NCBI RefSeq assembly: GCF_900100365.1
Contig: NZ_FNKU01000003.1
Span: 1 to 64,000 of the forward strand
Origin: Pseudomonas cannabina
GTDB lineage: Bacteria > Pseudomonadota > Gammaproteobacteria > Pseudomonadales > Pseudomonadaceae
Reading direction: 5' to 3'
Length of the DNA: 64,000 nt
Numbering within the stretch: the first letter of the stretch is position 1; the number at the start of each line of letters is the position of its first letter. Position numbers and translations under genes: made by a program. The notes under the pieces are model-generated. The model saw only the letters and a list, made by a program, of their open reading frames with translations. It had not been told where the DNA came from and made no database searches. This document shows positions 1-64,000 of this stretch, piece by piece.

Positions 1-428
1 CTAATCAGGACGTAATAGAAATAATACCAAGCGGTCAACCAAAAATCGAAAAATAAAGAAACCTCCTACAAATAATTAAATTCTCTATTTTGGGAATATT
101 CCTACAGCTTTATCAGCAAAAGTTTTTTTCAAGCATGCCGTTAATAACGGTTGACATGAAAAACAGGTGCACAATGAATATAACTCCGAACTACATCACC
201 GCACAGGAATGGCAAAGCCTGTTTGAGAAAAAAGACCCTGCTGTCTTGGTTCCTATGACCAAGCTCTCCATCGAACCAGAACCAGCAAAACAGCGTGACC
301 CGAACGCTGAGTTTTACCGCAAGGAGGAAACACTTGGTTTGCCGGATACAAGAAATCGGAAGACGGCCGCGCCGCGCTAGAAAACATGCTTGAAGAAACA
401 GCGACAGCTATTAAAAACGAGTATTTAA

Positions 429-528
429 GGAAGGTCTGAAAAAGCCTTTTCTTCAAAAGTCGAAGCCAGTAAATACAGGCGCTCCAGCCCGGTTCCTCTC
501 CAAAAAAATGGGCTTTTTCAGAGGATAC
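429..528 (+). mobile_element. MITE B (100 bp), copy 1
   Basis: A 100-bp element with imperfect terminal inverted repeats, GGAAGGTCTGAAAAAGCC at one end and the complement of GTATCCTCTGAAAAAGCC at the other. It is flanked by TTAA direct repeats at 425-428 and 529-532 and encodes no transposase. Precise removal restores the frame of orphan gene 1. Confidence 0.9.
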
Positions 529-654
529 TTAAAAGCCGAAGTCAAACAATTTGATAAAACAATATACCGCATGTTTGATGATTATCATGAATTCAAAGAG
601 CAACTTCGCTACTTGAACCCTGAGCTGTCAAAAAAGCATTTCGGCTTTACCTTG

Positions 655-753
655 GGAGGCGCTGATTTATTCGATTTTTCGTCCCTGCAACGCTCTGGAG
701 GCCTTGATTTATCTGGGGGCAACAGCTGGGTTTTAGAATAAATCAGCGTCTCC
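655..753 (-). mobile_element. MITE A (99 bp), copy 1
   Basis: A 99-bp element with 18-bp terminal repeats GGAG(A/G)CGCTGATTTATTC, flanked by CTTG on both sides (651-654, 754-757). The outer ten bases are shared with the IS5-family element of this window. It resembles the roughly 100-bp MITEs described from P. syringae; the exact published name would need a database match. Confidence 0.9.
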
Positions 754-1234
754 CTTGGGGTTTAATGAGCAGATTCAGGTGACCGATCCCGACGAGGTGC
801 TTACCCTGCTGAATTTACGTACCTGACAGAGGCGCTGAACTCGCGGGAGCAGCTGAAGGATGATTTGAAGGCCCATGCAAAAATCGTGATGGGCCTGCTT
901 GATCACTATTCGGAAAAATTTGACAGCCAGTACAAACTCAATCTGGAAAACTACAGCAAAGTCATCGACTACGGGCAAATATTCAGCCGTAATCATATTG
1001 GCAACTATATGGACACCATTATCTATCAGATTGAGCGCAATGCGCCAAAGCATGAGGACGAGGAAGAGCGAAAGCCCTTGGTCGATATTCATGCTTGAGC
1101 GACTCCGGCAGGATTCAGCCGTGACGCGGATCACATAACGCCATTCCCTCGGATTTTTCCCACATAGTTATCAGCCAAGTTTTTCCTGAATTTGCCGTTA
1201 ACCAAAGTACTCACTATTCAGCAAGGAGCTCGAT

Positions 1235-1769
1235 ATGAACATCCCCCCAGCAAGTATCACGCGGTTGAATTCTCTGATACCCGTCCCGGCTTCCGCGCGA
1301 ACGACACCATTGGATACTTTGCCTGAAACCAAATCTACACTAAGCACAAAAGAAGCGGCTGCAAAAGCATTTTATACACGTGAGGATCAGCCATGGCTAA
1401 ACAGACCTTATCGATATACTGATCACACCCAACCAGAAGTAAAAACCGAAATACGCTCGATGACCAAGCAAGAATACATTGAGGATGCCTATGCTTGGTC
1501 CGGCCTTATGTCAAGAATTGAGTCAGATCACCTTAGCAAATTCAGAAATGAACTCATGGAGTTACGTCCCGATTTGGCGGGCATTAATTTCAGTTACACG
1601 CTGGGTGACGACGCAGAATTGAAAATCATCAACCTTGACGGAAAACTTGGTGAACACGAATTAAAGTTTCTTACCGATGCAATCAACAAAAAACAGATTT
1701 TAAAGAAGCTGCACGCGAACATGCAAAAATAATAATGACGCTTGTGGACCATGACACAGAGACTTTTAG
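1235..1769 (+). pseudogene. Orphan gene 2 (paralogue of gene 1), frameshifted and truncated by MITE A
   Basis: The start ATG at 1235 follows a good Shine-Dalgarno sequence (AAGGAG, 1224-1229). The N-terminus MNIPPASITRLNSLIPVPAS is Ser/Pro/Thr-rich and uncharged at first, as in many P. syringae type III substrates. The central region LMELRPDLAGINFSYTLGDD and the LTDAINKKQILK segment match orphan gene 1. The open frame stops at 1732 because of a one-base shift near 1700. In the next frame the sequence continues EAAREHAKIIMTLVDHDTETF, again matching gene 1 (DDLKAHAKIVMGLLDHYSEKF), until MITE A cuts it at 1770. Function unknown. CCACATA at 1160-1166 looks like a hrp -10 but has no GGAACC-like partner. 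Confidence 0.6.
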
Positions 1770-1867
1770 GGAGACGCTGATTTATTCTAAAACCCAGCTG
1801 TTGCCCCAGATAAATCAAGGCCTCCAGAGCGTTGCAGGGACGAAAAATCGAATAAATCAGCGCCTCC
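1770..1867 (+). mobile_element. MITE A, copy 2
   Basis: A 98-bp copy (one C fewer in the internal C-run) flanked by TTAG at 1766-1769 and 1868-1871. The right TTAG is also the left flank of the adjoining IS5-family copy, so the two elements sit back to back. Confidence 0.9.
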
Positions 1868-1871
1868 TTAG

Positions 1872-3078
1872 GGAGGCGCTGCAAAAATAGCCAACTGTCC
1901 CCACCCTTGGCACTAAGTTCCTTCAACAGCCTCCCTCTCCGTGAGCGTTACGCGCGTGCAGAAGACCTTCTCCGAACTCGAATATACCGGCAAGAAAAAG
2001 CAGACTCGCCGAGATCGCTTCCTGGCTGACCTTGAACAGTTGGTGCCCTGGGCCCTGCTGGAGGCGCAAGTGGCGCCGTTTTATAGCAACACGCAGGCAA
2101 GCGCGGACGCCCTGCGATAGGGGTGTCGCGCATGTTGCGCATGTACGTCGTGCAGCAGTGTTTCGGTTTCTCCGATGAAGGTTGCGAAGATGCCGTCTAC
2201 GACAGCCAGGCCATCCGCGGTTTTATATGGGTATCGACCTGGGTCGCGAGTCTGCACCGGATGCCACACCTTGCTGCGTTTTCGCCGCTTGCTGGAAGTC
2301 CATCAGCTAACCCGGCTGCTGTTTGAAACGATTAACCAGCATCTGGCCAGCCGGGGGCTGCTGCTCAAGGAAGGCACTATCGTCGACGCTACTCTGATCG
2401 CCGCGCCGCCCTCGGTCAAGAACCGAGAAGGCAAGCGTGATCCTGAGATGCATCAGGCCAGGAAAGGCAATCAATGGCACTTTGGGATGAAGGCCCACAT
2501 TGGTGTAGACGCCACGTCGGGGCTGGTGCACAGCGTAGTAGGGACGGCCGCTAACGTGGCGGATGTCACCCAGGTTGGCCAGTTGCTTCACGGTGACGAA
2601 ACCTATGTTTCGGGTGACGCTGGATACACCGGTGCGGCCAAGCGACCGGAGCATGCTGAACGGGACGTTATCTGGTCGATTGCAGAACGGCCAAGCAGTT
2701 ACAAGCAGCACGGCGAAGGCAGCGTGCTGTATCGGGTCAAGCGCAAAATTGAATATGCCAAGGCGCAACTGCGTGCCAAGGTCGAGCACCCCTTCCAGGT
2801 AATCAAGGTGCGCTTCAATCATCGCAAGGTTCGCTACCGTGGGCTGGAAAAGAATACAGCGCAGTTGTTCAGTTTGTTTGGGTTGGCCAATCTGATGCTG
2901 GCCAAGCGGTATTTACAACAGACGGCAGGATAAATCCGTCTGAAAGGCGGGACTGGCCCGCCTTTCAGCAAAATGAGGGCAGAAATCTGCTCGAGAAACG
3001 TAAAATAAGGCCGGCAGGTTGAAAAAAACCGGCTTGGAAATGGGGACGGTGCGAACGGGTTAATTGTTCAGCGTCTCC
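1872..3078 (+). mobile_element. IS5-family element, copy a (transposase frameshifted)
   Basis: About 1.2 kb, with termini GGAGGCGCTG / CAGCGTCTCC and TTAG on both sides. It is nearly identical to the intact copy at 9578-10786. The transposase is broken by small indels: one C is missing near 2092, two extra bases lie near 2224 and one C is missing near 2266. The longest piece is the C-terminal part of the DDE transposase, ending at 2933. It would need an intact copy in trans. Confidence 0.9.
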
Positions 3079-3082
3079 TTAG

Positions 3083-4276
3083 GGAGGCGCTGCAAAAATA
3101 GCCAACTGTCCCCACCTTGGCACACTAAGTTCCTTCAACAGCCTCCCTCTCCGTGAGCGTTACGCGCGTGCAGAAGACCTTCTCCGAACTCGAATATACC
3201 GGCAAGAAAAAGCAGACTCGCCGAGATCGCTTCCTGGCTGACCTTGAACAGTTGGTGCCCTGGGCCCTGCTGGAGGCGCAAGTGGCGCCGTTTTATAGCA
3301 ACACGCAGGCAAGCGCGGACGCCCTGCGATAGGGGTGTCGCGCATGTTGCGCATGTACGTCGTGCAGCAGTGTTTCGGTTTCTCCGATGAAGGTTGCGAA
3401 GATGCCGTCTACGACAGCCAGGCCATCCGCGGTTTTATGGGTATCGACCTGGGTCGCGAGTCTGCACCGGATGCCACCACCTTGCTGCGTTTTCGCCGCT
3501 TGCTGGAAGTCCATCAGCTAACCCGGCTGCTGTTTGAAACGATTAACCAGCATCTGGCCAGCCGGGGGCTGCTGCTCAAGGAAGGCACTATCGTCGACGC
3601 TACTCTGATCGCCGCGCCGCCCTCGGTCAAGAACCGAGAAGGCAAGCGTGATCCTGAGATGCATCAGGCCAGGAAAGGCAATCAATGGCACTTTGGATGA
3701 AGGCCCACATTGGTGTAGACGCCACGTCGGGGCTGGTGCACAGCGTAGTAGGGACGGCCGCTAACGTGGCGGATGTCACCCAGGTTGGCCAGTTGCTTCA
3801 CGGTGACGAAACCTATGTTCGGGTGACGCTGGGATACACGGTGCGGCCAAGCGACCGGAGCATGCTGAACGGGACGTATTGTCGATTGCAGACGGCAAGC
3901 AGTTACAAGCAGCACGGCGAAGGCAGCGTGCTGTATCGGGTCAAGCGCAAAATTGAATATGCAAGGCGCAACTGCGTGCAGGTCGAGCACCCTTCCAGGT
4001 AATCAAGGTGCGCTTCAATCATCGCAAGGTTCGCTACCGTGGCTGGAAAAGAATACAGCGCAGTTGTTCAGTTTGTTTGGGTTGGCCAATCTGATGCTGG
4101 CCAGCGGTATTTACAACAGACGGCAGGATAAATCCGTCTGAAAGGCGGGACTGGCCCGCCTTTCAGCAAAATGAGGGCAGAAATCTGCTCGAGAAACGTA
4201 AAATAAGGCCGGCAGGTTGAAAAAAACCGGCTTGGAAATGGGGACGGTGCGAACGGGTTAATTGTTCAGCGTCTCC
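3083..4276 (+). mobile_element. IS5-family element, copy b (heavily frameshifted)
   Basis: A second copy placed directly after the first and separated from it by a single TTAG; the right flank is CTAG (4277-4280). Many single-base losses relative to the intact copy (for example at about 3694, 3820-3880, 3960, 3985 and 4040) split the transposase into short pieces. The density of single-base deletions is much higher than in the other copies. It could be decay or poor consensus in a tandem repeat. Confidence 0.85.
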
Positions 4277-4288
4277 CTAGCTTCTTAG

Positions 4289-4387
4289 GGAGGCGCTGAT
4301 TTATTCGATTTTTCGTCCCTGCAACGCTCTGGAGGCCTTGATTTATCTGGGGGCAACAGCTGGGTTTTAGAATAAATCAGCGTCTCC
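4289..4387 (-). mobile_element. MITE A, copy 3
   Basis: A 99-bp copy flanked by TTAG (4285-4288 and 4388-4391). It closes a chain of MITE A, IS, IS, MITE A in which the first three elements are joined by single TTAG tetranucleotides and only the last is set off, by a short spacer. Confidence 0.9.
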
Positions 4388-4391
4388 TTAG

Positions 4392-4559
4392 GTTTCCTAC
4401 CATCAGTATCTGGAATCCCCGCCTCAGCCTTAGCCAAAGCATAAAGGTCGTCCAGATCAGAAATACTCAGTGTACGGTTTGGTAGAGTCGAGCTACCGCA
4501 TCTTGCTGCCAGGCAGAAAGTCTCTTAGACCACGCGTGGATTTCCTGAATAATCGTCAC
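4392..4559 (-). pseudogene. Gene fragment of unknown function
   Basis: On the minus strand a GTG at 4559 preceded by AAGGAG opens the peptide TIIQEIHAWSKRLSAWQQDAV, followed after a one-base shift by LSISDLDDLYALAKAEAG. The reading is then cut by the MITE A/IS chain. The wording resembles the N-terminus of a DNA-handling or ATPase protein ('trp-gln-gln-asp-ala' helix), but I cannot name the family with confidence. It is a truncated remnant only. Confidence 0.4.
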
Positions 4560-4911
4560 CAGCCTTCTCCTTGGCGTAGTACTACGCACACTTATGAATA
4601 CCCAAAAAAGTATCATTTTGCTATCATCATATCTAGCAGAAAAAGGAATTGGGGTGAAGGGGGCTAAGTAGGAACCGCCGAAAATTCCGTCGAAAAACGT
4701 CACCTGAGTGGTTCCCGGCTGCTTTTGCTATCCGACACGGTTTTCCGTACATACTTGGCCGCTCAATCAAGCCGTTTTCGGCTTGGCGGCGTCGCTGCCG
4801 GAATACAACTGTTTGGCGTCAATCCGCACCAGTAGTGGCTTCCCGCCCATGACGGAAATTTCTGGGATTCCGGCTTACAACCCCAGTCTCCGAGAAACCC
4901 GGGGCGGTTCA
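4560..4911. other. Gap with no supportable gene
   Basis: About 350 bp between the gene fragment and an IS91-type end. Short open frames exist on both strands, but none has a convincing start or a recognisable product. I see no promoter or repeat of note. Confidence 0.5.
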
Positions 4912-5019
4912 GTTTTCACTGCATAAGTAACGCCTCAGCGTCTTCCTACGCATCGCTATGAAGGCATGAAGCTCCTTTCATAGCGTCAGCTTGATGCATA
5001 GGCATTTGAAATTCCTATG
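4912..5019 (-). repeat. Solo ori-end fragment of the type-2 IS91/IS801-like element
   Basis: Matches the first ~110 bp of the element at 34320, in opposite orientation. It contains the TGCATAAGTAACGCCTCAGC stretch and ends in a diverged copy of the terminal hairpin (ATGCATAGG...CCTATG). No transposase remains. It lies immediately upstream of the effector operon's hrp box. Confidence 0.75.
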
Positions 5020-5026
5020 TACCCAG

Positions 5027-5054
5027 GGAACGTGTCCGCTGTTACGGCCACTTA
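5027..5054 (+). promoter_or_regulatory. hrp box (HrpL-dependent promoter)
   Basis: GGAACG, 15 bases, then CCACTTA. This fits the P. syringae consensus GGAACC-N15/16-CCACNNA recognised by the extracytoplasmic sigma factor HrpL. It lies about 30 bp upstream of the chaperone start and should drive both following genes. Confidence 0.85.
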
Positions 5055-5084
5055 GTACAGATATTGCTATCTACGGATGTAATC

Positions 5085-5477
5085 ATGAGCTTATCGCCGA
5101 CGCTGCAAAAGCTAACTAATATATTGGGCCCGACAAAAATTGCCAAACCTGTCACAGAGGCTATCCAGTGGCAGGAAGGCATGGATATAACGCTGCATGT
5201 CAGCGGCGACAGCCTTACCTTACTAGCTAACATCATAGAACTGCGTACAGACCCTAAAGACGACATTTTATTGCGCAAGCTGCTTACCCATACGTTTCCG
5301 GGCCTGCGTCTGCGCCGTGGCGCGCTTACCATCAACCCTGATGAAAGTGCCCTGGTTTTCTCTTATGAACACGATTTTCACCTTCTGGACAAAGCCCGTT
5401 TTGAGAGCCTGCTGGCCAACTTTGCTGAAACGGCGCAGGAGCTTCGAGACACAGCGACACATTTTCGTTTTAACTGA
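5085..5477 (+). CDS. Type III secretion chaperone (class I, Shc-like)
   Basis: A 130-residue protein of the size and character of CesT/Shc chaperones, small and with acidic patches, predicted to keep its cognate effector competent for the type III secretion apparatus. I start at ATG 5085 (MSLSPTLQKLTNILG) because the alternative TTG at 5064 lies almost on the hrp box -10. The body has the alternating pattern expected for the family: an N-terminal helix, strands around DITLHVSGDSLTLLANI, and a C-terminal helix DKARFESLLANFAETAQELR. It is followed after 9 bp by the putative effector, the usual chaperone-effector order in P. syringae. The identification rests on context, size and the hrp box; the exact Shc family is not assigned. 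Confidence 0.7.
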   Translation: MSLSPTLQKLTNILGPTKIAKPVTEAIQWQEGMDITLHVSGDSLTLLANIIELRTDPKDDILLRKLLTHTFPGLRLRRGALTINPDESALVFSYEHDFHLLDKARFESLLANFAETAQELRDTATHFRFN

Positions 5478-5486
5478 GGAAAGAGT

Positions 5487-6734
5487 ATGTTGGATAAAGT
5501 GGGGAACAGTGCTCGTGTAGATAATGCCCCGCATGTCGAAGCGCCTGCAGGGCCGGAGCCTATGCGGCTTGATGCTGCGCGAGGCCAGAAGCCCAAAGCC
5601 CCTATGGATGCACCGTCATCATTACGTTTGCGAGCGATAGCGGGTGGCATGCCCAGTGAAGAAGCAGGAACGACTGCACCTGCTGACGTGAATCAGCCTC
5701 CACCTGCTGATGTTCGTCCAGAAATGGGTGTAGATCCTGTGAGACTCTTCGTTAAACTGATGGTAGGAACTCTGGCGCTGTCGACAGGAGTCCGTTTTGC
5801 AAGATACCCAAGTGATTTCGCGAAGGATCCGGGAGGCAGTGTATGGGCAGCAATCAATCTGCAGCATCGCTCGAGCGTCACACATCTCGAACAAGGCAAT
5901 CAGACGGTTCTTGAGCGTTTCGGTGCACATATTCCAAAAGACAGTGCGTGTTTCAAAGCTCGCGCTGACGTCACACACGATGTTCCCTCAGGCGTGGCAG
6001 GGCAGTGGAACCACAAAACCCAACGGGTAAAACTGAACCCTAACATTCATTTCGAGAGCCATCCGGCACAGGTCGCCGGACATGAGTTCATACACTGTTA
6101 CACGCATCCTGAGTTTGTCGAACGCCATATAAAACATCCGCACTGGAAAGCCCTGAATGAAGGGTTGACGACTCGTTTGACAGAGAAACTGCCAGACCCT
6201 AAGCGTCTCTTGCCCATTCCCTTGGCAAAGGATCCCTATCATGGTTTCAAGCTGTCCACCGGGGACTCCTGGCCGGATGCGGCCAGGCGAATCGAAGACG
6301 AAGTTGGCGAAAATGTGTTGTTGAAAGCGTTCTTTGGCGGCGATGACCAGGCTATTAGTGAAGTAGCTAAAGCCGCTGCTCAGATCTACCCCAAGATTGC
6401 CTCACATATTACCGAGAGGGAGTTGTATCAAGCGGGCAGCATGCGTGGAGGACAACAGCTGGCCGAGTGTTACGTAGGTGCTTTGCTCAAAAACGGTCAG
6501 AAACTGCCTGACAGTTTTACGAATTATCTGCTACCTGTATTTAGCTATTCAGATATAAGCCCTGGTCACGCGAAAAAAATACAGGCGCAAGCGGAAAAAA
6601 GTCAAAAGCGGATGGGAATTGTGTTCGATACAGCGTTTTTTTCACCTGACCTGAAGACCCAGAGACTGGCACTTGGCATGCTACGGGAGGACCTGCTGAT
6701 GCACTGGAAAAAAGTTATTCCGGATAGAAAGTAA
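5487..6734 (+). CDS. Putative type III effector with zinc-metalloprotease motif
   Basis: 415 residues, ATG at 5487 after GAGGAAAGAGT. Residues 1-90 are polar and Pro/Ala/Ser-rich, typical of a secretion and translocation region. A weak hydrophobic stretch lies near residues 90-103. Residues ~197-206 read AGHEFIHCYT, giving the gluzincin-type motif HEFIH (H199, E200, H203). A downstream Glu in AECYVG (about residue 326) could be the third ligand. It is second in a HrpL operon with its own chaperone, so delivery into plant cells is inferred. HExxH effectors known in P. syringae and enteropathogens (HopH1, HopAP1, NleC/NleD) show that such proteases cleave host proteins, but I could not match this protein to a named Hop family. 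The product could also be a metal-binding protein without protease activity. The operon ends 35 bp before a Tn3-type inverted repeat, suggesting capture as a cassette. Confidence 0.7.
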   Translation: MLDKVGNSARVDNAPHVEAPAGPEPMRLDAARGQKPKAPMDAPSSLRLRAIAGGMPSEEAGTTAPADVNQPPPADVRPEMGVDPVRLFVKLMVGTLALSTGVRFARYPSDFAKDPGGSVWAAINLQHRSSVTHLEQGNQTVLERFGAHIPKDSACFKARADVTHDVPSGVAGQWNHKTQRVKLNPNIHFESHPAQVAGHEFIHCYTHPEFVERHIKHPHWKALNEGLTTRLTEKLPDPKRLLPIPLAKDPYHGFKLSTGDSWPDAARRIEDEVGENVLLKAFFGGDDQAISEVAKAAAQIYPKIASHITERELYQAGSMRGGQQLAECYVGALLKNGQKLPDSFTNYLLPVFSYSDISPGHAKKIQAQAEKSQKRMGIVFDTAFFSPDLKTQRLALGMLREDLLMHWKKVIPDRK

Positions 6735-6769
6735 ATGTATAGGGAGGGTCTGAAGTAGGCATCGATTTT

Positions 6770-6807
6770 GGGGTCCGGGGAGCAATGGAACAGCCAACTC
6801 AGTTAAG
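6770..6807 (+). repeat. Tn3-family 38-bp inverted repeat (copy 1)
   Basis: Begins GGGGTCCGGGGAGC, continues AATGGAACAG and ends GTTAAG: the length and framework of Tn3-family termini (GGGG...GGAAC...TTAAG). Related copies lie at 40297, 42536, 45418 and, inverted, at 44115-44152. It separates the effector operon from the recombinase. Confidence 0.75.
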
Positions 6808-6845
6808 CGGTTCAAAGCGCAGCTATCCAAATAGGACATGTCGCC

Positions 6846-7802
6846 ATGATCCCTGCCACTCTTGTGTTAGGCACCACCATTCCAGCGTTGGTCAGTCAGG
6901 CCGGCGAGCGAGCGGGTATGCGTTTTTTGGAGTTTTTCACGGCCAACATTCGTAACCCGAATACACGACGCGCTTATGCGCGCGCAACAAACGAGTTCTT
7001 GACCTGGTGCGCCGATGTCGGGGTGCCCGATCTGGCGACGGTGGCCCCGCTGCATGTCTCTACTTGGATCGAGTTGCAGATGCAGCGCTTGGCTGCGCCT
7101 TCGGTGAAGCAGCGCCTGGCAGCCATCAGACACTTGTTCGACTGGTTGGTGGTGGGCCAGGTTGTTCCACATAATCCGGCTGCCTCGGTGCGAGGGCCCA
7201 GTCATACGGCCCGCACCGGCAAGACGCCGGTGCTTGATCCATCCGAAGCACGGCAGCTTCTAGACAGCATTGATGTCAGCACACCTGCAGGTCTTCGTGA
7301 TCGAGCGCTGATCGCCTTGATGGTGTTTTCGTTTGCTCGGATCGGCGCGGCACTGGCGATGAGGGTAGAGGATGTATACACACAAAATCGACGGCTGTGG
7401 GTACTCCTGAAAGAGAAAGGCGGCAAGCAGCATGCCATGCCTTGCCATCACTCATTGGAAGCGTACCTACACGCGTACCTGTCAGAAACAGGGATAGATA
7501 CTGATCTGAAGGGCCCATTGTTTCGTACAGTTGGGCGCGGCACCAGTCAGTTGAGCACCACGGCGCTGCCGCAGGCCAATGCGCATGCCATGGTGCGCCG
7601 CAGGGCCCTGGCAGCAGGGATCAAGACGCAGATCGGCAACCACACGTTTCGGGCAACCGGAATTACGGCCTATTTAAAAAACGGCGGTACCCTGGAAAAT
7701 GCGGCAGCGATGGCTAACCATGCCTCGACGCGGACTACCCAGCTGTATGACCGGCGTCGGGACGAAATCAGCCTGGATGAGGTAGAGCGCATTTATCTCT
7801 GA
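6846..7802 (+). CDS. Tyrosine recombinase / integrase (XerC-like)
   Basis: 318 residues, full length for the family. The N-terminal SAM-like DNA-binding domain (residues ~25-110, with NPNTRRAYARATNEFLTWC) is followed by the catalytic domain. Its R of the first catalytic box lies in the modified segment FSFARIGAALAMRVEDV, and HTFRATGITAYL and NHASTRTTQLYDRR carry the H-x-x-R and the catalytic Tyr. It is expected to carry out site-specific integration or cointegrate resolution. XerC-like integrases of integron-like elements in P. syringae insert into rulB, and rulB fragments are present elsewhere in this window. Here the gene follows a Tn3-type end, so a role in cointegrate resolution is equally possible. 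Confidence 0.85.
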   Translation: MIPATLVLGTTIPALVSQAGERAGMRFLEFFTANIRNPNTRRAYARATNEFLTWCADVGVPDLATVAPLHVSTWIELQMQRLAAPSVKQRLAAIRHLFDWLVVGQVVPHNPAASVRGPSHTARTGKTPVLDPSEARQLLDSIDVSTPAGLRDRALIALMVFSFARIGAALAMRVEDVYTQNRRLWVLLKEKGGKQHAMPCHHSLEAYLHAYLSETGIDTDLKGPLFRTVGRGTSQLSTTALPQANAHAMVRRRALAAGIKTQIGNHTFRATGITAYLKNGGTLENAAAMANHASTRTTQLYDRRRDEISLDEVERIYL

Positions 7803-7884
7803 ACAGCCGGGCGCGTCAAGATAAGAGGCCGAACAACCATTCGTCGGCAAAAATCGTAATTGGATCCCTTTTTTATTAGTCTGA

Positions 7885-7895
7885 TTGTCAGACAA
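7885..7895. promoter_or_regulatory. GntR-type operator TTGTCAGACAA upstream of the regulator
   Basis: Perfect palindrome TTGTCAGACAA, 15 bp before the gntR start. The identical palindrome occurs in front of lhgO (8647-8657), so the regulator probably controls both itself and lhgO. Confidence 0.75.
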
Positions 7896-7910
7896 TAGGA
7901 CTAATATGTT

Positions 7911-8612
7911 ATGCAAAGCTTTCCACGACCTCACTCCCTCGTTGAAGGTGTCGTCTCTGCAATTCGTAGAGAAATTATGAGCGGACGGCTCCCCGCGGAT
8001 TCGAAGATGCCTACAGAGCATGAGTTGGCTGATCAGTTCAGTGTCAGCCGGTCTGTGGTAAGGGAAGCCATTTCGCAGCTGAAAGCTGACGGTGTTCTAG
8101 TTATTCGTCGTGGCAGTGGTTCCTTTGTTTCTCAGACTCCTGGTGGCACGGTTTTCCGGCTGCCAGGCAACGAGGACCATTCGGCTGGCTTAGCTAAATT
8201 GTTTGAATTGCGCTCATGGATTGAAATACAAGTGGCGTCTGTTGCTGCGCAGCGGCACACAGATGCCGATTTGAAGCGGCTGTCTGACGCCATGTTGTTG
8301 ATGGAGAGTAACGCGGGAAATTTCGAAATCTCCTCAAAGGCAGATTGTGAATTTCATTGCGCCATCGTAGCTGCGTGCAAAAACGAATATCTGTCTGCCT
8401 TCCATGACTTTTTAGGCAGCCAGTTAATCCAGGCTCGTTTCATGGCTTGGGAAAACTCCTCAAAACTTGAAATAGGTCCAAGTGGTGCCATCCGTGAACA
8501 CCGTGAAATCTACGACGCAATAGCAAAACGAAATCCCTCTGAAGCCGCTCACTGTGCCCGCATGCATCTCAAGGCTGCCGCGCTACGGCTCAATATCGAT
8601 CTGGCGGATTAG
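7911..8612 (+). CDS. GntR family transcriptional regulator with FCD domain
   Basis: 233 residues. The N-terminal winged helix-turn-helix (residues ~10-75, EHELADQFSVSRSVVREAISQLKADGVL) is a standard GntR domain. The C-terminal all-helical FCD ligand-binding domain (residues ~95-225) has the expected metal-ligand pattern around CEFHCAIVAA and REHREIYDAI. It sits between two copies of the palindrome TTGTCAGACAA and directly upstream of lhgO. It is therefore inferred to repress lhgO and itself and to release DNA on binding a small organic acid, perhaps 2-hydroxyglutarate. Because lhgO is destroyed here, the regulator may have no remaining local target. Confidence 0.9.
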   Translation: MQSFPRPHSLVEGVVSAIRREIMSGRLPADSKMPTEHELADQFSVSRSVVREAISQLKADGVLVIRRGSGSFVSQTPGGTVFRLPGNEDHSAGLAKLFELRSWIEIQVASVAAQRHTDADLKRLSDAMLLMESNAGNFEISSKADCEFHCAIVAACKNEYLSAFHDFLGSQLIQARFMAWENSSKLEIGPSGAIREHREIYDAIAKRNPSEAAHCARMHLKAAALRLNIDLAD

Positions 8613-8646
8613 TGGGCATCCAAGAGTATAAATATCGCTCATCACG

Positions 8647-8657
8647 TTGTCAGACAA
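8647..8657. promoter_or_regulatory. GntR-type operator TTGTCAGACAA upstream of lhgO
   Basis: Second perfect copy of the palindrome (extended GTTGTCAGACAAC), 23 bp upstream of the lhgO start codon and identical to the one before gntR. Confidence 0.75.
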
Positions 8658-8801
8658 CCTGACATTTAAAAGGATTTCTATGATCTACGATTTCTGTGTG
8701 ATTGGGGGTGGGATAGTAGGGCTGGCCACAGCAATGCAACTGCTTAGGGCGCATCCAGGCGCTTCGTTGGTACTCGTGGAAAAAGAGGCAGCGATAGCTA
8801 A

Positions 8802-8900
8802 GGAGACGCTGATTTATTCTAAAACCCAGCTGTTGCCCCCAGATAAATCAAGGCCTCCAGAGCGTTGCAGGGACGAAAAATCGAATAAATCAGCGCCTCC
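8802..8900 (+). mobile_element. MITE A, copy 4 (in lhgO)
   Basis: 99 bp, CTAA on both sides (8798-8801, 8901-8904). Read in the lhgO frame it adds a tail beginning ETLIYSKTQLL and ending SAPP, with the stop codon supplied by the duplicated CTAA. Confidence 0.92.
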
Positions 8901-9150
8901 CTAAGCACCAAACTGGCCATAACAGCGGGGTCATCCATGCTGGGGTCTACTACGATCCTGGCAGTTTGAAGGCCGTACTGTGCAAGCGTGGGGCAGAGCT
9001 GACAAAAGCCTTCTGTACAGAACACAAGATCCCGTTTGAGATTTGCGGGAAAATGCTTGTGGCATCTAATCCTCGACAGCTTGCCTCGCTCAGCAACCTT
9101 GAAGCGCGAGCCAGACAGAATGGGCTCAACGTTGAACGACTTGAAGCTAA

Positions 9151-9249
9151 GGAGACGCTGATTTATTCTAAAACCCAGCTGTTGCCCCCAGATAAATCAA
9201 GGCCTCCAGAGCGTTGCCGGGACGAAAAATCGAATAAATCAGCGCCTCC
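9151..9249 (+). mobile_element. MITE A, copy 5, with mismatched flanks
   Basis: 99 bp, with CTAA on the left (9147-9150) but TTAG on the right (9250-9253). A segment of lhgO is missing exactly here, as expected if two MITEs in the same orientation recombined and deleted the DNA between them. Confidence 0.9.
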
Positions 9250-9370
9250 TTAGGTCAAACTATAGTCGCAATTCAGGAGCATGAGAGCCATGTATCGGTG
9301 TCATCAGAAGCGCTATCCTGGAAGGCTAATAAATTAGTGGTTTGCGCAGGTTTACAGTCTGATCGTTTAG

Positions 9371-9470
9371 GGAAGGTCTGAAAAAGCCTTTTCTTCAAAA
9401 GTCGAAGCCAGTAAATACAGGCGCTCCAGCCCGGTTCCTCTCCAAAAAAATGGGCTTTTTCAGAGGATAC
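9371..9470 (+). mobile_element. MITE B, copy 2
   Basis: 100 bp, TTAG on both sides (9367-9370, 9471-9474). First element of a chain MITE B, MITE A, IS, MITE A joined by single TTAG tetranucleotides inside lhgO. Confidence 0.9.
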
Positions 9471-9474
9471 TTAG

Positions 9475-9573
9475 GGAGGCGCTGATTTATTCGATTTTTC
9501 GTCCCTGCAACGCTCTGGAGGCCTTGATTTATCTGGGGGCAACAGCTGGGTTTTAGAATAAATCAGCGTCTCC
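9475..9573 (-). mobile_element. MITE A, copy 6
   Basis: 99 bp, flanked by TTAG (9471-9474, 9574-9577). It lies directly between MITE B and the intact IS5-family copy. Confidence 0.9.
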
Positions 9574-9577
9574 TTAG

Positions 9578-10786
9578 GGAGGCGCTGCAAAAATAGCCAA
9601 CTGTCCCCACCCTTGGCACACTATGTTCCTTCAACAGCCTCCCTCTCCGTGAGCGTTACGCGCGTGCAGAAGACCTTCTCCGAACTCGAATATACCGGCA
9701 AGAAAAAGCAGACTCGCCGAGATCGCTTCCTGGCTGACCTTGAACAGTTGGTGCCCTGGGCCCTGCTGGAGGCGCAAGTGGCGCCGTTTTATAGCAACAC
9801 CGCAGGCAAGCGCGGACGCCCTGCGATAGGGGTGTCGCGCATGTTGCGCATGTACGTCGTGCAGCAGTGTTTCGGTTTCTCCGATGAAGGTTGCGAAGAT
9901 GCCGTCTACGACAGCCAGGCCATCCGCGGTTTTATGGGTATCGACCTGGGTCGCGAGTCTGCACCGGATGCCACCACCTTGCTGCGTTTTCGCCGCTTGC
10001 TGGAAGTCCATCAGCTAACCCGGCTGCTGTTTGAAACGATTAACCAGCATCTGGCCAGCCGGGGGCTGCTGCTCAAGGAAGGCACTATCGTCGACGCTAC
10101 TCTGATCGCCGCGCCGCCCTCGGTCAAGAACCGAGAAGGCAAGCGTGATCCTGAGATGCATCAGGCCAGGAAAGGCAATCAATGGCACTTTGGGATGAAG
10201 GCCCACATTGGTGTAGACGCCACGTCGGGGCTGGTGCACAGCGTAGTAGGGACGGCCGCTAACGTGGCGGATGTCACCCAGGTTGGCCAGTTGCTTCACG
10301 GTGACGAAACCTATGTTTCGGGTGACGCTGGATACACCGGTGCGGCCAAGCGACCGGAGCATGCTGAACGGGACGTTATCTGGTCGATTGCAGAACGGCC
10401 AAGCAGTTACAAGCAGCACGGCGAAGGCAGCGTGCTGTATCGGGTCAAGCGCAAAATTGAATATGCCAAGGCGCAACTGCGTGCCAAGGTCGAGCACCCC
10501 TTCCAGGTAATCAAGGTGCGCTTCAATCATCGCAAGGTTCGCTACCGTGGGCTGGAAAAGAATACAGCGCAGTTGTTCAGTTTGTTTGGGTTGGCCAATC
10601 TGATGCTGGCCAAGCGGTATTTACAACAGACGGCAGGATAAATCCGTCTGAAAGGCGGGACTGGCCCGCCTTTCAGCAAAATGAGGGCAGAAATCTGCTC
10701 GAGAAACGTAAAATAAGGCCGGCAGGTTGAAAAAAACCGGCTTGGAAATGGGGACGGTGCGAACGGGTTAATTGTTCAGCGTCTCC
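9578..10786 (+). mobile_element. IS5-family insertion sequence, intact copy c
   Basis: 1209 bp with TTAG on both sides. Outer termini GGAGGCGCTG / CAGCGTCTCC are the same ten bases as MITE A, so this transposase is the obvious candidate to move MITE A. It carries one full transposase gene. The 3' non-coding part contains an inverted repeat (AAAGGCGGG...CCCGCCTTT, 10651-10675), probably a terminator. Confidence 0.93.
9613..10641 (+). CDS. IS5-family DDE transposase
   Basis: Up to 342 residues. The first codon in the open frame is TTG; a more probable start is a GTG at 9649 or 9664, before QKTFSELEY. An N-terminal DUF772-type helical region (RKRG RPAIG-like segment, then FSDEGCEDAVYDS) precedes a DDE domain with D in GTIVDATLI, D in VSGDAGYTG and E in RAKVEHPFQVIK, plus the R/K of the Y-(2)-R-(3)-E-(6)-K signature. 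It catalyses cut-and-paste transposition at YTAR targets. It is the only complete copy of three in the window and lies inside lhgO. Confidence 0.93.
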   Translation: MAHYVPSTASLSVSVTRVQKTFSELEYTGKKKQTRRDRFLADLEQLVPWALLEAQVAPFYSNTAGKRGRPAIGVSRMLRMYVVQQCFGFSDEGCEDAVYDSQAIRGFMGIDLGRESAPDATTLLRFRRLLEVHQLTRLLFETINQHLASRGLLLKEGTIVDATLIAAPPSVKNREGKRDPEMHQARKGNQWHFGMKAHIGVDATSGLVHSVVGTAANVADVTQVGQLLHGDETYVSGDAGYTGAAKRPEHAERDVIWSIAERPSSYKQHGEGSVLYRVKRKIEYAKAQLRAKVEHPFQVIKVRFNHRKVRYRGLEKNTAQLFSLFGLANLMLAKRYLQQTAG

Positions 10787-10790
10787 TTAG

Positions 10791-10889
10791 GGAGCCGCTG
10801 ATTTATTCGATTTTTCGTCCCGGCAACGCTCTGGAGGCCTTGATTTATCTGGGGGCAACAGCTGGATTTTAGAATAAATCAGCGGCTAC
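10791..10889 (-). mobile_element. MITE A, copy 7 (variant termini)
   Basis: 99 bp, TTAG on both sides (10787-10790, 10890-10893). The outer ends are altered to GGAGCCGCTG and CAGCGGCTAC, the most diverged termini among the copies, so it may be less mobile. Confidence 0.88.
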
Positions 10890-11040
10890 TTAGCTGGAAT
10901 GGCCGGACTGGATGTCGATTTTCAGATTATACCTTTTCGTGGTGAATATTTTCGCTTACCGTCAGAAAAAAACAACAGTATAAATCACCTGATCTACCCA
11001 GTGCCAGAAGCTGGGCTTCCATTTCTCGGCATTCATCTAA

Positions 11041-11139
11041 GGAGACGCTGATTTATTCTAAAACCCAGCTGTTGCCCCCAGATAAATCAAGGCCTCCAGA
11101 GCGTTGCAGGGACGAAAAATCGAATAAATCAGCGCCTCC
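11041..11139 (+). mobile_element. MITE A, copy 8 (in lhgO)
   Basis: 99 bp, CTAA on both sides (11037-11040, 11140-11143). Removal with one CTAA rejoins GIHL and TRMIDGG exactly as in LhgO. Confidence 0.92.
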
Positions 11140-11344
11140 CTAACTCGTATGATTGACGGAGGGGTTACGGTTGGACCCAATGCTGTGCTTGGTTTTTCTC
11201 GCGAGGGTTACAAAAAACATGCGTTCAATGCTCGCGATGTTTTGGAATACAGCATGTATCCAGGCTTTTGGAAGCTTCTCGGTAAAAATTTACGCTCCGG
11301 AGTTAGCGAGATTAAAAATTCGGCCTGTAAGAAAAGCTACTTAG

Positions 11345-11443
11345 GGAGGCGCTGATTTATTCGATTTTTCGTCCCCGCAACGCTCTGGAGGCCTTGATTT
11401 ATCTGGGGGCAACAGCTGGGTTTTAGAATAAATCAGCGTCTCC
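11345..11443 (-). mobile_element. MITE A, copy 9, joining two unrelated genes
   Basis: 99 bp, TTAG on the left (11341-11344) and CTAA on the right (11444-11447). The lhgO reading ends on its left and an unrelated reading begins on its right. Together with the unequal flanks this indicates a deletion by recombination between two MITE copies. Confidence 0.88.
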
Positions 11444-11934
11444 CTAAGTGAAGATGTTAGAAAGAATCTGATTCTTCAAGGTGTATTGAAATACAACGAG
11501 GCAATGGAAATGCTGGAGTGGTGTTCCGGTATTCAGTGGCCGACCACGGAAGAAGGATTTTGTGAAACGGTCAACGTACTTGCTTACCGGGCTCTTTATG
11601 AGGGCAAGGTATTAGCGTATTTCGAGGGGATGGACTCTGCCATCAGGGAAGACCTAGGGAGACGCTGATTTATTCTAAAACCCAGCTGTTGCCCCCAGAT
11701 AAATCAAGGCCTCCAGAGCGTTGCAGGGACGAAAAATCGAATAAATCAGCGCCTCCCTAGAAAAGAACCCTGCCACCCTGTTGGAAATAAAAGAAATCCT
11801 AAGCCATCCCCTTCGTGATGTTTTGTCAGTTCAGAGCGTTGTGAACAAATTTTCTCAAACGCACCCGCTTTCTGATGTCGTTCAGGAAACGGACTTTGTC
11901 CAAGAAGATAGTATCAAAGTGTAATGATTATGAT
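11444..11934 (+). pseudogene. 3' part of an unknown plasmid gene, interrupted by MITE A
   Basis: The frame enters from the MITE at 11443 (SEDVRKNLILQGVLKYNEAM) and continues LEWCSGIQWPTTEEG...AYFEGMDSAIREDL. It is interrupted by MITE A at 11658, and excision with one CTAG restores DLEKNPATLLEIKEILSHP. The stop is at 11934. The 5' end has been lost at the recombined MITE. I do not recognise the family; the helical, soluble character and the neighbours suggest a plasmid maintenance or transfer accessory protein. Confidence 0.5.
11658..11756 (+). mobile_element. MITE A, copy 10
   Basis: 99 bp, flanked by CTAG (11654-11657, 11757-11760). It inserted in the unknown gene between DL and EKNP. Confidence 0.92.
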
Positions 11935-12011
11935 GCCAGCGCTTGATTGATAAATGACGCTAATAACTGAATTTCATTAGGGTGGTTAACACCCTATTGA
12001 GGATAAAGCAA

Positions 12012-12563
12012 TTGAAAATCGAACCGTTTATTTCACGTATTGAAAACGCCCTGAGCCAGAACGAAAAGTGCACGGGTGGCCTTATGGCCGCCACTCGGGT
12101 GTTTGGTATCCCTCTTGGTGCATCAGGTGCTCCCGAAGTCTTGACGCTCATCTACGCAGATGGTGTGTTCGCCAATAGCTTCTGGTACGGCCATGTGGTT
12201 CAGCACCCAATGAAATCCGGCGTGTTTGTGGCTCTTTTGACATGGACCAACCGGTTTGTGAATGCCCAAACAGTGCCTTTGCTGTTTAAGCGTTTTGATC
12301 ATTGGACGCGGGTGGCACTGGAGTACCACCCGTGCACGGTGCAATCTGAGGATGATGCCTATGCAGAGTGTGCGAGCTTTGACGAAGCGGTGGGTGCCCT
12401 GGAAACCATGATCAGTCGATTCGATCATGATATGAGAAGCGGTTACGAGGGGAGTGAATACGCCAGTTGCCCATCGGACTTACGCATCATTGACATCTAC
12501 GGCGTCTCCAATTTGCGCGATCCCAATGGCGTCTTACCGGCCATCCCCAACTCAAGGAAGTAA
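12012..12563 (+). CDS. Hypothetical plasmid protein
   Basis: About 183 residues, or 193 if the GTG at 11982 is used. I prefer TTG 12012 because GAGG precedes it at 12000. A globular protein with PLGASGAPEVLTLIYADGVF and a Trp/Tyr-rich core (SFWYGHVVQHP), no membrane segment and no motif I can name. It precedes topB by about 300 bp on the same strand. The intervening 12564-12858 holds no gene; it ends in an AT-rich stretch that probably contains the topB promoter. Confidence 0.6.
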   Translation: MKIEPFISRIENALSQNEKCTGGLMAATRVFGIPLGASGAPEVLTLIYADGVFANSFWYGHVVQHPMKSGVFVALLTWTNRFVNAQTVPLLFKRFDHWTRVALEYHPCTVQSEDDAYAECASFDEAVGALETMISRFDHDMRSGYEGSEYASCPSDLRIIDIYGVSNLRDPNGVLPAIPNSRK

Positions 12564-12858
12564 GCCTTGCAACTTCACCCATGAAGGATTACCTGCCATC
12601 AAGGTCAGTGCGTTTTTAGACACACTAAAGGGAGAGTCGTAAGTGGGGTTACTGAAGCGCTCTGTAGTTCGCAGGAACACGTGAAACAAATTCGACAGGG
12701 TCAACCAGGTCGCCGTGGGGGTTTGCGAATCGAGCTTTTCTCATCAATAGCCTCGGCATAAGTGGGGCGCGTTATTTGTAATTGGCTCCTCTGTTGGAGC
12801 ACTTCCCTTACTAAATGCACACATTCATACACCATTGTCATCATAGAGATCATGATCG

Positions 12859-15024
12859 ATGAGACTTTTTATTGCAGAAAAACCCGCCCTGGGCCAGGTC
12901 ATTGCCGAGGCGCTGGGCACCGTCATACGCAAGGACGGCTATTTCGAGTGCGGCAGCAACAATCTCGTCACCTGGTGCGTGGGCCACCTGCTCGAACTGG
13001 CCCCGCCCGAGGTGCACAACCCCGATTATAAAAACTGGGTCCAGGCCGATTTGCCCCTGAAGCTGCGCCCGGCCAAGTACCAGCCCATCGCACGCACCAA
13101 GGATCAGCTGAGCATCGTCCAGCAGCTGATCAGTCGCGCCTCGGAAATCGTCCACGCCGGTGATCCGGACGACGAAGGCCAACTGCTGGTCGATGAGGTC
13201 CTGGTGCATTTCGGCAACACCGCGCCGGTCAAACGCATCCTGATCAACGACATGAACGCCAACGCCGCCCGCAAAGCGTTGGACGGCCTGCGCGACAACC
13301 GCGAGTTTTATGGCCTGTTCCAGAAAGCCTTGGCCCGCAGCATCGGTGACCAGCTGTACGGCTTCAACATGACCCGCGCCTGCACCCTGGCTGGTAGGGC
13401 CAAAGGTGTGAAAGGCGTGTTGTCAGTGGGCCGCGTGCAGACCCCGATCCTGGGGCTGATCGTGAATCGCTACCTGGCCAACAAGAGTCACGCCAGTGCG
13501 TTTTACTACACGGTGGCGGCAAGCCTGGCCGTTGGTGGCAGTCGTCCCCAGGCCCGCCTCGTGGTCGCCGCTGATGCCCCGCTTGATGACAAGAACCGCA
13601 TCATCGATGAGGCGTATGCCACCCAGGTGGCCGATGCGTGCCGAATGAAGCCCGCAGACGTGATCGAGGCGCGTGTGGAAGAGAAGCAAACGGCGGCACC
13701 TTTGCCGTTCGCATTGCTGGACCTTCAGGTGTACATGAGCAAGACCCACAGCATTGATGCCGAGAAAACCCTGGCCCTGACCCAGGCACTGCGCGAGAAG
13801 TACAAGGCCATCACCTACAACCGTTCCGATTGCAGTTACCTGTCCGACGAACAATTTGCCGAGGCTCCGGAGACCTTGAACCTGCTTAGCCAGGCACTGC
13901 CGGATCTAGCCGGGATGTTCACCGAAGTAAATTCGGAACGCAAAAGCCGGGCTTTCGACGACAGCAAGGTCTCGGCGCACACCGCGATCATCCCAACGGC
14001 AGTGAAGATCGACATTGCCCAGCTGAGTGACGATGAACGCGCCGTGTACATGGCCATCGTCAAACGTTACGTCGCGCAGTTCTTGCCCGAAAAACGTTAC
14101 CTCAGTGCCGAAGTGCGTTTTGGCGTGAGCGGCCACACCTTCGTTGCGCGCTCCACCAAAGTGACGCAGCCCGGCTGGTCGGCGCAGGTCACTGAAGAAA
14201 ACGAGCAAGACGAAGACGCATCGGACGCCGCCGAGGTTGCGAGCCCCTTCGATGCGCTGGCGGGTCTGAAAGTCGGTGACGCCGGGGTATGCGACGGCAT
14301 TACGGTCGCCAAGGAAAAGACCAAACCCTTGCCGCTCTACACCGAAGCCACGTTGCTCAAAGACCTGCAGAGGGTCGCCAAGTACGTGCAAGACCCGCGC
14401 ATCAAGCAGCTGCTGATCGACCGCGACCAGGGCAAGAAAGGCGAGAACGGCGGCATCGGCACCCCGGCGACCCGCGCCGCTATGCTGGCCAAGCTTCAGG
14501 AGCGTGGTTTTTACGCGGTAGAGAAGAAAAAACTGATCCCCACCCCGTTGGGGCTGGAGTTCATCGCCGCATTGCCAGCGATTGCGACGACGCCGGACAT
14601 GACCGCGCTCTGGCATGAACAGCAACAGATGATCGAGGCCGGTGAACTGACCGTGGAGGAGTTCCTGGACGAACTGGAAGGTTTCATCGCAGACCAGGTG
14701 CAGAACATCGACCTGGGCAACGTGCAAGGCGATGGTAAGCCGATATTGGACAGCCTGAACGCTCAGTGCCCCATGTGCGGCGGTGAACTGGCCGTCACCC
14801 CGCGAGTGATCGGGTGTCGCGCCTGCGCCTTCAAGTTCCATCCCGAAGTCAGCGGCAAGATGCTGTCGCCTGGCCAGATCGAGGCGCTGCTGACGAATGG
14901 CAAGACCGGCGTGCTGAAGGGGTTTCATAGCAAGAAAACCGGCAAGTCCTTTGAAGCAGCCCTGAAGCTCAACAACGAAGCCAAGCTGGAATTCGTGTTC
15001 AGCCGCAAACCAAAGCGCGCATGA
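12859..15024 (+). CDS. topB: DNA topoisomerase III (type IA), plasmid-encoded
   Basis: 721 residues. It opens with the TOPRIM domain (MRLFIAEKPALGQVIAEALG; acidic DPDDEGQLLVDE near residue 95-110). The motif VGRVQTPILGL and the active-site Tyr in RSDCSYLSDEQ (about residue 328) follow, then the TPATRAAMLAKL segment. A C-terminal zinc ribbon (CPMCGGEL...CRACAFKF) begins near residue 637. It relaxes single-stranded or hemicatenated DNA and is typical of conjugative plasmids and integrative elements, where it helps to resolve transfer or replication intermediates. Its stop overlaps the next frame (ATGA at 15021), suggesting a shared transcript with the following gene and ssb. Confidence 0.95.
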   Translation: MRLFIAEKPALGQVIAEALGTVIRKDGYFECGSNNLVTWCVGHLLELAPPEVHNPDYKNWVQADLPLKLRPAKYQPIARTKDQLSIVQQLISRASEIVHAGDPDDEGQLLVDEVLVHFGNTAPVKRILINDMNANAARKALDGLRDNREFYGLFQKALARSIGDQLYGFNMTRACTLAGRAKGVKGVLSVGRVQTPILGLIVNRYLANKSHASAFYYTVAASLAVGGSRPQARLVVAADAPLDDKNRIIDEAYATQVADACRMKPADVIEARVEEKQTAAPLPFALLDLQVYMSKTHSIDAEKTLALTQALREKYKAITYNRSDCSYLSDEQFAEAPETLNLLSQALPDLAGMFTEVNSERKSRAFDDSKVSAHTAIIPTAVKIDIAQLSDDERAVYMAIVKRYVAQFLPEKRYLSAEVRFGVSGHTFVARSTKVTQPGWSAQVTEENEQDEDASDAAEVASPFDALAGLKVGDAGVCDGITVAKEKTKPLPLYTEATLLKDLQRVAKYVQDPRIKQLLIDRDQGKKGENGGIGTPATRAAMLAKLQERGFYAVEKKKLIPTPLGLEFIAALPAIATTPDMTALWHEQQQMIEAGELTVEEFLDELEGFIADQVQNIDLGNVQGDGKPILDSLNAQCPMCGGELAVTPRVIGCRACAFKFHPEVSGKMLSPGQIEALLTNGKTGVLKGFHSKKTGKSFEAALKLNNEAKLEFVFSRKPKRA

Positions 15025-15815
15025 CCCCCTCTTCAATGGAGGCATTAGCTATGCCAGACGCAAAACTTCCCAAGGGAGCCTATGCCGCCCTTGAAGCGCT
15101 TCAGGCCCAGGCTGTAGCAGTAACAGCAGCGATTCCAGGCAACGATCCTGAAGCCGTGGCATTGAGCCGCAAGGCACTTGCAGACGCTCAGGCACAAATG
15201 GCGAAACATCCGAGTTGGGTGGCCAAGATCATCAAGGCGTTAATGAAAGACCCATTCGACGTGACCGTGCTGACGGCGGACGCTGATTGGCTTGCACAGA
15301 CCTTTGCCGAGCGCGTTGCTCAGTGGCCACCTGAGGAAACGATGACTGCGCAGTGCCCCAACTGCGAAACCCCCGCAACCGTCGATATCGTCAACGTCAG
15401 GGCGTGGGATATGACCTGGCGACCGGTGGATTGCGACACCTGTTTTGCCGAGTTCGAGTTGTCGGCAGACGGTTCAACGGCATTGATGTTGGCCCCGGCT
15501 TCGCAGTCCATGCTCCGGAGCTGCGGGCTTCTGAACAAGACTCTGGTTTTTGACCCCGACGGATGCAAAAACGCCCCTTACACCACGGCCGTCGAAATCT
15601 TGCTAGGCGGTGTGGGGCGACTGATGTTTCCCGATGGTACCGAGCAGTTTGTGGACGATGACGCCGAACCGGCGCTGATCTATTCGCCGCGCCTTCAGCC
15701 TGAGGCCTTGGAGCGATTCTGCGCAGAGCACATGGAGCGCTACGAGCGTTTCCATGAGGAGCATGAAGCGCAACTGGCTGGCTTCGAACGTGTCGCTATG
15801 GACGCCTTTTGGTAA
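15021..15815 (+). CDS. Hypothetical protein with zinc-finger-like cysteines
   Basis: Up to 264 residues; the ATG at 15021 overlaps the topB stop, and ATG 15051 (MPDAKLPKGAY) is a plausible alternative. The centre carries two CxxC pairs, CPNC (about residue 112) and CDTC (about residue 137), consistent with one zinc ribbon. The rest is helical and acidic, with a C-terminal ERYERFHEEHEAQL helix. Its position between topB and ssb suggests a nucleic-acid-associated accessory of plasmid DNA processing. I do not recognise the family. Confidence 0.6.
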   Translation: MTPSSMEALAMPDAKLPKGAYAALEALQAQAVAVTAAIPGNDPEAVALSRKALADAQAQMAKHPSWVAKIIKALMKDPFDVTVLTADADWLAQTFAERVAQWPPEETMTAQCPNCETPATVDIVNVRAWDMTWRPVDCDTCFAEFELSADGSTALMLAPASQSMLRSCGLLNKTLVFDPDGCKNAPYTTAVEILLGGVGRLMFPDGTEQFVDDDAEPALIYSPRLQPEALERFCAEHMERYERFHEEHEAQLAGFERVAMDAFW

Positions 15816-15878
15816 GTCCGTAGGTCTCTCAACATCCCTTCACACCCTTTAACGAACTCATTGAAGAAGGAGCGCATC

Positions 15879-16472
15879 ATGGCGCGTGGCATCAATAAAG
15901 TGATCCTGGTAGGCACCTGCGGACAAGACCCTGACTGTCGTTACCTGCCCAACGGCACTGCGGTAACCAACCTGAGCTTGGCCACCAGCGAGCAGTGGAC
16001 TGACAAGCAGACCGGTCAGAAGGTCGAAAAGACCGAATGGCACCGCGTGTCGCTGTTTGGCAAGGTCGCTGAAATCGCCGGCGAATACCTGCGCAAGGGT
16101 GCGCAGGTCTACATCGAGGGCAAGCTGCAAACCCGTGAATGGGAAAAGGACGGGGTCAAGCGTTACACAACGGAAATCGTCGTGGACATGCAGGGCACCA
16201 TGCAGCTGCTCGGTGGCCGTCCACAGGGCGACGCTCAACAGGGCCAGGGTGGCGGCAACTACAACCAGTCTGCCCCTCGTCCGCAGCAGTCGCGCCCCCA
16301 GCAATTGGCGCCGCAGCAATCCGCACCTCAGCAAAACCACAACCAGCCGCAGCAACGCGACTCGCGCCCTGCGCCGCAACAGCGAGCACCGCAGCCCGCT
16401 GTGGATTTCGACAGCTTTGATGACGACGTGCCGTTCATGGACCCCTACCGGTTCAGCTGGATGCTGGTCTAG
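15879..16472 (+). CDS. ssb: Single-stranded DNA-binding protein
   Basis: 197 residues from ATG 15879, preceded by GAAGGAG. The OB fold is clear ([50 protein letters not shown]) and is followed by a Gln/Pro-rich linker (residues ~120-175). It coats single-stranded DNA during transfer and replication. The usual acidic C-terminal tip is present (DSFDDDVPF), but 11 more residues ([11 protein letters not shown]) follow, so the tip that docks partner proteins is not terminal. Confidence 0.93.
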
Positions 16473-16538
16473 CAATCTCCCTGACCATGACTAACGCTCG
16501 GCACGCCTTCGTGCCAGGCCTACTTGCAAGGTATTCAA

Positions 16539-16793
16539 ATGGACCAGACAGAAAGCTTCAATCAGCAAGACTATCTACCCATTGCCCGTTTGGTGGGTGT
16601 TACCGAGGTGCAGGGCGAAGCCAGTGCATGTTCGCTGGTGTTCGAGCTGGAAAGTACCACCGGCCAGAAACTGAATCTAACCTACGGTTCAGTGATGGAG
16701 GCGCTTCGGTTTGCTCAACAACAAGCTGTCATGGCACCGTTGTCAGAGCATTGGTGGGCACGCGTGGAGAGATACGATGGTTGCACATTTTAA
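16539..16793 (+). CDS. Small hypothetical plasmid protein
   Basis: 84 residues from ATG 16539 (MDQTESFNQQDYLPIARLVG). Acidic, with a predicted beta-rich centre (ACSLVFELESTTGQKLNLTYG) and a C-terminal HWWARVERYDG. Its end overlaps the start of the next gene (16777), indicating translational coupling. No known domain seen. Confidence 0.5.
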   Translation: MDQTESFNQQDYLPIARLVGVTEVQGEASACSLVFELESTTGQKLNLTYGSVMEALRFAQQQAVMAPLSEHWWARVERYDGCTF

Positions 16794-17709
16794 GGTTACG
16801 CCAGGACGTGTTCCGGCCCATAAGGTCAACAGGGACAACGTAGAAGAGCTGCTGGGACGGCGCGCGCCGTGGTTCAGACCGGGGCAACACCGGAGCGAAG
16901 ATCGGCACTATGCCGTCTGCCCCTACTGCGATAACGCCATTCAGCTAAAGGGTGTTTACAAAAAAAACGTTGAGGGTGCCCGGCGGTACGGTAGTCACCT
17001 TGGAGAGCAGATCAAGGGATTTGCCTTCAACCGGCTCGACCTTGAATTCTGCCCCTACAAGATCAAGGCATCTGCCCGCAGCAAAAGCAGTCGCCGTGCG
17101 CCAGGGCCGGTTTCGCAGGAACTCATCGACCTGGCCATCACTGAGTTTGATCGGATTGTGCTGATCCTGCGCACAGACTTCGGTTTTTCATTCTCGGACA
17201 AGTTCGCGGGTCGGATGCTTGATCAGTGGTTGGACTCGGAAGGCTACCTCTACACCGGGGCGCACTTGCGAAACCTGCCCTGGATGATTGCGTATTTTGG
17301 GCCCGCGCAAAGCCTGTACGGTCAGTACGTGGGTAACAACGCAGAGTTAACGCAAGGGATTCGTACAAAGGTCCCGGCGGCCATGCTGACAGAAGAGGGT
17401 CAATTAACCAGTGACAAAAAAAAGCAGTTCTTCAAGCTCGAACTGCAGTGCCTGCATCACCGAGTAGCGGTCGATCCTGACGATGGCAGCTTGATCGAAA
17501 CCCTGAAACTGAGGGTTCAAGACTTCACCCGCTTCAACGAGCCAGCCAAGGCCCCGAAAGTGTATGAAACACAGATCGTTTTTGACCCTGATCGGTTCGA
17601 AGCGCTGATCCATGTACCACCTGAGCGAGCCTGGCGTAATGAAACGCTGTTGGCACTGGCTCGCGATATCGCTACAAAGAGGGGGATTCAATGTCCAATA
17701 CCCGAATGA
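16777..17709 (+). CDS. Hypothetical protein of the plasmid backbone (zinc-ribbon start)
   Basis: 310 residues from ATG 16777, inside the end of the previous gene. CPYC near residue 47 (YAVCPYCDNAIQLKG) and a later Cys in EFCPYK suggest a small zinc ribbon at the N-terminus. It is followed by an Arg/Ser-rich linker and a larger domain (residues ~110-305) with DFGFSFSDKFAGRMLDQWL. No enzyme motif recognised. It is part of a run of overlapping small genes (16539-17942) downstream of ssb. Confidence 0.6.
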   Translation: MVAHFKVTPGRVPAHKVNRDNVEELLGRRAPWFRPGQHRSEDRHYAVCPYCDNAIQLKGVYKKNVEGARRYGSHLGEQIKGFAFNRLDLEFCPYKIKASARSKSSRRAPGPVSQELIDLAITEFDRIVLILRTDFGFSFSDKFAGRMLDQWLDSEGYLYTGAHLRNLPWMIAYFGPAQSLYGQYVGNNAELTQGIRTKVPAAMLTEEGQLTSDKKKQFFKLELQCLHHRVAVDPDDGSLIETLKLRVQDFTRFNEPAKAPKVYETQIVFDPDRFEALIHVPPERAWRNETLLALARDIATKRGIQCPIPE

Positions 17710-17942
17710 CACACCTATTGCCGCCAGATCTGGCGGCAGTGTTCGAGTTCCATGACAGTCTTGCAGGGGCAAGCCTGGGCGTGTCCTTGGCCACACTGCT
17801 GCAATGCCTGTGTATCGCAGAACAGCGTCATCTGGTACCACCGCTTGAAGCGGACTGGGAGTTGCACACACTTCCACTTGCGCTACGGGAGATGGCCCGG
17901 CTCAACACCGATGACATCGACGCGAACAGTCATCAGGGCTGA
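17691..17942 (+). CDS. Small hypothetical plasmid protein
   Basis: 83 residues, overlapping the previous gene by 19 bp. Helical, with HLLPPDLAAVFEFHDSLAG and a Leu-rich centre; no membrane segment or known motif. It resembles the 84-residue protein at 16539 in size and in its WELHTLPLALREMAR end, so the two could be distant relatives. Function unknown. Confidence 0.45.
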   Translation: MSNTRMTHLLPPDLAAVFEFHDSLAGASLGVSLATLLQCLCIAEQRHLVPPLEADWELHTLPLALREMARLNTDDIDANSHQG

Positions 17943-18253
17943 TCGCCTTTCTCAGCAGCATCCAGTTCCATACCCATCCTCGGACTTGAAGACGTCAGGT
18001 GCCGCGCTCCCGGCTCGTCGTGACGCGCTCTATCGTCGCGGCGAACGGAAGCACGGGCGCAGCGCACACTTGACGCTACCCCGCCCAGAAAAGGCTCACC
18101 TTGGGAGTGTGGGGTAGCTTCACCACCCCGCGCTCCCGAGGTCAACGCGGCCGTTGCGGGATGACAAGGGCCGCGCCCTTGGTGTTGAAACTCTACGCCA
18201 CAAACCATTCTATTCAGGCGATTGATCGCCTCAACTCGACCATAGGAAACACT
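17943..18253 (+). promoter_or_regulatory. Intergenic region with palindrome and likely traL promoter
   Basis: About 310 bp without a gene. TTGAAA near 18185 and TTCTAT 17 bp downstream form a plausible sigma-70 promoter. AGGCGATTGATCGCCT (about 18216-18231) is a perfect 7-bp-arm palindrome just before the start codon and could be an operator. Nothing else was recognised. Confidence 0.45.
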
Positions 18254-19133
18254 ATGAACAACCTTATGCCGATGGAAAATACAACCCACTGGATTCTTCA
18301 AGGGAAAGGCGGCGTGGGTAAGTCCTTCGCGTCATCCATTCTCGCGCAGTACATGATTGAACGCGGCCATGAGCCAGCGTGCGGGGATACTGACCCGGTA
18401 AACAGCACCTTTTACCAAATTGCTGCGTTAAACGTTCAACTGATCAAAATTGCTGAAGACGGGATCGTGATGCAGCGCCTTTTTGATCCGCTCTTTGAGT
18501 CCATTCTGCTGAGCGACAGGGTGTCGGTTGTCGATAACGGAGCCTCGACGTTTTTACCGTTCGCGCAGTTCATAAAATCCAATTGTGTTCTTGAAACAAT
18601 GCAGGAATACGGTAAACAGGTATTCATACACTGTGTCGTCACCGGTGGCCAATCGAAAGACGACACGGCAGCCGGACTAATTTCCTTGATTGACCTGGTG
18701 CGAAGCACCCAATCCAATGCAAAAATTGTTGTTTGGGTAAACGAGTTTTGGGGTAAGCCTACTTTTGATGGCAAAACCCTGGAGCAGAATGAATGGTTTC
18801 AAGAGGCCTTGCCGATCATTCAAGGGGTTGTCACAATCGTTCAAAGAAATGGTGATGACTTTATTACTGATATTCGACTGATGACTGAGCGGCACATGAC
18901 TTACCGTGAAGTTAAAGTCTCCACTGACTTTGGCTTGATGCCTAAGGAGACGCTGATTTATTCTAAAACCCAGCTGTTGCCCCCAGATAAATCAAGGCCT
19001 CCAGAGCGTTGCAGGGACGAAAAATCGAATAAATCAGCGCCTCCCTAAGTCAAGAATATTCAATGTGTTTAATGATGTATATCGTCAATTGGATGTGGTT
19101 TTTTCCCGTGAGGATGGAAACTCGAATGAATGA
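18254..19133 (+). pseudogene. TraL/StbB-like P-loop ATPase interrupted by MITE A
   Basis: From ATG 18254 the protein reads WILQGKGGVGKSFASSILAQY (deviant Walker A, ParA/MinD type), CGDTDPVNSTFY, VVDNGASTFLPFAQF and HCVVTGGQSKDDT. This order matches TraL of RP4 and StbB of R388, which act in plasmid stability and conjugation. MITE A at 18946 ends it after LMPK, adding a 33-residue foreign tail. Removal of the MITE and one CTAA continues SRIFNVFNDVYRQLDVVFSR to a stop at 19133, overlapping the next start. The truncated protein retains the whole nucleotide-binding core and lacks only about 28 C-terminal residues, so partial activity is possible. Confidence 0.85.
18946..19044 (+). mobile_element. 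MITE A, copy 11 (in traL-like gene)
   Basis: 99 bp, CTAA on both sides (18942-18945, 19045-19048). Same frame relationship as copies 4 and 5: it appends the tail starting ETLIYSKTQ. Confidence 0.92.
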
Positions 19134-19764
19134 TAAAGAGCTGAATCAGAAAATTCGTAATGAAGTATTCTCCGAACATGGGATTCGCCTGTCCGAACAA
19201 GATCCCATCTTTTCCGTAGTGCTTGCCAATAAGATGATGCTCGACAGTGTGAGTGATTCACTGGAAGAGGTGGTTCGTGATGTTCCACGCGCGATGAATA
19301 CGGTCATTGAGAAAATTGTGCTCGCTGTTGAAGATTCGGAAAGGACTGTAGGGTCTTTACGAGACGAGACCAAAGGCATGTTGAGTGCCTTAACCAAACT
19401 TGAAATTGAAAATGCGCATCAACGTATCAAGGAAATTGTGGTTGCTGATACCTCTGCTGTATTAACGGGGTCTACTAAGGCGCTGCAATCAGTGGCTGCA
19501 AAGGCGGAAGGCAAAATAAACGAACTGTCAGCGAGTTTGCGAGATACCAAGCTGTTAATAACGAATGTTTGTCTTTCTGTTGCCCTTGCTTTAACTGTGA
19601 TGACGGCCTCTGTTGGGGGGGTGATGTTGTATAATTTTGCGCAGGACAGTCAGGAAAACGCCAACTATTGGTATGGAGAATCAAAAAAACAGAGTCAGGC
19701 TATTGATAGGTTGCCCAGTAATGTTAAAAAGCAGGTGTTAGAGCTGATGAGTAAAAAGGGGTGA
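19126..19764 (+). CDS. TraM/StbC-like conjugation accessory membrane protein
   Basis: 212 residues from ATG 19126, overlapping the end of the undisturbed traL frame. The long N-terminal part (residues 1-140) is helical and coiled-coil-like. One transmembrane segment follows (LLITNVCLSVALALTVMTASVGGVML, about 143-170) and then a short polar C-terminus. Position after a TraL-like gene and the architecture match TraM of IncP plasmids / StbC-type proteins. The assignment is by synteny rather than a clear motif. Confidence 0.6.
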   Translation: MNDKELNQKIRNEVFSEHGIRLSEQDPIFSVVLANKMMLDSVSDSLEEVVRDVPRAMNTVIEKIVLAVEDSERTVGSLRDETKGMLSALTKLEIENAHQRIKEIVVADTSAVLTGSTKALQSVAAKAEGKINELSASLRDTKLLITNVCLSVALALTVMTASVGGVMLYNFAQDSQENANYWYGESKKQSQAIDRLPSNVKKQVLELMSKKG

Positions 19765-19781
19765 GTTCACCCCTTTTCTGA

Positions 19782-20189
19782 CTATTTTCGTCCGTATATT
19801 CGGTCTTTGTCAGGTACAGAGTGGTGCACTGCATTGCTGTCTCTGCCGTTACCGCCGAGCCCTGCGAAAGGGTGAGGCTTACCTTCAGGCTGTTGAGATG
19901 TTGTTAGTTTCTGACTCGCACTACGTGATTCTGAACTTCCAGCGATGCCTGTATTTGCCTCACTTATCTTAGTGCTACGGCGGATTCTGTACAGAGCGCT
20001 TTCGAATGTTTTCATGGTGATTGCCAATCCATCATCTTCTAGCGCTTTCAGAATGGCTGTGCGGCTCACCCCTGCCTCAAGCGCTCTTTCGATGTCAGGG
20101 AAAATGTCACGCAGGCGGCTGGCCACACTGCGACCGTTCTGTGCGTTGGCCATTCTGTTTAGGGTGTCAGCAATGGTTGATTTGGCCAT
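19782..20189 (-). CDS. TraK/StbA-like DNA-binding protein
   Basis: 135 residues on the minus strand. The N-terminal half is a helix-turn-helix-like domain (VASRLRDIFPDIERALEAGVSRTAILKALEDDGL, then TMKTFESALYRIRR). The C-terminal half is Ser/Gln-rich and disordered. TraK (RP4) and StbA (R388) have this plan and bind direct repeats next to their own gene and oriT. Here the gene starts directly beside an array of phased TGCAGTG repeats (20224-20371) and converges on the TraL/TraM pair. Expected roles are plasmid segregation and accessory function at oriT, with autoregulation through the repeats. Confidence 0.65.
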   Translation of the reverse strand: MAKSTIADTLNRMANAQNGRSVASRLRDIFPDIERALEAGVSRTAILKALEDDGLAITMKTFESALYRIRRSTKISEANTGIAGSSESRSASQKLTTSQQPEGKPHPFAGLGGNGRDSNAVHHSVPDKDRIYGRK

Positions 20190-20223
20190 AAATGTTCCTT
20201 TTCATCAGGGTTTGCTGTGGGGA

Positions 20224-20371
20224 TGCAGTGAAAGTGCAGTGTAGGTGCAGTGAAGATGCAGTGCAAATGCAGTGAGGTGCAGTGTGCGTGCAGTTATAAA
20301 GCAGTGAAAGTGCAGTGTAATGCAGTGTAGGTGCAGTTATTTTGCAGTGCGAGTGCAGTGCAAATGCAGTG
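20224..20371 (+). repeat. Array of about 14 TGCAGTG direct repeats (centromere-like)
   Basis: TGCAGTG (or TGCAGTT/GCAGTG) recurs about every 10-12 bp, mostly 11 bp, so the repeats face one side of the helix. They occupy the region between the StbA/TraK-like start and the oriT hairpin, as stbDRs do in R388. Likely binding sites for the adjacent StbA-like protein; they also cover its promoter. Confidence 0.8.
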
Positions 20372-20418
20372 TGCACTTGTCTTCTGGAACCGCACTCGAA
20401 ATCCGAATTCGCTAAACA

Positions 20419-20476
20419 GGCACGTTACCGATGTATACGGGGGGATGAAGCGCCCCCCCGAATACATCGCCGTGCC
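20419..20476 (+). other. Probable oriT: long inverted repeat with G7/C7 stem
   Basis: Nested inverted repeat: GGCACG / CGTGCC outside, CGATGTAT / ATACATCG inside, and a CGGGGGG / CCCCCCCG core with loop ATGAAG. A second hairpin AAAGGGGAAACCCCTTT follows (20477-20493). It sits between the repeat array and the mobC/relaxase genes, the usual place for oriT in MOBP plasmids. The nick site itself is not identified. Confidence 0.6.
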
Positions 20477-20576
20477 AAAGGGGAAACCCCTTTGAAACCC
20501 CGCAGAGCGTTAGCGCTTCGCTTGTTGTTAGTCATCAGTCAGTAAATCAGTCACGTCATTCATCGTCGGAGGCCCC

Positions 20577-20927
20577 ATGGCTGAGCAGCCCCCAAAGACC
20601 CGTGTCCTGACCCTGCGTGTGGGTGAGGATGATCACGCCGAGATACTCAGGAAGACCAAGGACGCAGGCATGACGACTTCCGAGTTCCTGCGTGACGTTT
20701 TTATCAATGCGAAACTCACCTTCAATGTTAAAGCGGCCAAGCCACAGGACTATCACCGGCTGCTGTTTTTCTATAACAAAACCAGCAACAACATTAACCA
20801 GTTGGCCCACCAGGTGAATGCTGCACACCGCCGTGGCATCATTTCTGAAAAGAAGTACACCCTCTGGCTGAATAAGTTGACAGCTATTGAGGCCCTGCTG
20901 TTAGCAGGGGTCTCCGATGCTGATTAG
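20577..20927 (+). CDS. Relaxosome accessory protein (MobC/NikA-like)
   Basis: 116 residues. The N-terminal segment (RVLTLRVGEDDHAEILRKTKDAGMTTSEFLRDV) is a ribbon-helix-helix DNA-binding fold. The C-terminal part has FFYNKTSNNINQLAHQVN, the hallmark of the MobC family. It is expected to bind oriT and help the relaxase nick. The stop codon overlaps the relaxase start by 11 bp, implying coupled translation. Confidence 0.88.
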   Translation: MAEQPPKTRVLTLRVGEDDHAEILRKTKDAGMTTSEFLRDVFINAKLTFNVKAAKPQDYHRLLFFYNKTSNNINQLAHQVNAAHRRGIISEKKYTLWLNKLTAIEALLLAGVSDAD

Positions 20928-23900
20928 GCCCGGTGGCTACAACACTGGCGCACAGGAATATCTCGAAGAAGGCAATAAGTCAGGGCGTGAGTTCACTCGC
21001 GATGAACTGGATCATCGCCTGGTGATATCCGGCGACCTTGATTTAACCCGATCTATTTATGAGAGTATTCCTGATCGAGGCCAGGACCGTTACCTGACGT
21101 TCACACTTAGTTTCCGTGAAGACGTTGTTTCTGAATCCTTACTTAAAGCCGTTACAGCCGAATTCAAACAGTTTCTCATGTATGCGTATAAAGCGGAAGA
21201 ATTCAATTTTTACGCTGAGGCGCATTTGCCCAAGATTAAATGGGTCGATGATAAGAAGACGGGCAAGCCTATTGAGCGCAAACCGCATATTCATGTGATC
21301 GTGCCGCGCATTAACTTGCTCAGTGGTAATGAAGCCAACCCCGTGGGCTTCTATAAGAATCATGAGAAGTATTTTGAGGCGTTCCAGGAATACTTAAACC
21401 AGAAGTACAACCTTGCGTCACCCAGAGAGCATGTCCGTGTAGACATTGCTGATGCCGCAAGCGTGCTGTCCAGGTACAAGGGCGATGACTTCTACGGTAA
21501 GAATCGGGAGTTCAAGCAAACGCTGGTTAAGCAGGTGATTGAAAAGAACGTGACCAGCCGTGAGGCGTTCTACGAGTTGGCGGCCACCTACGGTGAAACG
21601 CGCATCCGCAACCAGGGCAAAGACAATGAGTACGTGGCCGTCAAGTTGCCGGGTGATGCGAAGTTTACCAACCTGAAAGAAACCATCTTTCACGATGACT
21701 TTATCGTCAGGCGCGACTTGAAAAAGGAGCCGCTTGATAAAGCGATCATTGCCCAGCGGTTAACTGAATGGCCGCAACGGGCGATGGAAATCAAGTATGT
21801 GGAGAAGGCGACACCGGCGTTTCGCAAGCGTTATGTGGCTGCCAGCCCAGAAGAGCGTCAGCAGTTGCTTGCTGAGCGCGAGCAGAAATTCTACCAAGTC
21901 CATGGAGAACACAATGACAACGTACACACCGGGCAACGACAGAGAGATCACCAGCGAAGTCCTGCTGAAACTACGGGGCGACGCACTGCCGAGCCTGCCG
22001 ATGGCTTGCAAGACCTGTCCGTCAGCGATGTGGCAGATCACCGGCAAGCCGGATCGGCCCGAAGCCGTGACGGTGCGCTGTTACTGCCCAGTGATGCACA
22101 CGTTCACCTGGGACAGTCGCAACCAGGAGGAGATTCTGGATTGCGACCACCTCTACCAGGAGGAGGACGAGGAAGACGGAACGGGTCCACAGCTGAGCGA
22201 GGAAGAGGAGGAAGCGGGCCTGCCGCCGTTTCTCAGGAGGCAACGGGAACAGCAACGCCAGCAGGCGCTACAGGCCGACGCCGGGCCGGAGCTGGAAAGC
22301 CCCGAAACGCCCGAGTACGAGCTGGACGAATAATCCCGCCGTATGCCAAGAACCCTCACCGTGTCGCCACCATCGCTGACATCGAGGAGCGAGGCCGACG
22401 CCTTTTTGATCCGCTCAAGAAGCCTTCTGACAACGCGCTGGTGTTCTACAGAGCACCTTCCGTCACGTCGATGCCCAAGGCAGCGACTGCGACAGCAACG
22501 CCTGGACGATCCACTGCCGGGCGTAGGCCCAGGACTCCAGGCAAGCCTCGCCCTCCCCGCCAATGGCGGCCTGGCTCTGTCGTCCCGCCCTACGCCAAGA
22601 ACCCCCACCGGGTCGCCACGGTGGCTGACATCGAGCAGCGCGCCCGGATGCTGTTCGATCCGCTCAAACGGCCCGCAGACAAGGCGCTGGTGTTCAAGCA
22701 CGCCTCGATCAAGGCCCTGACCGTTAATAGGCAGGCCTCGACGGTGGCTGCGTACTTCACGCGTGAAGCCCAGCACAACCGAATTGCCCCGGCTCATCGC
22801 CAGGCCATACGCCGCATCGATCAGCAGTATTTCGCGCTCAGGCGCGCTGTGTTCTCCGATCAACGATTAACCCGCCAGGACAAGGCGCAGCTGGTTTCCG
22901 TGCTGACCTTCGAACGGCTCAAAGCACGTGAACAGTTCCGCAACCCGAAACCCAACATCGAGGTGAATCTCATGGGCAGTGCAGCCATACGCAATCTTTT
23001 AGACGATGAAAAAGAAGACCCAGGCTTCAGCATCAGCGGTGCCAGAGGGCCTGGCCCTGAAGGCGTGCGTGACCGTGTGAAGCGGGTCATGGATCGCTTT
23101 GCCAAACAGGTTGATCCCGCCGCCGCCAGTCAGCGCGCGCGCGATCTAAGTGCCAAGGACCTTTACACGCGCAAAGCCAAGTTCAGTCAGAACGTGCATT
23201 ACCTGGACAAGCAGACCGACAAGACCCTGTTTGTGGACACGGGCAAAACAATCTCTATGCGTCGCACGGGGATTACCGAATCCGGTGTGTCGGTGGCCCT
23301 CCAGCTGGCCCGGGAGCGGTTCGGCAGCACACTGACGATCACCGGCACTGCCGAATTCAAAAAACTGGTGATCGAGGCCGTGGCCAAGAACGGCCTGGAC
23401 GTTCATTTCACCGACAAGGCCATGAACCGAAGCTTGGCGGATCGCCGTGCAGAGCTGGACATCGAACGCGGTGGGCAGAGCATTGGTCCAGCCACCGACT
23501 TGCCTCGGCACGTTGATGACGCCACACGGGACGTGCGGGACCAGGCGGATCGGATGGGCGTTACGGTGCCCATCGAAGCGCTGTATGGAGAAGGAAAAAC
23601 CGCCGAGCAGGTTAGCCAGGCGCTGGCCACCCAGTTGGACACCGTGCCGGAACCGGAACGCATTGCGTTCGTCGAACTGGTGGCGATCACCCTGGGCATT
23701 CCAGAACGTGGCGAGCCCAAAGGCGACCAAGCGTTTGCGCAATGGCAGGCGCAGCGTGCGCAACCGGCGGCGGATTCCGCAGCAACGCCTTCAGACGCTG
23801 CGCCTGAACCGGTGAGCCCAGAAGCCGCGAAGCCTGCTCAGGCCAACGACCCGGCCCTGCAGAGCCCCAGCGAGCTGGTCAGGCTTGAAGCGCAATGGCG

Positions 23901-24357
23901 TCGGGATTTCCCGATGTCCGAAGCAGATGTCAGGGCCTCGGATACGGTCATGGGCTTACGAGGTGAAGACCATGCCGTCTGGATCATTGCGACGAATGAC
24001 AAGACCCCGGAAGCGGCTGCCCTGCTGACGGCGTACATGGAAAACGACAGCTACCGCGAAGCGTTCAAAGCCAGCATCGTCGCCGCTTACAAGCAAGTCG
24101 AAAACTCGCCTAAGTTGGTCGATGACCTGGACCACCTCACGGCGATGGCTGCGCAAATAGTCAATGAGGTGGAAGACCGTTTGTTCCCTGCACCTCAACC
24201 AGCAACAGGCCAGACAGCCCCGGTCAGGGGCAAAGTCATCGAGGGCACGCTGATCGAGCACGGGGAAGCACCCTATCAGCACAAGGACGACAACCAGATG
24301 AGCTACTTTGTGACGCTCAAGCCCGAGGGGGTAGACCCCGCACGGTGTGGGGCGTAG
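20917..24357 (+). CDS. Relaxase (MOBP type) with C-terminal LPD7 domain
   Basis: 1146 codons as read. The relaxase domain occupies residues ~1-330: conserved Tyr in RPGGYNTGAQEYL and the metal-binding histidine box KPHIHVIVPRIN (about residue 125). Residues ~335-470 are Arg/Gly/Ala-rich and coincide with another gene in the +1 frame. A ~40-residue repeat (PPYAKNPHRVAT.ADIE...LFDPLK) follows twice near 475 and 550, then an LPD7-like domain (LYTRKAKFSQNVHYLDKQTD...) near 750-870 and a Pro/Ala linker. The enzyme nicks oriT and pilots the strand into the type IV system. One base appears to be missing near 24339, so the last ~85 residues lie in the next frame (to 24623). Confidence 0.88.
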   Translation: MLIRPGGYNTGAQEYLEEGNKSGREFTRDELDHRLVISGDLDLTRSIYESIPDRGQDRYLTFTLSFREDVVSESLLKAVTAEFKQFLMYAYKAEEFNFYAEAHLPKIKWVDDKKTGKPIERKPHIHVIVPRINLLSGNEANPVGFYKNHEKYFEAFQEYLNQKYNLASPREHVRVDIADAASVLSRYKGDDFYGKNREFKQTLVKQVIEKNVTSREAFYELAATYGETRIRNQGKDNEYVAVKLPGDAKFTNLKETIFHDDFIVRRDLKKEPLDKAIIAQRLTEWPQRAMEIKYVEKATPAFRKRYVAASPEERQQLLAEREQKFYQVHGEHNDNVHTGQRQRDHQRSPAETTGRRTAEPADGLQDLSVSDVADHRQAGSARSRDGALLLPSDAHVHLGQSQPGGDSGLRPPLPGGGRGRRNGSTAERGRGGSGPAAVSQEATGTATPAGATGRRRAGAGKPRNARVRAGRIIPPYAKNPHRVATIADIEERGRRLFDPLKKPSDNALVFYRAPSVTSMPKAATATATPGRSTAGRRPRTPGKPRPPRQWRPGSVVPPYAKNPHRVATVADIEQRARMLFDPLKRPADKALVFKHASIKALTVNRQASTVAAYFTREAQHNRIAPAHRQAIRRIDQQYFALRRAVFSDQRLTRQDKAQLVSVLTFERLKAREQFRNPKPNIEVNLMGSAAIRNLLDDEKEDPGFSISGARGPGPEGVRDRVKRVMDRFAKQVDPAAASQRARDLSAKDLYTRKAKFSQNVHYLDKQTDKTLFVDTGKTISMRRTGITESGVSVALQLARERFGSTLTITGTAEFKKLVIEAVAKNGLDVHFTDKAMNRSLADRRAELDIERGGQSIGPATDLPRHVDDATRDVRDQADRMGVTVPIEALYGEGKTAEQVSQALATQLDTVPEPERIAFVELVAITLGIPERGEPKGDQAFAQWQAQRAQPAADSAATPSDAAPEPVSPEAAKPAQANDPALQSPSELVRLEAQWRRDFPMSEADVRASDTVMGLRGEDHAVWIIATNDKTPEAAALLTAYMENDSYREAFKASIVAAYKQVENSPKLVDDLDHLTAMAAQIVNEVEDRLFPAPQPATGQTAPVRGKVIEGTLIEHGEAPYQHKDDNQMSYFVTLKPEGVDPARCGA
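21914..22333 (+). CDS. Overprinted gene inside the relaxase gene (acidic, Cys-containing protein)
   Basis: 139 residues in the +1 frame of the relaxase gene, from ATG 21914 with GGAG at 21904-21907. It begins MTTYTPGNDREITSEVLLKL. Four cysteines in CKTC...RCYCP plus ILDCDH suggest a metal site; the C-terminal third is strongly acidic and Gln/Glu-rich. This frame looks like ordinary protein, whereas the relaxase frame over the same DNA is low-complexity Arg/Gly/Ala, so this is the frame under protein-like constraint. Probably a small conjugation accessory protein; the name is unknown to me. Confidence 0.6.
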   Translation: MTTYTPGNDREITSEVLLKLRGDALPSLPMACKTCPSAMWQITGKPDRPEAVTVRCYCPVMHTFTWDSRNQEEILDCDHLYQEEDEEDGTGPQLSEEEEEAGLPPFLRRQREQQRQQALQADAGPELESPETPEYELDE

Positions 24358-24623
24358 GGCTGGAAGATGCCATGAAGGATTCGAATCTGAAGCAAGGCGA
24401 CCAGGTACGGTTGCAAGACCTGGGCACTCAGCCTGTCGTGGTGCAGGTCATCGAAGAGGACGGCACTGTGACGGACAAAACGGTCAACCGCCGCGAATGG
24501 TCAGCGCAGCCGACCGCGCCTGAACGGGAGGTGGCCGAGACCACGCCCAAGGGGCAGGCCGCCGCAGCAGGCACACCGGAGCTGTCATCTCCAGATGAAG
24601 AAGACGGCATGAGCATGGACTGA
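24345..24623 (+). pseudogene. C-terminal continuation of the relaxase, out of frame
   Basis: The frame VWGVGLEDAMKDSNLKQGDQ follows naturally on relaxase ...MSYFVTLKPEG, as in LPD7 relaxases, but is separated by a one-base shift in the GGGGGTAGACCCC stretch (24328-24340). No separate start signal precedes it. It is better regarded as the lost end of the relaxase than as a gene. A homopolymer-type sequencing error is a possible cause. Confidence 0.65.
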
Positions 24624-24748
24624 GCCGCTTGATAAGCCACCTCTTGGCCAGGAGGTGGCACCTAAGAAATCACACCTCAACCCTGTGCAGCGCCGAGTCC
24701 GGCGCACTGGCGCAGGGTTCTGTTCGCATGCGCAAAAAGGAGACGTAA

Positions 24749-25177
24749 ATGAGTAACCGCAGAACGCAGAAACTGCACGCGCAGCACGTGCTCGAAACCA
24801 TTGCCATCGGTATTGCACAGCCTATAGCGCTGCCTCGCGAGACCATAGAAGAAGCGCTTCGCGGAGCCATTATGGACGGACGACTTGAACCAGGTGAACG
24901 GCTTGCGCAGCAAGCCATCGCCAATGCCTTCCAGGTCAGCCGTATGCCTGTGCGTGAAGCGCTGCGCTCGTTGGAGACCCAGGGTTACATCGCCGCGCAG
25001 TACCACAAAGGCTACCTGGTCACGAACGGCAATGAGCCGCCCCAGTACGGTCACCTACCCGGCTTGCTGAGGTGCGTTGCAGAGGGCCATAAGAGGCTGG
25101 CCGACCTCGAATCAAAAGTGGCCTTTGAAAACGAAATCCTGCGCGTCCTGGGCCAGCTGCGCCCCACTCCGTGCTGA
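24749..25177 (+). CDS. GntR-like winged-helix regulator of replicon 1
   Basis: 142 residues, ATG 24749 after AAAAGGAG. A single GntR-type winged helix (IEEALRGAIMDGRLEPGERLAQQAIANAFQVSRMPVREALRSLETQGY, residues ~30-85). The C-terminal part is short and helical, without an FCD or UTRA effector domain. It is followed by the repA leader region, and a closely similar copy sits at the same place in replicon 2 (60054). It is inferred to control copy number or a transfer promoter. Confidence 0.8.
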   Translation: MSNRRTQKLHAQHVLETIAIGIAQPIALPRETIEEALRGAIMDGRLEPGERLAQQAIANAFQVSRMPVREALRSLETQGYIAAQYHKGYLVTNGNEPPQYGHLPGLLRCVAEGHKRLADLESKVAFENEILRVLGQLRPTPC

Positions 25178-25468
25178 CGAGTGGCCTAGCTCTTTGAAAG
25201 CAACGGATTTTGTAAGGCGAAACGCGAGGCCCCCATGCTACTATCCGGCACAGTTTTATTTGCAGGAAAGCGACGATGTAGATTCACGAATCGCAGAAAC
25301 CAAAAAGCCCCGCTTGCCGGCGGGGCTTTTTGGAAAATCTTGAACAGGCCGTTTGAATGGCGGAATACCTGTTCAACACACATAACGTGAGCTGATTATG
25401 GCGTTCACTGCGGCTTTGTGCAAGCCGTCAAAAGTGAAGCCTTCAGTTCACCGCTGAACGGTGGACTT
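25178..25468 (+). promoter_or_regulatory. repA leader region 1 with start-stop codon pair and terminator
   Basis: No protein gene of normal size. AGGAAAGCGACG is followed at once by ATGTAG (25276-25281), a Shine-Dalgarno with a start codon directly followed by a stop; the arrangement is kept in replicon 2. A strong GC hairpin with T-run, AAAAGCCCCGCTTGCCGGCG... (25303-25332), works as a terminator in either direction. A smaller hairpin CACCG-CTGAA-CGGTG (25450-25464) covers the Shine-Dalgarno region of the leader peptide. This layout suggests antisense or attenuation control of repA. Confidence 0.6.
25303..25332. terminator. Bidirectional GC-hairpin terminator upstream of repA1
   Basis: GCCCCGC-TTGCC-GCGGGGC-type stem flanked by an A-run and a T-run. 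Conserved in replicon 2 at 60608-60636. Confidence 0.8.
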
Positions 25469-25591
25469 ATGGAAAAGATTCTTCAGCAGGCTGTGCCCCT
25501 TCTAAAGGCAGACCTGTACCCCCAGCATCACCAAGACCTGACACGTTTTACCGTAGCGCACGGCCTTCATGGCCAAGGCGGTGAAGCATGA
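25469..25591 (+). CDS. Leader peptide coupled to repA1
   Basis: 40 residues from ATG 25469 (MEKILQQAVPLLKADLYPQ...). Its stop codon overlaps the repA start as ATGA (25588-25591). This is the layout of Tap/RepB leader peptides in IncFII-like replicons, where translation of the leader opens the repA start. The Shine-Dalgarno lies partly in a hairpin (25450-25464), so an antisense RNA could act here. Confidence 0.7.
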   Translation: MEKILQQAVPLLKADLYPQHHQDLTRFTVAHGLHGQGGEA

Positions 25592-26406
25592 GGCACCTCA
25601 AGGCTGTCAGGCTCCCCCCTTCTGACCCTCACTCCGCTTTACGTCGCCCCGGTCGGGTAATGCCTGCCCGTTACGCGGCTCCCCGTCATCTCTCTGAACA
25701 ACAGCTTAAAAATCCCCTGATCCGCTCGGCCTATGAGCGTCTGAGCAACATGGACCGCTATCGGGGCCAATACCTGCGCCGCCTGGATGGCGTTCATGGC
25801 GACCGGCGTACCCGGCGGGAGAAGTTTCTGGCCATCGAGCGCGTGGCCGAGCAGCTGCTGGTGCGTCTGGACCTGGCCACCAGCGTGCTGGGCTACATCG
25901 ACCCTGCCAATGGCCGTTATGTGCTGAACACTCAGTGTGGCATTGCCGAGGATGCGGGTATCTCTGCACCGGCGCTGTGTCGCTTGATGAAAACCCTGGA
26001 TGATGCGGGGTATGTGTACCGCCGTATCGAGCGCGTTCGCCTGGACGAGAAGGACGATAACGGTCTGCACCTGGTGCGTACCCGCGTCCTGATCCGCTTC
26101 ACCAAGCTTTTCTGGAAAGACCTTGGCCTGGCCTATGTTCATGAACGTGTGCAGAAGTCGGCCAGGAAGCGCCGCGATGCTCAGCTGCGCGACATAGGGC
26201 AACAGCGCTTGGCGGACATGGAAAAGCACTCTCTGGAACTCCAGCGCCGTGAAACGTCGCGTCAGCGCTGGCAGGCCAAGGAAAATCGGGAGGCGGGCGT
26301 AGCCGGAACACAAGGTGCAGCGAGCCCCAGCACATCGCCGCCAGTGAGCAACACCGTGTCCAGTGCGCTGGATAGGCTCCTAGCGTCGAGGAGCAAAAAA
26401 GCCTAA
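25588..26406 (+). CDS. repA: Plasmid replication initiator RepA, replicon 1
   Basis: 272 residues. A winged-helix core is visible (GIAEDAGISAPALCRLMKTLDDAGYVYRRIERVRL, residues ~110-150), followed by a basic helical region (LAYVHERVQKSARKRRDAQLRDIGQQRLADMEKH). The size, basic character and the coupled leader in front resemble IncFII-type RepA initiators. It should bind the origin downstream and start replication. A duplicate with a few per cent differences is at 60996. Confidence 0.85.
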   Translation: MRHLKAVRLPPSDPHSALRRPGRVMPARYAAPRHLSEQQLKNPLIRSAYERLSNMDRYRGQYLRRLDGVHGDRRTRREKFLAIERVAEQLLVRLDLATSVLGYIDPANGRYVLNTQCGIAEDAGISAPALCRLMKTLDDAGYVYRRIERVRLDEKDDNGLHLVRTRVLIRFTKLFWKDLGLAYVHERVQKSARKRRDAQLRDIGQQRLADMEKHSLELQRRETSRQRWQAKENREAGVAGTQGAASPSTSPPVSNTVSSALDRLLASRSKKA

Positions 26407-26959
26407 CAGGCCCCACTTTGTCCGAAAACCGCATCCGCTCACGCGGAGGCATTGTCACGCCTGCGTTTTAAGGGCGGTTGGTGACCCTATGGGCAGGCAT
26501 CACAAGGACCGCACGCCGGTGCTGGTTGTGCCGTTTTTTAGCTGTGCCAACGGCTCTTTTTGGCCACGCCGGAGGTGGCGCACTGGAGTGTTTGAAATAA
26601 ATGAAATTTTATCCCCCCTTCAGTTATCCCTTTCAGGAAAAACAGGGATTTACGCGGTGGGAACCCACCTCATAAAGCAGTAATGCACGCGCAAGTCGTG
26701 CCTTCGGCACGGCGCGTATGTCTGCGCCTATACGTCAGTGAAACAGCCTGTCTAAGCGGCCCAGGGCGATGAAGCTGCCCTGCCCTGGCCTGCGGCCACC
26801 CTACGGGCGCTAAGACCCGGATAAATCGGCCTGGAACGGCAAGCCGCCCCAGTCCTCAACCGGGCGCGTGTGCGCGCAGGCTGTTCAAATAATTATGTGC
26901 ATGGTCAATCGCTCTTTGCCTTCAATGAAGGCATGCGTTTTGCGCAGTTGGTCGGCTTG
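26407..26959 (+). other. Probable replication origin region 1
   Basis: Downstream of repA, as in IncFII-like replicons. It contains an AT-rich stretch before a poly-C tract (GAAATAAATGAAATTTTATCC, near 26597) and several short GC hairpins. A 64-codon open frame at 26489 is conserved in replicon 2 but has no clear coding signs. The region is cut at CTTG (26956-26959) by IS801; replicon 2 keeps the uninterrupted continuation. Confidence 0.5.
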
Positions 26960-28469
26960 ATGTATAGGAATTTCAATAATTCCTATACAAGGTAATCCGC
27001 CGAAAAAGGTCCCCTCGGCGTGATGCCAACGTGGCGTCGATGTCGGCAAAAAGCTTTTTTCACCCATCACCCACGCCGAAAAATGGATTGAAAGCGACTT
27101 TTCTGTACCTTTTCCAGATTTTGGACGCACCTCTCCCGTATCAGGCCGGCACGTACCTCAATTGCGCGATGCTTTGAGCGTTGTTGATCAAGCCCTGCAC
27201 GGTCAGGCCGGCGATGGCTGCGGTATAAACCATCCGTGCTCCGCACAGCACGCAGCTGAACGGATCCCGCTGCAAGAACGCTTTGCTCATCTGCGCAAAA
27301 TACAGTTTTGGCGCTTTGCCACGCCTTTCCATGCGTAGCGCCTCATACACCCGGGGTAGCTGTCGGCCACAGACGCGGTTGGCCAGAAATCCAAAATACC
27401 GGATCATCCGAAAGTGCTTTTCGGGGATGTGCTGCACCACCCGGCGCAGCATGTCGGTCTGGCTCAGCGTTTCCTGCTGATAGGTCTTGGTGCGGTGATC
27501 CAGGTAGGTGAAGCTCAACGTGGCACCGGAGGTGTAGTGCGCCAGACGACTGCCCGAGATGGGCGGTTTTTTCAGGTAGCGGCCCAGGTAATTGACGGTC
27601 TTTCGGCCGTTTTTCGTCTTCTTCGACAAGTGGATGTGCCAGTGCTGACCACCGGCGTTGAGCACAAGGTGACGCCAGTCATTTTCGCTCTGCAGATGAG
27701 CGTTTTCAGGTGGGACGGTGGTGTGCTCCCACTGACTGAGCAGGTACTGGCGTACATTCCACATCCAGCGCCGACGCAAGGCTGATGGATGAAACGACAG
27801 ATCTTTCCAGACACCTGCGTCATCGATCCCACCCAAGGTGACCGAGACATGGATGTGGGGGTGCCAGTTAAGTCGCCGGCCGTAGGTGTGGATGGCGCAG
27901 AAAACACCCACCTCCACGCCCCGGCGTCGGCCCGCATAGAGCAGGTTGTCGACGGCCAGGCGACACAAGGCATCGAGCCAGTGACGGTTATGAAAGAACA
28001 GCGGCCACAGGGTGTCAGGCAATGTGAACACCAGGTGTTGCCAGGTACACTCGGGTAAGCGGTGCTGTTGATTGGCGATCCACTGATCGGTAGCTTTTTT
28101 GCCGCAGGATGGACAGGCGCGGCAGCTGCAGGTGTTGCACAGGTATTTGGCGTGCGGGCAGCTGTCGTTGCCGCAGGTGTAGTGTTTGACGCCCAGGATC
28201 GAGGTGCCGCAGGCCAGCATTTTGGTGACGGACTCGACTTCGATGTCGCGCAAGCCGCCCTCCTCGAGGAGGTGTGCCCAGCATTGATTGGCGGTGAAGA
28301 GGTTTTTGAGTGGTCGAGGTGTGTAGGCTGGACTCATCTGAAGCAGCAACGGTGGGTAAGCAGGCTTCATGATGATCAATAATGGGCCTCATGACAAAGC
28401 TCAAATCCATGTTTCTGCTGCTACGCGATCGCAAGAACGGGCGATTTGCAGCCGCAGGCTGCCCTGTTC
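26960..28469 (-). mobile_element. IS801 (IS91 family), copy 1
   Basis: About 1.5 kb. The ori end at 26960 starts with the hairpin ATGTATAGGAATT...AATTCCTATAC next to CTTG, one of the accepted IS91/IS801 target tetranucleotides. The other end has the GCAGCCGCAGGCTGC palindrome (28450-28464) and abuts rulB sequence. The transposase runs toward the ori end. Left and right flanks are unrelated (rep region and rulB), pointing to one-ended movement or later rearrangement. Confidence 0.9.
27141..28379 (-). CDS. tnpA: IS801 transposase (HUH/Y2 type)
   Basis: 412 residues; MSPAYTP within the N-terminus may be the real start. Two zinc-binding clusters are seen (CGNDSCPHAKYLCNTC and CRACPSCGKK, residues ~68-95). 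The HUH motif is WHPHIHVSVT, and the catalytic region includes NYLGRYLKK with a Tyr. IS91-family enzymes nick at the ori end and move by rolling circle. The copies here are nearly identical, so recent activity is likely. Confidence 0.95.
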   Translation of the reverse strand: MIIMKPAYPPLLLQMSPAYTPRPLKNLFTANQCWAHLLEEGGLRDIEVESVTKMLACGTSILGVKHYTCGNDSCPHAKYLCNTCSCRACPSCGKKATDQWIANQQHRLPECTWQHLVFTLPDTLWPLFFHNRHWLDALCRLAVDNLLYAGRRRGVEVGVFCAIHTYGRRLNWHPHIHVSVTLGGIDDAGVWKDLSFHPSALRRRWMWNVRQYLLSQWEHTTVPPENAHLQSENDWRHLVLNAGGQHWHIHLSKKTKNGRKTVNYLGRYLKKPPISGSRLAHYTSGATLSFTYLDHRTKTYQQETLSQTDMLRRVVQHIPEKHFRMIRYFGFLANRVCGRQLPRVYEALRMERRGKAPKLYFAQMSKAFLQRDPFSCVLCGARMVYTAAIAGLTVQGLINNAQSIAQLRYVPA

Positions 28470-28606
28470 TTAGCAACAACGATGGCTGTGTTATTGCCCG
28501 CAGCTACGATGCTAAACCGTATGTGAAAATGGGTGCGCCTTACTTTCAGATCAAAGACGTGTTGCGCCGTCACGGTATCCAATCGTTTAGTAGTAATTTT
28601 GGGCTT
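28466..28606 (+). pseudogene. rulB: rulB fragment (middle N-terminal part)
   Basis: Reads VLSNNDGCVIARSYDAKPYVKMG...QIKDVLRRHGIQSFSSNFGL, the palm region of a UmuC/RulB Y-family DNA polymerase (pol V-like, UV tolerance). The 5' end is removed by IS801, and the sequence breaks at FGL where foreign DNA begins. The next residues of the same gene reappear at 29657. Confidence 0.88.
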
Positions 28607-28822
28607 TAGTAAGTTAGGTGGAATGCTTCTGGGCTACGCTGATTCTGACGACGTTGACCAGTGGGGCTGGGGACGTCTTACGTTCAGGCCCTGCAGAACG
28701 CCCAGTCAAATCGAGGGGAAAAAGCCGATAGTCGTGGGCGCTGTGATCTGTTTTTGTAGTTTTACTAAAAGCTACCTGCATTAAGCTGAATAGCTATTTG
28801 TAAAATGTATATTATAAAAACA
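28607..28822. other. Start of the insert in rulB, no gene recognised
   Basis: An open stretch ending at 28784 (MLLGYADSDDVDQWGWG...) could be a gene remnant, but I cannot assign it. The insert as a whole spans 28607-29656. Confidence 0.35.
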
Positions 28823-29236
28823 TCAATACTCAAACGTGCAGAGGGATGGGTTGCTTTCACTGCAACTGAGTCCGTTCCAAGCTTTCCCCACAGGTGTTGC
28901 TACCTTGAGCGTTTCAAGACTCATCCTGATTCCTGCGCTGCTATTACCCTCATAGTCGCACGCCACAAATGCATTACCTGTGATCGCGCTTCGGTTACGT
29001 ATATTTGCAGTTTTGAAAGCAATACTATTTATGTCCTTTGCATCGCCTCGCGGGTTTTCGCCTCTCCATTGTTGGTTGTTTGGGGCTGGTGCCGTATACA
29101 CAAAACCTTGCCCTTCCTGATGTTGTTTGATGACGCTGACATCCGGGCACGCGGCAGGAGTAGGAGCGGCATACACCTTGCCCATTAAAAGTGCCAAAGC
29201 AACAATGCCTACTGATTTCTTTGAGCGAGCTTTCAT
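28823..29236 (-). CDS. Small secreted protein (DUF3757-like)
   Basis: 137 residues on the minus strand. The N-terminus is a signal peptide (MKARSKKS, hydrophobic VGIVALALLMG, cleavage near VYA-AP). The mature part has four cysteines (CPDVS, ACDYEG, LSCSE, LCTFEY) and the sequence style of the DUF3757 family, small periplasmic or secreted proteins of pseudomonads with unknown role. It is carried alone on a ~1-kb insert within rulB, so it is cargo at a known insertion hotspot. Confidence 0.65.
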   Translation of the reverse strand: MKARSKKSVGIVALALLMGKVYAAPTPAACPDVSVIKQHQEGQGFVYTAPAPNNQQWRGENPRGDAKDINSIAFKTANIRNRSAITGNAFVACDYEGNSSAGIRMSLETLKVATPVGKAWNGLSCSESNPSLCTFEY

Positions 29237-29656
29237 TTTACTTTCTCCATCGTGGATCTAAGTTGATTTTATTTTTACAGTGGGTGAGCGAGTTGCTTGC
29301 CATGCTTTTAACCGACAGATCACCACCACCGACTTATCTATTCGCTTTTACTTTTACATGTGCCGCGCATGAGTGGTCATCAGTGTCCATCGAGTTCCAT
29401 TATGCTTTCCAAATATTTAAATAGTCGACAGCGCCTCAATGGCAAAGCTGCGATCAGCGTAAAAAGGTAGGTTCTCTTATCATGTAGCGATTGATCAATC
29501 TGAGTCACACCCACCGCATTTGTCACGACACCTATCAGGCTGTGCACGGAGCGGCTCAGGTATCGGCGGAGGGTGCCTGCTTCAAGACGCGTTCCGGTAG
29601 TGTGGACGTAGTAATCTCGTCAAGGAACGGAAGACTGGGAGAATAATTTTCCATTC
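29237..29656. other. Remainder of the rulB insert, no gene seen
   Basis: About 420 bp upstream of the DUF3757-like gene, presumably holding its promoter. No convincing open frame or repeat seen. The sequence returns to rulB at 29657. Confidence 0.4.
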
Positions 29657-29775
29657 CACATAAATGGCGACTTAAGCCAGCACGTGATGGCCATCATAGA
29701 ATCCATGGTCCCTGCCGTTGAGGTTTACAGCATCGATGAGGCGTTCGCAGACCTCTCCGGCATGCCTGGCAATTT
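29657..29775 (+). pseudogene. rulB: rulB fragment (continuation)
   Basis: Reads NGDLSQHVMAIIESMVPAVEVYSIDEAFADLSGMPGNL, the UmuC segment with the catalytic SIDEAF motif, directly continuing the fragment that stops at 28606. It is cut on the right by an IS91-like ori fragment. Confidence 0.9.
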
Positions 29776-29894
29776 GATAGGGATTTTCACTGCATATGTA
29801 ACGCCTCAGCGTCTTACTACGCATCGCTATGAAGGCATGACGCCTCCGTCATAGCGTCAGCCTGATGCATAGGCATTTTGAAATTCCTATGCAT
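29776..29894 (-). repeat. Solo ori-end fragment of the type-2 IS91-like element
   Basis: About 120 bp matching 34320-34440 in inverse orientation, ending with the hairpin ATGCATAGG...CCTATGCAT next to GGAC. Its terminal TAG supplies the stop codon of the MATE gene, so the insertion trimmed the end of that gene. Confidence 0.85.
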
Positions 29895-31170
29895 GGACGG
29901 AAAGACTGCTTTTGAATCTTTTATTCAAAGTAAAAACTCTAAATTGCAATAACGCTGTGACTATCAAAACGGTAGTGGCTTGCATAGTGATGAAAACATA
30001 TACAGATGCATCATTCGAGACCCCGAAGTAAATAAGTGGTATTAGAACGGCGAGCATTACAACGTTTATTATGATTTGTGGAGTTAATGTATCATTCATA
30101 GATCTTAAATGACTTGTCGTCAGCATGAAGTATGCGGAGCTAGCAATAGAGAGAGTCACTACAAAGAATGTGTTCTTACTAAACTCTAAAGAACCGTCGC
30201 CGAATATATAAAAAAGTGGCTTTCCAAAAATGAATAGCGCTACAGAAATAACTGCCACCAATATAGTACATGTAACAATTCCTTGAGTGTAAATTTTCTC
30301 CTCAACAGATTTGTTTTTACTAGCGTACACACTGTGCATCTGAGAAAAAGCGGTTATTGGTATGAGCAAACAACCTATCACTGACATACATATAGATAAA
30401 TCACCTGCAAGAGATGCTTTTATAGATAACAACTTCTCGTTAAGAAGGTAATAGTAAACTTTTTGACCTGCCAATCCAGCAGCTATAGGGAATCCAAGAA
30501 CTAATATATCATGAAATATCTTTGATCCTTTTTTTATAAAGAATATATAACCTAGCTCTTTAGAAAGAAGAACCAACGAAATCAATATAAATGTTTCTAC
30601 AATAGGAAAGTATCCTATCGCAAAATATAGAAAAAATTCTTTTGGAATGAAAAAATAAGAGATTAGCAATATTAGACATCCCAATAAAGTGCATTTCCTT
30701 TTTATCTTAGCGCAAGATGATGATCCGTCCGATGACTCATGAAAGATATGAAGAAAAGTGTTTATCACTAGTAAGGGTACGGCTAGTACGTAACAAACAG
30801 ACATTAGATTTAGTTTGTGTCCGCTAACGCCGTTAGAATAAGTATTGGATAAGAAAAAAATAATAATTGCAGCTATAACCAAAGAGGATATAGAAAAAAC
30901 TAAAGCTATTTTAAACCCATCTTCAAATATCTCCTGAGCGCTAAGAGATTTTTTTTTATTGTGAAATATATTGCCTATAGCGGCTAAGGGCATAGAAAAG
31001 ACGGTTGATACTACAGAAAAAATCGCTAGGACATAGGCGAAAACTGGAAGGTCATCAATATTTTTATGAGCCAATAATGCTGCAGCAATAGATATACCAA
31101 AAAAAGGGAATAACCTGCTGATGGTGAAGTTCCACAAATTTTTTTTTAGGTTTCTTGTATACGGCAACAT
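29887..31170 (-). CDS. MATE-type transporter of the putative peptide operon
   Basis: About 427 residues from ATG 31170, with about twelve hydrophobic segments spread over the whole length (for example LFPFFGISIAAALLA, VFSISSLVIAAIIIFF, FFVVTLSIASSAYFML). The fold class fits MATE or polysaccharide-flippase-like exporters. The start overlaps the preceding gene's stop (TAATG), so the two are translationally coupled. The codons are strikingly AT-rich compared with the plasmid backbone, indicating recent acquisition. The last residues (VHA and stop) come from the IS91-like end. Export of a modified peptide is inferred. Confidence 0.75.
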   Translation of the reverse strand: MLPYTRNLKKNLWNFTISRLFPFFGISIAAALLAHKNIDDLPVFAYVLAIFSVVSTVFSMPLAAIGNIFHNKKKSLSAQEIFEDGFKIALVFSISSLVIAAIIIFFLSNTYSNGVSGHKLNLMSVCYVLAVPLLVINTFLHIFHESSDGSSSCAKIKRKCTLLGCLILLISYFFIPKEFFLYFAIGYFPIVETFILISLVLLSKELGYIFFIKKGSKIFHDILVLGFPIAAGLAGQKVYYYLLNEKLLSIKASLAGDLSICMSVIGCLLIPITAFSQMHSVYASKNKSVEEKIYTQGIVTCTILVAVISVALFIFGKPLFYIFGDGSLEFSKNTFFVVTLSIASSAYFMLTTSHLRSMNDTLTPQIIINVVMLAVLIPLIYFGVSNDASVYVFITMQATTVLIVTALLQFRVFTLNKRFKSSLSVHA

Positions 31171-31652
31171 TACGCCTCCCATAATTGTGTCATATAATAT
31201 CCAAACTCTTCCTTGTATAGCTCCTGTACGAGCTCAAATGCTTTACCTAAGTTCTTCTTGTCATCATTACCACGTGCCCCGAAATATGGATAATGATGGA
31301 AATAGTATCCAAATATATTTTGGCAGTCTTTCATATAGGACCTAGTGTCAAGTATATGATGATGCCATATCTCATCTACCTCTAAAAGAGGGGGCAAAAC
31401 AGGATGTTTATGCAAGTATTTTTTATTTATATACAAGAAATTTTTATAATACTGGATGCCGATCTCCGCCTCTATTGGAGACCAGCGCCTACATAGTAAA
31501 GGATCACCACTGCAAAGTTTATTAAAAATTAAGGAGAAATCTATATTTTCTATGTATTGTACTGCATATTCCAAGCTTGGCTCATTTTCTAAGTTTGGTA
31601 TTTCCATAGAATGCGGGAGCGTAGCTGCAATAGCATCGTATTGCTCATTCAT
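31170..31652 (-). CDS. His-rich GRDP-like protein, possible peptide-modifying enzyme
   Basis: 160 residues from ATG 31652 (MNEQYDAIAATLPH). I reject the longer frame to 31772 because it runs over the small peptide gene in another frame. The conserved core is LEVDEIWHHHILDTRSYMKDC followed by FGYYFHHYPYFGARG. This is the signature of the glycine-rich-domain (GRDP/DUF1399-like) family, with clustered His and Asp that could bind a metal. The family's biochemical role is not established. It lies between a short Gly-rich peptide gene and a transporter, a typical RiPP order. Confidence 0.65.
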   Translation of the reverse strand: MNEQYDAIAATLPHSMEIPNLENEPSLEYAVQYIENIDFSLIFNKLCSGDPLLCRRWSPIEAEIGIQYYKNFLYINKKYLHKHPVLPPLLEVDEIWHHHILDTRSYMKDCQNIFGYYFHHYPYFGARGNDDKKNLGKAFELVQELYKEEFGYYMTQLWEA

Positions 31653-31670
31653 GACCACACCTAATAAATA

Positions 31671-31696
31671 GAGGTCGATCGCCCTTAGGCGATCGA
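31671..31696. terminator. Stem-loop after the peptide gene
   Basis: Perfect 10-bp arms GTCGATCGCC / GGCGATCGAC with a 4-base loop, between the peptide stop and the next start. It is followed by an AT-rich stretch on the minus strand. It could act as a partial terminator giving more peptide mRNA than enzyme mRNA. Confidence 0.6.
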
Positions 31697-31707
31697 CACA
31701 AGACTGC

Positions 31708-31842
31708 TTACCAGCCACCGCCACCTTGGCAATGGCCGCCACCGTCATTTTTCCCAGCTTTGCGGGCTGCAATATATTGCATTGCGGCTACTGAAAGGGT
31801 TTGAGCTGGTTTATTGCTTTTTTTCGGATCAACAGACTTCAT
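31708..31842 (-). CDS. Putative RiPP precursor peptide (44 aa)
   Basis: 44 codons on the minus strand from ATG 31842, with AAGGA 9 bases upstream. The leader-like part is MKSVDPKKSNKPAQTLSVAA followed by MQYIAARKAGKN. The C-terminus is a Gly-rich core with single His, Cys and Trp: DGGGHCQGGGGW. It is first in an operon with a His-rich protein and a MATE exporter, behind a good promoter and before a stem-loop. Short charged leader, unusual core and context fit a ribosomally made, modified peptide such as a microcin. The chemistry is unknown. It is too short for ordinary gene finding. Confidence 0.6.
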   Translation of the reverse strand: MKSVDPKKSNKPAQTLSVAAMQYIAARKAGKNDGGGHCQGGGGW

Positions 31843-31897
31843 AATGATTTATCCTTAATCTTAAAAATTTTTAAGACTGCATAAGCAGTCAAAACCA

Positions 31898-31926
31898 AAC
31901 TTACCTTTCTCCCTAATGGTAGTCAA
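31898..31926 (-). promoter_or_regulatory. Promoter of the peptide operon
   Basis: On the minus strand TTGACT (31926-31921), 17 bp, TAAGTT (31903-31898). A palindrome GACTGC-TTAT-GCAGTC (31875-31890) lies just downstream and could be an operator. MITE A inserted 9 bp upstream of the -35 box. Confidence 0.6.
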
Positions 31927-31938
31927 CACAGATGTTAG

Positions 31939-32037
31939 GGAGACGCTGATTTATTCTAAAACCCAGCTGTTGCCCCCAGATAAATCAAGGCCTCCAGAGC
32001 GTTGCAGGGACGAAAAATCGAATAAATCAGCGCCTCC
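31939..32037 (+). mobile_element. MITE A, copy 12
   Basis: 99 bp, TTAG on both sides (31935-31938, 32038-32041). Its right TTAG is shared with the following MITE B. Confidence 0.92.
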
Positions 32038-32041
32038 TTAG

Positions 32042-32141
32042 GTATCCTCTGAAAAAGCCCATTTTTTTGGAGAGGAACCGGGCTGGAGCGCCTGTATTTA
32101 CTGGCTTCGACTTTTGAAGAAAAGGCTTTTTCAGACCTTCC
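32042..32141 (-). mobile_element. MITE B, copy 3
   Basis: 100 bp, TTAG on both sides (32038-32041, 32142-32145). Back to back with MITE A, and bordering the truncated type-2 IS91-like element. Confidence 0.92.
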
Positions 32142-32145
32142 TTAG

Positions 32146-32809
32146 AACGACATGTTTCCCGACGCTTCTTGCGTAAGCGTTTCGATGAGAGAAGGGCCAG
32201 GCAGATTGGCCATCACCGCCGTCATTCACCACGATGAGGAGCCGCCCTGCTGACGTGGCCTCTGCACCACCTGCTTACACACCTCGACCGCTCAAAAACC
32301 TCTTCACGGCCAACGGCTGCTGGGCAGATTTGCTGGAAGCCGGCGGTCTGCGCCAAATCGAAGTGGAGTCGATCAGCAAAATGCTCGCCTGCGGCACCTC
32401 GATACTGGGCGTCAAACACTACACCTGCGCCAATGAGCAATGCCCGCACGTCAAATACCTGTGCAACACCTGCCATTGCCGGGCCTGTCCTTCCTGCGGC
32501 AAAAAGGCCACCGACCAGTGGATCGCCGTGCAAAACAACCGTCTGCCCGACTGCCCCTGGCAGCATCTGGTGTTCACGCTGCCCGACACGCTATGGCCCC
32601 TGTTCTTCTACAACCGCTGGCTGCTCGATGCGCTGTTTCGGCTGGCGGCCGATAACCTGATCTACGCCGCCAAGCGGCGCGGTTTGCGCGTCGGGATTTT
32701 CGGGGCGCTGCACACCTATGGCCGGCGGCTCAACTGGCATCCCCACGTGCACCTGTCGGTGACCGCGGGCGGCCTGGATGAGCAGGGCGTCTGGAAAAAT
32801 CTGTCGTTC
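32146..32809 (+). pseudogene. Truncated type-2 IS91-like element (5' part of transposase)
   Basis: Begins inside the small upstream frame of the type-2 element (NDMFPDASCVSVSMREG) and continues into its transposase from 32234 (MRSRPADVASAPP...). It includes both zinc clusters and WHPHVHLSVT, and ends at LSF where IS801 copy 2 inserted after GTTC (32806-32809). The 3' half is absent from this copy. Confidence 0.88.
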
Positions 32810-34319
32810 ATGTATAGGAATTTCAATAATTCCTATACAGGGTAATCCTCCTAAAAAGGCACCCTCTGCGTGATGCCAACGTGGCGTCGATGTCGGCAAA
32901 AAGCTTTTTTAACCCATCACCCACGCCGAAAAATGGATTGAAAGCGACTTTTCTGTACCTTTTCCAGATTTTGGACGCACCTCTCCCGTATCAGGCCGGC
33001 ACGTACCTCAATTGCGCGATGCTTTGAGCGTTGTTGATCAAGCCCTGCACCGTCAGGCCGGCGATGGCTGCGGTGTACACCATCCGCGCTCCGCACAGCA
33101 CGCAGCTGAACGGATCCCGCTGCAAGAACGCTTTGCTCATCTGCGCAAAATACAGTTTTGGCGCTTTGCCACGCCTTTCCATGCGTAGCGCCTCATACAC
33201 CCGGGGTAGCTGTCGGCCACAGACGCGGTTGGCCAGAAATCCAAAATACCGGATCATCCGAAAGTGCTTTTCGGGGATGTGCTGCACCACCCGGCGCAGC
33301 ATGTCGGTCTGGCTCAGCGTTTCCTGCTGATAGGTCTTGGTGCGGTGATCCAGGTAGGTGAAGCTCAACGTGGCACCGGAGGTGTAGTGCGCCAGACGAC
33401 TGCCCGAGATGGGCGGTTTTTTCAGGTAGCGGCCCAGGTAATTGACGGTCTTTCGGCCGTTTTTCGTCTTCTTCGACAAGTGGATGTGCCAGTGCTGACC
33501 ACCGGCGTTGAGCACAAGGTGACGCCAGTCATTTTCGCTCTGCAGATGAGCGTTTTCAGGTGGGACGGTGGTGTGCTCCCACTGACTGAGCAGGTACTGG
33601 CGTACATTCCACATCCAGCGCCGACGCAAGGCTGATGGATGAAACGACAGATCTTTCCAGACACCTGCGTCATCGATCCCACCCAAGGTGACCGAGACAT
33701 GGATGTGGGGGTGCCAGTTAAGTCGCCGGCCGTAGGTGTGGATGGCGCAGAAAACACCCACCTCCACGCCCCGGCGTCGGCCCGCATAGAGCAGGTTGTC
33801 GACGGCCAGGCGACACAAGGCATCGAGCCAGTGACGGTTATGAAAGAACAGTGGCCACAGGGTGTCAGGCAATGTGAACACCAGGTGTTGCCAGGTACAC
33901 TCGGGTAAGCGGTGCTGTTGATTGGCGATCCACTGATCGGTAGCTTTTTTGCCGCAGGATGGACAGGCGCGGCAGCTGCAGGTGTTGCACAGGTATTTGG
34001 CGTGCGGGCAGCTGTCGTTGCCGCAGGTGTAGTGTTTGACGCCCAGGATCGAGGTGCCGCAGGCCAGCATTTTGGTGACGGACTCGACTTCGATGTCGCG
34101 CAAGCCGCCCTCCTCGAGGAGGTGTGCCCAGCATTGATTGGCGGTGAAGAGGTTTTTGAGTGGTCGAGGTGTGTAGGCTGGACTCATCTGAAGCAGCAAC
34201 GGTGGGTAAGCAGGCTTCATGATGATCAATAATGGGCCTCATGACAAAGCTCAAATCCATGTTTCTGCTGCTACGCGATCGCAAGAACGGGCGATTTGCA
34301 GCCGCAGGCTGCCCTGTTC
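32810..34319 (-). mobile_element. IS801, copy 2
   Basis: About 1.5 kb and complete. The ori hairpin at 32810 follows GTTC; the other end (GCAGCCGCAGGCTGC) is followed by GTTC and then, immediately, the ori end of a type-2 element. Nearly identical to copy 1. Confidence 0.92.
32991..34229 (-). CDS. tnpA: IS801 transposase, copy 2
   Basis: 412 residues, identical in sequence to the enzyme at 27141-28379 apart from silent changes. Zinc clusters, HUH motif and catalytic Tyr region are all intact. It is inserted inside a related transposase gene, showing successive IS91-family insertions. Confidence 0.95.
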   Translation of the reverse strand: MIIMKPAYPPLLLQMSPAYTPRPLKNLFTANQCWAHLLEEGGLRDIEVESVTKMLACGTSILGVKHYTCGNDSCPHAKYLCNTCSCRACPSCGKKATDQWIANQQHRLPECTWQHLVFTLPDTLWPLFFHNRHWLDALCRLAVDNLLYAGRRRGVEVGVFCAIHTYGRRLNWHPHIHVSVTLGGIDDAGVWKDLSFHPSALRRRWMWNVRQYLLSQWEHTTVPPENAHLQSENDWRHLVLNAGGQHWHIHLSKKTKNGRKTVNYLGRYLKKPPISGSRLAHYTSGATLSFTYLDHRTKTYQQETLSQTDMLRRVVQHIPEKHFRMIRYFGFLANRVCGRQLPRVYEALRMERRGKAPKLYFAQMSKAFLQRDPFSCVLCGARMVYTAAIAGLTVQGLINNAQSIAQLRYVPA

Positions 34320-34499
34320 ATGCATAGGAATTTCAAAATGCCTATGCATCAAGCTGACGCTTGGAAGGAGGCGTCATGCCTTCATAGCGATGTGTAGGAA
34401 GACGCTGATGCGTTACTTATGCAGTGAAAATCCCTATAAATCAGCGTTAATGCAGGTTATTTCACCGCGAAGCCTAGGTGCGGACGCACCTTCCCCCTG

Positions 34500-35729
34500 T
34501 CAGGGCTTCACGTACCTCATCTGCGCGATCGCCTGAGCGTTGAGGACCAGTCCCTGTACCGTCAGCCCGCTGATTGCCGCCGTGTATACCATCCGCGCGC
34601 CACACAGCACGCAACGGAACGGATCGACGTTTAGAAAGGCTTTGGCCATCTGCACAAAATACAGCTTCGGTGTCGGTCCTGGCGTCGCCATCTTCAATGC
34701 TTCATACACCTTCGGCAGGTATTTCCCACACACCCGATTGGCCAGAAAACCAAAATACCGGATCATCCGGAAATGCTTTTCCGGGATGTGCTGCACCACC
34801 CGGCGCAGCATGTCGGCCTGGCTCAGCGTTTCCTGCTGATAGGTCTGTGTGCGGTGATCCAGGTAGGTGAAGCTCAACGTGGCCCCGTTGGTGTAATGCG
34901 CCAGACGACTGCCCGAGATCGGCGGTTTTTTCAGGTAGCGGCCCAGGTAATTGACGGTCTTTCGGCCGTTTTCCGTCTTCTTCGACAAGTGGATGTGCCA
35001 GTGCTGGCCGCCAGCGGTCAGTATCAGACGGTGCCAGTCGCTTTCACAGTGGATGTGGGCCAGCGGCGGCGGCATCGTCAGTTGCGAAAGCGGCTGTCCC
35101 AGCAGGTAATCGCGCACCAGCCACATCCAGCGCCGCCGCAGGGCCTCTTTGTGGAACGACAGATTTTTCCAGACGCCCTGCTCATCCAGGCCGCCCGCGG
35201 TCACCGACAGGTGGACGTGGGGATGCCAGTTGAGCCGCCGTCCATAGGTGTGCAGCGCCCCGAAAATCCCGACGCGCAAACCGCGCCGCTTGGCGGTGTA
35301 GATCAGGTTATCGGCCGCCAGACGAAACAGCGCATCAAGCAGCCAGCGGTTGTAGAAGAACAGGGACCACAGCGTGTCGGGCAGCGTGAACACCAGATGC
35401 TGCCAGGGGCAGTCGGGCAGACGGTTGTTTTGCACGGCGATCCACTGGTCGGTGGCCTTTTTGCCGCAGGAAGGACAGGCCCGGCAATGGCAGGTGTTGC
35501 ACAGGTATTTGACGTGCGGGCAGCTGTCGTTGCCGCAGGTGTAGTGTTTGACGCCCAGTATCGAGGTGCCGCAGGCGAGCATTTTGCTGATCGACTCCAC
35601 TTCGATTTGGCGCAGACCGCCGGCCTCCAGCAAATCTGCCCAGCAGCCGTTGGCCGTGAAGAGGTTTTTGAGCGGTCGAGGTTTGTAAGCAGGCGGTGCA
35701 GAGGCCACGTCAGCAGGGCGGCTCCTCAT
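34500..35729 (-). CDS. Transposase of the type-2 IS91-like element
   Basis: 409 residues, clearly related to the IS801 enzyme (same zinc clusters CPHVKYLCNTC and CRACPSCGKK, HUH motif WHPHVHLSVT, NYLGRYLKK) but diverged along its length and with a different N-terminus (MRSRPADVASAPPAYKP). It overlaps the preceding small frame by 20 bp. HUH-type rolling-circle transposition is expected. Confidence 0.93.
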   Translation of the reverse strand: MRSRPADVASAPPAYKPRPLKNLFTANGCWADLLEAGGLRQIEVESISKMLACGTSILGVKHYTCGNDSCPHVKYLCNTCHCRACPSCGKKATDQWIAVQNNRLPDCPWQHLVFTLPDTLWSLFFYNRWLLDALFRLAADNLIYTAKRRGLRVGIFGALHTYGRRLNWHPHVHLSVTAGGLDEQGVWKNLSFHKEALRRRWMWLVRDYLLGQPLSQLTMPPPLAHIHCESDWHRLILTAGGQHWHIHLSKKTENGRKTVNYLGRYLKKPPISGSRLAHYTNGATLSFTYLDHRTQTYQQETLSQADMLRRVVQHIPEKHFRMIRYFGFLANRVCGKYLPKVYEALKMATPGPTPKLYFVQMAKAFLNVDPFRCVLCGARMVYTAAISGLTVQGLVLNAQAIAQMRYVKP

Positions 35730-35991
35730 CGTGGTGAATGACGGCGGTGATGACGAATCCGCCTGGCCCTTCTCTCATCGAAACGCTTACGCAAGAAGCG
35801 TCGGGAAACATGTCGTTCAGATACGTTGTCTGGCAGCAACTACAAAGATCGACATCACCCAAAGGATCGATATCGAAGAAAAAGTCGGTATCGGGAACGA
35901 AGGTGGTATGCCCGGCGCGTTGGAGACGGGTCTGCTTTGCCTTGGCTTTTGCCCGGCTCGCCCGTTTACGTTTTTTGGTCTCTGACGCCAT
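35710..35991 (-). CDS. Small protein of the type-2 IS91-like element
   Basis: 93 residues: basic N-terminus (MASETKKRKRASRAKAKAKQ), then DFFFDIDPLGDVDLCSCCQ. The stop overlaps the transposase start. Part of the same frame is preserved in the truncated copy at 32146-32230, so it belongs to the element. Function unknown; a DNA-binding or regulatory helper is possible. Confidence 0.6.
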   Translation of the reverse strand: MASETKKRKRASRAKAKAKQTRLQRAGHTTFVPDTDFFFDIDPLGDVDLCSCCQTTYLNDMFPDASCVSVSMREGPGGFVITAVIHHDEEPPC

Positions 35992-36079
35992 GTGTAAGCC
36001 TGTGCTGAGGAGGGATCGACTCGATTTCGGCTATGATAACCGATTTCAAAATCCCACAATTTGCAGCCGCAGGCTGCCC

Positions 36080-36575
36080 AGTTCAGGTGCTCCTCCTGCC
36101 AACGCAAGATGGCGGATGCCAATTCGTCCCCCTTCAATAATGGGGAAAACAGCGCAGCGAGCCCATTTCTGAGCGCATAACGCGGAGCGCCCGCAGTCGT
36201 GGAAACGGTTTTGTCCTCGATAACTGCACCAACGGCGATCAGCCCCTCGCGCAAGGTCTCATCCCGAATGGGTTCGCGTGTGTTGTCGGCGTACCATCGC
36301 TTGCCAGGAATGGTAAAATTGCGCTTTCGCAAATTCGACCTGTAGTTGTGACGCGCGTCGTCACTGCCGTCCGCTGCCTGCTGATCAGTCATACGATAAA
36401 CGTGCACCGGCCCCAATAGAACGCCAGTTCCCTCCACTGCTCCGATGTAGAGCATCGTGAACACAGTACTGGCTGCCAGTTCGCGCGTGCAATACGTTCT
36501 ATTGGGCGTTCCTTCTGGGAAAATTAGCGGTAGACGTTCGGCGACTAAGTCCCTTGCTACATACGGTGGCAGCAC
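36080..36575 (-). pseudogene. Type II restriction endonuclease, C-terminus lost (possibly BsuBI/PstI-like)
   Basis: GTG at 36575 overlaps the methylase stop. About 165 residues remain (LPPYVARDLVAERLPLIFPEG...LRNGLAALFSPLLKG...LRWQEEHLN), after which the IS91-like end begins. Size, gene order and the N-terminal winged-helix style resemble the N-domain of BsuBI/PstI-type enzymes, which are about 315-325 residues. The catalytic C-terminal half is gone, so cleavage should be lost. The family assignment is tentative. Confidence 0.6.
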
Positions 36576-38371
36576 TACCTATCCCCTTCGAACAATTTAG
36601 TGCAAGCGGCTTCGATTGCGTAACGATCAGCCCCTGCATTTACCAACCGAGTCAGTTCTCCCAGGTCGTCTGGTGCAGGCAACGGTAGCGATTCCAGCTC
36701 GTAGGCCGAAACGGCAACCGAGCCGCTGACGCAGCGAAATGCGCGATCTGCAGCCCCACTGTTGATAAAGACCGCCAATACCTCCGCACTGACCTCCGGC
36801 ACCTCGCTGATCGGGCGGATCATATTGATATGGTTTTCAATAACGACACCTCCGTGCGTCTTCAAGAACTCGGCGGGTAACGCTGCTGCGATTAGTCGCC
36901 GACTCTGCTCTTTGGCGGTGGTCCGCTGCAAGAGCACGCATGGTTTGGTCGTAACCATCCACCCATCACTGGCTTGCAGTTCAAAATAAGGCGCGTGGTT
37001 TCGCTTTTCCGCACGAAATATGAAATGGCCATCCGCAGTAATGGCTTCGGCCCAAATAAGCGGTAACCGCTTGCTGCTTGGGCGGTGTGCCAGCTGGCTC
37101 TTGTATCGATTCCATACAAGCGGACCGGTGCTCACCGTATAGCCCCAATCGGCCAGGCGGTGCGGCATTTGCGTCAAACGCTTTACCAATGCGCCTTGTT
37201 GGGCAGTACGGGGCAAAATCCATGGCAACGAAGGATCAGCAGGAAACTCAATCACACCGGCCTGGTGGATCGCCAGGCCGTTTGTTGCCGGTGAAATTTC
37301 TGCCACCACCACCGGTGCACCAGCAGCACCGCGCCGGTAAGTGGCCAATGCCGTTTCCTGCAGCACATCATCGAACATGCCTTTGCGCACGGTGACAAAA
37401 TCGATGGATAACGGTGGTGCCGATCGCCCAAGCAAAGCCCGTAGGTTTTTAAAATAGACACCAGCAAGAAAGGAGGTCGGCGTAACGTAGGCGATAACCC
37501 CACCCAGTTTGGTATGACGCAACGCTAAATCCGTAAACAGTCCGTAAAGGTTGGCGTGGCCATAGAGCGAACGTTTATAACGATCGCGTGTTTCTGTATC
37601 AAGTTTTGCTCGGCCATAGGGAGGATTCCCTATTACCAGGTCAAAACGATCTCTCACAGGGCTTCGACGCAACGAATCACAGACGGTGACCATCACCGGA
37701 AGCCGTCTGCCTGCGATGCGGCTCACGGGGAGTACCACCGCGTCCAACGTAACCTGCGTAAGCCACGCACCGAAAGGATCAATCTCGTAACCGCGTAGAC
37801 GGTTACCTATGCTTTGCATCAGCAGCTTTGGACTACAGGTCTTCGCCTCATTGATAATTCGCTGGGCGATGGGCACGAGAAAAGCGCCCCCCCCGCAGGC
37901 CGGATCGAGCACTCGGCACGTTGCCCAGTCCATGCCCGCTGTTGTCACTTGGTCGATCAATCGTGCAGTCAGAACAGGGGGGGTGTAAAAAACACCATAG
38001 GTCCCGCGGTGTTCTAAAGGAAGCATCCCTGTATAGGTAAGCCCTATTTGATAGGCGGCGGTCTCAGCATCAAAGCTCGCGGCAATACGACCAATAGTCT
38101 CCGCCAGTGCAGCAGCCGCTTGAGGGAGCACCTCCACAGTGAAAGGCTGTAGCGGCGCTCTAAGGTCTGGAGAAACGATGTCAATGCTGGTCAGTTCATC
38201 CCACCAACTCTCTATTAGAAGAACACCGAAAGCCCGTGCCAAAGCTAACTGATGCTCAATCGGAAACGTACTGGCTAATGCACGGGCCATAATGCGTGCA
38301 GAGGCCAGCATCTGACTCGGAGACTCCGTCGCCGTAAGGCCTATCTGCCGTATAAGTTTTGCCTGTGCCAT
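36575..38371 (-). CDS. Adenine-specific DNA methyltransferase (Eco57I-type)
   Basis: 598 residues. Motif I DPACGGGAF (about residue 185) and motif IV NPPYGRAKL (about residue 255) identify an N6-adenine methyltransferase. A C-terminal target-recognition region follows (SDGWMVTTKPCVLLQRTT and VIENHINMI). It forms a two-gene operon with the truncated endonuclease. With the nuclease inactive it probably acts as an orphan methylase that still marks the plasmid and chromosome, and it could protect against systems of the same specificity. Confidence 0.9.
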   Translation of the reverse strand: MAQAKLIRQIGLTATESPSQMLASARIMARALASTFPIEHQLALARAFGVLLIESWWDELTSIDIVSPDLRAPLQPFTVEVLPQAAAALAETIGRIAASFDAETAAYQIGLTYTGMLPLEHRGTYGVFYTPPVLTARLIDQVTTAGMDWATCRVLDPACGGGAFLVPIAQRIINEAKTCSPKLLMQSIGNRLRGYEIDPFGAWLTQVTLDAVVLPVSRIAGRRLPVMVTVCDSLRRSPVRDRFDLVIGNPPYGRAKLDTETRDRYKRSLYGHANLYGLFTDLALRHTKLGGVIAYVTPTSFLAGVYFKNLRALLGRSAPPLSIDFVTVRKGMFDDVLQETALATYRRGAAGAPVVVAEISPATNGLAIHQAGVIEFPADPSLPWILPRTAQQGALVKRLTQMPHRLADWGYTVSTGPLVWNRYKSQLAHRPSSKRLPLIWAEAITADGHFIFRAEKRNHAPYFELQASDGWMVTTKPCVLLQRTTAKEQSRRLIAAALPAEFLKTHGGVVIENHINMIRPISEVPEVSAEVLAVFINSGAADRAFRCVSGSVAVSAYELESLPLPAPDDLGELTRLVNAGADRYAIEAACTKLFEGDR

Positions 38372-38533
38372 ATGAGCGATGTCTCCCTTGTTTGCGCGGC
38401 GTAGAGTCTATATTACTTGGGGAGGCCATAGATTTCGGAAAAATCGTACGACAAACACTGCTGACCGGAGTCAGCCCCTCATGTCCGCCTATACTTTTTC
38501 CGGTTGGAGTACACCTCAAGATTGACCATGTGT
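38372..38533. other. Intergenic strip with a repeat of the rulB border
   Basis: GTACGA(T)TTTTCC near 38443-38455, followed by GTACACCTCAA (38510-38520), recurs at about 38723-38745 and 38785-38800 in the same orientation and order. The two strips could be duplicated borders of an insertion into rulB. Confidence 0.4.
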
Positions 38534-38720
38534 TTACTTAGCCTTTACAACCCACAGCTGATCAAGCCGCGTCGTGTAGCTCTGACTCATCTGCTCACGG
38601 CGCATGCCCCAATCTGGAACGACCGGCACTGATCCTGTACGCAGCGTTCCGCGTCCCCACTTGCCATTGATCAAGTCCAAAGCAGCCATCAGCCTATCTG
38701 GGGAGCCCTCAGAATTCGGG
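38534..38720 (-). pseudogene. rulB: rulB C-terminal fragment, inverted
   Basis: Minus-strand reading SEGSPDRLMAALDLINGKWG, then RGTLRTGSVPVVPDWGMRRE and QMSQSYTTRLDQLWVVKAK plus stop: the C-terminus of a UmuC/RulB polymerase. The other rulB pieces lie on the plus strand at 28466 and 29657, so the gene is split and its end inverted about 9 kb away. Confidence 0.8.
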
Positions 38721-38939
38721 AAAAATCGTACGGTAAGCAATGTCGGCAGTAGGCAGGCCCTCGTCCCGCTTGGGCTGTGTCCGAATGAAGTACACCTCAA
38801 CCCGGCGTCAGGCCGCTCACCGGCACCCCGTCAGACTAGGGCGGTTTTCAGTATTTCCTGACGGATCGCCGTCAACTTCTTGACCTCAACCTGACAAAAC
38901 TCACGCTAGCGTACGTTTTTTTCCGTTTTCTCTATTCGC
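38721..38939. other. No gene recognised
   Basis: About 220 bp between the rulB fragment and an IS801 fragment; it contains the second copy of the GTACGATTTTTCC strip. Nothing else seen. Confidence 0.4.
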
Positions 38940-39381
38940 CCCTTTTTCGTCTTCTTCGACAAGTGGATGTGCCAGTGCTGACCACCGGCGTTGAGCACAA
39001 GGTGACGCCAGTCATTTTCGCTCTGCAGATGAGCGTTTTCGGGGGGGACGGTGGTGTGCTCCCACTGACTGAGCAGGTACTGGCGTACATTCCACATCCA
39101 GCGCCGACGCAGGGCTGATGGATGAAACGACAGATCTTTCCAGACACCTGCGTCATCGATCCCACCCAAGGTGACCGAGACATGGATGTGTGGGTGCCAG
39201 TTAAGTCGCCGGCCGTAGGTGTGGATGGCGCAGAAAACACCCACCTCCACGCCCCGGCGTCGGCCCGCATAGAGCAGGTTGTCGACGGCCAGGCGACACA
39301 AGGCATCGAGCCAGTGACGGTTATGAAAGAACAGCGGCCACAGGGTGTCAGGCAATGTGAACACCAAGTGTTGCCAGGTAC
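38940..39381 (-). pseudogene. Internal IS801 transposase fragment
   Basis: About 440 bp matching the middle of the IS801 transposase (CTWQHLVFTLPDTLWPLFF... to HWHIHLSKKTK), lacking both element ends. Remnant of a rearranged copy. Confidence 0.9.
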
Positions 39382-39549
39382 AGTTGCAGCTAATGTGAGC
39401 CGGAAACGATGGAATGCAAGTCGATGCGGCTGAATGCAACCTCGCTCGGAATTAATCTGAGCCCGACGGCTCCGTCAGTTGCAGTTAATCTGAGCCGCAA
39501 ATTACGCTGATTGCGAGCACGGCTGTTTTCGATTGCAAGCCGCTACACC
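39382..39549 (-). repeat. IS21-like terminal region (solo end)
   Basis: Ends TTTTCGATTGCAAGCCGCTACA and contains several GTTGCAG(C/T)TAAT-type repeats (39385, 39478), resembling the repeat-rich ends seen at 52626 and 53258. No transposase. It lies at the point where hopAB is truncated. Confidence 0.55.
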
Positions 39550-39554
39550 TAACT

Positions 39555-40138
39555 TTAACGACTTGCACGAACCGCTTGACGAAGCGCCTCGCGGAGTTCG
39601 TTAGCGAGCACCGAGTCACTGCTGATTCCAGTCGTATACATGTCAGGAAAATGTTGAATCAAGATACCATGTTCGACTCGAGACAAAATCATCGCATCTC
39701 CATTCATTGCATTTCTGAGCATATTTCTAAAATTATTAAGATCAGCGCCCGACTCGACCAACGTCTGAACGATGCTATTAGCCTGCTGCCTGTTGCGTGC
39801 TCTGGCTTCCTCCGCTGTCGGGAAGCTCTGCTCGAGCCGCTCTCTAGGGAGACGCTGATTTATTCTAAAGCACAGCTGTTGCCCCCCTGATAAATCAAGG
39901 CCTCCAGAGCGTTGCAGGGACGAAAAATCGAATAAATCAGCGGCTCCCTAGTTCGGCTCGACAACGCCGTGGACCGTTGTAAAAGCCTCTCACGTCCGGC
40001 TGGCACCGTCGAAGGATGCGGTACCTGCGGACTGTTCGAGGGGCTCGCGCTGCTGGAGTCGCGAGCGCGCGCTGGCTCAGACTCGGTTTGCCCACCATAA
40101 TAAGTGCCATATGCCCCCGCTCTGTTGATACCCACCAT
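39555..40138 (-). pseudogene. hopAB: hopAB-family effector N-terminus, MITE-interrupted and truncated
   Basis: On the minus strand ATG 40138 opens MVGINRAGAYGTYYGG, and the reading continues through NSPQVPHPSTVPAGRERLL and STALSSRTR. After MITE A (39848-39947) it resumes ERLEQSFPTAEEARARNRQQ, ANSIVQTLVESGADLNNF, RNMLRNAMNGDA and HFPDMYTTGISSDS to a stop at 39555. This matches the first ~160 residues of HopAB/AvrPtoB, including most of the Pto-kinase interaction domain; the rest, with the E3 ligase, is lost at an IS end. A hrp box lies upstream. Removing the MITE and one CTAG restores the frame. As written the product stops inside the MITE after about 64 native residues. Confidence 0.88.
39848..39947 (+). 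mobile_element. MITE A, copy 13 (in hopAB)
   Basis: About 100 bp, CTAG on both sides (39844-39847, 39948-39951), with a few internal substitutions and a right end CAGCGGCTCC. Precise loss would restore hopAB. Confidence 0.9.
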
Positions 40139-40195
40139 ATGCTGATTCTCTCCGCTTACTGGCTTGCAGGATAACTTACCCTGCAAAATAAAAAG

Positions 40196-40224
40196 TGTGT
40201 GGCAACTGGGCAAGAGAAAGTTCC
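40196..40224 (-). promoter_or_regulatory. hrp box for hopAB
   Basis: On the minus strand GGAACT, 16 bases, CCACACA: a good HrpL promoter about 60 bp upstream of the hopAB start. It is intact, so a truncated product would still be made in the plant. Confidence 0.85.
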
Positions 40225-40296
40225 ATCTTGTTGGCGCGGTCCGTCATCCAGTTCGGCGGGGAGCGATGATCCACTCTCGACCGGTCCGGCGTGCGC

Positions 40297-40334
40297 TCTT
40301 AGCAGGGAGCAATGGAACAGGGAAGTCAATTAAG
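40297..40334 (+). repeat. Tn3-type inverted repeat, degenerate (copy 2)
   Basis: Shares GGGAGCAATGGAACAG and a TTAAG end with the 38-bp repeats at 6770, 42536 and 45418, but its first bases are altered. It separates hopAB from the SEC-C gene. Confidence 0.6.
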
Positions 40335-40350
40335 CGCAATTTCTTGATGG

Positions 40351-40965
40351 TCAGTGCATCGTTGGGGAGTTGGATCCGCAGCAATGCTTGAATTTGCGTC
40401 CACTGCTGCATGGGCAGGGGGCGTTGCGTCCAATTTTCGGTCCTTCTCTGCGTAGTGGTACATCGGGTGGTGTCAGTGCCAGCGACCATCGATGAGGCTC
40501 GAAGAAGCGATAGATTATCGTCAGACTGGCGATCATCATCTCAATCACTTCTTCACGCTTTTCGTTAGTAACCGACGGTGATCGCAGCGCTGGATCGGGG
40601 TCATTCTCATAGGCCAAGAGCATGATGGGGAGCATCGGCCCGCTATGTTCGTCGCTGTCGATCAGGTCACGCCAACTTCCAGGTCGGGCCTGAACTCCGC
40701 GCATAAAGCCCAGAGCCCAATCGTTGCCGTAAGTAATGCCATCGTCATCCTCCAACAGCACTGGCAAATACACGTCAGGCTCCTCCAGCGTGTGAAGCAA
40801 TACCGATGCAATCGTATTCCAGTGGCGCATGATGAGCCCCATCATGTCGGTAGCCTGGGCGTTGCTTTCAAAACTGAAATTCTCGCCCAAGATTTGTGGC
40901 AGGTACTCGCTGGGAGGCACCATCTCCGGACCACAGATCAGTGCCGCAAAATAGCCGTCGAGCAT
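40351..40965 (-). CDS. UPF0149/YecA-like protein with SEC-C motif
   Basis: 204 residues. The N-terminal helical domain ([26 protein letters not shown]) is typical of the YecA/UPF0149 family. The C-terminus has the SEC-C zinc motif ([19 protein letters not shown]). Proteins of this type are metal-binding and some associate with ribosomes or SecA; no virulence role is known to me. It is flanked by Tn3-type repeats and sits tail-out next to the effector candidate at 41127, so it is probably part of the same cassette region. Confidence 0.8.
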
Positions 40966-41126
40966 TTCAATGTTCCTAGCCAGTTGCCGGAGGTCGGCGG
41001 TTTTCAGCAGTCATTCAGCCCGCCGCCACGCTACTGAATTGTAGGAAAATCAGTGAGAAGTTACGGAAAATCAAAATCTCTATGCATCAATAGTTACCCA
41101 CCAGTCAATTCGATAGGTACTTTCAA

Positions 41127-42269
41127 ATGACCAAGATCATTGGACCGTCAACTCTGTACATTACTTGTTCTGAACACGTCGACTTCAAAGCGCCGGTTAT
41201 CAACACATCATTGTCGACAACTGCATCAGATAATCCCGCGATCTCCGGACCTAAGTCGCGCAGTGCTTCGCAAAAGCCCGCCACTGAGGATCCTAGAGAT
41301 GACGCCGCCACCATCATACAAAGTGCCTTCAGAGGCTACCAAGTACGAGCGAACACGGTGAGCGTGAAGCAGCCCGTCCCCGGAATGATTCAGACGAAGA
41401 TCCACGGTGGGTTTAAGGGCACGCCTCCCGAGGGCACAGCGCTCGCCGATATTTTGAAAAAATTGCAGGACGGTGCAACCTACACCAGGCTAGCTGTCCT
41501 CGGCGGCGCAAAGTCCGGCATGTTGATCGGGACGGAGAACGGCGAAGATGCTCAGTTGCCGAAAGAGCTTTTCCAACATGCTCCCCCGTCATCGGCTGTC
41601 ATCAACGGTGGCTACTTCGTGCATAAAGAAAAACTGAGGATCGACGGGAATCCCGATGGCGTGAGTGCGGGGAAGAGCGATTTAGGTAGACCCGTGGGCC
41701 CCACCGCGACGCGAACTGACCATGTACCGGTCGCGCCAGCCTGGGAGCACGACAATGGCCAACTCCGATTTGCAAATGGCCAGGTCGCCGTCACGAGTGG
41801 TCCAATGCTCGCGTTGAGCGGACAGCAGACAAAGCTCGGCAATGCCGATCGGTTCCAGTACCGACTCGAGGGGAAAGACAATCCCTTAAACAAGCTTGCC
41901 GGCGCACTTACCCATGCCAGCGACGCCAACGAGCGAGCCGCCTTAAGCGTGCTCCACCACGAGTCGAACGCTCCGACCGATGCGGTATTTCACACCTTGA
42001 CGGCGAATGGCCAGCGATCAAAGGGTGTGAAGATGGAGGACTGGCAGACCATTACCTGTGTCGGTGCTGATCCATCGGGCACGCGTACAGGCGCTACCAA
42101 AAACGCCCAAGTCTCCACCCTCAATCTGGATGGAGGCGGCTCGGTGTTTCTAGGCATTCGGAACGAGCAAGGCTTGATGCAAATCGCCCGAGGTGGCGAT
42201 TCTAAAGAGGGTGTGAGACCTGTCGCCAACGTCATTGCCGCCAACTCCACCGTCGGGGGTAAACAATAG
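41127..42269 (+). CDS. Candidate effector: IQ motif plus phosphodiester glycosidase domain
   Basis: 380 residues. Residues 1-60 are Ser/Thr/Pro-rich and resemble a type III export region. Residues 64-74 read IQSAFRGYQVR, a perfect IQxxxRGxxxR motif, which in eukaryotic proteins binds calmodulin. Residues ~95-375 form a phosphodiester glycosidase (NAGPA, PF09992-like) domain with AVINGGYFVHKE and LNLDGGGSVFLG. There is no signal peptide, unlike ordinary NAGPA proteins. The gene lies between Tn3-type repeats (40297 and 42536) and next to hopAB. I found no hrp box in front, so export by the type III system is inference. ATG 41127 is the first in frame; no strong Shine-Dalgarno sequence precedes it. 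Confidence 0.7.
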   Translation: MTKIIGPSTLYITCSEHVDFKAPVINTSLSTTASDNPAISGPKSRSASQKPATEDPRDDAATIIQSAFRGYQVRANTVSVKQPVPGMIQTKIHGGFKGTPPEGTALADILKKLQDGATYTRLAVLGGAKSGMLIGTENGEDAQLPKELFQHAPPSSAVINGGYFVHKEKLRIDGNPDGVSAGKSDLGRPVGPTATRTDHVPVAPAWEHDNGQLRFANGQVAVTSGPMLALSGQQTKLGNADRFQYRLEGKDNPLNKLAGALTHASDANERAALSVLHHESNAPTDAVFHTLTANGQRSKGVKMEDWQTITCVGADPSGTRTGATKNAQVSTLNLDGGGSVFLGIRNEQGLMQIARGGDSKEGVRPVANVIAANSTVGGKQ

Positions 42270-42535
42270 CGAAGGCCCAATCGAAGCATGCGTAACTGCC
42301 ACCTACAAGCGGCGGGGTTTACAGGTGTCTGTGAACCCGCGTGCAGCCTAGTGTGGTGTTTCACAAGTAACGCATAAAATTATTTACCCAATGCTTTTGC
42401 TGCACGAGCTACGGAACCCAGTATCTCGTCAGCTTTTTTGTGCCAGCGAAATGGCTTCTGTAGTGGTCTAATGTGTTGCCGCTGATGCAGAATTGACCCT
42501 GCTGCCGGAATTTAGCTGACCCAAGCTTCTACTTT
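42270..42535. other. Intergenic, no gene
   Basis: About 265 bp between the effector candidate and the Tn3-type repeat. Nothing recognised. Confidence 0.4.
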
Positions 42536-42573
42536 GGGGTCCGGGGCGCAATGGAACAGCCAACCGACTTAAG
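42536..42573 (+). repeat. Tn3-type 38-bp inverted repeat (copy 3)
   Basis: GGGGTCCGGGGCGC, then AATGGAACAG, ending CTTAAG. Faces inward toward a toxin-antitoxin pair and a resolvase; an inverted partner is at 44115-44152. Confidence 0.75.
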
Positions 42574-42687
42574 GAGCCGCAGGACTCTCCTGCGCTCACG
42601 GTAATCCGCTCAATACGCTGTCCGAAAGAGTATCGTCCTACGGACGCTCAGCAAGCAGCCGCTTAATACCCGCAAATACGCCCCCAA

Positions 42688-42969
42688 TCAGGGAGAGGGG
42701 TATTCCTGTCTGGCGTGGATCACGTTCACGACCTCGATGCGCTTGAGGGTGACACGATAGACCAGGACGTAGTTTGGGTGAGCCACCAGCTCGCGAGTGC
42801 CTGGCGCTCGCCCAGAACGATATAAATAGGGATGTTCGGCTACCGGCTCGATAGCCTCCTGCAGGAGGCTTTTCAACCGGCGCGCTGCGCTCGGGTTTTC
42901 CCATGCGATGTAGGTTGCGATTTCGCGCAGATCATCCAGTGCGGGACTGAGCCAGACCACCGGCAGCAT
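42688..42969 (-). CDS. parE: RelE/ParE-family toxin
   Basis: 93 residues with the RelE/ParE fold signature: WLSPALDDLREIATYIAWENPSAARRL, then GRAPGTRELVAHPNYVLVYRV and VVNVIHARQEYP. ParE poisons gyrase, whereas RelE cuts mRNA; sequence alone does not decide. Its start touches the antitoxin stop, the usual antitoxin-first operon. It stabilises the carrying element. Confidence 0.88.
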   Translation of the reverse strand: MLPVVWLSPALDDLREIATYIAWENPSAARRLKSLLQEAIEPVAEHPYLYRSGRAPGTRELVAHPNYVLVYRVTLKRIEVVNVIHARQEYPSP

Positions 42970-43157
42970 CAGCGTTTCTCACGTTGGGTTTCAACCTGAT
43001 CGATCAGCGCTTCTATTTCCGCCATGACCTCATCGTGAGGGATGGCCGGACGCGGATCGGCCAGACTGGCGGCGACCTTGGCGCGAAACCAGCGGTCGTA
43101 GCTTGCGGCCTGTTCATCGGTTTCGAATTCTGAAACGATGGGTGAGAGGTTGGCCAT
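42969..43157 (-). CDS. parD: Antitoxin of the RelE/ParE pair
   Basis: 62 residues, first gene of the pair. Short and charged (MANLSPIVSEFETDEQAASYDRWFRAKV...), with a DEVMAEIEALIDQ helix that should wrap the toxin. FETDEQAASYDRWFRAKV is common in antitoxins next to ParE on Tn3-type elements. It likely represses its own promoter. Confidence 0.8.
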   Translation of the reverse strand: MANLSPIVSEFETDEQAASYDRWFRAKVAASLADPRPAIPHDEVMAEIEALIDQVETQREKR

Positions 43158-43184
43158 GTGGCTTTCTCCAGTTGGGAGGGTTTT

Positions 43185-43300
43185 ACATCACTGTTACATA
43201 GCGTTTACATTATGTGTACGCCATGTGTACGTCATTTTCGCATCATATGTACGCCAAATCTGAGCCATCCATCGTTGCACTGCAAATCAAGTGACTGAAA
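43185..43300. promoter_or_regulatory. Repeat-rich site between antitoxin and resolvase
   Basis: Repeats of (G/A)TGTGTACGYC and TTACAT occur between the antitoxin start and the resolvase end (TTACATCACTGTTACATAGCG, ATGTGTACGCCATGTGTACG, ATATGTACGCC). They probably form a res site for the serine resolvase or the antitoxin operator. Confidence 0.5.
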
Positions 43301-43345
43301 ATACTTCAGCAAGGTCACAGACGGGTACTGGACCAAGGCAGCGCC

Positions 43346-43981
43346 TCAGACATCTGCCTTAGCCGCCAGGTACTGCGACCAAACACGTTTTACCTGGCTG
43401 ACACTGACGCCCGCCAGCCGCGCAGTCTCTGCAATGCTACACCCGCCGCTTTTAAAGGCAATGATCTGTTCATGCACTTTAGCATTCGGCTTGCGTCCTC
43501 TATATAGACCAGCGCTCTTGGCCAAGTCGATGCCTTGCCGCTGTCGCTCTCGACGGTCCTCGAAGTCGTCACGCGCTATTTGCAGTGCCACACGCAACAG
43601 CATGTCTTGTACGCCTTGCAACACCACCTTGGCGACGCCACTGGATGCCTCGGCCAATTCCGATAAATCGACGATGCCGGGCACCGCCAAGCGTGCGCCC
43701 TTAGCCTTGATCGCGTCCACAAGCCTTTCTGCTTCGACCAAGGGAAGACGGCTGATTCGGTCGATCTTCTCAGCGATGACGACTTCACCTGGTTGCAGGT
43801 CCTCAATCATGCGCAACAGCTCGGGACGGTCGGATCGAGCGCCCGAGGCTTTTTCGCGATAGACCGCAGCCACGTAGTAGCCCGATGCTCGCGCATTGCC
43901 AATGATCGCTTCTTGGCGCTGCAAGTCCTGGTCTTCGGTACTGACACGCAGGTACACCCGCGCAACATTGAGAGTCGTCAT
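43346..43981 (-). CDS. tnpR: Serine resolvase/invertase of a Tn3-like element
   Basis: 211 residues from ATG 43981. The catalytic Ser is in RVYLRVSTEDQDLQRQE (residue ~12), with the YREKASGARSDRPELLRMIEDL and AEKIDRISRLPLVEAERLV blocks. A C-terminal helix-turn-helix (CSIAETARLAGVSVSQVKRVW) follows. It resolves cointegrates at the adjacent repeats. No Tn3 transposase is present nearby, so the unit is non-autonomous. Confidence 0.92.
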   Translation of the reverse strand: MTTLNVARVYLRVSTEDQDLQRQEAIIGNARASGYYVAAVYREKASGARSDRPELLRMIEDLQPGEVVIAEKIDRISRLPLVEAERLVDAIKAKGARLAVPGIVDLSELAEASSGVAKVVLQGVQDMLLRVALQIARDDFEDRRERQRQGIDLAKSAGLYRGRKPNAKVHEQIIAFKSGGCSIAETARLAGVSVSQVKRVWSQYLAAKADV

Positions 43982-44114
43982 CACATGGCCCATTTTGGTA
44001 TACCCAGATAGGTCATGGCTTATCTGCTATGGCTCTATGGGTATAACAGCAAGCCTATAGAGCCATCTTGGAAAGAACCACCCTTTTGAACCATACCGAG
44101 CGCCAGTGGCGGGG

Positions 44115-44152
44115 TTTAGGTTGTTTTTCTGTTCCGTTGCTCCTCAAACCCC
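44115..44152 (-). repeat. Tn3-type inverted repeat, inverted partner
   Basis: Read on the minus strand: GGGGTTTGAGGAGC, AACGGAACAG, ending CCTAAA. It faces the repeat at 42536 and together they enclose the toxin-antitoxin pair and resolvase (about 1.6 kb). Confidence 0.65.
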
Positions 44153-44232
44153 GTGGTGGAAGATTCCGGCCATTACGACGACTGAAATCAGCTTAACGTA
44201 CTGTAAAATCCGTTTTCTGAGGAGCCCCCTAA

Positions 44233-44332
44233 GTATCCTCTGAAAAAGCCCATTTTTTTGGAGAGGAACCGGGCTGGAGCGCCTGTATTTACTGGCTTCG
44301 ACTTTTGAAGAAAAGGCTTTTTCAGACCTTCC
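44233..44332 (-). mobile_element. MITE B, copy 4
   Basis: 100 bp, CTAA on both sides (44229-44232, 44333-44336). Intergenic. Confidence 0.92.
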
Positions 44333-44392
44333 CTAAAGGGACAGTTTTTTATAACCATCGTATTCTGTGGTTTAAGCGGGGTGGGGGTCTAG

Positions 44393-45340
44393 CTAGCGTC
44401 GGTTGGGTTCGGCAAATACCAGAGATAGATGATCGATACTTAATAGCTCAGCTCGGTATACCTCAAATTGGCTGCCGTCTCTATTCTCCACGGTGCTTCT
44501 GAGCGGGTAGGTGCCGACAAAGAACGCATGTACCTGTTCTCCGGCCTTGATCGCTTTCTCCAACTCATCAATTTCTGTCAGAAAAGCCTTTCGGCGTCGG
44601 GACTGGTCGATACGCTTCTGTGGAACATACGCCCAGATACGGTATCGCTTCTTGTTCACCCACACCAATTCGGTAAAGCGCAGGCCCACGCCTTTGCCTG
44701 CGTATAGTCGTAGATCATCGATCAGGCCGTGATAGATCAGTCCGGTTTCGTCTTGGAAATACTGGATATTCTTGAAAAAGCGGGTAAAGGTTTTGGTCTT
44801 GTCTGCAATGGTCAAGAGTTGGTTCTTGCTGGCGTTATCTTCGGACAGGTAGCAATCCACCACCAAATCCAAATAGCGCGTGCGGGTACTCGTCTTTCGC
44901 CTGCTGCCACCGCTTGTCGAGGTGGCCACGCTGCTGCCTGTCTCGTCATCAGTCCCGCTGGTCGTGGTTTCGCCTCCCCCCGCAGAGCCTTTACGGGGAC
45001 AAGGAGATAAATCTAGCTCAGTTGGGAAGTCGCTGGGTTTGAAGTCGTCCTCTTGCCCCGCTGGCGAGCGGCTCGGGGCACTGGATGCGCCAGGCTGTAG
45101 AAAATCACAATCTGATGCATGTGTATCTTTAGTGCGAAAGTGCAGCGCCCGTTTTGATTTGCGCGCCATGTATATACCGACGGGGGTGAGTAGTGCGCGG
45201 CAGCGCTGATCCTCGCAGAGAAAGGTCAACTCTTGTGCATAGTGCTCGCCGTCTTCGTTGGTATAAAGATCGCGTGCTTGGTAGGGCGACAACAATTTTT
45301 TGAGTTCTTCGCAGTGGGCGCGGCCAAATTTCATCGCCAT
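44393..45340 (-). CDS. Hypothetical protein
   Basis: 315 residues from ATG 45340 (MAMKFGRAHCEELK), with GGAG 8 bases upstream; the longer frame starting in the Tn3-type repeat is unlikely. The N-terminal domain includes CEDQRCRALLTPVGIYMARKSK and DCDFL, with Cys residues that may bind zinc. A Ser/Thr/Gly-rich linker follows (residues ~105-150), then a second domain (TRTRYLDLVVDCYLSEDNASKN...GLIYHGLIDDLRLYAG...). It resembles neither toxin nor transfer proteins that I know. The linker and separate domains suggest a sensor or nucleic-acid-handling role, possibly in defence. Confidence 0.55.
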   Translation of the reverse strand: MAMKFGRAHCEELKKLLSPYQARDLYTNEDGEHYAQELTFLCEDQRCRALLTPVGIYMARKSKRALHFRTKDTHASDCDFLQPGASSAPSRSPAGQEDDFKPSDFPTELDLSPCPRKGSAGGGETTTSGTDDETGSSVATSTSGGSRRKTSTRTRYLDLVVDCYLSEDNASKNQLLTIADKTKTFTRFFKNIQYFQDETGLIYHGLIDDLRLYAGKGVGLRFTELVWVNKKRYRIWAYVPQKRIDQSRRRKAFLTEIDELEKAIKAGEQVHAFFVGTYPLRSTVENRDGSQFEVYRAELLSIDHLSLVFAEPNRR

Positions 45341-45417
45341 GGTGTGGGTCTCCATTCGCCATAGGCTGTAGAAATACATTCTCAGAGCCTGTTTCAGTTG
45401 GGCTTGAGCAGCTTCTT

Positions 45418-45455
45418 GGGGGCCGGGGAGCAATGGAACAGCGAACCGACTTAAG
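45418..45455 (+). repeat. Tn3-type 38-bp inverted repeat (copy 4)
   Basis: GGGGGCCGGGGAGC, AATGGAACAG, ending CTTAAG. Nearly the same as copies 1 and 3. Confidence 0.75.
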
Positions 45456-45468
45456 GGGGCGTTTCCGG

Positions 45469-45642
45469 CTAAACAGCGAGGTCTTGTTTGTCGGTCGAGC
45501 AGCGGGCATAGCCAAACATCTGAAACGCGATGATTGAGTGTCCGGTTTTGGCCGGTAAATTGGCCATTCGGGCAGCAGCATATTCCTTGCGAGACTTGAA
45601 GTAATGAAGGAAGTCCGAAGATTTCTCATTGCGGTTGTTCAT
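45469..45642 (-). pseudogene. Possible remnant with resolvase N-terminus
   Basis: 57 codons from ATG 45642. The last residues, MFGYARCSTDKQDLAV, look like the start of a serine resolvase (YARVSTxxQ), cut by the Tn3-type repeat. The part before it (KSSDFLHYFKSRKEYAAARM) is not recognised and may be a fusion or chance frame. Confidence 0.4.
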
Positions 45643-45849
45643 ACGCCCATGCCTTGGATCTCCTGTTGCAGCGCTCCATGCTACACAACCGTTCGGCGTA
45701 GCAGACCTATCCGTTTGATGAAATCCGATTAATCGTCCGGTTCTGGCCGCTGCTGCCCTCCCCCGGCAATCCCTTTGACCCTTTGGGGGCCTCCTGGTGC
45801 CGGAATAGGCTGGATTTTGTACCCTTGGGAGAACAGCACATCATCAGTT

Positions 45850-45950
45850 GTGCGGGGAGAGTATTTCTGTATAATCGTAAATGTTACCAATCGTAAAATC
45901 TTAAATAAGAAAAAGCACAAAAGCACAAAAGCACCAATTACAGGAGAGAT
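45850..45950 (+). promoter_or_regulatory. Operator/centromere-like repeats upstream of parA
   Basis: Two AATCGTAAA repeats (about 45875 and 45890) and three tandem AAAGCAC repeats (about 45912-45935) in AT-rich DNA just before parA. Likely partition-site or operator repeats for the small RHH partner protein. Confidence 0.55.
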
Positions 45951-45952
45951 TT

Positions 45953-46582
45953 ATGATTATTGGGGTTTTGAATCAGAAAGGCGGTGTTGGTAAAACCACC
46001 CTGTCAGTAAACATTGCTGCGGCCCTTGCTCAAGGAGGTGCGCGAGTCCTGTTGATCGATGCTGATCCGCAGGGAAGTTCGTTGGACTGGTCAGCAGCTC
46101 GCGAAGGCGAACCGCTTTTTTCTGTGGTGGGTCTACCAAGGCCATCGATCCACAAGGAAATTTCCCAGGTAGGCAAAGGCTACGATCACATCATTATCGA
46201 CGGCCCCCCGCGCGTTACTGACCTTGCACGCAGCGCGATCATGGCCAGCGACGTGGTGCTGATCCCAGTGCAACCCTCACCCTACGACATTTGGGCTGCC
46301 GATGAGGTTGTGAAGCTCGTCCAGGAGGCAACCGTCTATAAAGAAAAACTCAAATACGCTTTTGTGGTAAATCGTAAAATCGCAAATACGGCGATTGGTC
46401 GTGACGTGGGTGACGCCTTGGCTGCTTACCCGGTGCCTGTGCTGTCATCTACCATCACACAACGGGTTATCTATGCCGAGGCAGCAGCCCAGGGAAAAGC
46501 CATTTTTGAGATTGCAGCAGAAGGTCCAGCTACGGCTGAGATTCAAACCCTGGTAGCCGAGTTGTTGGAGTTCGGAAAATGA
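45953..46582 (+). CDS. parA: ParA-family partition ATPase
   Basis: 209 residues, ATG 45953 after AGGAGAG. Deviant Walker A KGGVGKTT (residue ~10) and DADPQGSSLDW, Walker B HIIIDGPP. Lacks an N-terminal HTH, so type Ib. Separates plasmid copies by ATP-dependent movement on the nucleoid together with a centromere-binding partner. The stop overlaps the next start (ATGA). Confidence 0.93.
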   Translation: MIIGVLNQKGGVGKTTLSVNIAAALAQGGARVLLIDADPQGSSLDWSAAREGEPLFSVVGLPRPSIHKEISQVGKGYDHIIIDGPPRVTDLARSAIMASDVVLIPVQPSPYDIWAADEVVKLVQEATVYKEKLKYAFVVNRKIANTAIGRDVGDALAAYPVPVLSSTITQRVIYAEAAAQGKAIFEIAAEGPATAEIQTLVAELLEFGK

Positions 46583-46815
46583 GCACGAAGAAAGTCACGA
46601 TTGGAGCTAAGCCCACCGCAAAGTCAGCCGCTGGGGCAGAGGAATGGGTACAGAGTCGCGAAGTCCAGGCCCTCGATAAAGAAGCCAACAAGCGCTTGAC
46701 CATTGACATACCAGAGAGCTTGCACCGGGCAATTAAGATGCAGTGTGCCGAGCGTGGCACCAGGATTGCTGATGAAGTAAGAGAGCTGCTTTTACAGAAA
46801 TACGGTAAGCCGTAA
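46579..46815 (+). CDS. Small partition partner (ParG/RHH-like)
   Basis: 78 residues. Flexible basic N-terminus (MSTKKVTIGAKPTAK) and a C-terminal ribbon-helix-helix (KRLTIDIPESLHRAIKMQCAERGTRIADEVRELL). This is the layout of ParG-type centromere-binding proteins that bind repeats and stimulate ParA. It overlaps parA by 4 bp. Tandem TTATGCGA repeats (46820-46846) lie just behind. Confidence 0.85.
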   Translation: MSTKKVTIGAKPTAKSAAGAEEWVQSREVQALDKEANKRLTIDIPESLHRAIKMQCAERGTRIADEVRELLLQKYGKP

Positions 46816-46819
46816 AAAC

Positions 46820-46846
46820 GATTATGCGATTATGCGATTATGTGTA
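46820..46846 (+). repeat. Tandem ATTATGCG repeats behind the partition genes
   Basis: GATTATGCGATTATGCGATT and onward: three 8-bp repeats directly after the RHH gene. A possible downstream binding site for the partition protein. Confidence 0.55.
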
Positions 46847-46999
46847 TATGGCTCTGTACAAAGCACCATCCAAAAAGCCTACGCATAAAAAACCGAAAGC
46901 CCAGGCGAAGCTTGCAGTACACAGCCAATCAAACCACATGGAACGGCGGGGCAGGTGGGCATCTCAAATGATGACACCCACACCTGCCTGCGAGTCTCT

Positions 47000-47641
47000 A
47001 TGTGCAGCCATTACGAAGCACCGTCACCGCACCAGATAGCCGAAGCGTTCGGCGTAGCACCGTTCGACCAGGGCAGACTTGATTTGTGGCCTGGCCACCT
47101 CGGCCCATTCCTACGTAGCGCTGACGGACGCGTCGAGGACAATGAATCTCCCGCATCCATGGAGGTGCTGACTGGCTCCTTTGGGTTGATTCCGTCCTGG
47201 AGCAAGGACAGCAAATTTGCCAAGCGCACGTACAATGCTCGATCAGAGACGGTGGCCGAGAAACCGTCGTACCGACATGCATGGCGCCAGGCGCAACACT
47301 GCATTATCCCAGCGGTGGCCATCTACGAGCCGGACTGGCGATCAGGCAAGGCAATTGCCACGCGTATAGCCCGTGCAGACGGCGAGCTGCTCGGCATTGC
47401 GGGCCTATGGGAGCAGTGGCGCGATCCGTCCACCGACCAGATCCTGCACAGCTACACCATGCTGACCGTGAATGCGGATGATCACGACTTCATGAAGGCG
47501 TATCACAAGCCCCAGGACGAAAAGCGCATGGTAGTGATTTTGCCCAAGGGCTTGTATGCGGACTGGTTGACTGCGCGGCCGGAGCATAGTGCAGCGTTCA
47601 TGAACCAGTACCCGGCAGATCGGCTGGCCGTGGCCATGTGA
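47000..47641 (+). CDS. SOS response-associated peptidase (SRAP, YedK/HMCES family)
   Basis: 213 residues from ATG 47000, so that Cys is residue 2 as the mechanism requires (MCSHYEAPS). Family motifs: FGLIPSW, YNARSET (Asn and Glu of the active site), IPAVAIYEP, SYTMLTVNAD and the His in AYHKPQDEKRMVVIL. SRAP proteins cross-link to abasic sites in single-stranded DNA and shield them. Useful on a plasmid entering as a single strand. Length is normal. Confidence 0.92.
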   Translation: MCSHYEAPSPHQIAEAFGVAPFDQGRLDLWPGHLGPFLRSADGRVEDNESPASMEVLTGSFGLIPSWSKDSKFAKRTYNARSETVAEKPSYRHAWRQAQHCIIPAVAIYEPDWRSGKAIATRIARADGELLGIAGLWEQWRDPSTDQILHSYTMLTVNADDHDFMKAYHKPQDEKRMVVILPKGLYADWLTARPEHSAAFMNQYPADRLAVAM

Positions 47642-48033
47642 TCAGTCTTCCCTGGAGCTGGTGGTGGACAGGGTGACTTGTCGCGCTGGACGGCAGCAGC
47701 CACCAAGCCGCAGGCGCTGTAGCATTTTCCTAGAACAATGCTTTGCCAGCCATGGAAAGCCATACGAGGTCCGGGCGGTCGCGATTGGAAAGGCCGCGAC
47801 CGACCCAAAGTGGCCTTCTAAGAGGTCTATGAAAACAAAGGGCTACGCAGTAGATTTCCGATTCTCCGGGAGATTTTTATCAGTACGTCCCATGACACCG
47901 AAGTTAAAGCGTTGAAGTATCTCGTTCCGCAGCATGTCTCATTGGCCATCCCACACCCAACACGCTACCCTCTTGCACAATCACCCATCTATCAACCGTC
48001 ACAGTGAGTCACGGTCCGCATTGAATCAGGACG
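47642..48033. other. Intergenic region before the defence gene
   Basis: About 390 bp. Short frames only, none with support. Probably holds the promoter of the large helicase gene; no clear boxes seen. Confidence 0.45.
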
Positions 48034-51000
48034 ATGAACGACTACTCTTCCAAACTCGCAAATTACTGGCGCAATTCCCTGGCCGATGCTGAAAATGGCA
48101 ACGGTGCCTTGTCCACCAGCCAAGCCCAAAAGCTCACCGCTTTACCCCTTGAGGCCTTATTCGCAGGGTGTGCGCCGGCAGAGCAAGTGGGCCTGTTATT
48201 TTCCGAAGAACCCGCCGAATTAACCTGCGTAGAAATCACCCTACGGCCCTTGGTTTACAAGTCACGCCTGGAGCACCGCAAAGCCCGTAACGGTCTGCCG
48301 GCGTTCATCACCCCGGTTGTATGTCGAGTGTTAGTCGCCCGCGATGGTCGCCTTTATCCGACATCGCAAACCCTAATGCCCCGCGACATTCTCGAACCGC
48401 TGGACCGCGACAATTTCGCCATCGGTGCCCAAGTCGATTTGGACTCGTTTTTGTCCGCCGAAGATGTGTCACAGTTCGATCGATCCGCCGGAGGTGAAGA
48501 TCTGACCGCAGACCAGCACCGCGACAAGTGGAATACCTATCTGCAGTTCTGCATGAAAATGTTCCGCAAGGTTACCAGCGGCTGGGAGGGGGCAGAGGAT
48601 GGCTTCGACCTAGTCAACTTTTGCTATTTGTTCAAGGAAGACAAAGCTGACGGCTTCAGCCGCAATATCGTCTGCCTCTACGACCACTTGCGCGACAACA
48701 AGCCCGACGCGCCGTTGTTCGACCGCTTCGCTCAGCGCGATTCTAGCCCTGACGAAGTTTGCTTGCCCGCCAACAGCCAGTTTGCCGCGCGACTTGGTCA
48801 TGCTGGGGACGAATATGCCTTGGCGCCCGCCCAACGTGATAGCTTGGCTCATCTCCTCGTTGCTGATCTGGGAGATGTGCTGGCCGTCAACGGGCCGCCG
48901 GGTACTGGTAAAACCACCTTGTTGCTTTCGGTCGTAGCCTCGCTCTGGGCCAAGGCCGCGGTAGCCGGTGGCGACCCGCCGGTAATCGTGGCCAGTTCCG
49001 CTAACAACCAAGCTGTGACCAACATCATCGAAGCTTTCGGCAAGGACTTTTCAGAGGGGAGCGGTCACTTTGCCGGGCGCTGGCTGCCCGATATCAAAAG
49101 CTTCGCCGCTTACTTTCCCAAGTCTTCGGCCGAAGCGGAAATGGCCCGCGCCTACCAGACTAAAAGCTTTTTCACCGAGCTTGAGTCACAGGCCTATCTG
49201 GACAAGGCGCAACAGGCCTACCTGGCCCGAGCCACCATCGCCTTCCCCGATGACCTGAGCCTGAGCGTCCAAGGCGCGGTCAAGCAGCTCCAGGCCGCGA
49301 TCCGCTCGCGGCAGCAGCAACTCATCGATATCGAGCAGGCCTGGGCCAAACTGGTCGACGCCCGCGAAGCCATTCAGGCACTGTTGGGCGATGATCCACA
49401 GGCGCGCATCGCGCATCTTGACGCACAGCATCTCAACCAGGCCAAACAGCTTGCGAACGCGCAAGCACGTCTGAAGGTTTTCAAACACTACCTAGCTCAT
49501 GAACCGCTGATCTACACGCTGTTCAGCTGGTTTGGCCCGGTCGCTGGCAAACGTCTGCGCTTGGCGAAATTACACCTCGATGAGGCCAGCACCGAATTGC
49601 AAAACGCCGCCAGTGTTGGCGAAATCGAAACCCAGTTGACGGCCTCCGTGGGTCAAGCCAGCAAGGCCAAGGACTTAATCGAGGCCCAATTGCAGCAGGT
49701 CCGGCAATTGCTGCAAACCGAGCAACGTCATGTATTGAATTGGCAGGCCGTCATTGCCGTTCTGCCGACCCCTACTGACAGGGCTGCTGCCCAGATTACT
49801 CTCAACGACTGCGACAGCTGGGCGGACACTTCCCTGCGTTTCGAAATCTTCCTGCTGACTACCCATTACTGGGAGGGTCGTTGGCTGATGGAAGTCGCCG
49901 AAAGCCTGCCAGAGATTCTCAAAAGCCGCGGCAAAAACGGTCGCAAAACGCTGGAAAAGAACTGGCGGCGGTGGATGAAGCTTACGCCCTGCGTGGTTGC
50001 CACCTTCTACAGGCTGCCCAAAGAGCTGGAATGCAAGCGGCACGACGGTAGCGGTTTCGTCGACGATTACGCGCTGAACTTCGTCGATCTTTTAATCGTC
50101 GACGAAGCCGGCCAAGTCCTTCCCGAAGTCGCCGCGCCGTCGTTCGCACTCGCCAAGCACGCGTTGGTCATCGGCGACACTCAGCAGATCGAACCCATCT
50201 GGTCAATTCCGGCTGCGGTCGATATCGGCAACCTGATGAGCGCTGGTTTGCTATCGCGCGACAAGGTCGATGACGACTATGTCGCCTTCTGCGATAGCGG
50301 CCGTAGCGCGGCCAACGGCAGCGTCATGGCCATCGCCCAGGCGACCAGTCGGTATCACTACGATGAGGAGCTCGCCCGAGGCATGTATCTGTATGAGCAC
50401 CGTCGCTGCTATGACTCGATAATCGATTACTGCAATGCCCTTTGCTACAAGGGCAAGCTGCAGCCGCGACGAGGACGAAAACCGGAAGGTGGCTTGCCGG
50501 GGCTGGGCTACCTGCATATTGATGGAATGTGCCAGCAGAGCAATGGCGGTAGCCGTCATAACCTCCTGGAAGCGCAGACGATCGCTGCGTGGATTCAAGC
50601 GAATGGAGCCGGGCTGGTAAAACGCTACAAGAAGGACTTGTGGGAAATCCTCGGCGTGATCACGCCGTTCGGCGTACAGACGCAGGCGATCGCTCATGCC
50701 TGCGCAGCACTCGGCATCAAGACCGGTAAAGGCGATGGCGAGATAACTGTCGGCACGGTTCATTCCTTCCAGGGCGCCGAGCGGCCGGTGGTGATTTTCT
50801 CCGCGGTCTATTCCAAACATGCCGATGGCGAATTTATCGACCGCAAGGACAGCATGCTGAACGTTGCCGTTTCTCGGGCCAAGGACAGTTTCCTGGTGTT
50901 TGGCGACATGGACCTGTTCAGCCAGGCGCCAGTAAGCAAGCCTCGTGGGCGTTTGACTCAGTTTCTATTGGCGGATCCGACGAACGAGCTGATTTTCCAG

Positions 51001-51552
51001 TACCAACCCAGGGAGGATTTACAAACGGCGCGTACTGGATTGAGCCACCTGCATGAAGTAGAAGAGCATGATCGGTTTCTGATGCAGACGCTGGAAACGG
51101 CTCGCCAGCAGGTTCAGATCGTAACGCCCTGGGTAAGATTGCGATGGATGCAGGAAAGCGGCGCGATGGACATCATGGCCAATACGGTGCAGCGCGGCGT
51201 AAAGGTAGTGGTGTATACCGACCTGCGATTCAACACTGGTATCAAGTGCGCCAAGCCTGAGGGCGATCCCGAAAGAATCGCCGAATTCAAAGACGCGATT
51301 GCAGCGCTTAAGACGCGGGATGTTCAGGTGTACGTGGTCAACAAGGTGCACAGCAAGATCGTTATGGCCGATGAGGAATTGCTGTGTATCGGCTCGTTCA
51401 ATTGGCTGAGTGCGCAGCGCTATGGTGATTACGTGCACCATGAAACTTCCATGGTCTATCGCGGCCCTGAGGTAAGCGGCGAACTCGCAATCAACCGCAT
51501 TAGTCTGGCGCAACGGGTGACGTCCTTTCCGGGCAGAGCAACGGCAGCTTAG
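48034..51552 (+). CDS. SF1 helicase fused to phospholipase D-like nuclease (Mokosh type II-like defence)
   Basis: 1172 residues. Walker A GPPGTGKTT (about residue 287), long coiled insert (residues ~380-560), Walker B-type DEAGQ (about 690), GDTQQIEP (about 712), QGAERPVV (about 913) and NVAVSRAKD (about 945) give a COG1112/UPF1-like SF1B helicase. The C-terminus has a PLD half-site HSKIVMADEELLCIGSFNW (about 1105). A single protein with this helicase-PLD order is the description of MkoC, the type II Mokosh antiphage protein. Ordinary repair helicases lack the PLD part. It stands alone between plasmid maintenance genes and a MITE-broken acetyltransferase. Confidence 0.85.
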   Translation: MNDYSSKLANYWRNSLADAENGNGALSTSQAQKLTALPLEALFAGCAPAEQVGLLFSEEPAELTCVEITLRPLVYKSRLEHRKARNGLPAFITPVVCRVLVARDGRLYPTSQTLMPRDILEPLDRDNFAIGAQVDLDSFLSAEDVSQFDRSAGGEDLTADQHRDKWNTYLQFCMKMFRKVTSGWEGAEDGFDLVNFCYLFKEDKADGFSRNIVCLYDHLRDNKPDAPLFDRFAQRDSSPDEVCLPANSQFAARLGHAGDEYALAPAQRDSLAHLLVADLGDVLAVNGPPGTGKTTLLLSVVASLWAKAAVAGGDPPVIVASSANNQAVTNIIEAFGKDFSEGSGHFAGRWLPDIKSFAAYFPKSSAEAEMARAYQTKSFFTELESQAYLDKAQQAYLARATIAFPDDLSLSVQGAVKQLQAAIRSRQQQLIDIEQAWAKLVDAREAIQALLGDDPQARIAHLDAQHLNQAKQLANAQARLKVFKHYLAHEPLIYTLFSWFGPVAGKRLRLAKLHLDEASTELQNAASVGEIETQLTASVGQASKAKDLIEAQLQQVRQLLQTEQRHVLNWQAVIAVLPTPTDRAAAQITLNDCDSWADTSLRFEIFLLTTHYWEGRWLMEVAESLPEILKSRGKNGRKTLEKNWRRWMKLTPCVVATFYRLPKELECKRHDGSGFVDDYALNFVDLLIVDEAGQVLPEVAAPSFALAKHALVIGDTQQIEPIWSIPAAVDIGNLMSAGLLSRDKVDDDYVAFCDSGRSAANGSVMAIAQATSRYHYDEELARGMYLYEHRRCYDSIIDYCNALCYKGKLQPRRGRKPEGGLPGLGYLHIDGMCQQSNGGSRHNLLEAQTIAAWIQANGAGLVKRYKKDLWEILGVITPFGVQTQAIAHACAALGIKTGKGDGEITVGTVHSFQGAERPVVIFSAVYSKHADGEFIDRKDSMLNVAVSRAKDSFLVFGDMDLFSQAPVSKPRGRLTQFLLADPTNELIFQYQPREDLQTARTGLSHLHEVEEHDRFLMQTLETARQQVQIVTPWVRLRWMQESGAMDIMANTVQRGVKVVVYTDLRFNTGIKCAKPEGDPERIAEFKDAIAALKTRDVQVYVVNKVHSKIVMADEELLCIGSFNWLSAQRYGDYVHHETSMVYRGPEVSGELAINRISLAQRVTSFPGRATAA

Positions 51553-51832
51553 CGCTCGACATGAATGTCCGCTTCTAACCCAGAGTGTGTAAAAACGCTG
51601 AACCGTTCGCGAGAAGGCTAGCGCTTTCGCTAAGATGGGGTGTTCATCCATCAGGAGAGCAGCCGGATGCTTATTCGACATTTTTGTGAAGGCGACGAAG
51701 CAGCTCTGTTTCAAGTTTTCTCTTCAGCTATCCGTGAGGTTGCATCTCGTGACTACACCCCCGTGCAAATAGAGGCTTGGGCACCAAAGGATCCCGATTG
51801 GACGGCATGGAATATCCGCATTCGAGACATAA

Positions 51833-51932
51833 GTATCCTCTGAAAAAGCCCATTTTTTTGGAGAGGAACCGGGCTGGAGCGCCTGTATTTACTGGCTTCG
51901 ACTTTTGAAGAAAAGGCTTTTTCAGACCTTCC
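51833..51932 (-). mobile_element. MITE B, copy 5
   Basis: 100 bp, flanked by ATAA (51829-51832, 51933-51936), a deviation from the usual YTAR. Confidence 0.9.
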
Positions 51933-52059
51933 ATAAATCCGTTTGTAGCGGTATTAGATGATCACATCGTTGGTTACGCTGACGTCCAAGCTTCCGGGTA
52001 CATCGATCATTTTTTTGTTTCTGGTTTCCATGCACGCCAAGGCATCGGTCAACGGCTAA

Positions 52060-52158
52060 GGAGACGCTGATTTATTCTAAAACCCAGCTGTTGCCCCCAG
52101 ATAAATCAAGGCCTCCAGAGCGTTGCAGGGACGAAAAATCGAATAAATCAGCGCCTCC
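52060..52158 (+). mobile_element. MITE A, copy 14
   Basis: 99 bp, CTAA on both sides (52056-52059, 52159-52162). Precise loss rejoins RL and MDRVV of the acetyltransferase. Confidence 0.92.
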
Positions 52159-52414
52159 CTAATGGATCGAGTTGTTCAGGAAGCCACGGACCTTAAATAC
52201 ATTGAGCTAACATCACACGTAAGCAAAACGGCGGAATCCTTCTTTATACGTAATGGCTTTGAAATAGTGGCGCGTCGGCATTCAGTATCTCGCGGAGTCG
52301 AGCTGCCCAATGTATTGATGCGAAGACGGATGTGATGCGAGACAGCAGTGCCTGTTACAGGCTCCCTGAATCTACACATTGATGTCCTTCCGCACGGCAA
52401 ACAAAGGACTTTTG

Positions 52415-52625
52415 ATGAAGCGCTTCATCCAACGCGAACATCGCGGCCAACGCACGCTGCTCCCTGAAAGCCTCGATGACTACGTCAGCGATACCAATCC
52501 AGTGCGCATAGTCGACGTCTTCGTCGACGAACTTGACCTGATCAATTTGGGTTTCGACGGTGCTATTCCTGCTGACACAGGCCGGCCTGCTTACCACCCT
52601 GAAGTCCTGCTGAAGATCTATATCT
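52415..52625 (+). pseudogene. N-terminal fragment of an IS1182-like transposase
   Basis: MKRFIQREHRGQRTLLPESL...DTNPVRIVDVFVDELDL...RPAYHPEVLLKIYI is the usual start of IS1182/ISPsy-type transposases. It stops where the IS21-like end begins (52626). Confidence 0.8.
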
Positions 52626-53258
52626 GTAGCGGCCTGCAATCGAAATGGCGCCGACCTGCAATCATCGCGTTTTTCGACCAGGATTGATTGCGTCTATCCG
52701 AGCCAGCAAACCGGGATTATTTGCGAATGAACCTGCACTCATCTGGTTAGACCTGCAATCGATCGTCATGAACCGGAATTATTTACGAGTGACCACTCGC
52801 CGTTGCTGTCTCATTTAAGTACACCCTTGTGAGACGTATGGCCGAGACGCTTTTTGCGTCTCAATAGGGCGGTTTTTAATTTTTGATACAGTACGTTCAC
52901 AAATTCTAGAGTCTAAAGAGACAAACTTGACGATGGCACCTTACGGAGGTAAGAGGTTGGAGCTTCCAACAGCAGCGCTACCGGGCTACCGGACTGAATC
53001 GTGTGATCGCAGTACAGGGTGCGGAGCAATGAAACAGAAAGTGCACTAAGCCGAGTGCATCCGCGTAAACCCCGCTAAAATCATCGGTTTTCAGTCGCAT
53101 TTAATCCTGGTCGGCCGCTCTCGATTGCAGGTCGAAGTGGGTGGATGCAGGTTCGTTTGCAGTCAATGCTGGTTCGCGGTGCCGGATAGACGCAATTAAT
53201 CCCGGTCGAAAAACGCGATGATTGCAGGTCCGGGCCATTTCGATTGCAGGTCGTTACA
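52626..53258. repeat. Region bounded by inverted IS21-like ends, no transposase
   Basis: The left end TGTAGCGGCCTGCAATCGAA and the right end (complement: TGTAACGACCTGCAATCGAA) are inverted copies, each carrying several GACCTGCAATC repeats over ~150 bp. The 630-bp interior has no open frame, but it contains a Tn3-type repeat (53013-53050) and a GAGACG...CGTCTC hairpin near 52833-52865. Either an internally deleted element or two joined ends. It cuts both the IS1182 fragment and traY. Confidence 0.6.
53013..53050 (+). repeat. Tn3-type repeat, diverged (copy 5)
   Basis: Carries GGAGCAATG(A)AACAG and ends ACTAAG, related to the repeats at 6770-45418. Confidence 0.45.
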
Positions 53259-53960
53259 GCTAGCAACTCGCCGTTGGGCTGGGGGGCCAAAATATTTGCG
53301 GTGGATGTAGGGGCGGTGGTGAAAGATGTGCTGGGTGCGCTGGCCCCGATGTTCTATTTCGTCATGTTCGCCCTGCTGGCCATCGGTTTTTCGCTAGCCG
53401 TATTTCTGCCTGCTGTGCCCTTTCTGTTCTGGATGGTGGGCATATTCAACTGGGTCGTCAGTGTGCTGGTGGGCTGTGCGGCGGGCTCAATGTGGGCTGC
53501 CACGCACCTGGGGGCCGAAGAGGACAAGGGGAGTCGCAGTACCTACGGTTATATCTTTCTGATCGACATGATGCTGCGGCCTTCGTTGATGGTACTGGGG
53601 TTCTTTTTTGCGTCGGTGGCCGTAATCGGTGGTGGAACGATCCTGAATCTGTTATTCGCCTCGGCGCTGGCCAATGCCAACGCGGACTCGATCGTGGGAT
53701 TGTTCAAGATGATTGGATGGCTGATGATCTATGCTCGCATTGCGACCTTTGGTGTGACTCGACTCTTTGGCCTGCAGGCGTCCCTGGCCGACTACGTGAT
53801 CTCGTTCCTGGGCGGTCGAGAAGGCGCCAACCTGATGGGCGGCATGGTCGATAATATGAAAGGCATGTTTGGTGCGGCTGGTGGCGGCGCTCAGCGTGTT
53901 CCTGGGGTCAAAATGCAACCGAAGAAACCTGACGGTAACGGTGGGGATGGAATTCAGTAA
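53259..53960 (+). pseudogene. traY: TraY/DotA-like type IV secretion protein, 5' end lost
   Basis: The frame enters from the IS21-like end with ASNSPLGWGAKIFAVDVG. At least four hydrophobic segments follow (FYFVMFALLAIGFSLAVFLPAV, FLFWMVGIFNWVVSVLVGCA, LMVLGFFFASVAVIGGG, MIGWLMIYARIATFG) and a Gly-rich tail ends at 53960. This is the C-terminal part of the DotA/TraY inner-membrane protein of I-type conjugation systems, normally 700-1000 residues. Only about 230 remain, so the transfer apparatus is probably incomplete here unless another copy exists. excA follows, as in R64. Confidence 0.8.
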
Positions 53961-54008
53961 GGCTCTTTGCGTCCAACATTACGAATGTGCTTCTTGGAGT
54001 GTGAACTC

Positions 54009-54656
54009 ATGGCTCAACGTCTTAGAACTGGTAGAGAAACATTGATCTGGCTGATCAAGCTTGCCTACATGCTTTTGGCTTTTCCATTCCTATTGTTCAT
54101 AGGTGTGGTCACTTTTTTTATGGCACTTAGCTATACAGGTGCCGAAAAAGTAGAAACAATTGAGTTTTCAATGCTTATCTGGGCCGCGATATTGATTCCC
54201 GTGGGAATATTCATCTATGGCGTACTGAGTCGCCGTCGTTTGCTCAAGCGAGTCACACGGGTCATAAAATCGCCGCAGTTCTTCAATCCAGACCCTACCA
54301 ATGAGATTTATCACGAGGGTGACGGCAAGTACCTGGGCATCGACACGAAGAACGGTACCATTCTGTATGTGCACCGCATTCGTAAGGAGCAGGTAGATGT
54401 GGTGGCTCTGACTATGGACGATTGGACCAACCGCGAGGTCGAAGGCAAGGGCATATTACGCCTCTATACCAAACACCCGGATCTTCCACGGATCGAAATC
54501 GGAACACCCTTGGCGCAGCTTTGGTATGACACCCTGGGGGCTATGGAGCACAAGCAGAAGCAGTACAGCACCCCGCAACCGTTCAACCGCTATGTGCATG
54601 ACCACCTCGAAGCGCTTGAACGTGATCTGAACGTGCAGATCCCACGCCTGGCGTGA
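54009..54656 (+). CDS. excA: Surface/entry exclusion protein, ExcA-like
   Basis: 215 residues from ATG 54009 (MAQRLRTGRETLIWLIK), with GGAG upstream. Two transmembrane segments (LIWLIKLAYMLLAFPFLLFIG and MLIWAAILIPVGIFIYGVL), then a cytoplasmic domain (RRRLLKRVTRVIKSPQFF...). It follows traY directly, as excA does in IncI1 plasmids, where it blocks entry of like plasmids through recognition of TraY. The assignment is by synteny and topology. Confidence 0.7.
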   Translation: MAQRLRTGRETLIWLIKLAYMLLAFPFLLFIGVVTFFMALSYTGAEKVETIEFSMLIWAAILIPVGIFIYGVLSRRRLLKRVTRVIKSPQFFNPDPTNEIYHEGDGKYLGIDTKNGTILYVHRIRKEQVDVVALTMDDWTNREVEGKGILRLYTKHPDLPRIEIGTPLAQLWYDTLGAMEHKQKQYSTPQPFNRYVHDHLEALERDLNVQIPRLA

Positions 54657-54748
54657 AGCCATAACCCCTCCGCAGCTGTTCCCGACGCGCTTTACCTTTC
54701 TCTCACACCGCCCACTCCGGGCGGTGCGACTATTTGTGGGGCATCGCA

Positions 54749-55951
54749 ATGCAAAATCGACAATCCCAAGGTGCATGGGAGGGCGAGCAAGCGCAGATGT
54801 TATTGGCGCTTTGTGCAGCCGTCCTGTTGTGCTGGATGTTCTTCGATATCTTCGTGTACTGGACCACCTGGACGCTTTATTGGTTATGGAAAATGGTGGA
54901 TTTTCCCTTCATCCATGCCTGGGCCGGTGGCAAGATCAACCTGCTGGCCGACGTGGCCAACCACGCCAAGGCCGTGACGCTGGATGAGTGGCTTGAGGTG
55001 ATGAACGCTACCAGTGGGATTCTGCTGTTGTTCCTGTTACCGCTGGTGATTGTGAGCAGTTGGGGGCTGGCGCAGCATCCGGTACTGCCGTTTCGCAGCA
55101 AACGCCTGGTGAACATTCACACGCTTCCTGGCCTGGTGAGTCGTTTCGCACCCTCGGTCATCCCGGTGTTGGCTGCGTCTGGTCCCGATGGCCTGATGAA
55201 CGATACCTCTCCCAGCAATGCCTGGGCGCTCAAGCCCGAGGAGTTTGCCGAACGTTACAACCTGGTGCAGCGCAAAGTGCTGGATCGGGAGGCTGCTCGT
55301 GCGGTGTTCGAGGAGCAAGTCGGAGATGTCCATGATGGACTTCTAGACTTGACGCCCTATGAACGGGCCTTGCTGGCTGTATTCGGTCTGCAGGTTTTCC
55401 TCAATGACCGCAAGGCAGCGACCCGGTTGCTCGATGACCTGAACCGTTCCTGCATGGTCAAGGGGTTGTTGCGGCGCAAGACCTTCTCGTTGACGCCGCT
55501 GTACGGCTTGGCCGACGCGGGGTTTGATCGCGTTGCAAAAGCACCGGGCGTCAGTGAGTGGCTACAAAGCCATAGATCGATGCGCACCGCGCTGGTGGCA
55601 CTGTATGGCCGCGATCTGCGCTTGGCGCCGGCACGCTTTCGCTGGCTCAAGGGGGTTAACCGTACTTTGTGGTATGCCCTGCACAGTGCCGACACGGCCA
55701 AGGTGTTTGTGGAAGGCGCTGGTGTTCAGGCTCAGGCGCGGGCAGAAGTCCATGCCAGCAAGCTGGGGCTGCCACGACCTGGGTTGATGGTGACCCAGGC
55801 CATCGATGGCTTGCAGGCCGAGTTGGAAAGCATCGGTCTGGTATTTGCGCGACATGTCATCACGCCTAAACGCCGGGAGGCCTCTGACCTTCCTGTCATG
55901 ACGGCGGTGTATGCCGCGCAGCCACCTGTGGTTGATGAGCCTAGTGAGTAG
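54749..55951 (+). CDS. trbA: TrbA/DotM type IV coupling complex protein
   Basis: 400 residues from ATG 54749. The N-terminus has membrane segments (MLLALCAAVLLCWMFFDIFVYW and LLLFLLPLVIVSSWG). The soluble part begins WALKPEEFAERYNLVQRKVLDREAARAVFEEQVGD and continues through DLTPYERALLAVFGLQVF. This is the DotM/IcmP/TrbA family that joins DotL in the coupling complex. Upstream of vapBC, trbB and trbC. Confidence 0.85.
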   Translation: MQNRQSQGAWEGEQAQMLLALCAAVLLCWMFFDIFVYWTTWTLYWLWKMVDFPFIHAWAGGKINLLADVANHAKAVTLDEWLEVMNATSGILLLFLLPLVIVSSWGLAQHPVLPFRSKRLVNIHTLPGLVSRFAPSVIPVLAASGPDGLMNDTSPSNAWALKPEEFAERYNLVQRKVLDREAARAVFEEQVGDVHDGLLDLTPYERALLAVFGLQVFLNDRKAATRLLDDLNRSCMVKGLLRRKTFSLTPLYGLADAGFDRVAKAPGVSEWLQSHRSMRTALVALYGRDLRLAPARFRWLKGVNRTLWYALHSADTAKVFVEGAGVQAQARAEVHASKLGLPRPGLMVTQAIDGLQAELESIGLVFARHVITPKRREASDLPVMTAVYAAQPPVVDEPSE

Positions 55952-56318
55952 GAGGCTGGTATGACACGGCCATGCGGCTAGCCAAACGATCCAGGCGCTT
56001 GTCTAACGTCCAAAGCGCTGTGCCGCTCAATAACGCGGAGGCCAGGAGCGTCATATCCACCAGCCCACAGCCCAGGCCATAGAGCTTGTGGGTGTTCAGA
56101 AAGGCGATGACTTCACTCACCGTGGGTTGTTGTGCACCTCGTAGGTCGCCAAGGTCGGTCAAGGTGTTCGAACGATCAGGCGGCGTACCACACGCCAGTT
56201 CTCCGATCACCATGGGGTGTATGAGTACCCGGTCCTGGCTGAGCAAGTTCACCAGTTCTGGACTGTTGTTGCGAAAGTGCTCAACCCAAACTGAGGTGTC
56301 TACCAGGACGCCTTTCAC
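55941..56318 (-). CDS. vapC: VapC-type PIN ribonuclease toxin
   Basis: 125 residues. PIN-domain acidic residues are in [12 protein letters not shown] (D7), VIGELACG (E41) and [13 protein letters not shown] (D~93), with [10 protein letters not shown] near the C-terminus. It cuts tRNA or rRNA when not held by VapB. It is on the strand opposite to the trb genes and overlaps the end of trbA by 11 bp, a compact insertion into the transfer operon. Confidence 0.9.
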
Positions 56319-56515
56319 AGTGCCTTCTCGTGTCGGCGGGCGATGTCTTCCATCGTTGGCAGGGTGGCCCCTAAGGCCATCAATCGTTTAGCCGCTTGAA
56401 TGCGCACAAACGTCTGAACGGCTTCACGGAACAGGTCGGCCTTGTCCATCGCCGGATCGGCGACTTCCAGAGCACGTTGGTACAACGCATCGTCGATGGT
56501 GACGGTCGTTCTCAT
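56315..56515 (-). CDS. vapB: VapB-type antitoxin
   Basis: 66 residues from ATG 56515 ([20 protein letters not shown]), a ribbon-helix-helix N-terminus followed by the toxin-binding tail ([21 protein letters not shown]). It overlaps vapC by 4 bp, antitoxin first. Confidence 0.88.
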
Positions 56516-56606
56516 GATGACTCCTTGCTTCAATTTTGATGTAACTCTACATCAAATTTGATTCCAGAAAACACTATTAATTCTTTACTTTAAAAGAGGA
56601 AACCCC

Positions 56607-57701
56607 ATGGCCTCGGCATCTTTGCGCGCCCTGTTTTCGGTGGACATCCAAGGCGATCAGCTTGTTGTCTATCAGGCAGATCAGGCAGATCAGGCAGAAG
56701 GTATCGTGACGCGCACGATTTGCACCCTGGACCTTCGCCATCAGCACTCGTTTTATCTGAGCAATGACGGTGTGGTCTGCCGCGATGTTCAGGGTTTTGA
56801 ATTCTCTCTTGAAACCCATGACAGTGAGGAAACCCATGAGCTACTGACCGCGCTGTCGCGGGCTTTGCTGCGTCATGGACGACGCAAGACCCGGCGGCGT
56901 CTGATGGGCGTGTTCGTGCTATTGGTTGTGCTTTGTCTCGGTGCCTCATGGCTTGGCCGAGCGCTTGAATGGCCTGTTGCAATGCCGGCGGCGCAGGTCA
57001 TCACGCCCTCAGTCCCGAGCGCCCCCAAGCCGGACCTGGCCAAGCGCAGCGCGCCGGCGCCGATCGCTTCTGAGCCACGCCAGTCCGCTGCAGACGTGGC
57101 ACCTGACGATGGCTGGACATTGCCCAGGGAGGTTCGGGCCACACTCCCTCAAAAGCTGCACAACGCTGCCGAGCGCAAGCTGTTCACCGTTGACTATTCC
57201 AGCGGTCACGCGCGCACGCTGTATGTCTTTTCGGACCCTGGCTGTCCGAACTGCCAGCGTCTGGAGTCGTCCCTCAACACGCTCTCCGACGCCTTCAACG
57301 TGGTGGTGTTTCCTGTGCCGGTGATTGGTAAGGAAAAGTCGATCGCCGCCATTACGCCCGTGCTGTGCCTGCCGCCTGAGCAGCGCAAAAACGCGTGGGA
57401 TCGCCTGTTTGATGCAGCCCCCGAGGGTGTAAACCTTGGGAAACCCCAGTTAAAGCCGGCGTCGGAAGGGGTGGAAGTGAAAGCGGCGCAACCAGCAGGC
57501 ACGTGCGATGTGGCAGAAAAGGCCTTGGGGATCAACCAGACGGCCTATCAGGCGTATCGCATACCGGGCACGCCTTGGGTGATCAGCGACGATGGGCGCT
57601 ATGTGCCGCAGACGCTGTTGCGTGACCCGATCAGGCTTAAAGCCTTCCTCGATGAGCAACCTGCCCGCCAGGTTCAGGAGGTGTCGAATGCGCCCCAATG
57701 A
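56607..57701 (+). CDS. trbB: TrbB-like thiol-disulfide protein of the transfer system
   Basis: 364 residues. Residues 1-95 form a cytoplasmic domain. One membrane anchor follows (LMGVFVLLVVLCLGASWLG, about 95-115), then a Pro/Ala linker and a thioredoxin/DsbC-like domain. Its active-site CPNC lies in FSDPGCPNCQRLESSL (about residue 212), with the cis-Pro loop IPGTPWVISDDG. It should isomerise disulfides of periplasmic T4SS parts, as TrbB does in IncI1. The end overlaps trbC by 14 bp. Confidence 0.85.
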   Translation: MASASLRALFSVDIQGDQLVVYQADQADQAEGIVTRTICTLDLRHQHSFYLSNDGVVCRDVQGFEFSLETHDSEETHELLTALSRALLRHGRRKTRRRLMGVFVLLVVLCLGASWLGRALEWPVAMPAAQVITPSVPSAPKPDLAKRSAPAPIASEPRQSAADVAPDDGWTLPREVRATLPQKLHNAAERKLFTVDYSSGHARTLYVFSDPGCPNCQRLESSLNTLSDAFNVVVFPVPVIGKEKSIAAITPVLCLPPEQRKNAWDRLFDAAPEGVNLGKPQLKPASEGVEVKAAQPAGTCDVAEKALGINQTAYQAYRIPGTPWVISDDGRYVPQTLLRDPIRLKAFLDEQPARQVQEVSNAPQ

Positions 57702-59976
57702 CTACGCCGTCGAACGCACGCGTCTAAATCGGCGGGTTTACCACTCGGCACTGGCTGAGTGGTTGATGGGCCCCGGTAGTCTGACGCTGGGCCTTGCCGG
57801 GTCTGTGGTGGGAGGCGTCCTGTACCCGGTCAGCCTGTGGCTCAGTCTGCCGGCCTTGCTGGTTTGGTCACCTGTCATGCTGCTCGAACCCTGGCAGATG
57901 CCCATGCGCATGCCTTCAGACATGGACTGCCTCGACCCTTCGACGCAACGCCAGGTGACGGGCAAGCTGCTGGGTTTCTTGCCGGTCACGGCCATGCGCA
58001 CGGTGATGCTCAAGGCAGCGGGCATCCTGTACATGGGGTACCTGCGCGGTCGGGACGCCGGGCGTGAACTGTGGCTGTCGCTGGATGACATGACCCGCCA
58101 TATTCTGATGTTCGGTACAACCGGTGCCGGCAAAACCGAAGCACTGCTGGGGTACGTGTTGGGCCAGCTGGGCTATGGAAAGGGCCTGATCTATTCGGAC
58201 GGCAAGGCCCAAAATGATGTGGCCGCCGCGATCGTGTCCCTGGCCCGGCGCTTTGGTCGTGAAGACGACGTTCGGATGATGAACTTCATCACCGGGGGCC
58301 GCTCCAGGGCGCAGGAACTGCTCGAGGACAACAAAAGCAGAGGGCAGACCAATACCGTCAACGCGTTTGGTATTGCTCAGGAAACCTACATCATCAACCT
58401 GATGGATTCGATGTTGCCCCCTGCGGGCAACGATGCGGGCTGGCAAGAGAAAGCCCGGGCCATGATTCAGGCTTTGGTGTTCTCCCTGGTGTACAAGTGC
58501 CGGCGTGAAGGCACGGTCATGTCCCAGCGCACGATCCAGGCGCATTTGCCGTTGCGGGCCATTGCCAAGCTCTACATCCAGTCGGTGGAACAGCAATGGC
58601 ATGAAGACGCCCAGTTACCCCTGAAAAACTACCTGGGCACATTGTCCGGTTTTGACCTGGCCAAGGTGGATTCGCCGGAGGAATGGGCGACCACCGCGTT
58701 GGATCAGCATGGTTTTCTGATCCAGCAGTTCACCCGCATGCTGGCCTTGTTCAATGACACCTACGGCCATGTGTTCGCCCGTGACGCCGGCGACATAGAC
58801 CTCAAGGACGTGGTGCATAACGATCGTATCCTGGTGGTCCTGATTCCTGCGCTGGAAATCTCCTCGACCGAGGCCGCGACCCTTGGGCGTCTGTACGTGT
58901 CGCAATTGGCCATGATCCTGAGCCAGGATCTGGGGGAGAAACTGGAGGGCAAACCCGAAGACATCCTGGTGATCCGCAAGTACAAGGACCGCTTTCCGTT
59001 CTTGTGGATCTGCGACGAGGTCGGGGCCTACTACACCGAAAAGCTGGGCGAGCTGGCCACGCAGGTACGTTCCCTGGGGTTTTGCCTGCTCCTGGCCAGC
59101 CAAGAGGCGCAGCGCCTCAAGTCGGCGGCCGGCGACAAGGTGTGGACGCTGATCGGGAACATGGGGGTCCGAATCACCGGCAAGATCATGGACCCCAAGG
59201 ACACTCTCGAAATACTGCAGTTGATGGCCGGTACCGAGTACCTGCCAGTGATGAGCGGTATGGTGCGTCAGGCCGGAATAATGGGTGCCAGCTGGGAGGA
59301 AGCAGACACACTGAGCCTGAAAGATGAGAAGAAAGTCCGCGTCGAGGAAGTGCAGCAGCTCAAGGAGGGGGAAAACATCACGCTGTTCAACGGACAAGTG
59401 ATTCGCGGCAGCTCCTTGTACATTCACGATGCTGACAAGCTGTCCAAGGAAGCGATCCGGATCAACCGTTTCATCGAGGTGGCTCCGCCAGCGCTGGACA
59501 CCTTGTTGGCCGGTGCACCTGCCCGCATTCGGCGCAGCTATCCGCGCGCGGACCGCGTGCAGCAGATCCTGTACCACCTGGCGATGAAGCCTGGCCGTTC
59601 AGACCTTGAAAACCTGGTGCTGACAGATCCGACGTTGGTCGTCTTGAACGAGCTGGGAGAAGAGTGGCGGCTGATCTGGCGTCGCCGTCCTGGAGCGGCA
59701 GTGCGCAGCACCTTGTTATGGCACACAGCGCTGGAGCATGTGCCCAAGCGCGGAAGCGGCTACGTGGCGCAATCGTCCACGGCGCTGGATCTGACCGTCG
59801 GCAGCAAGCGGTTGCAGGCCTACCAGGCGCAGCACATCGATCCGGCCAGGGCACCGAAAGTAAAGGGCAAGGCGCCTGCACCTAGAGCCACAACGGCTGT
59901 TCCACCACGCCACGACCAGGCACCGCCCTATTTCGACGACGGATCTTATTCGCCGGCGCCGTTCGACTGGGATTAA
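57688..59976 (+). CDS. trbC: TrbC/DotL type IV coupling ATPase
   Basis: 762 residues from ATG 57688 (MRPNDYAVERTRLNRRVYHS), behind CAGGAGG. N-terminal membrane segments (LTLGLAGSVVGGVLYPVSLWL, LPALLVWSPVMLL), Walker A MFGTTGAGKTEALLG (about residue 145), Walker B FLWICDEVG (about 440) and a long C-terminal extension with a Pro-rich end. DotL/TrbC receives the relaxase-DNA complex and feeds it to the I-type channel. It pairs with TrbA/DotM upstream. Full length. Confidence 0.93.
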   Translation: MRPNDYAVERTRLNRRVYHSALAEWLMGPGSLTLGLAGSVVGGVLYPVSLWLSLPALLVWSPVMLLEPWQMPMRMPSDMDCLDPSTQRQVTGKLLGFLPVTAMRTVMLKAAGILYMGYLRGRDAGRELWLSLDDMTRHILMFGTTGAGKTEALLGYVLGQLGYGKGLIYSDGKAQNDVAAAIVSLARRFGREDDVRMMNFITGGRSRAQELLEDNKSRGQTNTVNAFGIAQETYIINLMDSMLPPAGNDAGWQEKARAMIQALVFSLVYKCRREGTVMSQRTIQAHLPLRAIAKLYIQSVEQQWHEDAQLPLKNYLGTLSGFDLAKVDSPEEWATTALDQHGFLIQQFTRMLALFNDTYGHVFARDAGDIDLKDVVHNDRILVVLIPALEISSTEAATLGRLYVSQLAMILSQDLGEKLEGKPEDILVIRKYKDRFPFLWICDEVGAYYTEKLGELATQVRSLGFCLLLASQEAQRLKSAAGDKVWTLIGNMGVRITGKIMDPKDTLEILQLMAGTEYLPVMSGMVRQAGIMGASWEEADTLSLKDEKKVRVEEVQQLKEGENITLFNGQVIRGSSLYIHDADKLSKEAIRINRFIEVAPPALDTLLAGAPARIRRSYPRADRVQQILYHLAMKPGRSDLENLVLTDPTLVVLNELGEEWRLIWRRRPGAAVRSTLLWHTALEHVPKRGSGYVAQSSTALDLTVGSKRLQAYQAQHIDPARAPKVKGKAPAPRATTAVPPRHDQAPPYFDDGSYSPAPFDWD

Positions 59977-60053
59977 TAGACCGCAACCCTGTGCCGCGCC
60001 GATACCGATGCGCCGGCGCAGGGTTGTGTCGCATGCGTAAAAAGGAGCTGTAA

Positions 60054-60482
60054 ATGAGTAACCGCAAAACGCAGAAACTACACGCGCAGCACGTGCTTGA
60101 AACCATAGCCCTCGGCATTGCACGGCCTGTAGCGCTGCCCCGGGAGGCAATTGAAGTGGCGCTTCGCGAAGCCATCATTGATGGGCGGCTTGAACCGGGT
60201 GAACCCCTTACGCATCAAGCCATTGCCAATGCCTTCCAGGTCAGCCGTATGCCGGTGCGCGAAGCGCTGCGTTCGTTGGAGACGCAGGGCTATATCGCCG
60301 CGCAGTACCACAAAAGCTACCTAGTCACGAACGGCAATGAGCCTCCCCAGTACGGTCATCTGCCGGGCTTGCTGAGGTGCGTTGCAGAACGCCATACAAA
60401 GCTGGGCGATTTCGAATCAAAAGTGGCCTTTGAAAACGAAATCCTGCGTGTCCTGGGTCAACTGCGCCCTACCACGTGCTGA
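60054..60482 (+). CDS. GntR-like regulator of replicon 2
   Basis: 142 residues, about 93% identical to the regulator at 24749 (differences such as MDGRLEPGE/ IDGRLEPGE and GEPLTHQ). Winged-helix only. The upstream DNA is also similar, including GGCGCAGGGTT, so the whole module was duplicated. Confidence 0.8.
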   Translation: MSNRKTQKLHAQHVLETIALGIARPVALPREAIEVALREAIIDGRLEPGEPLTHQAIANAFQVSRMPVREALRSLETQGYIAAQYHKSYLVTNGNEPPQYGHLPGLLRCVAERHTKLGDFESKVAFENEILRVLGQLRPTTC

Positions 60483-60772
60483 TGACTGACCTAGCTTGTT
60501 GAAAGCAACGGATTTTGTAACGCGAAAAGCGAGGCTCCCATGCTACTATCCGGCACAGTTTTATTTGCAGGAAAGCGACGATGTAGATTCACGAATTGCA
60601 GAAACCAAAAAGCCCCGCTTGCCGGCGGGGCTTTTTGGAAAATCCTGAACAGGCCGTTAGCAAGCGGATCACCTGTTCAACACACATAACGTGAGCTGAT
60701 TATGGCGTTCACTGCGGCTTTGTGCAAGTCGTCAAAAGTGAAGCCTTCAGTTCACCGCTGAACGGTGGACTT
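60483..60772 (+). promoter_or_regulatory. repA leader region 2
   Basis: Diverged copy of 25178-25468: the AGGAAAGCGACG-ATGTAG start-stop pair (60581-60586) and the CACCG/CGGTG hairpin are kept, as is the terminator below. Confidence 0.6.
60608..60636. terminator. Bidirectional terminator, replicon 2
   Basis: Same GC hairpin with flanking A and T runs as at 25303-25332. Confidence 0.8.
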
Positions 60773-60999
60773 ATGGAAAAGATTCTTCAGCAGGCTGTGC
60801 CCCTTCTAAGTATCCTCTGAAAAAGCCCATTTTTTTGGAGAGGAACCGGGCTGGAGCGCCTGTATTTACTGGCTTCGACTTTTGAAGAAAAGGCTTTTTC
60901 AGACCTTCCCTAAAGGCAGACCTGTACCCCCAGCATCACCAATACCTGACACGTTTTACCGTTGCGCATGGCCTTCATGGCCAAGGCGGTGAAGCATGA
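60773..60999 (+). pseudogene. repA2 leader peptide interrupted by MITE B
   Basis: The start ATG 60773 and the first codons (MEKILQQAVPLL) are as in replicon 1. MITE B at 60810 then adds SIL and a stop, about 170 bp before repA. The ATGA overlap at repA still exists, but ribosomes on the leader no longer reach it. Removing the MITE and one CTAA restores the 40-residue leader. Confidence 0.85.
60810..60909 (-). mobile_element. MITE B, copy 6 (in the repA2 leader)
   Basis: 100 bp, CTAA on both sides (60806-60809, 60910-60913). Replicon 1 supplies the matching empty site (CCCTTCTAAAGGCAGACC, from 25498). Confidence 0.95.
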
Positions 61000-61814
61000 G
61001 GCACCTCAAGGCTGTCAGGCTCCCCCCTTCTGACCCTCACTCCGCTTTACGTCGCCCCGGTCGGGCAATGCCTGCCCGTTACGCGGCTCCCCGTAATCTC
61101 TCTGAACAACAGCTTAAAAATCCCCTGATCCGCTCGGCCTACGAGCGCCTGAGCAACATGGACAGCTACCGGGGCCAATACCTGCGCCGCCTGGATGGCG
61201 TTCATGGCGATCGGCGTACCCGGCGAGAGAAGTTCCTGGCCATCGAGCGCGTGGCCGAGCAGCTGCTGGTGCGCCTGGACCTGGCCACCAGCGTGCTGGG
61301 CTACATCGACCCCGACAATGGCCGTTATGTGCTGAACACTCAGTGTGGCATTGCCGAGGATGCCGGTATCTCGGCACCGGCGCTGTGTCGCCTGATGAAA
61401 ACCCTGGATGATGCGGGGTATGTGTACCGCCGTATTGAGCGCATTCGCCTGGACGAGAAGGACGATAACGGTCTGCACCTGGTGCGCACCCGCGTCCTGA
61501 TCCGCTTCACCAAGCTTTTCTGGAAAGACCTTGGCCTGGCCTATGTTCATGAACGCGTGCAGAAGTCGGCCAAGAAGCGTCGCGATGCTCAGCTGCGCGA
61601 CATAGGGCAACAGCGCTTGGCGGACATGGAAAAGCACTCTCTGGAACTCCAGCGCCGTGAAACTTCGCGTCAGCGCTGGCAGGCCAAGGAAAATCGGGAG
61701 GCGGGCGTACCGGATACGCAAGATGTCGCGGACTCCAGCACATCGCCGCCAGTGAGCAACACCGTGTCCAGTGCGCTGGATAGGCTCTTAGCGTCGAGGA
61801 GCAAAAAAGCCTAA
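60996..61814 (+). CDS. repA: Plasmid replication initiator RepA, replicon 2
   Basis: 272 residues, with about 15 substitutions relative to the copy at 25588 (for example DSYRGQ for DRYRGQ, IDPDNGR for IDPANGR, and a different stretch PDTQDVADS near the C-terminus). The core is intact, so the protein should work if it is translated. Its coupled leader is cut by MITE B, so expression may be low. Confidence 0.85.
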   Translation: MRHLKAVRLPPSDPHSALRRPGRAMPARYAAPRNLSEQQLKNPLIRSAYERLSNMDSYRGQYLRRLDGVHGDRRTRREKFLAIERVAEQLLVRLDLATSVLGYIDPDNGRYVLNTQCGIAEDAGISAPALCRLMKTLDDAGYVYRRIERIRLDEKDDNGLHLVRTRVLIRFTKLFWKDLGLAYVHERVQKSAKKRRDAQLRDIGQQRLADMEKHSLELQRRETSRQRWQAKENREAGVPDTQDVADSSTSPPVSNTVSSALDRLLASRSKKA

Positions 61815-62407
61815 CAGGCCCCCACTTTGTCCGAAAACTGCATCCGCTCACGCGGAGGCATTGTCACGCCTGCGTTTTAAGGGAGGTTGGTGACCCTATG
61901 GCCAGGCATCGCAAGGACCGCACGACAGTGCTGGTTGTGCCGTTTTTTGGCTGTGCCAACGGCTCTTTGTGGCCACGCCGGAGGTGGCGCACTTGCGGGT
62001 TTGAAATAAATGAAATTTTATCCCCCCTTCAGTTTCCCCTTTCAGGAAAAACAGGGATTTACGCGGTGGGAACCCACCTCATAAAGCAGTAATGCACGCG
62101 CAAGTCGTGCCTTCGGCACGGCGCGTATGGTCTGTGACTGTGACAAAGTGGATCAGCCGTCTAAGCGGCCCAGGGCGATGAAGCTGCCCTGCCCTGGCCT
62201 ACGGCCACCCTACGGGCGCTTGACCCGGATTCTGAGGCCCAGGGCGACAAGTCGCCCTAGTCCTCAACCGGGCGCGTGTGCGCGCTGGCTTCGCATAAAT
62301 ATCAGAACCTATATGGCCGCTGTTTGCCTTCAATGAAGGCATGCGTTTTGCGCAGTTGGTCGGCTTGAGTTGACGGGTGATGGCGGCACGCCGTTAACTG
62401 TGCGTCC
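61815..62407 (+). other. Probable replication origin region 2
   Basis: Similar to 26407-26959 (AT-rich GAAATAAATGAAATTTTATCC and the poly-C tract), diverging after about 62125. It keeps GCGCAGTTGGTCGGCTTG followed by AGTTGACGGG, the undisturbed version of the site where IS801 entered replicon 1. Confidence 0.5.
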
Positions 62408-62640
62408 ATGCATAGGAATTTCAAAATGCCTATGCATCAAGCTGACGCTTGGAAGGAGGCGTCATGCCTTCATAGCGATGTGTAGGAAGACGCTGATGCG
62501 TTACTTATGCAGTGAAAATCCCTATAAATCAGCGTTAATGCAGGTTATTTCACCGCGAAGCCTAGGTGCGGACGCACCTTCCCCCTGTCAGGGCTTCACG
62601 TACCTCATCTGCGCGATCGCCTGAGCGTTGAGGACCAGTC
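62408..62640 (-). repeat. Solo ori-end fragment of the type-2 IS91-like element
   Basis: About 233 bp identical or nearly so to 34320-34552, following GTCC (62404-62407). It includes the end of the transposase reading and stops abruptly. Confidence 0.88.
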
Positions 62641-62659
62641 CATACAGTTAACTCTGTTC

Positions 62660-64000
62660 ATGTATAGGAATTTCAATAATTCCTATACAAGGTAATCCGC
62701 CGAAAAAGGTCCCCTCTGCGTGATGCCAACGTGGCGTCGATGTTGGCAAAAAGCTTTTTTCACCCATCACCCACGCCGAAAAATGGATTGAAAGCGACTT
62801 TTCTGTACCTTTTCCAGATTTTGGACGCACCTCTCCCGTCTAAGGCCGGCACGTACCTCAATTGCGCGATGCTTTGAGCGTTGTTGATCAAGCCCTGCAC
62901 GGTCAGGCCGGCGATGGCTGCGGTATAAACCATCCGTGCTCCGCACAGCACGCAGCTGAACGGATCCCGATGCAAGAACGCTTTGCTCATCTGCGCAAAA
63001 TACAGTTTTTGCGCTTTGCCACGCCTTTCCATGCGTAGCGCCTCATACACCCGGGGTAGCTGTCGGCCACAGACGCGGTTGGCCAGAAATCCAAAATACC
63101 GGATCATTCGAAAGTGCTTCTCCGGGATGTGCTGCACCACCCGGCGCAGCATGTCGGTCTGGCTCAGCGTTTCCTGCTGATAGGTCTTGGTGCGGTGATC
63201 CAGGTAGGTGAAGCTCAACGTGGCCCCGCAGGTGTAGTGCGCCAATCGGCTGCCCGAGATGGGCGGTTTTTTCAGGTAGCGGCCCAGGTAATTGACGGTC
63301 TTTTTGCCGTTTTTCGTCTTCTTCGACAAGTGGATGTGCCAGTGCTGACCACCGGCGTTGAGCACAAGGTGACGCCAGTCATTTTCGCTCTGCAGATGAG
63401 CGTTTTCAGGTGGGACGGTGGTGTGCTCCCACTGACTGAGCAGGTACTGGCGTACATTCCACATCCAGCGCCGACGCAAGGCTGATGGATGAAACGACAG
63501 ATCTTTCCAGACACCTGCGTCATCGATCCCACCCAAGGTGACCGAGACATGGATGTGTGGGTGCCAGTTAAGTCGCCGGCCGTAGGTGTGGATGGCGCAG
63601 AAAACACCCACTTCCACGCCCCGGCGTCGGCCCGCATAGAGCAGGTTGTCGACGGCCAGGCGACACAAGGCATCGAGCCAGTGACGGTTATGAAAGAACA
63701 GCGGCCACAGGGTGTCAGGCAATGTGAACACCAGGTGTTGCCAGGTACACTCGGGTAAGCGGTGCTGTTGATTGGCGATCCACTGATCGGTAGCTTTTTT
63801 GCCGCAGGATGGACAGGCGCGGCAACTGCAGGTGTTGCACAGGTATTTGACGTGCGGGCAGCTGTGGTTGCCGCAGGTGTAGTGTTTGACGCCCAGGATC
63901 GAGGTGCCGCAGGCCAGCATTTTGCTGACGGACTCGACTTCGATGTCGCGCAAGCCGCCCTCCTCGAGGAGGCGTGCCCAGCATTGATTGGTGGTGAAGA
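62660..64000 (-). mobile_element. IS801, copy 3 (continues beyond the window)
   Basis: The ori hairpin at 62660 follows GTTC (62656-62659). The transposase end is the same as in the other copies, with scattered substitutions. The far end is outside the window. Confidence 0.92.
62760..64000 (-). CDS. tnpA: IS801 transposase, copy 3 (partial, extended C-terminus)
   Basis: The N-terminus lies beyond the window. A change at the usual stop codon (GTATCAGGCC in the other copies, GTCTAAGGCC here, near 62837-62846) lets the frame run about 28 residues further to 62760. All motifs are otherwise kept. Whether the extension matters for activity is unknown. Confidence 0.9.
   Translation of the reverse strand, partial: FTTNQCWARLLEEGGLRDIEVESVSKMLACGTSILGVKHYTCGNHSCPHVKYLCNTCSCRACPSCGKKATDQWIANQQHRLPECTWQHLVFTLPDTLWPLFFHNRHWLDALCRLAVDNLLYAGRRRGVEVGVFCAIHTYGRRLNWHPHIHVSVTLGGIDDAGVWKDLSFHPSALRRRWMWNVRQYLLSQWEHTTVPPENAHLQSENDWRHLVLNAGGQHWHIHLSKKTKNGKKTVNYLGRYLKKPPISGSRLAHYTCGATLSFTYLDHRTKTYQQETLSQTDMLRRVVQHIPEKHFRMIRYFGFLANRVCGRQLPRVYEALRMERRGKAQKLYFAQMSKAFLHRDPFSCVLCGARMVYTAAIAGLTVQGLINNAQSIAQLRYVPALDGRGASKIWKRYRKVAFNPFFGVGDG

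Follow-up and report, generated by a model that had tools for sequence, protein, structure and literature searches.

The GRDP-like protein encoded in the window, the whole 64,000-nucleotide stretch of Pseudomonas cannabina DNA analyzed here, probably belongs to a family of cysteine-directed maturases that has so far gone undescribed, and the three-gene operon in which it lies would then constitute a minimal RiPP-type cluster, a reading drawn from sequence comparison that we hold with moderate confidence. We infer the following course of events, from enzymatic action on a cysteine to the involvement of a metal and export: a 44-amino acid peptide would be the precursor, which a stem-loop probably allows to outnumber the enzyme; the GRDP-like protein would bind this precursor and modify the Cys of its HCQGGGxW core, with a metal most likely held by residues among D93, H97, C110, and H120; and a MATE/MOP-type protein would export the product. 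The substrates of GRDP-like proteins could be either a separate short peptide (in trans) or the protein's own C-terminal tail (in cis).

All parts of the operon lie on the minus strand. A promoter-like string, TTGACT-17-TAAGTT (31898-31926, a sequence match only), precedes the ATG of the peptide by 55 nt. The peptide ORF (31708-31842) comprises 44 codons, ends with DGGGHCQGGGGW, and is recognized by its reading frame, its homologues, and the codon pattern of its core. It is followed by a predicted 24-nt stem-loop (10-bp stem, 4-nt loop; 31674-31697) and by the gene of the 160-amino acid GRDP-like protein (31170-31652), which contains the strings WHHHILDT and HHYPYFG and is supported by its ORF, profile, residues, and structural model. 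The ATG of the transporter gene (29887-31170) overlaps the stop codon of the GRDP-like gene (TAATG), and its product is modelled with 12 helices and a predicted MATE/MOP fold. These features had been described in an earlier note on this DNA, as had an AT-rich composition and a boundary of mobile elements, and the sequence bears the description out: the GC content of the operon is 35.9% vs. 54.4% across the window, and both flanks are occupied by repeats. One of them (31936-32150) exists in many copies. The repeat on the left flank (29772-29899), of which the window has three further copies, extends over the stop and the last three codons of the transporter gene, so that the C-terminus of the transporter is unlike that of its relatives. 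IS91-family transposase genes are located at 27141-28379 and 34500-35729, with a third copy at 32991-34229 that reads identical to the one at 27141-28379, and genes for a topoisomerase, a ParA-type protein, a DotM-type protein, and an integrase give the surroundings a plasmid-like character. Between the flanking repeats, there is no additional ORF of at least 120 aa, and among ORFs of this size there is no leader-removal protease, which is common in RiPP clusters but not required. The GRDP-like protein is regarded as the modifier because the operon offers no other enzyme. ORF translations and profile searches revealed no metal-related gene among the three genes. Past the left repeat, a separate minus-strand ORF (28823-29236) matches DUF3757 (PF12582, 25.6 bits).

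As judged from its homologues and codon pattern, the 44-codon peptide, which the earlier note had picked out from its reading frame, is a real gene. It can be divided into a leader, MKSVDPKKSNKPAQTLSVAAMQYIAARKAGKN, and a putative core, DGGGHCQGGGGW, at a boundary that we have guessed. A profile search yielded at least 65 peptide homologues at E-values up to 10. HCQGGG is present in all 38 homologues inspected, 34 of which terminate with Trp (the exceptions are P0133, P0161, P0162, and P0167), and this core, almost always ending in Trp-stop, is found from Pseudomonas to a Legionellaceae bacterium. Across 12 loci (L001-L005, L007, L008, L010, the window, L017, L072, and L075), the HCQGGG codons vary at 6/6 third positions and at 0/12 first or second positions, which implies that the peptide sequence is under selection. 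The leaders are variable, mainly of two kinds (KPxQxLSxEA and MKKVKMVKK-like), and the core is constant; the peptide thus has the makings of a RiPP precursor, i.e., a short ribosomal product with a conserved core and a variable leader.

The presence of such peptides beside GRDP-like genes in other genomes had been set beforehand as the test by which the proposal could fail, and the outcome is favorable. Among 11 relatives from named genomes, eight (L001-L005, L007, L008, L010) carry an HCQGGG short ORF directly upstream of the GRDP-like gene, in which HCQGGG is followed by 1-3 residues and Trp-stop; in L010, the GRDP-like reading frame is itself interrupted. A Delftia locus (L006) carries ..GQHCEGRWPDHT rather than the HCQGGG peptide, and the short ORFs of two Xenorhabdus loci end with MKRTRKIAKPSACE and MKRTRKIAKPARCEVTD. 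When 398 Pseudomonas genomes were scanned for the DNA motif of the peptide, 17 matches were obtained in 16 genomes. The five matches that are short ..W-stop ORFs all sit upstream of a GRDP-like gene, although three of them come from assemblies already counted as L001, L004, and L005 and hence partly repeat the evidence; the remaining 12 fall in unrelated frames. In matching loci, the peptide and the GRDP-like gene are separated by 52-64 nt. A close GRDP homologue (E < 1e-60) is encoded in six of the Pseudomonas genomes, five of which contain the peptide. In the sixth (L018), no peptide was detected in 700 nt upstream of the GRDP-like gene, but the region retains MRLILKVEDLDM, which resembles the start of P0162, and because of this remnant the peptide was probably lost. 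Pairing by assembly extends the linkage: 20 of 64 peptide homologues (two of them L002 and L075 again) agree exactly in the size of the longest contig with a GRDP homologue among the 120 that were listed from 291, and controls with sizes shifted by 1-50 gave 0.6 such pairs on average and 3 at most. In terms of gene linkage, a candidate modifying enzyme therefore accompanies the precursor across genomes. Furthermore, a stem-loop is predicted to fold in 12/12 intergenic regions between peptide and GRDP-like gene, with differing sequences and z-scores from -1.7 to -4.3 (mean -3.1).

Several of these loci deserve separate mention. On plasmids of P. savastanoi pv. phaseolicola 1448A (L073) and P. 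amygdali pv. aesculi (L074), the peptide ORF is intact, and in both cases about 100 bases interrupt the GRDP frame at an identical point, behind the residues ..LCRRWSPLG; in L074, the long transporter ORF is gone as well. The system is thus apparently dispensable in these plant-associated Pseudomonas plasmids. In a Halomonas plasmid (L075), the operon adjoins an acyl-homoserine-lactone synthase and a LuxR-type regulator, which suggests quorum control. The operon copy of P. viridiflava (L001, 5812-7785) lies beside a gene that we take to be znuA, for zinc uptake, whereas other Pseudomonas copies adjoin a gene that is presumably comF-like.

The GRDP-like protein of the window scores 21.1 bits against PF07173 (DUF1399), just under the gathering cut-off of 22.7, which is passed by its relatives in L019 (26.3) and L046 (30.4). 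For the 120 homologues of the window protein that were listed from a total of 291, there is a precomputed match to PF27765, a newer family without a name. A GRDP profile scan of the fetched loci provided 93 distinct GRDP proteins, in which W96, Y106, and H120 are invariant (93/93), followed by P122 (92/92), P88 (92/93), C110 (90), D93 (89), H97 (88), G115 (87), and H119 (83). The resulting near-invariant signature, DxxWH-Y-C-HxP (D93-W96-H97-Y106-C110-H120-P122), is perhaps a metal site. The designation of the protein as His-rich was overstated: H120, H97, and H119 are the conserved histidines, and position 99 is His in 62 proteins and Phe in 31. An AlphaFold2 model (pLDDT 94.0, pTM 0.90) is all-alpha; one helix bears D93-H97, the following helix bears Y106-C110, and H119-H120 come thereafter, so that the polar residues of the signature can plausibly meet in the modelled fold. 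A fold search against the PDB gave no convincing match to a solved structure, and hence there is no template from which a mechanism could be borrowed. Among predicted structures, the model matches that of a GRDP-like protein from Harvfovirus (E 1.6e-4, probability 1.00), and by way of such giant-virus models the same fold is predicted for the window protein and for named GRDP proteins. Giant viruses (BFVD) encode GRDP-like proteins, as does a 595-kb uncultured phage (L082), whose GRDP domain carries a Cys/His/Gly tail.

What connects most of the diverse GRDP-like proteins is the company of cysteines. In 83 of 92, a Cys-containing partner was assigned by our own reading, i.e., a neighboring peptide, the protein's own C-terminal tail, or an adjacent TIGR04222 membrane protein that ends in a Gly/Cys tail, a count over related rows that may take in chance upstream Cys ORFs. 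At least two Cys occur in the last 40 residues of 54/65 long-tailed GRDP proteins vs. 23/210 neighboring ORFs (Fisher p 7e-28, with rows that are not independent), and the Cys content of these ends is 8.1% vs. 1.7%; a long tail is defined here as at least 18 residues past the profile match and may include the end of the domain. Some tails consist of repeated cores: nine AYCAGPH-like repeats in L087, eight AFCAGPH in L111, five AYCAR/AYCAL-type repeats each in L078 and L083, and three AWCSL in L077. Others are of a Cys-His type (L019, L022, L024-L026, L044, L086, L089), and membrane-type GRDP forms (L032, L034-L040, and others) bear Gly-Cys tails such as GGCGGGGCGGGGGD. It is because of these cis-fusions to repeated Cys cores that a modification of the core by the GRDP-like protein becomes much more likely.

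Short-tailed GRDP proteins are adjoined by a Cys peptide in 21 of 28 cases (again by our reading). These trans peptides are of the HCQGGGxW kind or of a CNGxCASGxC-like kind (L045, L046, L050, L051, L056, and, only with a TTG start, L052); peptides of the broader CxGxC type are found in L045-L047, L049-L051, and L056, and likewise in L052 only with a TTG start. Weaker cases, with one locus or one Cys, are L006, L009, L011, L076, and L081, the last with a downstream partner that contains two FCFL. Longer tails and trans peptides occur together in L049 and in the two tandem GRDP genes of L095, whose tandem peptides combine a leader of the GG type with cores that resemble FCFELCWEFCLSICF. No Cys partner was found for nine of the 92 proteins (L018, L027, L029, L030, L031, L057, L063, L066, and the second copy in L094); L027, L029, L030, and L031 form a single Pseudomonas clade next to a Cys-tailed one and possibly have a lost or unlinked substrate. 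In an Azospirillum plasmid (L079), downstream of a GRDP protein whose short tail contains Cys, a methyltransferase and a TauD-type dioxygenase are encoded, which are possible further tailoring enzymes.

The earlier note had the GRDP-like protein modify a His/Cys/Trp core. A His or Trp target finds no support, since neither the His nor the Trp of the core extends family-wide; the partner sequences have only Cys in common, which often follows an aromatic residue in peptide and repeat types (HC, YC, WC, FC), and for this reason modification, if it occurs, is read as Cys-directed. The same sequences bear on a different role, in which the GRDP-like protein would serve in binding or in the delivery of metal, Cys-containing peptides and tails would act as metal chelators in unmodified form, and the transporter would move the metal-peptide complex. 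The tail of the phage protein, rich in Cys, Gly, and His, and the possible metal residues of the GRDP domain would agree with it, and bufferins, which are Cys peptides encoded in MNIO clusters, chelate copper according to the accessible text of PMC12452194. However, the window core holds a single Cys, as does each AYCAR or AWCSL repeat, which in our judgement would chelate poorly without modification, and the three-gene operon lacks a metal gene, so that we consider this role unlikely. Still less probable, to the point of being quite doubtful, is that the peptide acts without modification as a bacteriocin, signal, or toxin, for which the GRDP-like protein provides immunity, chaperoning, or regulation and the MATE protein provides export: the plasmid-like location, the mobile surroundings, and the acyl-homoserine-lactone synthase and LuxR gene next to the Halomonas copy would suit such a function, which however leaves unexplained the eight or nine Cys repeats in cis, the fusions to and splits from TIGR04222, and a D-W-H-Y-C-H site that is near-invariant despite wide divergence.

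Cysteine-directed maturation might apply to the whole family or to a part of it. In three proteins (L064, L102, L105), the GRDP domain is fused to TIGR04222 plus a tail, and in L103 and L107 the tail is encoded by a TIGR04222 gene that lies immediately downstream of a GRDP gene without a tail. Partner states cluster on a tree of 92 GRDP proteins (15 changes vs. 46.6 when shuffled), with the separate-peptide state in several separate parts and the membrane-type class in a part of its own. The tails differ greatly, e.g., CGGGGCGGGGGD vs. AYCAR, so that a chemistry common to all of them would be conjectural. A narrower reading accepts the HCQGGGxW operon as a true RiPP cluster and regards the Gly/Cys tails of membrane GRDP proteins (the CGGGGCGGGGGD class) as low-complexity sequence rather than substrates. 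It draws on the separate position of this class on the tree and on the occurrence of such tails on proteins without GRDP, such as TIGR04222 (accessible text of PMC12452194), and is challenged by GRDP-TIGR04222 pairs that exist both split and fused and by the plant protein AtGRDP2, in which Cys residues are likewise scattered through a Gly-rich domain at the C-terminus (available text of PMC4299439). We regard it as possible, if rather improbable; it overlaps with the explanation that we prefer, and the likelihoods attached to the various readings do not sum to one.

The assignment of the third gene product as a MATE exporter stands in part. The transporter model (pLDDT 81.9) has the 12 helices of the MOP fold and matches MATE, MurJ, and WzxE with a Foldseek probability of 1.00 (best E 1e-7), which supports a MATE-type fold. 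Unlike MATE/MOP transporters such as NorM, MurJ, and WzxE, to which its identity is 11-15%, it matches neither a Pfam family, MATE included, at E-values up to 1, nor NCBIfam, and it might export the modified peptide. In four other loci (L046, L047, L052, L080), a CxGxC-type peptide and a GRDP gene are followed by what we read as an ABC-transporter ATPase-like gene, not MATE, on the basis of GPNGAGKST in L052 and similar starts in the others.

If GRDP-like proteins act as Cys-directed maturases, a RiPP-type class has been missed by MNIO-centered mining, and a testable function, Cys-directed peptide modification, is at hand for a domain of bacteria, giant viruses, and plants that is without an assigned activity. 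They would also be candidate enzymes for some TIGR04222 proteins, whose tails are proposed as MNIO substrates and which occur in genomes without MNIO in 490 of 1372 cases (accessible text of PMC12452194). The tails of plant GRDP proteins might be modified as well. Going further, the GRDP-like/DUF1399 superfamily of bacteria, huge phage, giant viruses, and plants could consist of ancient metal-dependent enzymes that modify Cys in Gly- or aromatic-flanked sequences in cis or trans; we put this forward tentatively, as a conjecture that falls short of an even chance, and it would imply a new post-translational chemistry parallel to that of MNIO enzymes and a function for plant GRDP proteins. Among the listed titles and abstract openings, a scope outside which preprints and most subscription journals lie, no literature was found that links GRDP/DUF1399 to peptide maturation.

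Among known systems, those of MNIO (DUF692, PF05114), i.e., methanobactins, bufferins, and TIGR04222, resemble GRDP loci in combining one enzyme with small Cys precursors or Cys/Gly C-terminal tails, and TIGR04222 proteins are common to both. Unlike MNIO, the GRDP-like protein is modelled all-alpha, and no sequence relation was seen. Among 42 GRDP genomes examined of about 98 (the window's own apart), MNIO is absent in 17 and present in 25, in no case seen beside the GRDP locus; the nearest on a shared contig lies at a distance of about 66 kb from GRDP, and others are farther away or on other contigs, where closeness is possible given the draft assemblies. The window locus contains no PF05114 gene, and the MNIO of its own genome lies on contig C1, the window on C3. 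In borosins, an N-methyltransferase is fused to its own C-terminal core. Some GRDP members similarly unite enzyme and core in one chain, and others keep them separate; self-modification is considered for the former because repeated cores are fused to the enzyme, as in borosins. Unlike borosins, the GRDP-like protein has no methyltransferase domain in a profile search, and its apparent target is Cys. The closest likeness in sequence is to PF07173 (DUF1399) proteins, including plant AtGRDP1/2, which have the same WH..Y..C..HxP region. According to the listed literature and the available text of PMC4299439, plant GRDP proteins have been studied for stress and development, unlike the peptide maturation considered here, and the Cys-bearing Gly-rich domain at the C-terminus of AtGRDP2 extends the pairing of GRDP with Cys to plants.
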